NCBI GenBank assembly: GCA_017640685.1 | Contig: JAEPQF010000024.1 | Span: forward strand, 353-35,593 | Length of the DNA stretch: 35,241 nt | Origin: Hyphomicrobiales bacterium | GTDB lineage: Bacteria > Pseudomonadota > Alphaproteobacteria > Rhizobiales > HXMU1428-3 | Reading direction: 5' to 3' | Position numbers and translations under genes: made by a program | Part shown: in pieces, positions 1-35,241 of the stretch | How the letters are laid out: every line of letters begins with the position of its first letter | Position numbering within the stretch: position 1 is the stretch's first letter | The notes under the pieces: model-generated | Told to the model about the DNA's origin: nothing | Databases searched by the model: none | What the model saw: the letters and a program-made list of their open reading frames with translations, nothing else

Positions 1-241
1 TCTCAGAAGTTAATGGCTGCTGGAATTCGCCTGAAACCAAAGGCTTCTCCATCCGCCAAACAAGACGATACCCAATAAAGGTTGTAACGACGGCACCTAG
101 CATCACAAAAATCAAACTTGGGTCAAATGAACCAGCAATATCAAGAAAATTCATTACCTTGGCTGGGTTACTCATGCCTGAAAGCACCAAACCATATCCA
201 AAAATCAAGCCCGCAATTAAAGAAATAAGCACTTGCATCAT
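1..241 (-). CDS. YeeE/YedE-family (DUF6691-like) membrane protein, 3' end missing
   Basis: The first 80 residues of a small membrane protein that continues past the left edge of the window. It starts at 241 (ATG; a second ATG follows directly at 238), with an AGGAG-type site a few bases upstream. Residues 2-20 form a hydrophobic segment with the motif GLVLSGMSNPAKVMNFLD, typical of the second half-protein of the YeeE/YedE sulfur-transport family. A second hydrophobic segment is at about 43-58. The start lies 9 bases after the stop of the next YeeE-type gene, so the two almost certainly form one operon. Inference: it pairs with the neighbour to make one transporter for a reduced sulfur species such as thiosulfate. 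The motif supports the family; the substrate is not shown. Confidence 0.8.
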   Translation of the reverse strand, partial: MMQVLISLIAGLIFGYGLVLSGMSNPAKVMNFLDIAGSFDPSLIFVMLGAVVTTFIGYRLVWRMEKPLVSGEFQQPLTSE

Positions 242-250
242 CTGTCTCCT

Positions 251-673
251 TTAAAGAACGTGCCGCACAAGAAACACTGTTACAACAGCGCTAACCATAA
301 ACACTGCCGTTGCAAAAAATGAGCGTTTAGAAAGACGCGCCATCCCGCAAACCCCATGACCAGACGTACACCCACTACCCATCACAGTACCAAGCCCAAC
401 AAGCAAACCACCAATTACTAAAATCACAACATCTGATGAAACATGATAATCAGGAGTAATCCCGGTAGCTTTGCGAAAAATAAAGGGAGACAAAACTACT
501 CCTACGACAAAGGCTAATCGCCACATATTTGTAAAAGGTGCAAATGTAAATAAACCACCCAATATTCCCGAAATGCCAGTTATCCGCCCAGCACTCGCCA
601 TCATCAAGACAGCAGACAAACCGATGAGAACGCCTCCTAATAAAGACATGATCGGTGTAAATTCAGTTTCCAT
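251..673 (-). CDS. YeeE/YedE-family sulfur transport protein (first half-protein)
   Basis: A 140-residue inner-membrane protein with about four hydrophobic segments (roughly 7-28, 33-48, 52-66, 83-99) plus a C-terminal one at 119-137. Residues 101-110 read GCTSGHGVCG, the family signature, with Cys102 and Cys109 as the conserved cysteines thought to handle sulfur along the pore. At 140 residues it is half the size of single-chain YeeE proteins and matches the split arrangement in which two short proteins are encoded side by side. It starts at 673 with a GGAAG site and is followed after 9 bases by the second half-protein. Known of the family: uptake or export of thiosulfate or other sulfane sulfur. 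No sulfurtransferase or regulator gene is visible here to settle the substrate. Confidence 0.85.
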   Translation of the reverse strand: METEFTPIMSLLGGVLIGLSAVLMMASAGRITGISGILGGLFTFAPFTNMWRLAFVVGVVLSPFIFRKATGITPDYHVSSDVVILVIGGLLVGLGTVMGSGCTSGHGVCGMARLSKRSFFATAVFMVSAVVTVFLVRHVL

Positions 674-905
674 TAATTTCTTCCACTTCTAAAAGAGACA
701 ATATGAACAATTAATCTCAATGACATTAAATCTGACCACTATATATATGCAAAGAGGCGAATATTAAAGTGCTCTATTGATCAAAAAATTGTAATCACAC
801 TTAAGTCTTACCAATTTACCGCAAAAGATAAAACTAGTGAGACGAACGAACATTTGCTAAAAATCAGCAACTGAGTCGCATCAAACCAAAATAGAAAATA
901 CCTCT

Positions 906-2000
906 ATGAAATGGACCCCACAACAAGACGCCGCATTAAAAGCCGTAGACGAATGGCTTGAATTTGGCAGCGCACCAGTCTTTCGCCTATTTGGATATGC
1001 CGGAACCGGCAAAACAACACTCGCCACTTACATAGCAGAACATGTTGATGGAAAAGTTCTTTTCGCCGCTTTTACAGGAAAAGCCGCGCTTGTTATGCGC
1101 GACAAAGGGTGCACAGGCGCGTCTACAATTCACAGCCTTATTTACCGCCCCGGTGAAGGCAACTCAGAAAACCCTGACTTTTTCATGAACCGAGATAGCC
1201 CCGTTAAAAAGGCAGATCTCGTCATCATTGATGAATGCTCAATGGTGGACGAAGAACTAGGCCGAGATCTTCTTTCATTCGGCACAAAAGTTCTGGTCCT
1301 TGGTGATCCAGCCCAGCTCCCCCCCGTGAAAGGGGCTGGCTTTTTCACCGAGCATGAACCTGATTATTTGCTAACTGAAGTGCACAGACAAGCAAAAGAC
1401 AACCCCATTATCTCCCTTTCCATGGATGTGCGTGAAGGCAATTCCCTAGAATATGGTCGCTATGGTGAAAGCAGAATCATTACAAAAGATGATCTCGACA
1501 CCAATGAGGTCTTAGAAGCTGATCAAATCCTTGTCGGTATCAACAAGACCAGACGAAGCTTCAACCAAAGAATGCGCCAATTAAAAGAATTTGAAGGTGA
1601 TCTTCCAAACGTAGACGAGCGTTTAATTTGCTTGCGAAACAACAAGTCAAAAGGCTTATTAAATGGAAGCTTATGGGATGTAACCAAAGTTTCCAATGAT
1701 GTGAAGGGACGCATAAACATGCGTATCAGTCCTGAATCAGAATTAATGAATGCCAAAAATATCAGAGTAAAAGTTTGGAGACATTTCTTTGAAGGCAGAG
1801 AACAAGAACTTACCTGGACACAAAGACGCAATTTAGACGAGTTTGACTATGGCTATGTTTTAACAACACATAAATCACAAGGCTCACAGTGGGATAATAT
1901 TGTCCTCTTTGATGAAAGCTGGGCCTTTAGAGAAAATGCACGCCAATGGCTTTATACAGCTATTACAAGAGCAGCAGAGCAAATCACCATTGTTCGATAA
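906..2000 (+). CDS. RecD/Dda-like superfamily 1 DNA helicase
   Basis: A 364-residue ATP-dependent helicase of the AAA_30/UvrD_C_2 type. Walker A is GYAGTGKTT at residues 30-38, Walker B is LVIIDECSMVD near 103-113, and motif III is LGDPAQLPPV near 135. The C-terminal motif YGYVLTTHKSQGSQWDNIVLF near 315-335 is the UvrD_C_2 signature shared with RecD2 and phage T4 Dda. It is much shorter than RecD (about 600 residues or more) and has no RecBC partners nearby, so a stand-alone Dda-like role in repair or fork processing is more likely. Such small helicases are common in alphaproteobacteria and phages. The start at 906 has only a weak upstream ribosome site. It is monocistronic and converges on the TetR gene. 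Confidence 0.85.
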   Translation: MKWTPQQDAALKAVDEWLEFGSAPVFRLFGYAGTGKTTLATYIAEHVDGKVLFAAFTGKAALVMRDKGCTGASTIHSLIYRPGEGNSENPDFFMNRDSPVKKADLVIIDECSMVDEELGRDLLSFGTKVLVLGDPAQLPPVKGAGFFTEHEPDYLLTEVHRQAKDNPIISLSMDVREGNSLEYGRYGESRIITKDDLDTNEVLEADQILVGINKTRRSFNQRMRQLKEFEGDLPNVDERLICLRNNKSKGLLNGSLWDVTKVSNDVKGRINMRISPESELMNAKNIRVKVWRHFFEGREQELTWTQRRNLDEFDYGYVLTTHKSQGSQWDNIVLFDESWAFRENARQWLYTAITRAAEQITIVR

Positions 2001-2082
2001 ACCATTGTCCGATAAAAAGGAAATAACAAAACATTATGAAAGAGGGCTAGGCTAATAAAAACTAACCCTCAAAAATTGAAAT

Positions 2083-2742
2083 TCACGAACCTTGCTTATT
2101 GAGTGTTTCAGCAAATCCATACCTAAAAATATTCACCAAACAATCACAATGCTTCTCAAGATCTTCATCAGAAATAATAGCATCTTCTTCAAGAAGAGCC
2201 CCTTCCCAAATAAAATGGGTTGTGATCATTCCAAACAAAAGAGAAGAACATTCCTTCGGGTTATGCAAAGTTAAGTTACCTGCTTCAGCGACTTCTAATA
2301 AAAAACGCTCTAAGCCTTTTAAAAACTTATCAGGCCCCTTAGCAAACAACTCAGCAGAAAATTCTGACCGAGAATAAAGTCCACAAAGTAATAATCTAAT
2401 AAATTGCCGAACTTTCGGATCAGTAAAAGTTTTCATCAGCATAAAAACAAATGCTTTAAACTTTTCACTCTCCAAACCATCTTCACCAGACAAATCGTCA
2501 AGCTGTTCTAATAACGTACCAATCGTAAGATCAATCCGACGGAAAATTTCCTCATTAACAGCCTTTTGCAAACCATCCTTATCATTAAAAAAATCATAGA
2601 TCGCCCCCTTAGACCCACCTGAAATTTTTATGATTTTATCTAGATTGAGATCCCGGTCCCGCCCAAAAACCAGAATAGCAGCTTCAATAATTTGTTCTTT
2701 TCTGCGAAGCTGTTTTTTTGTTAACCCTTTATCTTCATGCAT
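2083..2742 (-). CDS. TetR/AcrR-family transcriptional regulator
   Basis: A 219-residue protein. Residues 10-60 form the TetR DNA-binding domain: KEQIIEAAILVFGRDR, then a helix-turn-helix ending in GAIYDFFNDKDGLQKAV, where YDFF stands for the usual YYHF. The remaining 150 residues are the helical ligand-binding and dimer domain, which varies too much to predict a ligand. The start at 2742 is supported by GGAGG seven bases upstream. The gene stands alone; upstream lies more than 500 bp of non-coding DNA and downstream it converges on the helicase, so the target gene is not obvious. I saw no convincing TetR palindrome near its promoter. Confidence 0.9.
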   Translation of the reverse strand: MHEDKGLTKKQLRRKEQIIEAAILVFGRDRDLNLDKIIKISGGSKGAIYDFFNDKDGLQKAVNEEIFRRIDLTIGTLLEQLDDLSGEDGLESEKFKAFVFMLMKTFTDPKVRQFIRLLLCGLYSRSEFSAELFAKGPDKFLKGLERFLLEVAEAGNLTLHNPKECSSLLFGMITTHFIWEGALLEEDAIISDEDLEKHCDCLVNIFRYGFAETLNKQGS

Positions 2743-3279
2743 CTATGGACCTCCATTCTACATCCGATCAAATCAGACATACAAATTCAACCTGAAGCTG
2801 CATCGTAAATAACGAATATTCTAAGTTACAACATAGCTCTAAAAGCAGAACGCAAGAGAAAAACAAAAATTTTAACTAATTAAAGTAATAAAAATCCCTT
2901 AAACTTAAGAATAATCAATATAAGCGCGATTACAGTTCGTTTTAATCACTATAGTACAAATACTACTCGAGATTGTATTTTTTATAATCTGTAGTTAACA
3001 AAAACAAAGTCAGTCAACGTCTTAATAAATTCAATAAAATATAATTTTAAAAATAATATAAAATGATTTAGGCCGTACTCGCCCTAAATTTTAACATAAA
3101 TTAATAAGCTTGCTGTAATTATAAAAAACACGGAAATTCAACCAATAGTTGAACCGAGCAAGCGAATTTCCCATGATGTTGCAATGACTTACAACAATAC
3201 ATTCCACCATCATTAGATTCAAATATTAATTGAAAACATAGATTCAGGGTCTAGCCAAGAAAACCCCACAGGTAAGCAG
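2743..3279. other. 537-bp AT-rich intergenic region with stem-loops
   Basis: It separates the divergent TetR gene and the receiver-like gene. No open frame here looks coding. Two structures stand out: a stem ATTTAGG (3066-3072) with CCTAAAT (3083-3089) followed by T residues, and a nested structure at 3132-3171 listed separately. The rest is plain AT-rich sequence, presumably holding promoters for both genes. Confidence 0.6.
3132..3171 (+). repeat. Overlapping inverted repeats ahead of the receiver-like gene
   Basis: GGAAATTC (3132-3139) pairs perfectly with GAATTTCC (3164-3171). Overlapping its left arm, TTCAAC (3137-3142) pairs with GTTGAA (3148-3153). The two stems share three bases, so they are mutually exclusive or compete. 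The structure ends about 108 bp before the start codon at 3280, within a plausible leader. It could be a switch-like leader, part of a small RNA, or a protein site. Confidence 0.5.
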
Positions 3280-3717
3280 ATGAATAATCACTCTAGCACA
3301 AATGAGGAAGCTCACATTCAACTGCTTCACATCACAAAAAATGACGAACAAAAACTATATTACCTAATAAATAAATTATGGTTTTTTTACTCAATCAAAC
3401 ACACATCAAATCAGGAACAAGAAGAAGAGCTATTAAGAAAATTAGAAGTGAAAAATCCTGATAATTTGTTCGATATTATAATTGCAGACTTAAGACCGAG
3501 CTCGCCTTTTAAACAAGAGCATAAAGAGCAATTATTCAATCTGTTAAAAGAACACCAACGACCACTTATATCTATCAGCAGTGAGAATAATTTCACATGT
3601 GATGATCATGATCCGCATTGGCTGCACATCACATTACCAATTTCACAAATTGGTAAACTCGCACCTGAAGTAAAAGATGCCATTGCAAACTATTGGTTCT
3701 CAGTCCCGAAAAAATAA
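3280..3717 (+). CDS. Hypothetical protein, possible degenerate receiver domain
   Basis: A 145-residue soluble protein with no confident family match. Its outline resembles a CheY-type receiver: a first strand with acidic residues (LLHITKNDE, 15-23), a strand ending in aspartate (FDIIIADLR, 64-72, with Asp70 at the phospho-acceptor position), a strand ending in serine (PLISISS, 95-101), and HITLPIS (116-122), where receivers have Lys-Pro. The conserved lysine is absent and the N-terminus is long, so if it is a receiver it is probably not phosphorylated in the usual way. AGGTAAG precedes the start. It ends 3 bases from the convergent BcsS-like gene, with no obvious terminator between. The fold is inferred by eye only. 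Confidence 0.5.
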   Translation: MNNHSSTNEEAHIQLLHITKNDEQKLYYLINKLWFFYSIKHTSNQEQEEELLRKLEVKNPDNLFDIIIADLRPSSPFKQEHKEQLFNLLKEHQRPLISISSENNFTCDDHDPHWLHITLPISQIGKLAPEVKDAIANYWFSVPKK

Positions 3718-3720
3718 GGA

Positions 3721-4617
3721 TTAAAATTCACCAAATTTTCTAAACAACTGAAATGTCCCATAAACTGCGTCCGGTTGGTCATAATCTCCAGAGATACCAC
3801 CTGAAAAAGTAATTTCACCTATATCAGTCTTCAGGCGAGAAAATGCCCCAAACCTCAATGCATCAAATTCTTTATTGCCAAAAAGTCCCGCTTCAATTCC
3901 CACATCAATAGCCCCAATAAACTGCAAACCGCTCATCAGCGGTATACCATAGCGACTATGAGCAACATAATATTCACTACCGGTAGAATAAGATGCATAT
4001 GATGAAAGCCAGTGATTAGATTGAAACTCATACCAGCTCTCAAGTAAAACCTTCGCCCCTACTTCTGTTCCTTCAAGAGTATTTTGCGGATCTCTTGGGT
4101 CAATATGGTTTGTTTCAGAAATAACCCCGCCATAAGCTTTAAAGATGGCTTTCTCAATACGAAATTCATACCCAACCATTGCCTCATAAAACTTTGATTC
4201 ACCATGAAAATCGGTCTCCACATATTCATCCCCCACCTTGCGAGACGATCGATAGCGATAATACCCACGACCATGGGCAGTCCTTAATTTCAAATTTGGT
4301 AAATTGATATAGTCCCCTAAAAGTCCTGAAACACCACCGGAGTAAAACCCAATTTGATTTTCAGTCGCATCCACACCAGAAAATTGCTCTAAGCGTAAAG
4401 CAGACAATTCAGAGTAAAATGGAGTAAAGGTAAATTCTGTCTGCTCTTTCTTACCTTTTTGGGTCAAAGGTTCGTCTGCAGCAACGTTCGGTTTTTCATG
4501 CACATCTTCAACAGGGCCAGCAATTTGAGGAATAATTTCTTCAGCATAGGAAGAAGGGATTGAAACGCTTAAAGAAACAACAAGAGAACACAAAACAATA
4601 TGAAGCCTACTGAGCAT
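3721..4617 (-). CDS. BcsS-like outer-membrane beta-barrel protein
   Basis: About 298 residues from the ATG at 4617. That start places a clean signal peptide (MLSRLHIVLCSLVVSLSVS, then Ala-X cleavage near SSYA) at the N-terminus; in-frame upstream starts at 4644 and 4674 add residues before it and have no better ribosome site. The mature part is rich in alternating aromatic and glycine beta strands, ending in FQLFRKFGEF with a C-terminal Phe, as expected for an outer-membrane barrel. Strands such as GIEAGLFGNKEFDALRFGAF and GEITFSGGISGDYDQPDAVYGTF resemble the cellulose biosynthesis protein BcsS family of alphaproteobacteria. No cellulose synthase gene is in the window, so the role is uncertain; secretion or surface anchoring of a polysaccharide is possible. 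Confidence 0.65.
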   Translation of the reverse strand: MLSRLHIVLCSLVVSLSVSIPSSYAEEIIPQIAGPVEDVHEKPNVAADEPLTQKGKKEQTEFTFTPFYSELSALRLEQFSGVDATENQIGFYSGGVSGLLGDYINLPNLKLRTAHGRGYYRYRSSRKVGDEYVETDFHGESKFYEAMVGYEFRIEKAIFKAYGGVISETNHIDPRDPQNTLEGTEVGAKVLLESWYEFQSNHWLSSYASYSTGSEYYVAHSRYGIPLMSGLQFIGAIDVGIEAGLFGNKEFDALRFGAFSRLKTDIGEITFSGGISGDYDQPDAVYGTFQLFRKFGEF

Positions 4618-4862
4618 TATAAAAAACACTCGCAAAAAACTCATATGATTTTGTAAAATACCCCACACAAGCATGCCCCCAAAACAAATTGAGTTTTCAG
4701 CTTACTGAACATCAGCGTACATACTATTGAGTACTATACAAATCAGTCTCAAAGGCAGCAAGAAATATAATTAACAAAAAGTTAACGAAACAAGAACAAA
4801 CGATCTAAATATGCAGAATCTATAGTTATTTTTTTTACTATTTTTAAGTAATAAATGCTCAA

Positions 4863-5501
4863 TTACTGACGAACCCAAACAATCCTAAACATCCACTCAA
4901 TTTCTTTGAGGTCAATAAACTGATCAGGCTCACTAGTTTGCAAAGGGGCCAACTCAATTCTTTTGGCTGTTTTACGGATCAATTGCTTCGCGACGACCTC
5001 ACCATCAAGTAACTTCAGGGCAACCCGGTCTCCCCGCCTAACCTCCGCTTGCGGGCTAACAATCAAGATGTCTCCGGCCCAATAAACAGGCTCATAATCA
5101 TCGACAACAACCTCCAAAGCAAATATATGATCATCACTCACTTCAGGAAAAATAATTTCATCCCATTCTTCAGCAATGGGCTGACCATGCCCATTAAAAT
5201 AATCCGGGCTTCCCGCTAAATCCATGTCTAATAGGGGAATTGAACGTCCAAATAAATCAGACTGAGGGCTTGCATCCATCATAAGCTGTACAAACTCCTC
5301 AAAATCAGCACCAGTTGCCTCTAAAACTTTCGCAATGCTTTCAGTATTTGGCCAACGCTCCCTGCCACTTGCAGTAAATCGCTTAGACTTGTTAAAAGTA
5401 GTTGCATCAAGCCCTGCTGCACGTGCCAAGCCAGAAGGAGAAAGAGTGTAACGTTCCGCAATACCATCAATAGCGGCCCAAATTGTTTGGTGAGTAATCA
5501 T
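4863..5501 (-). CDS. LexA/CI-like HTH repressor with S24 domain lacking the catalytic Ser
   Basis: A 212-residue regulator: an N-terminal helix-turn-helix (about 5-75, with SPSGLARAAGLDATTFNKSKR as the DNA-reading part) and a C-terminal S24 fold (about 88-212). The Ala-Gly pair typical of the self-cleavage site is kept at 96-97, and the lysine of the dyad appears at 172 (DGEVVAKQL). However, the usual G-D-S-M-E-P reads V-D-D-Y-E-P at 133-138, so the nucleophilic serine is Asp135. Self-cleavage on DNA damage is therefore not expected; the domain probably only dimerises. AGAGG precedes the start. Two matched palindromes lie just upstream, suggesting autoregulation. There is no prophage around it, so it is probably a resident chromosomal regulator. 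Confidence 0.8.
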   Translation of the reverse strand: MITHQTIWAAIDGIAERYTLSPSGLARAAGLDATTFNKSKRFTASGRERWPNTESIAKVLEATGADFEEFVQLMMDASPQSDLFGRSIPLLDMDLAGSPDYFNGHGQPIAEEWDEIIFPEVSDDHIFALEVVVDDYEPVYWAGDILIVSPQAEVRRGDRVALKLLDGEVVAKQLIRKTAKRIELAPLQTSEPDQFIDLKEIEWMFRIVWVRQ

Positions 5502-5520
5502 TAACAGCCTCTTTCGTTAG

Positions 5521-5555
5521 TAGGTTTATATACCTAAAAAAGGTATTCATACCTT
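5521..5555. promoter_or_regulatory. Two tandem operators (AGGT-N6-ACCT) upstream of the S24 repressor
   Basis: Palindrome 1 is TAGGT-ttatat-ACCTA (5521-5536). Palindrome 2 is AAGGTAT-tc-ATACCTT (5540-5555), a perfect 7-bp dyad. Both share AGGT-N6-ACCT and their centres are 19 bp apart, about two helical turns, as expected for cooperative dimers on one DNA face. They sit 20-54 bases upstream of the repressor start codon. Confidence 0.75.
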
Positions 5556-5583
5556 AATATAATGAAAAATAGTGATTACACAA
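5556..5583 (-). promoter_or_regulatory. Predicted promoter of the S24 repressor gene
   Basis: Read on the minus strand, -35 TTGTGT (5583-5578), a 16-bp spacer and -10 TATATT (5561-5556). Transcription would start within the adjacent operator pair, so a bound repressor would block its own promoter. Match to consensus is moderate. Confidence 0.5.
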
Positions 5584-5669
5584 TTAAGAAACGAAATAAA
5601 TAGACAAAAATTCCTATGATTAATAAATGATAACGGCCAGGATCATTCAACAAGGAGCGACAAGAAAAA

Positions 5670-6020
5670 ATGACTCTAATTTTTAAAATTATGGATAAAA
5701 CAACATGGAAATCAGCTCAAAAAACAGGAGAGTTTAAGGGCTCAAAGCATGACCAGAGAGATGGCTTCCTTCATTTCTCCACTAAAGAGCAGCTCGAAGG
5801 CACATTAGCTAAACATTACCACGGTCAACAAGATCTGATATTACTCGCCTTTAAGGACAGTAATTTTGAAGACACCTTAAAATGGGAACCATCAAGAGGC
5901 GGCGCTCTCTTCCCTCATCTCTACGCCCCATTACCAACAGATACCCTTTTATGGGAAAAACCTATAGAAATGGCAGATGACGGCACCCACATCATTCCAA
6001 ACTTCGAACAAACCCCATAA
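5670..6020 (+). CDS. DUF952 domain protein
   Basis: A 116-residue cytosolic protein of the DUF952 family: an N-terminal W-x-x-A-x-x-x-G-x-F core, then GFLHFSTKEQLEGTLAKHY and a C-terminal half containing KWEPSRGGALFPHLYAPLP. The two conserved histidines (HFS and FPHLY) look like a shared active site, but the function of the family is not established; the fold is related to ADP-ribosyl-transferring proteins (general knowledge, not visible here). AGGAG lies about 12 bases before the start. It precedes pyrD by 139 bp on the same strand, a pairing common in rhizobial genomes, so co-transcription is likely. Confidence 0.85.
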   Translation: MTLIFKIMDKTTWKSAQKTGEFKGSKHDQRDGFLHFSTKEQLEGTLAKHYHGQQDLILLAFKDSNFEDTLKWEPSRGGALFPHLYAPLPTDTLLWEKPIEMADDGTHIIPNFEQTP

Positions 6021-6159
6021 AACAACATCAAAAATGAGAAAAATTGTGCGCTACCTGAAAAGCACAATAAAAATTTGTCAGATTATGCCATAAAACTTAT
6101 ACCAAGAAGAAAAGTCAGCATCTCTGATAAGAAGCCGCACATTTGAGGGGAAATTCACA

Positions 6160-7248
6160 GTGGTTAACTTATACAAATTAGCACAACCAGCAATTTTTAA
6201 GATTGATCCTGAAAAAGCTCATGAACTAACAATCAAAGCACTAAAAACAGGACTAAGCTTTGATAGATGTAAACATCAAGATAAACGGTTAGAGCAAAAC
6301 TTATGGGGCCTCACCATCACCAATCCCTTAGGCATGGCCCCCGGCTTTGATAAAAACGCTGAAGTTGCCAATGAACTCATTGACTTAGGCTTTGGCTTTG
6401 TTGAAGTCGGCACCCTCACCCCCAAACCCCAAGAAGGCAATCCAAAACCACGCATTTTCAGACTGGTTAAAGACAAAGCGGTGATTAATCGTCTTGGTTT
6501 TAACAATCAAGGACATGACGCAGCCCTCCTCAAATTACAAGGGAGAAAAATGAATGGTATTATCGGTGTTAATATTGGCGCAAATAAAGAAAGTGATAAC
6601 CGCATCGAAGATTACTTAAAAGGCTTCCATACGTTTCAAGGTGTTGCAGATTATTTCACCATCAACATTTCCTCACCCAATACCCCTGGCCTCCGCGATT
6701 TACAAAGCCCAGAAGCCTTAGATGAACTCTTGGGCGGCCTCATGCAAGCTCGCACAGATATTGTCGATCATGGCGGAAAAATGCGCCCTATTTTTGTAAA
6801 ACTAGCACCAGATATAGATGATAAAGAGTTAGAGCCAATCATCTATAAACTGCTAGATCACAAAATAGATGCCGTCATCATCTCAAATACAACTTTATCA
6901 AGAACGGGCTTAAAAGAACATCAACTAAAAAATGAAGCTGGCGGCTTATCTGGCAGGCCCCTATTCAAAAAATCAACCAGAATGCTTGCAAGAGTTCACC
7001 TCATATCTGAAGGTGCACTACCAATCATCGGCGTTGGCGGTATCGAAGATGCAGAAACCGCATGGCAAAAGCTTGAAGCAGGCGCCAACCTAATCCAACT
7101 CTATAGCGGAATGATCTATCAAGGCCCTTCAATCATATCAAATATCTTAAAGGGGCTCAGCCAAAGATTAGACCAGGAAAATCTCCACTCTCTCGCCAGC
7201 ATTAGAGGTCGTTCAGCAGATCAATGGGCCAACATACCCAAAGATTAG
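6160..7248 (+). CDS. pyrD: Dihydroorotate dehydrogenase, quinone-dependent (class 2)
   Basis: A 362-residue membrane-associated flavoenzyme that oxidises dihydroorotate to orotate with a quinone in pyrimidine synthesis. It starts with GTG at 6160, preceded by GAGGGG at a normal distance. The N-terminal helix pair (LYKLAQPAIFKIDPEKAHELTIKAL) is the class 2 quinone tunnel and membrane attachment. FMN and substrate motifs follow in order: GMAPGFDKNAEV, FGFVEVGTLTPKPQEGNPKPR, NRLGFNN, VNIGANK, INISSPNTPGLR (with the catalytic serine of class 2 enzymes), VKLAPD, ISNTT, GGLSGRPL, GVGGI and LIQLYSGM. All key residues are present and the length is normal. pyrE lies in the same window about 11.5 kb away, not in an operon with it. 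Confidence 0.98.
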   Translation: MVNLYKLAQPAIFKIDPEKAHELTIKALKTGLSFDRCKHQDKRLEQNLWGLTITNPLGMAPGFDKNAEVANELIDLGFGFVEVGTLTPKPQEGNPKPRIFRLVKDKAVINRLGFNNQGHDAALLKLQGRKMNGIIGVNIGANKESDNRIEDYLKGFHTFQGVADYFTINISSPNTPGLRDLQSPEALDELLGGLMQARTDIVDHGGKMRPIFVKLAPDIDDKELEPIIYKLLDHKIDAVIISNTTLSRTGLKEHQLKNEAGGLSGRPLFKKSTRMLARVHLISEGALPIIGVGGIEDAETAWQKLEAGANLIQLYSGMIYQGPSIISNILKGLSQRLDQENLHSLASIRGRSADQWANIPKD

Positions 7249-7256
7249 AGCGCCCA

Positions 7257-7300
7257 AAGTTGTAATAAAAAAAGCAAAAAAGCTTCTATTATTACAACTT
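7257..7300. repeat. Stem-loop after pyrD
   Basis: AAGTTGTAATA (7257-7267) pairs perfectly with TATTACAACTT (7290-7300), 11 bp, 22-base loop containing AAGCTT. It starts 9 bases after the pyrD stop. It lacks a T-run on the plus side, so it may protect the mRNA end rather than act as a classic terminator. Confidence 0.55.
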
Positions 7301-7340
7301 GATAACAGCAAACATTAAATTATTCGCCCCGTCTTTTCTT

Positions 7341-7430
7341 CATAGTTTTTTTCGAGTAAACTATGCGAAATTAATCACCATTCATAACAACTGCTAAGCA
7401 ATAAATGAAAAGGGCAGCAGCTATGAATGG
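7341..7430 (+). promoter_or_regulatory. Two stem-loops in the leader of the caspase-like gene
   Basis: Hairpin 1: CATAGTTT (7341-7348) with AAACTATG (7358-7365). Hairpin 2: CCATTCATA (7378-7386) with TATGAATGG (7422-7430), continued by CTGC (7391-7394) with GCAG (7414-7417) across an internal loop. They end 89 bases before the chosen start codon. Hairpin 1 could instead be a promoter-side operator. Confidence 0.5.
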
Positions 7431-7519
7431 CTTGATATTTAAGAATAAAAAGCCAATTAACATGGCTCATACAACCAACAGAATTGACCAAGAGAAATAG
7501 CGTAACGACGGAGCCTATT

Positions 7520-9295
7520 ATGCATCATCTAGTCTCAAAATATCATCGTCTCGAAATTCCAAATTTCAAAATTTCAAAATTCATTTTGCTACCTCTGTTT
7601 CTCATCGGTGTGATGATAACATCAATCTCAGCACCAGCCACCGCCTCACAAAAAAGAGTAGCTCTGGTGATGGGCATCTCTAATTACAACCATGCCAGTC
7701 AATTACCAAACCCTGTTCAAGATGCCACAAAATTAGCCTCTGTTCTAAGTAGCCTTGGCTTCGATGTAACGCTTAGAACAAATCTTGGAATTAATGATAT
7801 GCGCAATGAAGTTCGCACCTTTGCCAACAAAGCAGACACAGCAGAAGTTGCCCTTGTTTATTTTGCAGGCCACGGCATCGAAATGTCAGGTAAAAATTAT
7901 CTCATTCCAAATGATGCTGAACTACGCCGCGACAGAGACTTAGAGCATGAAGCTCTAACTCTAAATTTAATCTCTAATGCAATTGAAGGCGCCAAGCGCC
8001 TTCGCGTCATCATGCTAGATGCCTGCCGCAACAATCCCTTCTCATCACAAATGAAATTATCTGGCAATAGAACAAGAAGCGTGTCACGTGGCCTAGCTCC
8101 TGTAGAGCCAGTTGGAGACAGCCTCATTGTTTACGCTTCAAAACACGGCACAGTTGCAGAAGATGGTGTAGGAAGTAACAGCCCATTTGCCGAAGCTTTG
8201 GTAAAAACATTGCCAACACCAGGCCTTGAAATCAGCCTCATGTTCCGCCGCGTAAGAGATCAGGTGATGAAAGCCACAAACAGACGCCAACAGCCATTTG
8301 TTTATGGTTCAATCAGTGGTAAAGAGTTTTATTTCAAACCGTCAATAAAAATTGAAAATAAAGTTGTCATCAATAACAACAACCCGCAAATCACATCAGC
8401 TTGTAGCATTTGGCCACAAATCGCAACAACAGCCACCAAAGCTCAAGTAAAAGCTTTCTTATCAGAATGTCATGAAGGTATTTTCTATCGCTTGGCACAA
8501 GCACGCTTAAAAGAGTTGAAAGGCAGCGCTGTTGCCACTCTAACCACGCCAAAAATTGACAAGACAATTCCAAAGTCTCACGAACCTGCCGAAGACCTTT
8601 ATCGCCGGGCAAAAAACTATCAAAACGGCACGGGCGGCTTTAAGAAAGATCTCAAAAAAGCCTTAAGCCTACATTTACACGCCGCTAACAAAGGTCATGC
8701 GAAATCAATGACAGACGTTGGCTGGATGAATGAAAATGGCTTTGGAACTCCGCGCAATTATCATGTCGCTCTAGAATGGTATCAAAAAGCAGCTGACAAA
8801 GGTGAAAGCATGGCCATGAATAACCTTGGCTGGATGTACACCAACGGCACCGCCGTTGAAAAGAACTACACCAAAGCCATTCATTTTTATAGAAAAGCAA
8901 TTGCCCTTGGCGAGCCACTTTCCATGACCAACCTTGGCTGGATGTATGAGACCGGCAAAGGCGTTGCTACAAACTATTACGAAGCTTTCAAATATTACAA
9001 ACAAGCAGCTGATGCTGGCGATTTACAAGGCTTACACAACACAGGCTGGATGTATGCAGCTGGCCGTGGCACCAAGCAGAACTACAAAAAAGGCGCCGAA
9101 GCGGTTTTCAAAGCCATCAGAAGTGGTAACAAATTTTCAAAAGACCAGATGACGGGCAACCATTCAGTTTGGCCAATTGGATTTAGAAAAGAGTTACAAA
9201 AAATTCTGAAAAGATACGGCTACTATAATGGCGCTGCTGACGGCACATACGGCCCAGCAACTGTCAAAGCTGTGAGAAAAGCCGCTGGCGAATAG
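7520..9295 (+). CDS. Exported caspase-like (C14) protein with Sel1 repeats and PG-binding-like tail
   Basis: A 591-residue protein from the ATG at 7520, chosen because GGAG lies seven bases upstream; an in-frame TTG at 7484 has no such site. Residues 18-42 form a signal peptide or anchor (cleavage near ATA-S). Residues 45-290 are a caspase/metacaspase p20-like domain: RVALVMGISNY, catalytic His118 in YFAGHG and catalytic Cys169 in LDACRNNPF, both intact. Residues about 365-540 hold four to five Sel1-like helical repeats (GWMNENGFG, GWMYTNGTA, GWMYETGKG, GWMYAAGRG). The tail KELQKILKRYGYYNGAADGTYGPATVKAV is a short peptidoglycan-binding-1-like domain. It probably works in the periplasm; the substrate is unknown. 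A strong terminator follows. Confidence 0.88.
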   Translation: MHHLVSKYHRLEIPNFKISKFILLPLFLIGVMITSISAPATASQKRVALVMGISNYNHASQLPNPVQDATKLASVLSSLGFDVTLRTNLGINDMRNEVRTFANKADTAEVALVYFAGHGIEMSGKNYLIPNDAELRRDRDLEHEALTLNLISNAIEGAKRLRVIMLDACRNNPFSSQMKLSGNRTRSVSRGLAPVEPVGDSLIVYASKHGTVAEDGVGSNSPFAEALVKTLPTPGLEISLMFRRVRDQVMKATNRRQQPFVYGSISGKEFYFKPSIKIENKVVINNNNPQITSACSIWPQIATTATKAQVKAFLSECHEGIFYRLAQARLKELKGSAVATLTTPKIDKTIPKSHEPAEDLYRRAKNYQNGTGGFKKDLKKALSLHLHAANKGHAKSMTDVGWMNENGFGTPRNYHVALEWYQKAADKGESMAMNNLGWMYTNGTAVEKNYTKAIHFYRKAIALGEPLSMTNLGWMYETGKGVATNYYEAFKYYKQAADAGDLQGLHNTGWMYAAGRGTKQNYKKGAEAVFKAIRSGNKFSKDQMTGNHSVWPIGFRKELQKILKRYGYYNGAADGTYGPATVKAVRKAAGE

Positions 9296-9314
9296 CAGCT
9301 TATAATCCAAAATG

Positions 9315-9350
9315 AAAAAGCTCTCGTAATTATTTATGAGAGCTTTTTTT
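9315..9350 (+). terminator. Rho-independent terminator of the caspase-like gene
   Basis: AAGCTCTC (9318-9325) pairs with GAGAGCTT (9338-9345), 12-base loop, followed directly by a T-run (9344-9350). Confidence 0.9.
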
Positions 9351-9550
9351 GTTTTTTACAAAAATCTACCCCCACAGCTCACCACTGAGTGATAATTGCC
9401 CCATTGCATCTATTGAAAATACATGCGATCAAGCGTCCTTAGAGCGCTCCACATATAATGACCCCCGAATTTAGGACAAAGGAACGCTAAAAAATAATTA
9501 AAATGTCAACTCGGCCCCAATAGCGTAGCTCAACCCTCAAAGAGAAACTT

Positions 9551-9898
9551 ATGACTGTACAAATCTACCACAATCCCCGTTGCTCAAAATCAAAGCAAGC
9601 TTTGTCATACCTAGAGAAAAAAGGCATCACCCCAGAAATCATCCTTTATCTAGAAACACCACCAACAGCTGATGAACTCCGTATGGTTCTTTTAAAATTA
9701 GATTTATCACCAAGAGACATCATGCGGACAAACGAAAAACTCTATAAAGAATTAGAGCTAAATGACACCTCTTTATCAGAAGAAGCGCTCATCACAGTTA
9801 TGTGCGCTCACCCAATTCTGATCGAACGCCCCATTGTGATTAATGGAGATCACGCAAAACTCGCTCGCCCAGCAGATGTCATTGATGAAATTCTATAA
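9551..9898 (+). CDS. arsC: Arsenate reductase, glutaredoxin-dependent (ArsC family)
   Basis: A 115-residue thioredoxin-fold protein of the E. coli-type ArsC family, which reduces arsenate to arsenite using glutathione and glutaredoxin. The catalytic motif HNPRCSKS is at 7-14, with Cys11 as the nucleophile. The C-terminal AHPILIERPIVI carries the conserved arginine, followed by ARPADVIDEIL. Length and order fit the family. No arsR, arsB or acr3 gene is nearby, so it may be a stand-alone housekeeping copy; related YffB/Spx-like proteins differ in these motifs. A bidirectional terminator follows. The 255 bp upstream hold the preceding terminator and little else recognisable. Confidence 0.92.
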   Translation: MTVQIYHNPRCSKSKQALSYLEKKGITPEIILYLETPPTADELRMVLLKLDLSPRDIMRTNEKLYKELELNDTSLSEEALITVMCAHPILIERPIVINGDHAKLARPADVIDEIL

Positions 9899-9921
9899 CT
9901 ACAATCAATTGATTGAACGAA

Positions 9922-9955
9922 AAAAGCTCCGTATTCAAAATACGGAGCTTTTCTT
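9922..9955. terminator. Bidirectional terminator between arsC and the DUF6460 gene
   Basis: AAAAGCTCCGTAT (9922-9934) pairs with ATACGGAGCTTTT (9940-9952), a 13-bp perfect stem with a 5-base loop and T-runs on both strands. It serves two convergent genes. Confidence 0.92.
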
Positions 9956-9975
9956 TTATCTAAACAACAAGGTTC

Positions 9976-10266
9976 TTATTTTTTATCCACTTTAGTCGTC
10001 TCACCACTCTCAGGTTTCATCGCAGCTATTAAGCGTAAAATCAACCAAATTGGGAAAACAATAACGGCACCAAGCAGAAAATAATCCCCAATCCATATAA
10101 ACGCATCAAAACCTAAATCATAAACATAGCGAATAAGCTCTCTAAGCTTTTGCACCAAAGCAAACGCATCCAAATCAAAGGCTGAGAGAACAACGCCCAA
10201 AACCAGCGAAATGACAGCAAGGCGCAAAATCACATAAAAAACTGGCCCACCAAAAAACTTTTCCAT
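9976..10266 (-). CDS. DUF6460-type small membrane protein
   Basis: About 96 residues from the ATG at 10266 (MEKFFGGPVFYVILRLAV), which has an AAGG site nine bases upstream and fits the usual start of this alphaproteobacterial family; an upstream in-frame start at 10359 adds 31 residues of unconvincing sequence. Two membrane segments are visible: about 10-30 (VILRLAVISLVLGVVLSAF) and about 62-82 (YFLLGAVIVFPIWLILRLIA), joined by a segment with the DLGFDAFIWIGDYFLLG motif. The tail is charged (SGETTKVDKK). Function is unknown. It is convergent with arsC. Confidence 0.75.
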   Translation of the reverse strand: MEKFFGGPVFYVILRLAVISLVLGVVLSAFDLDAFALVQKLRELIRYVYDLGFDAFIWIGDYFLLGAVIVFPIWLILRLIAAMKPESGETTKVDKK

Positions 10267-10520
10267 ATTTCCAACCTTAAGTGCTAATTCAAAAAATCGC
10301 TTAACCAAACCCAAAACACAAACATCAACTGTGCAAAAACATACTGTAAACAAAAACATTAATATCTGTTAACCTTTTCATAAAGCGAATCATTTGACCA
10401 TAGTAAAAAGTGTAAATTGGCCCGTTTCAAAAGCTCAAAAACTGATCAGACCCAGTCAATTTTCAAAAGAGCGCAAACCGGTCTAAAGAAACAAACCAGT
10501 CATATTTAAGAGCACGATCT

Positions 10521-11264
10521 ATGGAGACACCTTTACTCCAGCAAGTCATACATACAGACGAACACATTCATCTTTGCGGAAAAGATTTCTACGCCCACCC
10601 AACCGGCGCCCTCATCTGGCCAGCCGAAGAGACACTTGTGGTCGCTGATACCTATCTGCGAAGTGGATATGTGTTAAACGCTCTTATGGCCGGCACTAAT
10701 AAATCTTTCGCGGCTCATATCATCAAATCCATTGAAGATCTGATAAGCACCAACAACATCAAGCAAGTCATCGCTGTTGGCCGTGTTTTTAGGAGATTAG
10801 ACGACACCTATCATCTAGGAACCGAAGATCTAACACTACTCTACGATTTACAAAAGAAAGTAGATTGGATTTGGGTCGCTGGCTCAATGGCCCGCCAATT
10901 ACCAAATCTCGTTGGCGGCATTAGAGCCGCTCATTATACTCACGCAGATATTCATTTTTGCGCAAACCCGAAAAGATCGGATGCAGTTAATGAAATCGCA
11001 GCCGGTATGTATCCCATGGCCCGAACAGAACCAATTAAATTCAACCCAATAACGAATGAAGAATTTCCCGACGAAGGCACAAAACCTTGCTTCGTTTCAA
11101 ATGGCAAACGCCTACTCATGCCGGCCTTCGGTGGAACATTAGGTGCCAAAAACATACTGGGAGACGAATTTCTACCACTCTTTGGCTATGATGATCTACA
11201 AATACAAGTGGTCGACAGTTACAAAACATACCCCATCCCCCATCATGCTTTACTTGCTGGTTAA
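10521..11264 (+). CDS. PdeM-like metallophosphoesterase with all metal motifs degenerate (putative pseudoenzyme)
   Basis: A 247-residue protein whose frame and landmarks follow the ligase-associated endonuclease PdeM of alphaproteobacteria: GALIWPAEETLVVAD (29-43), DWIWVAG (115-121), EIA-P (158-165), and CFVSNGKRLLMPAFGG (190-205). Yet the metal-binding motifs are replaced: D-L-H is D43-T-Y45, G-D-S is G87-R88-V, G-N-H-D is G121-S-M-A124, and the late G-H-x-H is A161-G-M-Y164. The rest of the chain is intact, with no stop or frameshift, so loss of chemistry without loss of the protein is the likely reading. The usual partner genes (helicase, exonuclease and ligase) are not adjacent. Family motifs are from memory. 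Hairpin repeats begin 2 bases after the stop. Confidence 0.75.
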   Translation: METPLLQQVIHTDEHIHLCGKDFYAHPTGALIWPAEETLVVADTYLRSGYVLNALMAGTNKSFAAHIIKSIEDLISTNNIKQVIAVGRVFRRLDDTYHLGTEDLTLLYDLQKKVDWIWVAGSMARQLPNLVGGIRAAHYTHADIHFCANPKRSDAVNEIAAGMYPMARTEPIKFNPITNEEFPDEGTKPCFVSNGKRLLMPAFGGTLGAKNILGDEFLPLFGYDDLQIQVVDSYKTYPIPHHALLAG

Positions 11265-11265
11265 C

Positions 11266-11382
11266 AGCGCGGTTGCTAGTGGGTAACCTGAAGCGCAATC
11301 AAGAAAGCACGGTTGCTAGTGCCGGATGCTTTGTGGGCATCTGAAGGCACTCTAAAAAAGTGGGCAACTTGAAGTGCCACAA
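11266..11382. repeat. Array 1 of GTTGC/GCAAC hairpin repeats
   Basis: Three related units between convergent pdeM-like and ubiH genes. Unit A: GGTTGC (11271-11276) pairs with GTAACC (11283-11288) inside GCGC arms. Unit B: GTGCC (11319-11323) and GATGC (11325-11329) pair with GCATC (11337-11341) and GGCAC (11346-11350); here G-T-T became G-A-T and C-A-A became A-T in a matching way. Unit C: GGCACT (11346-11351) pairs with AGTGCC (11373-11378) around TGGGCAACTTGAAG. The sequence aligns with array 2 at 28727-28814. Confidence 0.75.
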
Positions 11383-11432
11383 AAGAACAATAGCCCATGA
11401 GAGAAAAAAGAAAAACGCCGCTAAAATTCCAC

Positions 11433-12695
11433 CTACAACTTCTTACCCTGCATCAACAAAGGCACATCCCCATTCATGCCAGCAGCTTCTTTAACAAAAA
11501 ATTCTTTTAAAGGCGGCAAACGATCTACAAGTCGCAATCCAAACCCACGCAACTCCCGCAGAAAATCATTATCATTTGAAAATAGACGCTTCATTCCATC
11601 CATCGCCAAAGCAGACATCACACCATCAAACCGCCGCCATTGCTGATAGCGCTCTAAAGCCACATTGCCGCCAATATCAAGCCCAAGTCGCTTGGTTTCC
11701 ACGATCACTTCAACTAACGCAGCCACATCACGAAGCCCAAGATTCATACCCTGCCCCGCTAAAGGGTGCACGCCATGAGCTGCATCACCAACCAGCACCA
11801 CACGATCACCAATGAAAGAGCGCGCCAGAACAAGAGATAAAGGAAAATGCTTGCGTGGTCCCGCTAACGTGGCAGTGCCAAGCTTGGGTGAAAACCTTAA
11901 ATTCACTTCAGAAATAAAGTCCTCATCAGAAAGAGCACACATATCAGCCGCTTTTCCACGGCGCTCAGTCCAAACAAGAGAAGCCTTATCTCCAGGCAGA
12001 GGTAAAATAGCAAAAGGACCTGAAGGCAAGAAATGCTGAACAGCCTTACCGTTATGAGGTTGGCTCAAATCAACAGTAACAACAATGCCATCTTGCTCAT
12101 AATCTGAGGTTATTGTCTTAATCTCAGCTAATGAGCGCACTTTAGACCCACGCCCATCAGCACCAATACAAAGAAATGTTGAGAAAGACACCCCATTATC
12201 AAGCTCAAGCTCTACATAACTCGCATGATGCTTCATGGCCTCTAATTGAGAGCCTTCAAAAATTTCCAAACTAGGTGCTGCGCGCAAAGCTCTATAAATA
12301 GGAGCCGCAAGTGGCTCATGCTCAATAATGTAAGCCCCCACTTTACCCAGCGCAATTTCACCACTAAAATTTAAAAAAATCGGCCGAAACGGACTATCAA
12401 GATCACTATCAGAAATATCAACTTCCTGAATAGGCTGGGCAAAGTCTTTCATTTCATCCCAAAGCCCGAGCACATCCAAAATAGCACGTGAGCTTTCAGA
12501 CAAAGCATAAGCTCGTCCAGATGATTTAATCTCATTATTTTTCTCAAAATCAGAAAGATCTTCAAGCGAACGGCGCTCAATCAAAGCTTGACGAAACTGA
12601 GAGCCTGCAAATTTATCAAAACAAAGGGCCCCAACAGCACCAACAAGTCCACCACCAACAGTCACAACATCAAATCTTTGATCTGTCTCACTCAT
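11433..12695 (-). CDS. ubiH: UbiH/UbiF/COQ6-family FAD-dependent ubiquinone hydroxylase
   Basis: About 420 residues from the ATG at 12695, with AAGGA 12 bases upstream; an in-frame TTG at 12707 lies too close to that site. It is a class A flavoprotein monooxygenase that hydroxylates the ring of ubiquinone precursors. The FAD-binding GGGLVGA is near the N-terminus, the ribose-binding block is GDRVVLVGDAAHGVHPLAGQGMNLGLRD near 300-330, and FLCIGADGRGSKVR is the middle GD motif. Alphaproteobacteria often have two or three such hydroxylases (UbiL, UbiM, UbiH) with different ring positions, which cannot be separated here. It is divergent from tesB with 256 bp between, as in many rhizobia. Confidence 0.9.
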   Translation of the reverse strand: MSETDQRFDVVTVGGGLVGAVGALCFDKFAGSQFRQALIERRSLEDLSDFEKNNEIKSSGRAYALSESSRAILDVLGLWDEMKDFAQPIQEVDISDSDLDSPFRPIFLNFSGEIALGKVGAYIIEHEPLAAPIYRALRAAPSLEIFEGSQLEAMKHHASYVELELDNGVSFSTFLCIGADGRGSKVRSLAEIKTITSDYEQDGIVVTVDLSQPHNGKAVQHFLPSGPFAILPLPGDKASLVWTERRGKAADMCALSDEDFISEVNLRFSPKLGTATLAGPRKHFPLSLVLARSFIGDRVVLVGDAAHGVHPLAGQGMNLGLRDVAALVEVIVETKRLGLDIGGNVALERYQQWRRFDGVMSALAMDGMKRLFSNDNDFLRELRGFGLRLVDRLPPLKEFFVKEAAGMNGDVPLLMQGKKL

Positions 12696-12951
12696 ATTTT
12701 CAGACAATCCTTATCAAACTCAAAAAAATCACCCAGCAAAAGAACATAAGCGTCATAGTCAAGTACTAAACCCAAGCATCTACTAGGCCCTAGCCTCATA
12801 AATGATAGGGCTATCCAAACCTTCAACTTTATGACAATCTCAACCTATCAGCTAGGCGATTTGCGTCAAGCTGCATGAATGAAAGCCAAAACCAAAAACA
12901 TCAATTATCGCAAACATCTAAAGCGCTAATTTCCAAAAAGGGCATAATAAA

Positions 12952-13809
12952 ATGACAGACCACAAAAACCTGCTAGAAACCACCCTTAACCTCAAAGAAA
13001 TTGCCCCTTTTGAATATGAAGCTCCGTCTCATAACCCTGGTTGGAATAGAATTTATGGTGGTCAAGTCATCTCACAAGCTATGCTAGCTGGCTCTTTAAC
13101 AGTTGAAGATAAACTTTGCCATTCCGTGCATGCTTATTTTATGCGCCCCGGCAATCCAGATCATCCTGTTGTCTATAAAGTAAACCCCATCCGCAATGGC
13201 CGCAGTTTTGCCACACGCAACATAGAGGCCTTTCAGGGAGAAGAAGCAATATTAACCATGTCAGCCTCTTATCATAAAGAGGAACCCGGCTTTGACCATG
13301 CAGATCAAATGGGAAATGCCCCGAGCCCCGATGATTTACCGTCTATAAAAACCATTTTAGATCATTATGGTGATAAAATACCTGAAACAGTGCAGACTTA
13401 TTTTAAAAGAGATCGCCCTTTTGAATTACGCCCAACAAATGTAGAAAGATACCTTGATCCAAAACCAGAAAAGCCAGAGCAATCCTTCTGGGTACGAGCC
13501 CTATTACCTTTAGATGAACGTCCAATCATACAACAAGCCGCCCTTGCCTATGCAAGTGACTTTACTCTTCTAGATACGGCATTAAAAGCCCATGGCAAAC
13601 TACTTTTTGATCCCAAAATCATGGTCGCCAGTCTAGATCATGCCATCTGGTTTCACCGTCCATTTAAAATCAATGAATGGCTGCTTTATAAGCAAACTTC
13701 AAGCAATGCGAATGGGGCAAGATCCCTCTGTCAGGGCCAGTTTTTTGACCAAAATGGAACCCTAATTGCCTCAACAGCCCAAGAAGGGCTTACACGTCCT
13801 ATCCAATAA
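12952..13809 (+). CDS. tesB: Acyl-CoA thioesterase II
   Basis: A 285-residue double-hotdog thioesterase that hydrolyses medium- and long-chain acyl-CoA to free acid and CoA. The first hotdog carries NRIYGGQVISQAMLAG (32-47) and HSVHAYFMRPGN; the second carries YASDFTLLDTAL (200-211), where Asp203 matches the catalytic aspartate of E. coli TesB, and SLDHAIWFHRPF. Both halves and the length are normal. The start at 12952 follows an A-rich stretch with a weak AAAAGGG site. It lies between ubiH and glnK-amtB, an order common in rhizobia, but a strong terminator separates it from glnK. Confidence 0.96.
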   Translation: MTDHKNLLETTLNLKEIAPFEYEAPSHNPGWNRIYGGQVISQAMLAGSLTVEDKLCHSVHAYFMRPGNPDHPVVYKVNPIRNGRSFATRNIEAFQGEEAILTMSASYHKEEPGFDHADQMGNAPSPDDLPSIKTILDHYGDKIPETVQTYFKRDRPFELRPTNVERYLDPKPEKPEQSFWVRALLPLDERPIIQQAALAYASDFTLLDTALKAHGKLLFDPKIMVASLDHAIWFHRPFKINEWLLYKQTSSNANGARSLCQGQFFDQNGTLIASTAQEGLTRPIQ

Positions 13810-13833
13810 AAAACATCACTCAAAACAAAGATC

Positions 13834-13869
13834 AAAAAATAGGCAATAACATATTTATGCCTATTTTTT
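13834..13869. terminator. Terminator hairpin after tesB
   Basis: AAAAAATAGGCA (13834-13845) pairs perfectly with TGCCTATTTTTT (13858-13869), 12-bp stem with T-run in the arm. Its AAAATAGGCA core recurs in the motif upstream of both ammonium transporter promoters. Confidence 0.85.
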
Positions 13870-13899
13870 ATACATAAGAATTTGTTAACCTTTGCCCTC

Positions 13900-13914
13900 A
13901 AAATAGGCAATGCA
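13900..13914. promoter_or_regulatory. Shared 15-bp motif, copy 1 (upstream of glnK)
   Basis: AAAATAGGCAATGCA, about 45-55 bp upstream of the sigma-54 promoter. The same 15 bases occur, inverted, at 15860-15874 before the second amtB. Just upstream, TTGCC and GGCAA form a partial dyad across it. It could bind NtrC or another nitrogen regulator; that is inference. Confidence 0.55.
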
Positions 13915-13958
13915 TTTATTATTATTGTATTTCAATAACTTAGAAAAGATGCCTTTTT

Positions 13959-13973
13959 TGGCACGCCCCTTGT
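13959..13973 (+). promoter_or_regulatory. Sigma-54 promoter of glnK-amtB
   Basis: TGGCAC (13959-13964), 5-bp spacer GCCCC, then TTGT (13970-13973), against the consensus TGGCAC-N5-TTGC. The GG and TG pairs have correct spacing. Start of glnK is 67 bp downstream. Confidence 0.85.
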
Positions 13974-14039
13974 AACGGTAAAAGAGCAGTTGCCCAATTA
14001 AGGCAGCATTTATCTTAGTCCAAAGATTAGGGGGATGAA

Positions 14040-14378
14040 ATGAAACTCATCACAGCAATAATCAAACCTCACAAACTAGACACCGTTCGTGAAGCTTTAA
14101 GTGCCATTGAAGTCACCGGCCTCACAGTAACTGAGGTTAAAGGTTATGGCCGTCAACGTGGTCAAAGTGAAATTTATCGTGGCGCTGAATACAGCGTTAA
14201 CTTTGTTCCAAAACTCAAACTTGAAATTGCCGTCGAAGCAGCTCGTGTTGAAGCAATTATTGAAGCTATCAAAACAGCTGCCGGTTCTGGTGAAATCGGT
14301 GATGGGAAAATCTTCGTAACGTCGCTCGAACAAGCCGTGCGTATCCGCACGGGCGAAACTAACGAAAACGCGCTATAA
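14040..14378 (+). CDS. glnK: PII nitrogen regulatory protein GlnK
   Basis: A 112-residue PII signal protein, forming trimers that bind ATP/ADP and 2-oxoglutarate and block the ammonium channel when nitrogen is plentiful. The T-loop RGAEYSVNFVPK holds Tyr51, the uridylylation site; GEIGDGKIFV (84-93) is the B-loop and end of the PII signature. The start is set by AGGGGG five to six bases upstream. It is followed after 21 bp by amtB on the same strand and lies behind a sigma-54 promoter, which is why I call it GlnK rather than GlnB. Confidence 0.97.
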   Translation: MKLITAIIKPHKLDTVREALSAIEVTGLTVTEVKGYGRQRGQSEIYRGAEYSVNFVPKLKLEIAVEAARVEAIIEAIKTAAGSGEIGDGKIFVTSLEQAVRIRTGETNENAL

Positions 14379-14399
14379 AAAATACAGGATAGTAAAATA

Positions 14400-15704
14400 A
14401 TGTCACAGGTAAAAAAACTACTAGCTCTGGGCTTAGCCATTGCAACTGTTGCAATAGCCACCCCAGCATTAGCTGAGGAAGCAGCAAAAGCTGCCCCAAA
14501 AGCTGATCCAGCATTTCTTTTTAACACTTTATTATTTCTAATCGGCGGCATCCTTGTTGTATGGATGGCAGCTGGTTTTGCTATGCTTGAAGCTGGCATG
14601 GTTCAAACAAAGAACGTTTCTATGCAGTGTACAAAAAACATTGCACTTTACTCAATCGCCGGCTTAGTTTTCTGGCTTGTTGGCTACAACGTAATGTATG
14701 AAGGCGTTGATGGCGGCTACATCGGCACCTTCCTACCAAAAGATATCCCTGTCCCAGACAAAGACACAGCCAATGCCTATTCTGCGTCATCAGATTGGTT
14801 CTTCCAAATGGCATTTTGTGCAACAGCTGCCTCAATCGTATCTGGCACATTAGCTGAGCGCATCAAGCTATGGCCATTCCTGCTTTTCGTTGCTGTCCTT
14901 TGCGGCATCATCTACCCAATCGTTGGCGCATGGACATGGGGCGCCGGCTTCTTGAACAAAATGGGCTTCCTAGACTTTGCTGGTTCTTCAATCGTACACT
15001 CTACAGGCGGTTGGGCAGCTCTTGCTGGTGCATTAATCCTAGGTGCTCGTAGCGCAAAATTCCACGATGGCACAATCACACCTCTCCCAGGTTCAAATAT
15101 GCCTCTCGCAACATTAGGTACTTTCATCCTATGGTTGGGTTGGTTCGGCTTTAATGGCGCGTCACAACTTGCTTTTGCAACAAACATCGACGCTTCAGCC
15201 GTTTCAAACATCTTTGTAAACACAAACCTGGCAGCTGCTGCCGGTGTTGTAGTTGCCATCGTCTTGTCACAGCTTCTATATGGCAAAGTCGACCTAACAT
15301 TCGCACTTAACGGCGCGCTTGCTGGTCTTGTTGCAATCACAGCTGAACCTCTAACACCATCACCAGCTATGGCAATTGCAATCGGTGCAATTGGTGGCGC
15401 AATCGTAGTCTTCACTGTCCCTCTTCTTGATAAGCTAAGAATTGACGACGTGGTTGGTGCGATCCCTGTTCACTTGTTTGCGGGCATCTGGGGTACAATG
15501 GCTGTTCCATTGACCAACTCAGACGCAAGCTTTGCAACACAAGCAATTGGTGTTGGCGCAATCGGCGCAATGGTGTTCACAGTAAGCCTAGTACTTTGGG
15601 TCATCTTAAAGTTCACAATCGGCATTCGCTGCACACCAGAGCAAGAGCAAAAAGGTCTCGACATTACAGAAATCGGCCTGGAAGCTTACCCAGAATTCAA
15701 ATAA
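14400..15704 (+). CDS. amtB: Ammonium transporter AmtB (with signal peptide)
   Basis: A 434-residue channel of the Amt/Mep/Rh family. Residues 1-25 look like a cleavable signal peptide (LLALGLAIATVAIATPALA-EE), usual for the GlnK-linked copy, followed by 11 expected membrane segments. The twin pore histidines lie in SSIVHSTGGW and IPVHLFAGIWG, and MAAGFAMLEAGMVQTKNV is the first-helix signature. The C-terminal FTIGIRCTPEQEQKGLDITEIG is the cytosolic tail that takes part in GlnK control. It is 21 bp after glnK and ends with a strong terminator. Confidence 0.97.
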   Translation: MSQVKKLLALGLAIATVAIATPALAEEAAKAAPKADPAFLFNTLLFLIGGILVVWMAAGFAMLEAGMVQTKNVSMQCTKNIALYSIAGLVFWLVGYNVMYEGVDGGYIGTFLPKDIPVPDKDTANAYSASSDWFFQMAFCATAASIVSGTLAERIKLWPFLLFVAVLCGIIYPIVGAWTWGAGFLNKMGFLDFAGSSIVHSTGGWAALAGALILGARSAKFHDGTITPLPGSNMPLATLGTFILWLGWFGFNGASQLAFATNIDASAVSNIFVNTNLAAAAGVVVAIVLSQLLYGKVDLTFALNGALAGLVAITAEPLTPSPAMAIAIGAIGGAIVVFTVPLLDKLRIDDVVGAIPVHLFAGIWGTMAVPLTNSDASFATQAIGVGAIGAMVFTVSLVLWVILKFTIGIRCTPEQEQKGLDITEIGLEAYPEFK

Positions 15705-15741
15705 GAGATTTGAGAATTCCAAACTCTTTCGCAATCAATCC

Positions 15742-15771
15742 ATATGGGGGCTTTACGGCCCCCATATTTTT
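15742..15771. terminator. Terminator after glnK-amtB
   Basis: ATATGGGGGC (15742-15751) pairs with GCCCCCATAT (15758-15767), 6-base loop, followed by a T-run to 15771. Confidence 0.92.
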
Positions 15772-15846
15772 GCCCCCCACAGCACGATCCTAAATAAATA
15801 AAAACCAGCCACGGCCTCATAAAGCAAATAGACACCCTCATAAATA

Positions 15847-15863
15847 TGCATAACTTTTGTGCA
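15847..15863. promoter_or_regulatory. NtrC-like enhancer site upstream of the second amtB
   Basis: TGCATAACTTTTGTGCA, 17 bp, matches the NtrC pattern TGCAC-N7-GTGCA with one change. It lies about 105-120 bp upstream of the sigma-54 -24 element, a normal enhancer distance. Confidence 0.6.
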
Positions 15864-15874
15864 TTGCCTATTTT
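15860..15874. promoter_or_regulatory. Shared 15-bp motif, copy 2 (inverted, upstream of amtB 2)
   Basis: TGCATTGCCTATTTT, the exact reverse complement of the motif at 13900-13914. It overlaps the right half of the NtrC-like site. A further TGCCTA and the dyad TTTTTTA-tgcc-TAAAAAA follow directly. This 335-bp gap holds nothing else recognisable beyond the terminator and promoter. Confidence 0.55.
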
Positions 15875-15967
15875 TTATGCCTAAAAAATAAACACCACCT
15901 AGCCGCTCAAAAAACATGCAGATGCCTAATTAATTGATTCAATTGCTTAAATTTAATGCAAACATTT

Positions 15968-15982
15968 TGGCACGCCCTTTGA
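15968..15982 (+). promoter_or_regulatory. Sigma-54 promoter of the second amtB
   Basis: TGGCAC (15968-15973), 5-bp spacer GCCCT, then TTGA (15979-15982). It shares TTGGCACGCCC with the glnK promoter. The start codon of amtB 2 is 58 bp downstream. Confidence 0.8.
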
Positions 15983-16039
15983 AACAGCTACATCCTATTG
16001 AAATTATAGAAAAAAATATTTTAAGGGGATTCTGGTTAG

Positions 16040-17272
16040 ATGAACAATTTATCAACAGGTGGCGATTTATTCTTCGTCCTCATGGGGGCAATACTTGTTT
16101 TTGCCATGCACGCAGGTTTTGCATTCCTAGAAGTCGGAACAGTCCGTCACAAAAATCAGGTCAATGCCTTGGTCAAAATCCTGGTTGATTTTGCCCTCTC
16201 TACAATAGCCTACTTTTTCATTGGTTACTTCATTGCTTATGGAACTCACTTCCTCGTCGATGCTACTGTTCTTTCAGGAACAGCTGAAGGCTCATCATTT
16301 GAACCCCAAGGCCTAACCTTGGTGAAATTCTTCTTCCTAGCCACATTTGCAGCTGCAATCCCCGCCATCATTTCAGGCGGCATTGCTGAACGCGCTAAAT
16401 TCTTACCCCAATGCCTGGCAACTCTGGCTCTTGTTTCGCTCATCTATCCATTCTTCGAAGGCATGATTTGGAATGGCAACTTCGGCCTCAATGGCTGGAT
16501 TGAAGCAACATTTGGAGCAGAATTTCATGACTTCGCTGGCTCAATCGTTGTGCACGGTGTAGGTGGTTGGATTGCCCTTGCTGCCGTTATCTTACTTGGC
16601 GCAAGAGAAGGCCGTTATTCAAAAACCGGCCAAACAATCGGCATTCCACCTTCATCAATTCCATGGCTAGCCCTTGGCTCATGGTTGCTTTGTGTTGGCT
16701 GGTTTGGCTTTAACGTTATGACAGCTGGCTCATTAAAAGCAGCCTCAGGTCTTGTTGCTATGAACTCTCTCATGGCGATGGTTGGCGGCATTGTCGCAGC
16801 CTTAATCGCTGGCAGAAATGACCCAGGCTTTGTGCACAACGGCGCCCTTGCTGGTCTCGTTGCAGTTTGCGCCGGGTCAGACATCATGCACCCGGTCGGC
16901 AGCCTCATCACAGGCGCAGTAGCCGGTGGTTTATTTGTCATCATGTTCGGCTATTGCCAAAACAAAATGAAAATAGACGACGTACTTGGCGTATGGCCGC
17001 TACATGGTCTTTGCGGTCTTTGGGGCGGCATTGCCGCTGGCATCTTTGGCCTAACCTCGTTAGGTGGCCTTGGCGGTGTAACCTTCATGAGCCAACTCGT
17101 TGGTAGCTTACTTGGTTGTGCCTATGCCTTTATTGCTGGATTAATCGTTTATGGCATCTTGAAAGCAATTCTAGGACTTCGCCTCACCAAAGAAGAAGAA
17201 ATCCAAGGTGCTGACTTGGCCATCCATAAAATCAGCGCCAATCCAGAACAAGAATTTGTTGGTGGCCGTTAA
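16040..17272 (+). CDS. amtB: Second ammonium transporter, Amt family (no signal peptide)
   Basis: A 410-residue Amt channel, clearly different from the copy upstream: it begins directly with the first membrane helix (GDLFFVLMGAILVFAMHAGFAFLEVG), with no cleavable signal peptide and no glnK of its own. Pore histidines lie in GSIVVHGVGGW and WPLHGLCGLWGG; ISGGIAERAKF and VGWFGFNV are further family motifs. The tail LRLTKEEEIQGADLAIHKISA resembles the GlnK-responsive C-terminus. AAGGGG precedes the start by about ten bases. Its own sigma-54 promoter and NtrC-like site suggest the same nitrogen-limitation signal. Two divergent copies side by side may differ in affinity or serve as a sensor; that is inference. 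Confidence 0.95.
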   Translation: MNNLSTGGDLFFVLMGAILVFAMHAGFAFLEVGTVRHKNQVNALVKILVDFALSTIAYFFIGYFIAYGTHFLVDATVLSGTAEGSSFEPQGLTLVKFFFLATFAAAIPAIISGGIAERAKFLPQCLATLALVSLIYPFFEGMIWNGNFGLNGWIEATFGAEFHDFAGSIVVHGVGGWIALAAVILLGAREGRYSKTGQTIGIPPSSIPWLALGSWLLCVGWFGFNVMTAGSLKAASGLVAMNSLMAMVGGIVAALIAGRNDPGFVHNGALAGLVAVCAGSDIMHPVGSLITGAVAGGLFVIMFGYCQNKMKIDDVLGVWPLHGLCGLWGGIAAGIFGLTSLGGLGGVTFMSQLVGSLLGCAYAFIAGLIVYGILKAILGLRLTKEEEIQGADLAIHKISANPEQEFVGGR

Positions 17273-17310
17273 AACCACAAACAGCCTCCAAAACAAACTT
17301 CAAAGAACAA

Positions 17311-17350
17311 AAAAAGCCACCTGAAATTTTCAGGTGGCTTTTTTGTTTTT
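17311..17350. terminator. Bidirectional terminator after the second amtB
   Basis: AAAAAGCCACCTGAAA (17311-17326) pairs with TTTCAGGTGGCTTTTT (17328-17343), followed by T-rich sequence. It separates amtB 2 from the convergent MOSC gene. Confidence 0.93.
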
Positions 17351-17373
17351 TTATCATTCAATATATCTACATA

Positions 17374-18075
17374 TCAACCATTTAACCTAGGGCCCCAATC
17401 TTCCACTTCACCTCTAGCAAGGCGGCGCTCAGCTAACCGTCTCCAGCTCTCAGCTAAAAATGGTAGATTACGCAAACCTTCCAATGCCGCATAATTCTGC
17501 ACATCGACATAAAGCAAATCTGTAACACGGGCCAAAGACCAATTAGGCGCAAGCCGTTCTTTTAATTGCAAACGATCACCAGCTCCCACCACGCCTTTTT
17601 CCAAAACGCGATAATACCACCCTGTTCGTCCAGTTGACTGAACTTGTCTTGCCATCGAACGTTCACCAAATCGTTCATTTAATTTCCAACAGGGTTGCCG
17701 CCCTTGAGATATTTGCACAACGCCCGTACCTAATTGAAATATATCACCAAGACATACCTCTTTTTCAGTTAAACCAATTGTTGAGAGGTTCTCACCAAAA
17801 GCACCGACCTCTGTTAAAGGGGCCCCAGGATAATCGTGCTCTTCTTTTAAAAAAACATCTGCCCAAAATTTATAATGATCAAACGGATAATGATGAATGG
17901 CCTTCTCAACACCACCATGCAAACGCAAATCTCCTTGCTCATCACCTTCCAGTCCGAACTCATCAAACGAAATCCGCCCCTCAACGGCAGACTTATCAAT
18001 CCCACTAGGTGTTTGGCGCACGCCCAATGGTTTAACACTTCCTATTAAAACAGCCGATATTTCAATAACGTCCAT
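17374..18075 (-). CDS. MOSC domain protein (YiiM-like)
   Basis: About 233 residues from the ATG at 18075, which lies five bases after AGGGA; a neighbouring ATG at 18078 and a TTG at 18099 fit less well. The MOSC domain (about 30-165) holds GDLRLHGGVEKAIHHYPFDHY, GAFGENLST and the conserved cysteine Cys129 in SQGRQPCWKL, which carries sulfur in this molybdenum-cofactor-linked superfamily. The C-terminal 3-alpha part (WSLARVTDLLYVDVQNYAAL) is as in YiiM, which detoxifies N-hydroxylated bases such as 6-N-hydroxylaminopurine. That activity is known for E. coli YiiM and inferred here. Confidence 0.9.
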   Translation of the reverse strand: MDVIEISAVLIGSVKPLGVRQTPSGIDKSAVEGRISFDEFGLEGDEQGDLRLHGGVEKAIHHYPFDHYKFWADVFLKEEHDYPGAPLTEVGAFGENLSTIGLTEKEVCLGDIFQLGTGVVQISQGRQPCWKLNERFGERSMARQVQSTGRTGWYYRVLEKGVVGAGDRLQLKERLAPNWSLARVTDLLYVDVQNYAALEGLRNLPFLAESWRRLAERRLARGEVEDWGPRLNG

Positions 18076-18267
18076 CATGATCCCTAAAAAACAATCCAAC
18101 GAGAAAATCGCTCACTCACAACATTAGATGCATATATAAAGCATAATAAAACAATGAAAAGAACATAATTGCTTCAAAAGACAAGAGACTTTATAAACGA
18201 ATATGCCCTTCGGCAATTTAAACTCAGCACATTAAAATCCGTGTATTTTAAAATAGGGAAGTAACCA

Positions 18268-18708
18268 ATGAGCATCATGCTATCTATTGACTATCCAGCC
18301 ATTAGTGCCGAACAAGGCAATGCCATCAAAGATCAATTGCAGCGCCAAGATATTTTGGGTGATTTTGGCCCAGGGCTAAGCATTCTAGGCACTCTCTTGG
18401 GCAAGAAAAAACCGGAAATGACATGGTGTAACATCATCGAACCAAACTGGTTTGAAGGAAATTATGACGGCTCAGTCGATCGTGTACCTTTAACAGAAGA
18501 AGGCATGAATAATTTAAACACAGCCGTTCAAGCCATTTATAATGTTGCAAGTGGTCCAATCACTGTCCTTTGCCACAGACACAACGAAAACCCAAAAGGG
18601 CAAAAAGAATTAAATATTCAAGAGTTTAATAACATGCTCCATGCTGAAGGCTTACCATATCGCACATTGATTGTGCTTGATAGACGACTAACAGAGCGTA
18701 GCGACTAA
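18268..18708 (+). CDS. Hypothetical protein of unknown family
   Basis: A 146-residue soluble protein that I do not recognise. The start at 18268 has GGGAAG upstream. It begins with a strand-like MLSIDYPAIS, has a central PEMTWCNIIEPNWFEGNYDG, a second hydrophobic strand GPITVLCHRHNEN with a Cys-His-x-His cluster, and ends in a strand LIVLDRR. There is no signal peptide or membrane segment. Regular secondary-structure spacing and a good start suggest a real gene. It lies 59 bp before pyrE on the same strand and may be co-transcribed with it; a link to pyrimidine metabolism is only a guess. Confidence 0.6.
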   Translation: MSIMLSIDYPAISAEQGNAIKDQLQRQDILGDFGPGLSILGTLLGKKKPEMTWCNIIEPNWFEGNYDGSVDRVPLTEEGMNNLNTAVQAIYNVASGPITVLCHRHNENPKGQKELNIQEFNNMLHAEGLPYRTLIVLDRRLTERSD

Positions 18709-18767
18709 TCTAAAATAAAACTTGAGCAATAAATAATATCGCCACCAAACTAGTGAAAAGAACGCAA

Positions 18768-19355
18768 ATGAATATCGACTTAATGCACCTGAACCAAGAC
18801 GTAATGAAGCAAAACCTCATCTCAATCATCCGCGAGAAAAGCTTTCAAAAAGGAGAGGCAATCACTCTCGCTTCAGGCAAAAGCTCAAACCATTATTTCA
18901 ACATGAAACCAACCATGTTGGACCCAAAAGGCTCTGTCCTCATTGCAAACTTAATGCTGGATGCCATAAAATCATTTGGTAAAAAGTTTGACGCTGTTGG
19001 TGGTGTTGAACTTGGCGCAGTCCCCATCGCTTCATTCATCGCCCCCCTTTCAGAATTAAGAAACGAGCCCATAAAAGCTTACATGATCCGTAAAAAACCA
19101 AAAGATCATGGCACAGCAAGCCTCGTTGAAGGCTTAACAAAAGAAGAAACTCTTGAAGGGCAAAATCTTGTTATTGTTGAAGATGTCACAACAACAGGTG
19201 GCTCAGCCTTAAAAGCCATCGCAGCCTGCAGAAATGAAGGCGCAAATATTGAGCATATCATCACAATCGTCGATCGAGAAGAAGGAGCCACGGACGCCTT
19301 TGAAAAAGAAGGCATCCGACTGACGAGCCTCTTCCGTGCTTCAGATTTTCTTTAG
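18768..19355 (+). CDS. pyrE: Orotate phosphoribosyltransferase
   Basis: About 195 residues from the ATG at 18768; an in-frame GTG at 18753 is possible but neither start has a strong ribosome site. The enzyme joins orotate and PRPP to give OMP in pyrimidine synthesis. The PRPP-binding loop is VIVEDVTTTGGSALKAI, with the two acidic residues intact; the N-terminal part has ITLASGKSSNHYFNMK, the substrate loop, and YMIRKKPKDHGT is the flexible catalytic loop with its lysines. The length is normal. It is separate from pyrD, which is usual in this class. A convergent GIY-YIG-like gene follows within 25 bp. Confidence 0.95.
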   Translation: MNIDLMHLNQDVMKQNLISIIREKSFQKGEAITLASGKSSNHYFNMKPTMLDPKGSVLIANLMLDAIKSFGKKFDAVGGVELGAVPIASFIAPLSELRNEPIKAYMIRKKPKDHGTASLVEGLTKEETLEGQNLVIVEDVTTTGGSALKAIAACRNEGANIEHIITIVDREEGATDAFEKEGIRLTSLFRASDFL

Positions 19356-19379
19356 GGTAAGTTGAAACAAACGAATAAA

Positions 19380-19703
19380 TTAAGCTTGCTTATTACCATG
19401 GGGATTATGCTTTAAAATTAAATCAGCCATAATCCCCTTGCGCTCAGACACATTCTCATTAAACAGCACGTGAATTTGCGTTGGCTTATATTCACTAATA
19501 ATTTCATCAGCAATAGGGTTTTTACGAACCAAATCCATTCGATTAGTTTGGTTCACATAAACCAGTGAAATATCATCCGCAGATAAAGCTCTCACATAAA
19601 GAAAAATTGCACCCATAGCATCAAATTTTTGATTTAAACGATAAACCCAAAATTCATGGTCCCGCCCAGATGCGCCTGGCCAATTAAACAAGTCAGAATC
19701 CAT
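19380..19703 (-). CDS. GIY-YIG-like domain protein with degenerate motifs
   Basis: About 107 residues from the ATG at 19703, chosen because AAGGGGG lies six bases upstream; a TTG at 19754 lacks any site. The opening FNWPGASGRDHEFWVYRL and the closing ADLILKHNPHGN match a family of small alphaproteobacterial proteins with a GIY-YIG-type core. In them the two strands usually read G-x-Y-I-Y and Y-I-G-Q-T; here they read GAIFLYVR and VYVNQT, so the Gly-Ile-Tyr and Tyr-Ile-Gly signatures are not kept. Nuclease activity is doubtful. Recognition is from memory of the family. It is convergent with pyrE and lies downstream of polA on the same strand. Confidence 0.6.
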   Translation of the reverse strand: MDSDLFNWPGASGRDHEFWVYRLNQKFDAMGAIFLYVRALSADDISLVYVNQTNRMDLVRKNPIADEIISEYKPTQIHVLFNENVSERKGIMADLILKHNPHGNKQA

Positions 19704-19887
19704 AGCTAGCCCCCTTAAGCCTTCATCCAACCAAATTTTATCGGAGTAGCCCAATTCAGAATAATACCTGAAAAGTACACCCCCTATAAAGTACTAACTA
19801 GTACTCGCTAAAAGTAAAGAAATTATTCATTAAGCGGACAATTTTTCATTTAAATTATAGATTTAGACAAACTCATTAGATGAGAAG

Positions 19888-22782
19888 TTAATGAGCTTCA
19901 TCCCAATTTTCTGCATGTCGCGCGTCAACTTTAAGCGGTACTTTTAGCTCAATAATAGGTGTATTCGCTTGCTCCATCACTTCGCAAATCAACGGCGTAA
20001 CAGCATCAGCTTTCTCTTGTTCCACCTCAAAAATAAGCTCGTCATGCACTTGCAAAAGCATTTTAACCGGGCTTTCAAAATCAGCAAAAAGCGGCCCAAT
20101 TCGCACCATAGCCCGGCGAATAATATCAGCTGCCGTCCCTTGAATTGGTGCATTAATAGCAGCCCGCTCAAAAAACGCTTTTTGTTGTCTATTATTAGTC
20201 TTCACACCTGGATAATGAACGCGCCGACCAAACAATGTCTCAACATACCCCAGGTCAGCTACCTGTTCCTTAATATTATTCATATATGTTTGAATGCCTG
20301 GGAACCGTTTAAAATATGTTTTGATATAATCACTTGCCTCAGAGCGTGAAATGCCAAGTTGATTAGCAAGACCAAAAGCTGAAATGCCATAGATAATCCC
20401 AAAATTAATCGCTTTCGCCCGCCGTCTTGTCATCGGGTCCATGTCTTTAAGCGGCACCCCAAACATTTCTGAAGCCGTGAGCGCGTGAATATCTTGCCCC
20501 TCGTGAAACGCTTCAATCAACTGCGGTATGTCAGCCATATGCGCCAAAATACGCAACTCAATCTGGCTATAGTCAGCTGAAAGTAAAACATTGCCAGAAG
20601 CCGCTACAAATGCTTTTCTAATCTCTCGGCCCTCAGCCGTTCGAATTGGAATATTTTGAATGTTAGGATCTGTTGAGGCGAGCCTGCCTGTGCTTGTTGC
20701 AGCAAGAGAATAAGATGTGTGAACTCGCCCCGTTTCCTCATTAATAAATTTCGGAAGCGCATCAGAATAAGTAGATTTCAACTTAGATAATTGCCGCCAG
20801 TCTAAAATGGTTTGCGGCAAAAGGCGCTCTTCTTCACTAAGCCCTTCATCAACGGCCAACCCTTCAAGCACACCAGCCCCTGTTGCCCAAGCTCCTGTTT
20901 TTGTCTTTTTTCCACCCTTATAATTGAGCTTCTCAAACAGAACTTCTCCAAGCTGTTTCGGGCTAGCAATGTTAAAGGTTTCATCAGTGAGTTGATGAAT
21001 TTGCTCTTCAAGCTCTGCGAGTTTTTCAGCAAACCCTTTGCTAAGCCCTGCCAAAATAGAGCGATCAACAACAACCCCTTCCATTTCCATCTTCGCTAAG
21101 ACAGAAACAAGTGGTCGCTCCAAAGTTTCATAAACCGTCATGCGTTTTGCAGCAGCCAAGCGCGCCTTTAAAACATGCCATAGCCGCAAGGTCACATCAG
21201 CATCCTCAGCAGCATACTTAGTAGCCTCAGCCACAGGCACCAAATCAAAAGTGATTTGCGCTTTACCCGTCCCTACAATCTCTTTAAAAGCAATCGGTTC
21301 ATGGTCAAAATAATGTTTGGAAAGTTCATCCATACCATGCCCATGCACACCCGCATCAAGCGCATAAGACATCAACATAGTATCATCAATCGGCGCCATA
21401 GCGATGTCTTGCCGCGCCATAACCACCCAATCATATTTAATATTCTGGCCAATTTTCAAAACGGCTGGATCTTCAAGAAGTGGTTTAAGCAATGCCAAAG
21501 CCTCATCCATTGGCACTTGCTCAATCTCACCATCACCCAACAAATCAAGCCCATCCGATGAGCGATGAGTCAAAGGAATATAAGCTGCTTTCCCCGGAGT
21601 TAAAGCAAGAGAAATACCAACCAACTCAACGGACATCGCATCAAGCCCGGTCGTCTCAGTATCAATCGCAACAAAGCCTTGGTCTTTGGCAGCTGCTAGC
21701 CAAGCCTCAAGCTCACGAAGAGAAGTAATCGTTTCATAAAGAGAAGGGTCAAGTGGTACAGATCTCATCTCTTCAAGACTAGCTGCCGCAACAGCCTCTG
21801 CGCCGCCGCCTGGTTCAGTATCACTCCCCCCATCTTGAAAGGGAGATCCAGTCTTCGCCCCCTTTGCTAGCGCTTTGGCCGCCTTTGATGGTTGTTTCGG
21901 CTTTGGCGCCTCTACCCCAAAACTCGCAGCCACTCGTTCTGTTAATTTGGCAAAGCCCATTTCGCCTAAAAAACTTAACAGTCGCTCTTCTTCAGTTTCA
22001 GCTAAGGTTAAACGATCAAGTCCGTCTAAATCAGGCACATCTTGGCAAAGAGTTACAAGCTCACGGCTAATTCGTGCTTGCTCTGCAAATTCGATCAAAT
22101 TTTCACGGCGCTTTTTCTGCTTTATAGTTTCAGCACCGGCAAGCAATTGATCAAGGTCACCAAATTCATCAATTAAAAGTGCCGCTGTCTTCACCCCAAT
22201 CCCAGGAACTCCCGGCACATTATCAGAGCTATCCCCCGCCAAAGATTGCACGTCGATAACCTTCTCTGGTCCAACACCAAATTTGGCAACAACCTCATCC
22301 GGCCCAATCACTTTGTTTTTCATCCCATCAAACATAGTGACGCCTGGTTGAATAAGCTGCATCAAGTCTTTATCTGATGACACAATGACAGCCTCACCGC
22401 CTTCAGCCACGGTTTGCTTAACATAAGAGGCAATAATATCATCCGCCTCATAACCATCTTGCTCAATTCGGGGTAATCCAAACGCGTCAACCGCTTGACG
22501 AATAAAATCAAATTGCGGCACCAAATCTTCAGGTGCTGGTGGGCGATGCGCTTTATATTCAGGGTAAATATCAGAGCGAAATGTCTTGCGAGCCGCATCA
22601 AAAATCACAGCAAAATGCGTTGGCTCTCCGGCTTCCTTCGTGTCTTGCAACAGCTTCCAGAGCATTTGGCAAAACCCGTGAACAGCCCCAACTGGCATCC
22701 CGTCAGATGCTCGTGTTAAAGGTGGCAACGCATGATAAGCCCTAAAAATATAGCTAGACCCATCAATAAGAAAAACCCGCAT
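19888..22782 (-). CDS. polA: DNA polymerase I
   Basis: A 964-residue three-domain enzyme for Okazaki fragment and repair synthesis. The 5'-3' exonuclease domain occupies about 1-290 (FLIDGSSYIFRAYHALPP; GYEADDIIASY; SSDKDLMQL; GDSSDNVPGVPGIG). A linker rich in Lys, Gly and Ala follows. The 3'-5' proofreading domain at about 365-560 keeps its acidic residues (VAIDTETTGLD, KIGQNIKYDW, YAAEDADVT), so it should be active, unlike Taq-type enzymes. The polymerase domain has LLSADYSQIELRILAHM, RRRAKAINFGIIYGISAFGL and LLQVHDELIFEV, all intact. GGAG lies eight bases before the start. It is monocistronic; the 305-bp palindromic element sits upstream. Confidence 0.98.
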   Translation of the reverse strand: MRVFLIDGSSYIFRAYHALPPLTRASDGMPVGAVHGFCQMLWKLLQDTKEAGEPTHFAVIFDAARKTFRSDIYPEYKAHRPPAPEDLVPQFDFIRQAVDAFGLPRIEQDGYEADDIIASYVKQTVAEGGEAVIVSSDKDLMQLIQPGVTMFDGMKNKVIGPDEVVAKFGVGPEKVIDVQSLAGDSSDNVPGVPGIGVKTAALLIDEFGDLDQLLAGAETIKQKKRRENLIEFAEQARISRELVTLCQDVPDLDGLDRLTLAETEEERLLSFLGEMGFAKLTERVAASFGVEAPKPKQPSKAAKALAKGAKTGSPFQDGGSDTEPGGGAEAVAAASLEEMRSVPLDPSLYETITSLRELEAWLAAAKDQGFVAIDTETTGLDAMSVELVGISLALTPGKAAYIPLTHRSSDGLDLLGDGEIEQVPMDEALALLKPLLEDPAVLKIGQNIKYDWVVMARQDIAMAPIDDTMLMSYALDAGVHGHGMDELSKHYFDHEPIAFKEIVGTGKAQITFDLVPVAEATKYAAEDADVTLRLWHVLKARLAAAKRMTVYETLERPLVSVLAKMEMEGVVVDRSILAGLSKGFAEKLAELEEQIHQLTDETFNIASPKQLGEVLFEKLNYKGGKKTKTGAWATGAGVLEGLAVDEGLSEEERLLPQTILDWRQLSKLKSTYSDALPKFINEETGRVHTSYSLAATSTGRLASTDPNIQNIPIRTAEGREIRKAFVAASGNVLLSADYSQIELRILAHMADIPQLIEAFHEGQDIHALTASEMFGVPLKDMDPMTRRRAKAINFGIIYGISAFGLANQLGISRSEASDYIKTYFKRFPGIQTYMNNIKEQVADLGYVETLFGRRVHYPGVKTNNRQQKAFFERAAINAPIQGTAADIIRRAMVRIGPLFADFESPVKMLLQVHDELIFEVEQEKADAVTPLICEVMEQANTPIIELKVPLKVDARHAENWDEAH

Positions 22783-22936
22783 GTTGTATGCTCCAGAGAA
22801 AAAACAAAGAATTGTCGCAACTATGGCATTAATAACAAAGAGGTCAAAGTAGGAAGGTAGATTTTACCAGACATATCCCCATAGCCTTAATTTTAATCCA
22901 TTTGAAATGACAAACTTAAACGATCTCGTCAGCATC

Positions 22937-23241
22937 AATTAGGTCGTAAACTCATAAAATAGTTGATTTTGGCGCCTCTCAAGTCGTTCTTGGCTAGAAA
23001 AACAACTTATACGGGGTTGTTCCCCCATATAAGTTGTTTGACGACGTCAAGGGCGACTTGAGAGAGCGTCCTCAGGATAAGGCCAATTTGGTTCTAGCTA
23101 GCGGTTGCTTTGTGGGCAACTGAAGCCAAAGATAGTCGCAAAAACTTGAAAATAAACCATATTTCCTTCGCTTTCGCTCCTAATCTACAACCAAATTGGC
23201 TCTTACCAAAATTAACTATTTTATGAGTTTACGACCTAATT
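22937..23241. mobile_element. 305-bp nested palindromic MITE-like element
   Basis: Terminal inverted repeats of 36 bp (22937-22972 and 23206-23241) with one mismatch; the core GGTCGTAAACTC is flanked by TA on both sides. Inside are three more inverted repeats: CTCTCAAGTCG (22976-22986) with CGACTTGAGAG (23054-23064); AAACAACTTATA (23000-23011) with TATAAGTTGTTT (23028-23039), topped by GGGG/CCCC; and GCCAATTTGGTT (23082-23093) with AACCAAATTGGC (23189-23200). No coding potential. The TA flanks suggest mobilisation by an IS630- or IS5-type transposase in trans, but no such gene is here. Confidence 0.8.
23101..23127. repeat. GTTGC/GCAAC hairpin inside the palindromic element
   Basis: GTTGC (23104-23108), loop TTTGTGG, GCAAC (23116-23120), then TGAAGCC. 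It matches the units of arrays 1 and 2, linking those repeats to this element. Confidence 0.7.
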
Positions 23242-23261
23242 TATTTATAAAGACAACCCAC

Positions 23262-24887
23262 TCAATCTTTCTTGGGCCGCGCAGCCTCTTCCCCAAACTT
23301 CTCAGCAATATACCCTTTGAAATATTCATCAAGCATAGGAAAACCTTTAGCGAACCGTTTAAAGTCATCTCGCGCCACCCAAAGACAGACAGAATCTTCC
23401 GTCGCTTTTACTTTGCCTGTCCGCTTGTCACGACCAAGAATAATCCGCTCACCAAAATGCTGCCCCGGGCCATACTCACGGTGAATATGTTTGCCAGTTT
23501 CAGCATCTTTAAAATCGAGCTCAAAACCGCCTTCAATCACCGTGTAAAAGCCGTCGGCAATCATCCCACGATCGAAAACAACATCCCCTTTTCTAAAGTG
23601 AACATATTTGGTTGCAGCCTTCGTTGGCGGTTCAATCAAAGATATATTGCGCGGCACAAATGAATGTAGCGTCCAGTTTAAGAAAACTCGCATCTTGGTC
23701 ACAAAACCTGGCAAGAAGGAGAGATAAAATGAGCGCCATAAAACCCAAGCCATAAAGCCTTTTAATTTAATACCATTTACTTCAGCAACAGCTTTCGATG
23801 CTCCAAGAGACGCCATAGAGCCCTGGCTCACATAAGCAAATTCCTTAAGCTCCCAGCCATTAAGCACCCGGCGAATATTCAAGCCCAATTGCTTGCCTTC
23901 ACGCACAGCAAATTGCGCCGTAGGCGGCGCAAAATCATGGCGCTCAGTTGGGGTATCAGAAAGCGGAATAAGCGCCGCATCACCCAGCGCCCATACATCT
24001 TCTTTCCCTGGCACACGCATGCAGCGATCAACTTTAATTTTCCCCCACTGCATCTCAAGTCCAAGTTTCTCAACAAGAGGGTTCGGGCCCGTTCCAATGG
24101 TCGCAACAACAGTTTTCGTTTGAATAATTTCACCAGTTGATAATTCAGCACTTGTCCCAGTGGCTGAGTTCACACCAACACCGGTTAAAACCTCAATATT
24201 GTGTTTCTCAAGTTGTTTCTGCGCATATTCACCTAACGAAGCTGGTAATTCGAGCAAAATCCGATCGGCAAATTCAATCAATTTCACATTAATCTCATCC
24301 GGCGAAATGTTCGGGAAAAATTTAAGCGACTTATCAATCAAGTGCTTCACTTCACCAACAGTCTCAACACCTGAAAACCCGGCACCAACCACAAGAAACG
24401 TCAAAAGTCGTTTTTTAATTTCAGGCACTTGCGCCACATCAGCATGCTCAAGACAACGAATAACATGATTGCGCAAGGTAAACGCATCACCCATATATTT
24501 CATGGTAAGTGCGTGTTCGGTCATGCCCGGAAAACGGGATAAATCAGCCGTTTGCCCCATAGCCAAAACCAACTGATCATAACTCACTTCAACCGGCATC
24601 CGTTTTGTGCCTTGTAAAACGGTAATCACTTTTTCATCAAAATTAACATCAATCACTTCCGCCAACCGCACTTGAATATTCTTCAAAAGCAAACGAAGAG
24701 ATGTAATCGCATCTGATGAATTAATGCCACCGCCAGCGACTTCAGGCAATAGGGGTTGAAAGACAAAATAATTATCTTTATTGATCAACTCAATATCAGC
24801 ATCTTTGCCCATTTTACGGCGAAGTTCTTTGGCGGCAAACACCCCAGCAAAACCACCACCAATAATAACAATTTTTTTCTTGGCCAT
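23262..24887 (-). CDS. Type II NADH dehydrogenase-like flavoprotein fused to a cyclic-nucleotide-binding domain
   Basis: A 541-residue protein. Residues 1-410 are an NDH-2-like oxidoreductase: FAD motif IVIIGGGFAGVFAAKEL (6-22), FQPLLPEVAGG, NAD motif FLVVGAGFSGVETVGE near 165, and VWALGDAA near 300; a hydrophobic amphipathic stretch (FMAWVLWRSFYLSFLPGFVTK) near 380-400 is the membrane anchor. Residues about 425-525 form a cNMP-binding-like domain (FRKGDVVFDRGMIADGFYTVIEGGFEL, then GPGQHFGERIILG). The usual enzyme ends near 430, so the extra domain is a fusion. Inference: electron flow from NADH to quinone may be tuned by a nucleotide ligand. GAGGGGG precedes the start. Confidence 0.88.
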   Translation of the reverse strand: MAKKKIVIIGGGFAGVFAAKELRRKMGKDADIELINKDNYFVFQPLLPEVAGGGINSSDAITSLRLLLKNIQVRLAEVIDVNFDEKVITVLQGTKRMPVEVSYDQLVLAMGQTADLSRFPGMTEHALTMKYMGDAFTLRNHVIRCLEHADVAQVPEIKKRLLTFLVVGAGFSGVETVGEVKHLIDKSLKFFPNISPDEINVKLIEFADRILLELPASLGEYAQKQLEKHNIEVLTGVGVNSATGTSAELSTGEIIQTKTVVATIGTGPNPLVEKLGLEMQWGKIKVDRCMRVPGKEDVWALGDAALIPLSDTPTERHDFAPPTAQFAVREGKQLGLNIRRVLNGWELKEFAYVSQGSMASLGASKAVAEVNGIKLKGFMAWVLWRSFYLSFLPGFVTKMRVFLNWTLHSFVPRNISLIEPPTKAATKYVHFRKGDVVFDRGMIADGFYTVIEGGFELDFKDAETGKHIHREYGPGQHFGERIILGRDKRTGKVKATEDSVCLWVARDDFKRFAKGFPMLDEYFKGYIAEKFGEEAARPKKD

Positions 24888-25009
24888 AGATGAAATGCCC
24901 CCTCAAGCAGCCTTTTATGCGATTAATTTTAAAATCACTCTAATCAATGGCTCAAACCATGTCCATATGCCATGCCTTAACACTAAAGAACCAAATTAGA
25001 TGCTTAAAT

Positions 25010-25042
25010 AAAAAATACCGGCTCCCAAGAACCGGCATTTTA
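25010..25042 (-). terminator. Terminator of the SH3 protein gene
   Basis: On the minus strand, AAAAT-G-CCGG pairs with CCGG-T-ATTTT around a 10-base loop, ending in a T-run (plus-strand A-run at 25010-25015). Confidence 0.75.
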
Positions 25043-25066
25043 AGTGCACAAATAGTCTGCTAAAAC

Positions 25067-25390
25067 CTAACGAATGTCTAAATAACGGCTGTTTACCCAA
25101 CCAACGCGGCCACGCCACATAACTTTACACCAGTCAGAACCATAGCGCTTAATTTTACACCGCTTCACCCAAACATTGCGCGCATGACTAGGAATAGACC
25201 AAACAACCCGTGAGCGGCTGGCAGGCCAGCGACGCATATTCAAGCGGTCCCAATGAGCGACACGAACGACATCAGCACTGCGAAACACCTTATAACCAGC
25301 AGCCTCTGCCGATTGAGGCAAACTGGTCACAACAAACAGACCAGCAATCAACAAGACACCTGCTAAAACAAATTTTCTAAAAATCAACAT
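25067..25390 (-). CDS. Secreted SH3-domain protein
   Basis: A 107-residue exported protein. Residues 1-30 are a signal peptide (FRKFVLAGVLLIAGLFVVTSLPQSAEA, cleavage near AEA-A). The mature part is one bacterial SH3-type domain: LNMRRWPASRSRVVWSIPSHARNVWVKRC, then WCKVMWRGRVGWVNSRYLDIR, matching the V-x-G-W-V-x-x-x-Y-L ending of SH3_3 proteins. Two cysteines (in KRCKIKRYGSDWCKV) may form a disulfide. It is strongly basic, which fits binding to cell wall or another polymer in the periplasm. It has its own terminator. Confidence 0.85.
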   Translation of the reverse strand: MLIFRKFVLAGVLLIAGLFVVTSLPQSAEAAGYKVFRSADVVRVAHWDRLNMRRWPASRSRVVWSIPSHARNVWVKRCKIKRYGSDWCKVMWRGRVGWVNSRYLDIR

Positions 25391-25440
25391 ATCTCATCTC
25401 CACAAAAATAATAATAAAACCAAAGCACCCCGCTGATTGA

Positions 25441-25475
25441 TATTCAGCCTATAAAAAGTTGGCTGAATAGTTTTT
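25441..25475. repeat. Stem-loop between SH3 gene and tRNA-Arg
   Basis: TATTCAGCC (25441-25449) pairs perfectly with GGCTGAATA (25461-25469), 11-base loop, then GTTTTT on the plus strand. It resembles a plus-strand terminator without an upstream plus-strand gene; it may also be a 5' leader hairpin of the SH3 gene. Confidence 0.55.
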
Positions 25476-25620
25476 GAGGAGATCATTCATTTTTTATTCA
25501 TCGAAGAAAAGAGCTAAGCAACAAAAGCCGTTGCGAGAGAAAGCAAGTTCAGTTAGAGTGCAAAAATTATTGCTTCAAAGGAACAACAACACCCCTTTTA
25601 AGCAAAAACCTACCACACAA

Positions 25621-25697
<77 letters not shown>

Positions 25698-25888
25698 TTT
25701 TTTTTTCAGAAATGGTCGCTCCCTCATATAAAATTCGTTCGAACCTGGTTCGATAAGACACACCATTTCCTTAGAAATGGCCCTCGCTCTCTTAAAGGTT
25801 CTCTTCAGGCATTATTTCTATAAGCCAGAGCATTAATTCTATTAGAATGACTGCTCCCAAAAAAACTAGCTGTTGGGCCTTTAAATTA

Positions 25889-26377
25889 TCAACTAACAAT
25901 CAAAAACAAATAAGCTGAGATATAAAGGCCAAAACCAAAAGAACCATGTGCCATTAGGCTTCGAAATCTGGCAACATTTGGAGTTGGCAACTTAGACGCG
26001 GCAATCCCCATTCCAAAACAAGGCTGCATTAAAAAGAAAGGAAAGATAACAGTCCCCAGTCCAAAAATAAGTGCAGGCCATAGAGTAGGGTTTTGAAACC
26101 ATCCCTCTCCAAGAATTAAAACAAAAACATATGCGAAAACCACACCTATTAAATAATGCATCACCCAACCAAGGCTAAGCTCAGCATTAATTGGTGAACT
26201 CTCTGATATAGCCTTATGAAACCATTTTCCTTTTAAAATATGCCCAATCCACCGACCAACTAATCCATAGTTTAAAGATGGTATTCCAAAACTTACCTTC
26301 AAAAACAAGGCCCATAAATCCATAAACACAGTGGCACCAATGCCAAGAAGAACAATATAAAAACTATCATTCAGCAT
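25889..26377 (-). CDS. DUF2938 family membrane protein
   Basis: A 162-residue inner-membrane protein of the DUF2938 family, with about four membrane segments: 5-25 (IVLLGIGATVFMDLWALFL), 70-90 (WVMHYLIGVVFAYVFVLIL), 99-117 (ALIFGLGTVIFPFFLMQP) and 142-160. Family motifs GATVFMDLWALF, GRWIGHILKGKW, LGWVMHYLIGVVFA, MQPCFGMGIAASKLPTPN and HGSFGFGLY are all present. Function is unknown. It follows the cupin gene by 12 bp on the same strand, so both should be expressed from the SoxR-like promoter upstream, suggesting a stress- or redox-related job. Confidence 0.85.
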   Translation of the reverse strand: MLNDSFYIVLLGIGATVFMDLWALFLKVSFGIPSLNYGLVGRWIGHILKGKWFHKAISESSPINAELSLGWVMHYLIGVVFAYVFVLILGEGWFQNPTLWPALIFGLGTVIFPFFLMQPCFGMGIAASKLPTPNVARFRSLMAHGSFGFGLYISAYLFLIVS

Positions 26378-26389
26378 ATTATGCCCTCC

Positions 26390-26887
26390 TTAAACAATAT
26401 ATTCGGGCAATGGTTTCTTTAACTCTTGAATTCCATATTCTTCTGCTAATTGCGGACACTGGATATCTCGTCCGGCATCCATATCTGATATTTTGAAACC
26501 TGGTTCTACAATTTCACCATCCTTCAAAGTCATTTCTTCAACACCGGCAGAACTATAAAAAATTAACATACGAGCTTGCTTGTTTGTATTATTACGAAAC
26601 CCACGAACAGAACCAGGAGGACAAGAAACAAAAGACTCTTTTAAGCCGACTGTTTCATGATCTTCCATATAAAAGGTCACCTCTCCTTCAAGAACAAAAA
26701 AAGCTTCATCTTCTCTCGTATGAATATGATAGGGAGCTCCTTGGCCAGGCTCTAAAATAACTTCCATCAAAGAAAATCGATCATTCGTTTGCTGACCTTC
26801 AGCTATAAGTCTGTACAAATTTCCTGCAGAAAGAACATGCGTACCGGTTCCAGCGTGGCAAATAACAACTGATGTATCTTGCGTCAT
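26390..26887 (-). CDS. Cupin domain protein (quercetinase-like)
   Basis: About 165 residues from the ATG at 26887, chosen because AAAGGA lies six bases upstream; ATG 26959 adds 24 residues with no ribosome site. A single cupin barrel: motif 1 is PGQGAPYHIHTREDEAFFVLEG, with metal ligands His54, His56 and Glu61; motif 2 reads PPGSVRGFRN (90-99), where the fourth ligand histidine is replaced by Arg95. The family includes dioxygenases and small-molecule-binding proteins; loss of one ligand makes a normal metal enzyme less certain. It is the first gene of an operon with DUF2938 and follows a long leader from a SoxR/MerR-type promoter. Confidence 0.8.
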   Translation of the reverse strand: MTQDTSVVICHAGTGTHVLSAGNLYRLIAEGQQTNDRFSLMEVILEPGQGAPYHIHTREDEAFFVLEGEVTFYMEDHETVGLKESFVSCPPGSVRGFRNNTNKQARMLIFYSSAGVEEMTLKDGEIVEPGFKISDMDAGRDIQCPQLAEEYGIQELKKPLPEYIV

Positions 26888-27358
26888 AGTTTTTCCTTTA
26901 TAACAAACATGAGACAGAGGAATACCTGCTCGCTCAACAATCTCTTCAAACTCAAACATCAAAAAATCAGAACTTAAAATAGCCCCACCCTCAAAGTTTT
27001 AACGAGTTGATAAAATCCAACATCACCAATTTCACACACAAAACAAATCATGAATTTTACTTGCTTTGATGTGCACTGAATAATTGATGAAACAATGATA
27101 CAAGCTGAAGTTAACTTGAGGTCAAGCGGAAAAACAAACATCTTTTAGATTAAATAAAAAACAGTCTTGAAGAAAATTGCGACCTATCATTTTTATGAAA
27201 AAAGACTGCCCAACCTCAATTCAAAAACAATGTATGAAAGTGAAAAGAACATCAAACCAACATACACCATAAGCACTTCTCCGCAGTCACGCCTTGCCCC
27301 CCCTCGATATTTCCGACATACTTTTAAGAAACGATCAACGGACCAATAGAGGCTTTAA
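26888..27358. other. 471-bp gap between the cupin and mscS genes
   Basis: It holds the SoxR-like promoter at 27095-27125 and a leader of about 200 bases for the cupin gene. On the plus side it must contain the mscS promoter, which I cannot place. A short TTG-started frame at 27167-27349 does not look coding. Confidence 0.5.
27095..27125 (-). promoter_or_regulatory. SoxR/MerR-type promoter upstream of the cupin operon
   Basis: On the minus strand, -35 TTGACC (27125-27120), a 19-bp spacer, and -10 TATCAT (27100-27095). The long spacer contains the dyad GCTGAAGTTAACTTGAGG (27104-27121), close to the SoxR box CCTCAAGTTAACTTGAGG with two differences. An overlong 19-bp spacer with a central dyad is the hallmark of MerR-family promoters. 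No merR-family gene is in the window. Confidence 0.7.
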
Positions 27359-28762
27359 ATGCTCCATGAAATTACAACACTTTCAGCTGACTTAGCTAAT
27401 CTCACAAATTTCATTGATCAAAATCTCCTAACCAAATCCATGGCCATTGAACTCAGTCTCATTGCCATAGCACTTGCAATTGGCTGGCTCATATCTCATC
27501 TATTATTCAGCACGGCGGAAAAAACTTTTACCAAAGAAAAACACAAACCTTTTACGAATAAATTCTCCAAATATCATAAACAAATTGCAGAAATAAATGC
27601 CGTTCTCTGGCCGCTAATTTCAGGGATCATTTTATGGATAGCTTATAAAGCCTTACCCACTTATGAGATTTACATTGCAGGCCTCTTAAGCAAAGCCATC
27701 CCATTTCATGTGGTGAGAATTAGCTCTATCCTACTACTCGCTTGGGCTTTAATTCGCTTTGCTTCTATATTTATCAAATCGCCAGAATTATCTCGCACTT
27801 TCGAAATCATCACATGGAGCATAGCTGCACTCGCAATCATCGGGCTCTTATTCCCACTTATAAACACCCTAGATACAATTGGTATCAAATCGGGCAACAC
27901 AAACATCTCAGTGTGGCGTATTTTCCAGGTGATTGTGTTACTCAGCCTGTTTTTCTGGTTAGCAACTGTCGCTTCAAATTTCATCCGAAAGCAATTGCAA
28001 GCAAGCACCAAAATAGCCCCGTCCTTAAGAGTGCTTTTTGGCAAAATTTCTTCCTTCGTCCTCTACACAGCCGCCATTATCTTTGCGCTTAATACGGTCG
28101 GCATTGATTTAACAGCCTTTGCAGTTTTCACTGGCGCCTTGGGTGTGGGGCTTGGTTTTGGGTTGCAAAAAATCATTTCAAATTTCATCTCAGGTATCAT
28201 TTTATTATTAGATAAATCTTTAAAACCTGGTGATGTCATTGAAGTTGAAACAGGTAACGGGACAACATATGGCTGGGTTGAAAAACTAGGCCTGCGCTAC
28301 ACCTCAGTCACGACCAGAGATGGAACTGAAACGCTCATCCCAAATGAAACTTTTATAACCAATCCAGTAACAAACTGGTCCTTCTCAAATTCCAAAGTCC
28401 GCCGCAAAATGCCGATTGGCGTTGCCTATAATACAGATGTCGAAAAAGCCATGGAATTATGTATTGAGGCTGCCAATTCAATAGATCGCGTTATTGATAC
28501 CCCAAGCCCTGTTTGCCAATTACGTGGCTTTGGTGACAGTTCAGTGAATTTAGAAGTTCGTTTTTGGATTGGTGACCCCCAAAATGGCGTGAAGAATGTA
28601 GAAAGCCAGGTCAATTTAAAAATCTGGAAATTATTCCAGGAACACAATATCGAAATTCCATTCCCGCAAAGAGATGTAAACCTACGCTCCGTTGATGGAA
28701 CACCACTAGAAATCAGAGTAAAAGACAGCTCGGTTGCTGGTGGGCAACTAAAGCGCAACTAA
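27359..28762 (+). CDS. MscS-family mechanosensitive ion channel
   Basis: A 467-residue membrane channel that opens on membrane tension. The N-terminal half has about five membrane segments; the pore helix and MscS domain begin near residue 240 (TAFAVFTGALGVGLGFGLQKIISNFISGIILLLDKSLKPGDVIEV in the family pattern), followed by the beta domain (GWVEKLGLRYTSVTTRDGTETLIPNETFITNPVTNWS) and the C-terminal alpha/beta domain ending IPFPQRDVNLRSVDG. It is longer than E. coli MscS (286). AGAGG lies seven bases before the start. The last 11 codons (457-467) and stop lie within hairpin repeat array 2, so the true C-terminus has been extended or replaced by the repeat. Confidence 0.93.
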   Translation: MLHEITTLSADLANLTNFIDQNLLTKSMAIELSLIAIALAIGWLISHLLFSTAEKTFTKEKHKPFTNKFSKYHKQIAEINAVLWPLISGIILWIAYKALPTYEIYIAGLLSKAIPFHVVRISSILLLAWALIRFASIFIKSPELSRTFEIITWSIAALAIIGLLFPLINTLDTIGIKSGNTNISVWRIFQVIVLLSLFFWLATVASNFIRKQLQASTKIAPSLRVLFGKISSFVLYTAAIIFALNTVGIDLTAFAVFTGALGVGLGFGLQKIISNFISGIILLLDKSLKPGDVIEVETGNGTTYGWVEKLGLRYTSVTTRDGTETLIPNETFITNPVTNWSFSNSKVRRKMPIGVAYNTDVEKAMELCIEAANSIDRVIDTPSPVCQLRGFGDSSVNLEVRFWIGDPQNGVKNVESQVNLKIWKLFQEHNIEIPFPQRDVNLRSVDGTPLEIRVKDSSVAGGQLKRN

Positions 28763-28814
28763 AAAGCGCGGTTGCTTATGGTAGGAAACTGAAACCACAT
28801 AAAAAAGAGCAACT
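28727..28814. repeat. Array 2 of GTTGC/GCAAC hairpin repeats, overlapping the end of the MscS gene
   Basis: First unit: GTTGC (28733-28737), loop TGGTGG, GCAAC (28744-28748), then AAAGCGC. Second unit from 28766: GCGCGGTTGCTTATGG then AGGAAACTGAAACC, with the right arm decayed. A third fragment, AAAAAAGAGCAACTAAA (28801-28817), parallels unit C of array 1. Order and spacing match array 1 at 11266-11382. Confidence 0.7.
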
Positions 28815-28844
28815 AAAAAAATCAAAACTTAGCTCGTGCCTGCT

Positions 28845-29504
28845 TCAACTTAACGGCACGGCACATTCATGCATAAATTTCACGGCAGAAACATCAAACC
28901 CACTAAATCGCGGATTACTCAAAACCAATTTGCTATTCGCATCCTCAATCTTAACCCAGCGAAATTCTTCCATAGGCACACCGCGCGCATTCACAATTCC
29001 ATCAAGCTCAAGCGCTAAAAAATTATCATGCTTGGAAACTGTCGAATGAGACGCTACCTGGTACCAAGGTCCCTTACCTTTTTCATCATCCGTCACATAA
29101 ACATTAAACGTCTCATTCCAATTAATATCTGATCGAGGCTCATGAATGATGATGTCTGGCCCCTTCCCATTTTTAAAACACTTGCTTGGCCCAACAACAA
29201 CATAACCTTCATGGCCTAAAGTCAGTGATCCTTCTAATGTCGCTTTCGGGCATCCAAGAACACGCCGTGCAGGGTTAACAAGACGAGACATATGCAAAGC
29301 CTTTGGTTCACGGTATCGGTTCCCAAAATCCATAGACAAAGGGCCTTTTAACTTGATCCAATAACCTGCAACAAAATCATGCAACAAACTAGCGTAAACA
29401 CCATTTTTATCAGAATAATCAATCTTGCACGCCGCATGAGCCATTCGTGAAAAATTGAAATTCAAGCTAAGTAAAAGAAATAGAAGAATGAACAATCTCG
29501 TCAT
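28845..29504 (-). CDS. Secreted protein of unknown family
   Basis: About 219 residues from the ATG at 29504, supported by GGAG seven bases upstream; a TTG at 29516 is less likely. Residues 1-24 form a signal peptide (RLFILLFLLLSLNFNFS, cleavage near AHA-A). The mature part is likely a beta sandwich: GPDIIIHEPRSDINWNETFNVYVTDDEKGKGPWYQVAS, then FRWVKIEDANSK and GFDVSAV, a layout seen in surface-exposed adhesion-like or cell-surface domains in which a final G-F-D-x-x-A-V is common. Four cysteines (near 26, 85, 110 and 214) could form two disulfides. I cannot name a family with confidence. Confidence 0.65.
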   Translation of the reverse strand: MTRLFILLFLLLSLNFNFSRMAHAACKIDYSDKNGVYASLLHDFVAGYWIKLKGPLSMDFGNRYREPKALHMSRLVNPARRVLGCPKATLEGSLTLGHEGYVVVGPSKCFKNGKGPDIIIHEPRSDINWNETFNVYVTDDEKGKGPWYQVASHSTVSKHDNFLALELDGIVNARGVPMEEFRWVKIEDANSKLVLSNPRFSGFDVSAVKFMHECAVPLS

Positions 29505-29634
29505 CAAACACTCCAAAAATGCAAAAGCTCAATAAGAAATTATATAACCATTCATAAATTTCTCAGAGTAAATAAATCTTACATTTTTCAAAGAGCCTCA
29601 TTTAAACATTGAATGAGAGAAAAATAGCCACACT

Positions 29635-29684
29635 ATAAAAAAGGTCAGCAATGAAAACCAAACAGACCTTCAATTGCTAACCTT
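29635..29684 (-). terminator. Terminator of the cytochrome P460 gene
   Basis: AAGGTCAGCAAT (29641-29652) pairs with ATTGCTAACCTT (29673-29684), 12 bp with one wobble, and on the minus strand it ends in a T-run (plus A-run 29637-29642). Confidence 0.88.
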
Positions 29685-29711
29685 AAAATTTGTAGTAATT
29701 AAAACTAGTTT

Positions 29712-30221
29712 TTAAAAATGCTCAATAGAAAATACGTGTTGTGTATCTTTCAATGGCGCATGACATTCAGCACATTTAGCTAAATTCTTTTTAGCAATTG
29801 AACCATCTGGTTTGAATGTAGCGAAATCCCAATCACCATTATTAAGGTCACCTTTCCATTTTTTCCCAGCGCCTTTAATCTTTTCCATAACCGCAACAAC
29901 AGCTAATTTACCCTCTAAACGACGCCCAAGTGTACTCTCAATAACTTCACCATCTTTATCTTTTTTAGCCTTATAAACTTCTGCTGTGAGCACTGATCCA
30001 TAAGGGAATTTGCCATCCTTTTTCATTCCTTCAATGGCAATATCATTCGCATAAAGACGAATGGTTTGACCATCATTCGGAGAAAGGCGGTCTCCAGTGT
30101 AATAAAGTTTATGCGACTTATAGTCTTTTGGAAATTGTATTTCGGTTTTTTTCTCATCTGCCACGGCCCCAGCTGCACCAAGAGCAAATGTCATACATAG
30201 TAAAACTAGTAAACGTTTCAT
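29712..30221 (-). CDS. Periplasmic cytochrome P460-family c-type protein
   Basis: About 169 residues from the ATG at 30221, with GGAG eight bases upstream. Residues 1-22 are a signal peptide (KRLLVLLCMTFALGAAGAVA). The mature part fits the P460/cytochrome c'-beta fold: FPKDYKSHKLYYTGDR near 30-45, KDGKFPYGSVLTAEVYKA (68-85), WKGDLNNGDWDFATF (122-136), and heme-binding CAECH (150-154), with His154 as axial ligand. Known members oxidise hydroxylamine or bind nitric oxide. The lysine crosslink of true P460 (in the 68-85 region) may be Lys71, unproven. It is divergent from the Cys-rich regulator with a palindrome between, so it is probably regulated by it. Confidence 0.88.
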   Translation of the reverse strand: MKRLLVLLCMTFALGAAGAVADEKKTEIQFPKDYKSHKLYYTGDRLSPNDGQTIRLYANDIAIEGMKKDGKFPYGSVLTAEVYKAKKDKDGEVIESTLGRRLEGKLAVVAVMEKIKGAGKKWKGDLNNGDWDFATFKPDGSIAKKNLAKCAECHAPLKDTQHVFSIEHF

Positions 30222-30299
30222 CAATGACTTCTCCGTTGATTATCTCATATGCTTCTATTAAATTATTTTTATTATGAAGCTTACAATAAGTCTAAAAAA

Positions 30300-30329
30300 C
30301 AATAATAACAATAGTTATTGTCATTATTG
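30300..30329. promoter_or_regulatory. 30-bp near-perfect palindrome between P460 and regulator genes
   Basis: CAATAAT (30300-30306), a, ACAATA (30308-30313), gt, TATTGT (30316-30321), c, ATTATTG (30323-30329). Only the central pair and one symmetric pair fail to match. It overlaps the -35 of the regulator promoter, so binding would block that gene and could act on both. Confidence 0.75.
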
Positions 30330-30355
30330 ACCTTTAGTCTAATTTTATGTAAAAT
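30327..30355 (+). promoter_or_regulatory. Predicted promoter of the Cys-rich regulator
   Basis: -35 TTGACC (30327-30332), exactly 17 bp, -10 TAAAAT (30350-30355). The -35 overlaps the right end of the palindrome. Start codon is 41 bp past the -10. Confidence 0.7.
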
Positions 30356-30396
30356 TGTGTTGATCGAATTAAAACAGCCGGATACAAATTAAGTCT

Positions 30397-31011
30397 ATGA
30401 CAACCAAAGATAAAATTCTGAAAACTCTCCGTGAGAACCCAAGAACAGTTTCAGAATTAGCTAAAGAATTCGGCTTAGCAAGAACAGCTATCACCACCCA
30501 ATTAGATCGATTATCTTCTGATGGATTAATTGAAAAAGGGACGATGCGATCAAGCAGTGGCGCCGGAAAACCAGCACAAGAATATAAAACTGTAGCCGGC
30601 ACTGAAGACTTCGGGTCCTCAGCTTACCTCCCCTTCGTCACAACACTACTAGAGCATTTGCCAAAACATCTCGACAACAAACAACGCAAAAAATTACTGC
30701 AAACAGTCGGAAAAGACATGGCTGAAAAGGCAGGCCTTTTAAGTGAAAAAAATAAAAGCAAAACGCTAGAGGAAAAAATTGAAGCTGCAATCGCTGTTGT
30801 TAATGAACTTGGCGCTACAGCAAAACTAATTGACAATGAAAACGACATCACTGTTCGTAATGTAACCTGCCCCCTCGCCAGTGCAGTTAGAACTGAGGCA
30901 TGCGTCTGTGACGCTGTGGCTGCATTTTTCCAAGAGGCAACAGGGGCAAAAACCAAAGCCGCCTGCGACAGAGGTGAAAACCTCGTTTGTCGTTATGTCA
31001 TTAAAAAATAA
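30397..31011 (+). CDS. Winged-helix regulator with C-terminal Cys cluster (SufR-like, putative Fe-S)
   Basis: A 204-residue protein. Residues 4-60 are a winged helix-turn-helix (ILKTLRENPRTVSELAKEFGLARTAITTQLDRLSSDGLIEKG). The C-terminal domain (about 75-204) ends with cysteines at 158 (NVTCPL), 169, 171 (ACVC), 190 (AAC) and 198 (LVCRYVI), an arrangement like SufR and related metal- or Fe-S-sensing regulators. Inference: it holds an Fe-S cluster that reports redox or nitric oxide status. It is divergent from a cytochrome P460 gene with a 30-bp palindrome overlapping its own promoter, which supports a local regulatory pair. The start has only a weak ribosome site. Confidence 0.8.
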   Translation: MTTKDKILKTLRENPRTVSELAKEFGLARTAITTQLDRLSSDGLIEKGTMRSSSGAGKPAQEYKTVAGTEDFGSSAYLPFVTTLLEHLPKHLDNKQRKKLLQTVGKDMAEKAGLLSEKNKSKTLEEKIEAAIAVVNELGATAKLIDNENDITVRNVTCPLASAVRTEACVCDAVAAFFQEATGAKTKAACDRGENLVCRYVIKK

Positions 31012-31242
31012 CCCCCTCAAACTCATCTCCAATTCACCTATCAATTCACTATTTTTAGTAAAAACAAAAACTCATTTTACTCCCGCTTTAGCTCAAAATT
31101 CTTGGCACAAATCATCAGCAAACGCATTTTCTGCTCTGCAGCATTTGCATAGCTCCCTTGCGCAACAAAAGGGTTCTCAAACTCAGTAAAAATGCTTAAC
31201 TCAAGAGAAGATGAAAATTCATGTTCAAGAAGGAGAATGATC

Positions 31243-31494
31243 ATGGCTATTCAAGCAAACCCTCAAATGCACCAAAATCTCGGCGGTTTTAAAGGTGGAA
31301 TGGGGTCTAAAAACACATTTTTCAATGCTATTGCAGAAAAAATCACGGCAACATTCTCCAGCTTTAAAAAGTCAATTCAAGCGTCTAAAGACTTTGATGA
31401 GCTAAACAGTCTGTCAGACCGTGAGCTACGTGATCTTGGCATTTATCGTGGTGATATTCCTTATATCGTCAACAACCAAAATCACACAAAATAA
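31243..31494 (+). CDS. DUF1127 small protein
   Basis: An 83-residue protein from the ATG at 31243, chosen because AGGAG lies seven bases upstream; ATG 31237 is only one base from it and longer starts at 31192 have none. The C-terminal DELNSLSDRELRDLGIYRGDIPYIV (52-76) is the DUF1127 motif, found in short alphaproteobacterial proteins involved in phosphate and carbon metabolism and RNA turnover. The N-terminal half is longer than in minimal DUF1127 proteins and carries FFNAIAEKITATFSSFKKSI, an amphipathic helix. A strong terminator follows. Confidence 0.9.
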   Translation: MAIQANPQMHQNLGGFKGGMGSKNTFFNAIAEKITATFSSFKKSIQASKDFDELNSLSDRELRDLGIYRGDIPYIVNNQNHTK

Positions 31495-31533
31495 ATTAGA
31501 CTAGACCAAATCCTCCCTAGCTAGTTATCTATC

Positions 31534-31565
31534 AAGGCGCCCTACAAACAGGGGCGCCTTTTTTA
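31534..31565 (+). terminator. Terminator of the DUF1127 gene
   Basis: AAGGCGCCC (31534-31542) pairs with GGGCGCCTT (31552-31560), 9-base loop, then a T-run to 31564. Confidence 0.92.
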
Positions 31566-31629
31566 TTTCGCTTTTCCAAACTTGTAAAAGAAAATATGAT
31601 GCAGAAAAACTCAAAGGAAATTGATAAAA

Positions 31630-32796
31630 ATGCAGGGTTCATTAACGGATCTAAACCAAGCCAAAACCATCATTACACAAATTTGGCAAGAAGCCGTCAA
31701 CGAAGTAAAAGGCGAAAAAGCCGTTAAAAAGGTGCTCGAAAACAAAGAGCTTGTAAAACCAGATCAAATTATCGCCATCGGTAAAGCAGCCACATCAATG
31801 TTCAAAGCCGCTTTCGATCACTATGATCAACAGCTTCAAGAAAATGAAACATTAGGCGGTTTAATAATTACCAAATATGATCATACTGAAATTGTCCCAT
31901 CACATATTGAGCAGTTAGAATCAAGCCACCCTATCCCTGATCAAAATTCATTAAATGCAGGACAAGCAGCATTAAACCTCGTTAAATCAATGAAAGAAGA
32001 CAGTCACCTACTGCTCCTTGTCTCAGGTGGCGCTTCATCTCTAGCAGAAGTTTTAACAGATACAAAAACTCTAAAAGATCTCTTCACTTTAAATTCTGAG
32101 CTACTAAGCTCTGGCGCTGATATAGAAACCATCAATACAAAAAGAAAATTAATATCTGAGATAAAGGGAGGGAAACTCTTAAGCAACTTTAAAGGAAAAC
32201 AAATCACAACCATCGCCATTTCAGATGTTCCAGATGGTAACTTAGAAATCTTAGGGGGCGGTATCGGCAGCGGTGTTTTAATCAATAAAGAAACAACAAA
32301 CTTCACCTCACACCTGGCAGCAACAAATGAAATAGCCCGAAGCAAGGCAGCAGAGACAGCAAAAGTTTTAGGTTTTGAAATCATTGAAAATTCTGAAAAT
32401 CTTTATGAAGATATTATTCCTCTTTCAGAAACACTAGCTCAGCGGTTAAAAACCGGACCAAAAGGAATTTACATTTGGGGCGGAGAACCAACCGTTAAAC
32501 TCCCAGAAAACCCTGGCAAAGGCGGAAGAAACCAAGCCCTTGGATTATTACTTGCAAAAGAGATTAATGATCTAGAAAACATCTGCCTTATCGTTGCCGG
32601 CACTGACGGAACAGATGGCCCGACAAACGCAGCCGGCGCTATAATAGACGGGCAAACCTTTCAAAATCCGGACATTGGTGAAATAGCAATTAAAGAAGCT
32701 AATGCTGGACCATACTTAAAATCCAACGATGCCTTATTCACATCCGGCCCAACTGGCACAAATGTTATGGATCTTATAGTCGCACTGAAATTCTAA
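31630..32796 (+). CDS. Glycerate 2-kinase (GckA/TtuD, MOFRL family)
   Basis: About 388 residues from the ATG at 31630, with AAGGA 11 bases upstream; a TTG at 31621 is less likely. It phosphorylates glycerate to 2-phosphoglycerate, feeding glyoxylate, serine-cycle or tartrate carbon into glycolysis. The N-terminal glycerate kinase domain has IIAIGKAATSMFKAA, SSHPIPDQNS and LLLVSGGASSL; the C-terminal MOFRL domain has IWGGEPTV, GKGGRNQALGLLLA and AGTDGTDGPTNAAGA, with the conserved aspartates. It is slightly shorter than the usual 420 residues. No glyoxylate genes are adjacent, so the pathway is not fixed. Confidence 0.92.
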   Translation: MQGSLTDLNQAKTIITQIWQEAVNEVKGEKAVKKVLENKELVKPDQIIAIGKAATSMFKAAFDHYDQQLQENETLGGLIITKYDHTEIVPSHIEQLESSHPIPDQNSLNAGQAALNLVKSMKEDSHLLLLVSGGASSLAEVLTDTKTLKDLFTLNSELLSSGADIETINTKRKLISEIKGGKLLSNFKGKQITTIAISDVPDGNLEILGGGIGSGVLINKETTNFTSHLAATNEIARSKAAETAKVLGFEIIENSENLYEDIIPLSETLAQRLKTGPKGIYIWGGEPTVKLPENPGKGGRNQALGLLLAKEINDLENICLIVAGTDGTDGPTNAAGAIIDGQTFQNPDIGEIAIKEANAGPYLKSNDALFTSGPTGTNVMDLIVALKF

Positions 32797-32938
32797 AAGT
32801 GAAGCGAACTTTTTTAAACAGGCAAAATCATATTCAGCTCACATTTTTTTGTCTTTTTATTCTTACAAAATTTCATCACAATTTCCGTGCCTAAGTTAAA
32901 AAAGATACCAGAAAAAACAAAAGATAAGGAAACCAATT

Positions 32939-33412
32939 ATGCCTCTTAAAAATTTTATCAAATCTATTTGCCTCTCTCTCGCACTTATAACCCCACTTAG
33001 CATGAGCACAACAGCAAACGCAGCTGAATTAATTAAAAAATCCAGCCCCCATTCAGTAAAGCAAACCATAGATAATCTCGAAGCAGCTGTTAAAAAAGCA
33101 GGCGCTACAGTTTTTGCTCGTGTCAATCATGCAGCGGGTGCAAAAAAAGTTGGCTTAACTTTAAGACCGACAGAAATGCTTATGTTCGGAAACCCTAAAT
33201 TAGGAACACCAGCCATGAACCTTGCTCAATCAGCCGGGCTGGACTTACCCTTAAGAGTGGTCGCTTTTGAAGATAAAGATGGCAAAGTTCACATTGCTTA
33301 TCACGCACCAAGCACACTTTCAAAAAACCATGGCATTCCAAGTGACGCAAAAGTGCTCGCAAAAATGACCGGCGCTCTTAATAAACTCACAAACGCCGCT
33401 ATCAAAAAATAA
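32939..33412 (+). CDS. Exported DUF302 domain protein
   Basis: A 157-residue exported protein. Residues 1-28 are a signal peptide (FIKSICLSLALITPLSMSTTANA-AE). The mature part is a DUF302 domain: SVKQTIDNLEAAVKKAGATVFARVNHAAGAKKVGLTLRPTEMLMFGNPKLGTPAMNLAQSAGLDLPLRVVAFED in the usual order, with the TEMLMFGNPK-type motif intact. Function is unknown; the family folds as a beta-alpha dimer and is often seen near metal or redox genes. AAGGA precedes the start by nine bases. It is convergent with the TetR gene. Confidence 0.9.
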   Translation: MPLKNFIKSICLSLALITPLSMSTTANAAELIKKSSPHSVKQTIDNLEAAVKKAGATVFARVNHAAGAKKVGLTLRPTEMLMFGNPKLGTPAMNLAQSAGLDLPLRVVAFEDKDGKVHIAYHAPSTLSKNHGIPSDAKVLAKMTGALNKLTNAAIKK

Positions 33413-33424
33413 ACGATTATTTCA

Positions 33425-33470
33425 AGAGACAACACCACTTAAAACAAAGCTGGTGTTGATCTCTCTTTCA
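33425..33470. terminator. Shared terminator of the DUF302 and TetR genes
   Basis: AGAGA (33425-33429) plus AACACCA (33431-33437) pair with TGGTGTT (33451-33457) plus TCTCT (33460-33464), with a small bulge. The T-run is short on the plus strand. Confidence 0.65.
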
Positions 33471-33497
33471 ACCAAAAAAAATCAAAACCCAAAGCAC

Positions 33498-34088
33498 TCA
33501 TTTACGTTTTTTGTTTTTTAAACTCGCTTCGACCAACTGCTTCGCTGCCCTACCAGCCGCTTCAATATATGCACTATCATGATGTACCATCATCACAGCA
33601 AAAGAACCATCAAGAAGCAAAACAACTTGCCGTGCTAAGCTCGGGGCATCATTTAATTTCTGATCCTTAAAAACCTCAGTTAACCAAGTCTCAAATCGTT
33701 TCTTATGAGCAGCACCCGCCTTAATCGCAGGGTGACCGGGCATGTTGGCCAATTCTCCAGCTGTCCTTAAAAAACCACACCCCCGCCATTTCGGATGTTG
33801 AGAAGATTGAACAACACCATCAAAAATCGCATAAACCTTATCAGCTATTGAACCTTCCTGCTCATCAAACCATTTGCGCATGGCATCTAAGTTGGGTTGA
33901 TCTCGAGACATAAGATATTCAGCAACAAGGTCATCCTTACTTTGAAAATGATAATAGAGAGTTTTCTTAGTTAACCCCGCCTTTGCCGCAATAGCATCAA
34001 CACTAACAGCCCTGATCCCCTCAGCATAAAACAAGCCATTTGCCGCCTTTAAAATACGTTTTTTTGTATCTTCCGAATTACGAACCAT
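33498..34088 (-). CDS. TetR/AcrR-family regulator
   Basis: A 196-residue protein with a classical TetR DNA-binding domain: DTKKRILKAANGLFYAEGIRAVSVDAIAAKAGLTKKTLYYHFQSKDDLVAEYL (7-59). The C-terminal domain (about 80-190) has the GCGFLRTAGELANMPGHPA motif seen in TetR_C-type regulators of small-molecule stress or fatty-acid genes. It is divergent from a crotonase with 84 bp between, so control of that gene and itself is likely. A palindrome at 34099-34112 is the best operator candidate. Confidence 0.92.
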   Translation of the reverse strand: MVRNSEDTKKRILKAANGLFYAEGIRAVSVDAIAAKAGLTKKTLYYHFQSKDDLVAEYLMSRDQPNLDAMRKWFDEQEGSIADKVYAIFDGVVQSSQHPKWRGCGFLRTAGELANMPGHPAIKAGAAHKKRFETWLTEVFKDQKLNDAPSLARQVVLLLDGSFAVMMVHHDSAYIEAAGRAAKQLVEASLKNKKRK

Positions 34089-34133
34089 AGTTATGTATAC
34101 TCATCAGTGAGTTTCCTTTTGTGAAACATAACT
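34089..34133. promoter_or_regulatory. Operator candidates between TetR and crotonase genes
   Basis: ACTCA-tcag-TGAGT (34099-34112) is a perfect 5-bp dyad. Around it, AGTTATGT (34089-34096) is inverted as ACATAACT (34126-34133). Both lie in the 84-bp shared promoter region. Either could bind the TetR protein. Confidence 0.55.
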
Positions 34134-34172
34134 CTACCCTGGATTTAAATCAAACAAAACGAAGGAAACCAC

Positions 34173-34964
34173 ATGTCAAATTTAATCTTAATCAATATAG
34201 AAGATCAGATTGCGACCCTCACATTTAACAGGCCTGAAAAATTAAACGCTCTCAACTATGCAACAAATGATTATTTACTAAAATTACTCGATGATCTTGA
34301 ACATAATAATGAAGTAAGAGCTCTCATTCTAACGGGCAGTGGAGATAGAGCTTTTTCAGCTGGTGGAGACATCCACGAATTCACTAATTCAATTAAAGAA
34401 AACCCAGAACAAGCCATAAATGACTTCTGTAGACGCGGCCAAAAAATGACAGCCCGCCTCGAAGACTATCCCAAACCAATTATCGCTGCCATTAATGGGA
34501 TTGCATTTGGTGGGGGCTGTGAAATTACAGAAGCCTGCCATTTAGCCATTGCCAGTGAAAAGGCAATATTTGCTAAACCAGAAATTAACATCGGCATACC
34601 ACCAACCTTTGGTGGCACACAAAGGCTACCACGCTTAGCAGGCCGCAAAAGGGCACTAGAGTTATTACTAACAGGAGATCAATTCTCACCTGAAAGAGCT
34701 TATGAAATGGGGCTGATAAACAAAGTTGTTTCACATGAAAATTTGCAAAATGAAGCTGTTCAATTAGCAAAACGCATCTTAAGACATTCCCCTTTAGCAG
34801 CTGCACGGATCATTACAGCAGTTACAAGAGGAATTAATACAACCATCGCAGAGGGCCTCTCAATTGAAAAAGAACAATTTGCAAGAATGCTCAAAACAAA
34901 AGATGTAACAGAAGGGTTAAATGCCTGGATAGACAGAAGAACACCAAACTACTCAGGTCAATAA
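34173..34964 (+). CDS. Enoyl-CoA hydratase/isomerase (crotonase family)
   Basis: A 263-residue crotonase-fold enzyme acting on acyl-CoA esters. The oxyanion-hole glycines lie in AFSAGGDIHEF (60-70) and NGIAFGGGCE (108-117); Glu117 and Glu137 (in KPEINIGIPPTFGGTQRLPRL) are the two catalytic glutamates of hydratases, both present. Hydration of 2-enoyl-CoA in beta-oxidation is the default reading, but the superfamily also includes isomerases and other activities. AAGGA lies seven bases before the start. The divergent TetR gene suggests induction by a fatty-acid or aromatic acyl compound. Confidence 0.92.
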   Translation: MSNLILINIEDQIATLTFNRPEKLNALNYATNDYLLKLLDDLEHNNEVRALILTGSGDRAFSAGGDIHEFTNSIKENPEQAINDFCRRGQKMTARLEDYPKPIIAAINGIAFGGGCEITEACHLAIASEKAIFAKPEINIGIPPTFGGTQRLPRLAGRKRALELLLTGDQFSPERAYEMGLINKVVSHENLQNEAVQLAKRILRHSPLAAARIITAVTRGINTTIAEGLSIEKEQFARMLKTKDVTEGLNAWIDRRTPNYSGQ

Positions 34965-34980
34965 CTTGAAACTCATAAAT

Positions 34981-35016
34981 GGGTGGCAGCGAATAGGAGA
35001 TAAACTGCCACCCTTT
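34981..35016 (+). terminator. Terminator of the crotonase gene
   Basis: GGGTGGCAG (34981-34989) pairs with CTGCCACCC (35005-35013), 15-base loop, then TTT. It may also serve the convergent chemotaxis receptor gene. Confidence 0.75.
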
Positions 35017-35031
35017 CACAGCGGATAAAAT

Positions 35032-35241
35032 TTAAGCCGCTGCAACTCCTTCTAAAAACTCATCAACAACCCGGCTTAATTCTTCAACATCACGCGTCAC
35101 CCCATCACTAGCTTTAAACATAGTGTCAGAACAATCTGATGTTTGCTCAACAGCTCGCGTTACCGTTTCCATATTACTGCTAATCTCAACTGCTCCTTGT
35201 GCAACCCCTTCAATATTATTACTAATCTGCAATGTAACAGC
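35032..35241 (-). CDS. Methyl-accepting chemotaxis protein, C-terminal end only
   Basis: The last 69 residues of a protein that begins beyond the right edge. The visible part, from AVTLQISNNIEGVAQGAVEI to VDEFLEGVAAA, is a heptad coiled coil with the alternating pattern of the receptor signalling domain C-terminus (QISNNIEGVAQGAVEISSNMETV, then SDGVTRDVEELSRVVDEFL). No pentapeptide tether for CheR is visible at the end. Ligand domain and membrane topology lie outside the window. Confidence 0.8.
   Translation of the reverse strand, partial: AVTLQISNNIEGVAQGAVEISSNMETVTRAVEQTSDCSDTMFKASDGVTRDVEELSRVVDEFLEGVAAA

Follow-up and report, generated by a model that had tools for sequence, protein, structure and literature searches.

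Here we report that an inverted-repeat feature lying between polA and an NDH-2 gene in a 35,241-nucleotide stretch of a Hyphomicrobiales genome (the window, meaning the whole stretch that was analysed) is a mobile gene-less element (MITE) and not a local RNA. The family to which it belongs has a common fold consisting of a terminal stem, hairpin A, a mini hairpin and hairpin B, in that order. We consider it probable that this MITE inserts at YTAR with duplication of TA, is moved in trans by an IS427-like helper, and has its hairpins A and B maintained as opposite single strands. Under this model, the element would enter a YTAR site and duplicate its TA, an IS5-family, IS427-like transposase supplied from elsewhere would act on the TAGG...CCTA terminal repeats, and, on any strand that becomes transcribed or exposed, the hairpin closest to its 5' end would fold well. 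We infer both that the IS427-like group is the mover and that the single-strand fold matters.

The window copy and its relatives at other loci

The four inverted repeats mentioned by an earlier note on this DNA were all confirmed in the window sequence (Table 1), as were the near-identical 36-bp ends, which match at 97% with one mismatch. The palindromic element is real, but its length, put at 305 bp, comes to 299 bp when measured from TA to TA. The description of nested palindromes holds in that the element folds over nearly its whole length, except that about 32 bp within hairpin B are a separate, nested repeat. As RNA, the region 22937-23241 is predicted to fold with -142.9 kcal/mol, compared with a mean of -66.95 for shuffled sequences (z = -16.4; 0 of 100 shuffles as low). 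The earlier statement that there is no coding frame agrees with our finding that the longest ORF wholly within the element is 38 aa; a 155-aa ORF (23196-23663, plus strand) overlaps its right end. The location was likewise correctly given, the element being flanked by polA (19888-22782, minus strand) and by a cNMP-domain NDH-2 gene (23262-24887, minus strand). A TA duplication is assigned to the window copy because its sister copies have empty sites.

Table 1. Features of the element in the window (positions are those of the window)
Feature	Position	Strand	Remarks
Whole element copy, TA to TA	22940..23238	+	Hairpin A first; match to model R1 with 201.1 bits; other copies
Terminal arms	22934-22972 / 23206-23244		39 nt, 95%
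Left terminal inverted repeat	22940..22972	+	TAGGTCGTAAACTCATAAA...; TA assigned to the target duplication (one of its two copies)
Right terminal inverted repeat	23206..23238	-	CCTA at its end
Terminal helix of the predicted fold	22937-22972 paired with 23206-23241		
Inner inverted repeats	22976-22992/23048-23064; 23000-23016/23023-23039; 23082-23097/23185-23200		
Hairpin A	22973..23068	+	Family folds better on the plus strand; match to model R2 at 22975-23065, plus strand
Central mini hairpin (TCC...GGA)	23069..23077	+	Predicted fold; one helix of the family structure
Hairpin B	23078..23205	-	Family folds better on the minus strand; broken here by the nested repeat
Nested insertion of a dispersed short palindrome	23102..23133	+	Approximate limits; core GCGGTTGCTTTGTGGGCAACTGAAGC at 23101-23126

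The window copy thus consists of the usual element of about 267 bp and an insert of about 32 bp in hairpin B. The nested palindrome has at least 22 other matches in its own genome (40 of 121 candidates were scored), and the insert is missing at the same position in the sister copies L031, L032, L033 and L037; by eye, similar short repeats occur at different positions in L038 and L009. The dispersed palindrome of about 26 bp comes in two stem versions, GGTTGC/GCAAC and GGATGC/GCATC, often in tandem (L011-L030), and was also matched in five further genomes of the genus (G001, G002, G003, G004 and G007).

Searching the genome and its relatives for the terminal repeat, as the earlier note had suggested, yielded further copies in the own genome and in the genus. 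The own genome contains a diverged full-length copy on contig C195, one partial copy (75%) at a contig end, and two others cut by contig ends. Two-ended copies were found in the genus genomes G001, G003, G006 and G007. When used as a DNA query, the G001 copy matched five of the eight genus genomes and gave no match in G002, G004 and G005; the covariance model described below produced one weak match in G005. Empty sites, the other check proposed, were clean for three genus copies, with the flanks joined at one TA each. Joined-flank queries located the empty site of L031 in G001, G003 and G000 (the junction in G001 being identical over 122 bp), that of L033 in G007, G003 and G000, and that of L037 in G007 and G003. 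The element therefore has several of the features by which a MITE is recognised: terminal repeats, a small size without a transposase gene, multiple copies and, for the sister copies, empty sites with target duplication.

For flank joining and locus searches, the window copy was cut out as 22940-23239, one base over. No base-for-base empty site was found at the window locus; L055 and L056 align with both flanks of the window copy and have an unlike intergenic region with a different flank. The covariance model detected no element near the NDH-2 gene in six relatives (L055-L060), among which L060 and L058 have little or no polA side. A single copy conserved at this locus in distant relatives, which had been named as the sign of a local regulatory RNA, is not what we observed, since copies lie elsewhere and the model detected no element at the loci of the six relatives. 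We infer that this copy plays no particular role at the polA/ndh locus. In L055, the stretch separating the NDH-2 gene from the polA side holds a 189-aa reverse-strand ORF (4641-5210), and the window flank 22898-22939 resembles a remnant of the 3' end of this ORF. In L058, the corresponding intergenic space, downstream of NDH-2, contains a long inverted repeat that is unrelated by eye.

Solitary ends were also recorded. At 20 places, one end motif occurs for which the surrounding stretch offers no partner with 6 mismatches or fewer, and about four of these places (L123, L125, L127 and L128) continue by eye into the element interior. An end motif of 20-23 bp stands alone, with neither partner nor interior, at L116-L122, L124 (own genome), L126 and L129-L135. 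Several of the solitary motifs are located, by eye, at gene ends; L126/L135 and L130/L134 are apparently the same sites in different genomes, and the G001 ortholog of L117 is without most of the motif.

Spread, fold and strand preferences of the family

A family covariance model built from 8 copies matched at least 63 of 249 genomes and at least 40 of 111 genera of the order, as well as at least 15 of 289 genomes in a class-wide draw that includes the window's own genome (14 of the 288 others); these counts are lower bounds, with 6 or 7 candidates scored per genome. Despite wide sequence divergence, including that of the ends, the length stays within 264-272 bp in 53 of 60 aligned copies; the 60 rows represent the best strand per place among the top matches and are biased to full-length copies, and the matches outside this set include some truncated and some longer ones. 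Relatives were also found on plasmids, two from Nitratireductor and one from Phyllobacterium (69-70% over 75-82% of the query); a second query for plasmid relatives found none. G050 has 31 match rows at 30 places (26 nearly full-length), and its copies L244-L263 form, by eye, three subfamilies with different terminal repeats, which are 68-78% alike between and mostly 91-95% alike within subfamilies in a sample of pairs. The 57 + 47 end-motif matches in G132 suggest a burst, and the interior of hairpin B is inverted between the G132 copies L170 and L171. A model of hairpin A alone detected at L188 (G044; 1124-1389) a second 266-bp element adjoining a typical copy. Its ends are quite different (TAGACCCTTTC..., TAGACCC...GGGTCTA) and its two-arm fold is alike (-164.9 kcal/mol). 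This second element, found only via the hairpin-A model, is a more distant subfamily, and the family is wider than the full covariance model. By eye, two more short palindromes lie between it and the typical copy.

Copies from other families of the order have the same architecture in a different sequence: the predicted folds for G147, G132 and G217 have z scores from -7.3 to -17.2, and a copy from G025 folds more weakly (z = -4.6; 30 shuffles each). In an alignment of 40 diverse copies made without structure, 92.0% of the cells of the 79 predicted pairs are paired; shuffled controls reach 62.7% (none of 500 as high) and slid ones 31-43%. Both-sided changes occur at 74 of the 79 pairs; the 40 rows were chosen by hand without nested inserts, and the tested structure comes from the same rows, so that covariation is partly built in. 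In the inner columns, conservation is 0.60 for unpaired and 0.61 for paired positions. Among 15 close copies from G050 (about 93% alike), we counted 7 perfectly compensated double changes (5 in the terminal stem and 2 in hairpin A), 3 non-pairing double changes and 65 one-sided changes; these counts omit 28 one-sided changes at pairs with a non-Watson-Crick consensus, and three of the ten double changes fall at one pair. Some arm-to-arm copying occurs, because compensated doubles are present in close copies and the hairpin-B interior is inverted in G132. The Rfam search gave no curated family at the gathering score; allowing E values up to 1 added one weak match.

Hairpins A and B differ in the strand on which they fold better. 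In hairpin A, the modelled (plus) strand has the lower folding energy in all 40 copies (mean difference -9.0 kcal/mol), and in hairpin B the opposite (minus) strand is lower in 37 of 40 (mean 8.6). Dinucleotide shuffles account for only -3.5 (A) and 1.9 (B) of these means, and the strand difference exceeds that of a copy's own dinucleotide shuffles in 37 (A) and 39 (B) of the 40 copies. With DNA folding parameters the signs are unchanged (40/40 and 37/40). The ratio of GU to AC wobble follows the same pattern: in the 40 copies it is 40/16 in hairpin A, 16/33 in hairpin B (33/16 when read on the minus strand) and 43/39 in the terminal stem. A model-fitted 60-row alignment gave 138/44 for A, 16/83 for B, 36/29 for the terminal core and 64/20 for its extension (254/176 in total), and the 15 close G050 copies gave 15/5, 3/9 and 8/8 for A, B and the terminal stem (26 vs 22 for the whole). 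Over whole elements, wobble is even (GU 99 and AC 89 of 3,145 cells), and the modelled strand is lower in 33 of 60 whole elements and in 27 of 60 for the inner part. A conclusion that there is no strand bias, and hence that the structure is one of DNA, was dropped, since the whole-element totals sum the opposite biases of A and B; two true, cancelling biases can hide in a whole-element strand test. As a control, two stems of 19 tRNAs contained 14 GU and 0 AC pairs, in a small set for which ARAGORN picks paired stems. G-U pairs make up 3-7.5% of hairpin pairs on the preferred strand and 6.1% in this small tRNA control.

Because the fold biases of A and B are opposite and beyond composition, and the wobble bias matches them, the hairpins look as if they were selected as single strands, which may be RNA or single-stranded DNA (ssDNA), one per strand. 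With such opposite preferences, no single transcript would be favoured, so that the large structured RNA suggested in the earlier note is one option beside ssDNA. The terminal stem, with little or no bias, we read as acting like ordinary transposon ends. Sequence comparisons also touch on how A relates to B, which may or may not be an inverted form of A by descent. The hairpin-A model gave opposite-strand matches to B in 2 of 38 sources (L267 and L265) and no same-strand match in any, and it also matched A's own reverse strand in L188. Sequence profiles of A and B recognised each other in 1 of 40 copies each way at E up to 0.01 (controls 0). The motif order AGG..TCAA..(A/G)ACG is present in 7 of 40 plus-strand readings of A and 22 of 40 minus-strand readings of B, and in 0 of 40 for the other two readings.

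Target site and candidate helper transposase

TA is found at the element start in 42 and at its end in 45 of the 60 aligned copies, the remaining 18 and 15 having no TA at the model boundary. A pyrimidine (C or T) precedes TA in 40 of 42 cases and a purine (A or G) follows it in 42 of 45, which defines a YTAR target. The earlier proposal of transposition at TA by a Tc1/IS630- or IS5-like enzyme acting in trans stands as far as the element is TA-transposable and its ends match those of the IS5 family, but no helper was found in the genus; likewise, full-length insertion sequences with the same or similar ends were of the IS5 family and came from other genomes of the order, with none in the genus. 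A putative IS427-like partner in the genus would have the ends TAGGYCGTARACTCATAAA.

Run over 249 genomes of the order, the end pattern matched 43, and it led to the following full-length insertion sequences. An 845-bp insertion sequence in G154 has exact ends, including the 18-base end pattern; one of 845 bp in G126 has one exact end and two mismatches in the other, and its second half contains an in-frame stop; and one of 841 bp in G056 has ends with 1 and 2 mismatches. The split ORFs of all three score as halves of an IS5-family transposase. PMC3281130 tabulates the IS427 group as elements of 832-865 bp that mostly make 2-bp duplications and usually carry a pair of frameshifted ORFs, and our insertion sequences fit this group because their length, split ORFs and 2-bp duplication agree with that table. 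In G030, a 1,249-bp bracket also contains split transposase-type ORFs. More generally, brackets of inverted ends spaced 827-1,116 bp apart, with at least 16 of 20 matching ends, were present at 19 of 30 loci and missing at 11; these loci span 12 genomes, and some are the same place or identical copies. The insertion-sequence ends are similar to local MITE ends in G085 and G044, and loosely in G047; those examined in G050, G149, G119, G086, G217, G132 and G067 are unlike the local elements with which they were compared.

The transposase family NF033580 matched 18 of 20 chosen genomes (17 above the cut-off), three of which had been chosen for holding the insertion sequence; in G014 and G036 the element is present and no NF033580 match was found. 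None of the 8 genomes of the window's genus matched NF033580, and PF01609 occurs in the genus genomes at only two places, elsewhere. Genomes assembled from metagenomes (MAGs) often lose insertion sequences. The genus insertions look recent, though no helper was found in the genus. From sequence likeness, the most likely mover is an IS5-family, IS427-like transposase that would recognise the TAGG...CCTA ends in trans.

Competing explanations and related systems

The element occupies most of the space between polA and the NDH-2 gene, as a regulatory structure serving these two genes might; further copies elsewhere and the lack of any element in L055-L060 make such a local role extremely improbable, and the candidate of a local regulatory RNA was rejected on account of the copies elsewhere and the lack of an element at these loci. 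We also find it unlikely that the fold has no function, its arms being copied onto each other by template switching or recombination and its motifs shared by descent. Such passive arms agree with the seven compensated doubles among 15 close copies, the G132 copy whose hairpin B is inverted inside, the even wobble of the whole element (99 vs 89) and of the terminal stem, and unpaired inner columns that are conserved no better than paired ones (0.60 vs 0.61). However, they predict no strand preference within a hairpin, whereas A and B are both biased, in opposite senses, and they sit poorly with a length of 264-272 bp in 53 of 60 copies.

Selection of the hairpins as single strands could concern either nucleic acid. 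The hairpins may act as RNA, so that a transcript entering from either side would meet a folded hairpin first, which might end, process, protect or tag the transcript or bind a factor; we hold this view tentatively, as a possibility short of probable. The opposite strand biases of A and B beyond composition, the wobble bias, which runs in the same direction in three data sets, and the conserved unpaired motifs all point this way, and transcripts of ERIC and NEMIS offer a precedent in the sections of PMC2229807 consulted. Against RNA speak the lack of an Rfam match at the gathering score, the persistence of the bias with DNA parameters, and the gene context: by rough ORF calls, tandem-gene orientation was the same in 12 cases and opposite in 12, and 23 of 60 called places lie between divergent genes (80 places were considered, including 20 added from G050, two of them repeats, and 20 could not be called). 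Alternatively, the hairpins may act as ssDNA, for example on a strand exposed at replication forks and bound by the transposase or a host factor, in which case the inverted pair would make the element indifferent to fork direction. This we regard as rather unlikely, although the bias keeps its sign with DNA parameters (40/40 and 37/40), the element is mobile and has no gene, and wobble in the terminal stem is near even (43/39). The likely helper is a DDE transposase, and DDE transposases act on double strands. RNA is slightly favoured over ssDNA because the G-U frequencies of the hairpins are near those of the tRNA control.

Bacterial MITEs are commonly regarded as deletion derivatives of a single insertion sequence that do not last long. 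In this family, an architecture of near-fixed length persists class-wide though replacement has reached most of the base pairs, those of the ends among them, and either strand offers a well-folding hairpin. Should the fold be needed, gene-less elements can undergo long-term selection and may switch helpers. We put forward, with less than even confidence, an old, class-wide gene-less lineage whose strand-tuned inverted hairpins act single-stranded in its spread or tolerance, irrespective of the orientation of insertion, and whose ends drift with local IS427-like elements.

MITEs moved in trans and palindromic repeats of alphaproteobacteria are already known. Our literature search, which covered few subscription journals, recognised no earlier description of this element family and found no class-wide MITE with an opposite-strand hairpin pair and changing ends. 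REPINs, which are REP pairs moved by a REP-associated tyrosine transposase, have an inverted hairpin pair in small mobile DNA and are much shorter than the window element. They are the subject of PMC3116915 and belong among the closest known systems. RUP of pneumococcus is likewise gene-less, with IS-like terminal repeats and a TA target, but it belongs to a different phylum and has IS630-Spn1 as helper, and a class-wide paired-hairpin interior is not described in the consulted passages of PMC2229807. ERIC (also IRU or RU-1) is similarly palindromic, intergenic, TA-ended and highly base-paired, and is set apart by its description as a 127-bp enterobacterial element with 7-bp terminal repeats (PMC2229807). 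CIR of Caulobacter and Brucella shares the alphaproteobacterial host and the two arms with a linker (PMC2229807); at about 110 bp and without terminal repeats, it differs from the 299-bp window element with its 36-bp repeats, which is therefore not a CIR, and the GANTC motif of CIR lies within the terminal repeat of just 14 of 60 elements here. Br-REP1 and Br-REP2 of Bradyrhizobium are also alphaproteobacterial palindromic repeats, but much shorter, and their printed consensus is by eye unlike the window element (PMC5082802). The IS427 group of the IS5 family has the TAGG...CCTA ends and the TA target in common with the window element; its members are insertion sequences that measure about 841-847 bp and carry a split transposase gene, whereas the window element is gene-less, and the likeness lies in the ends.
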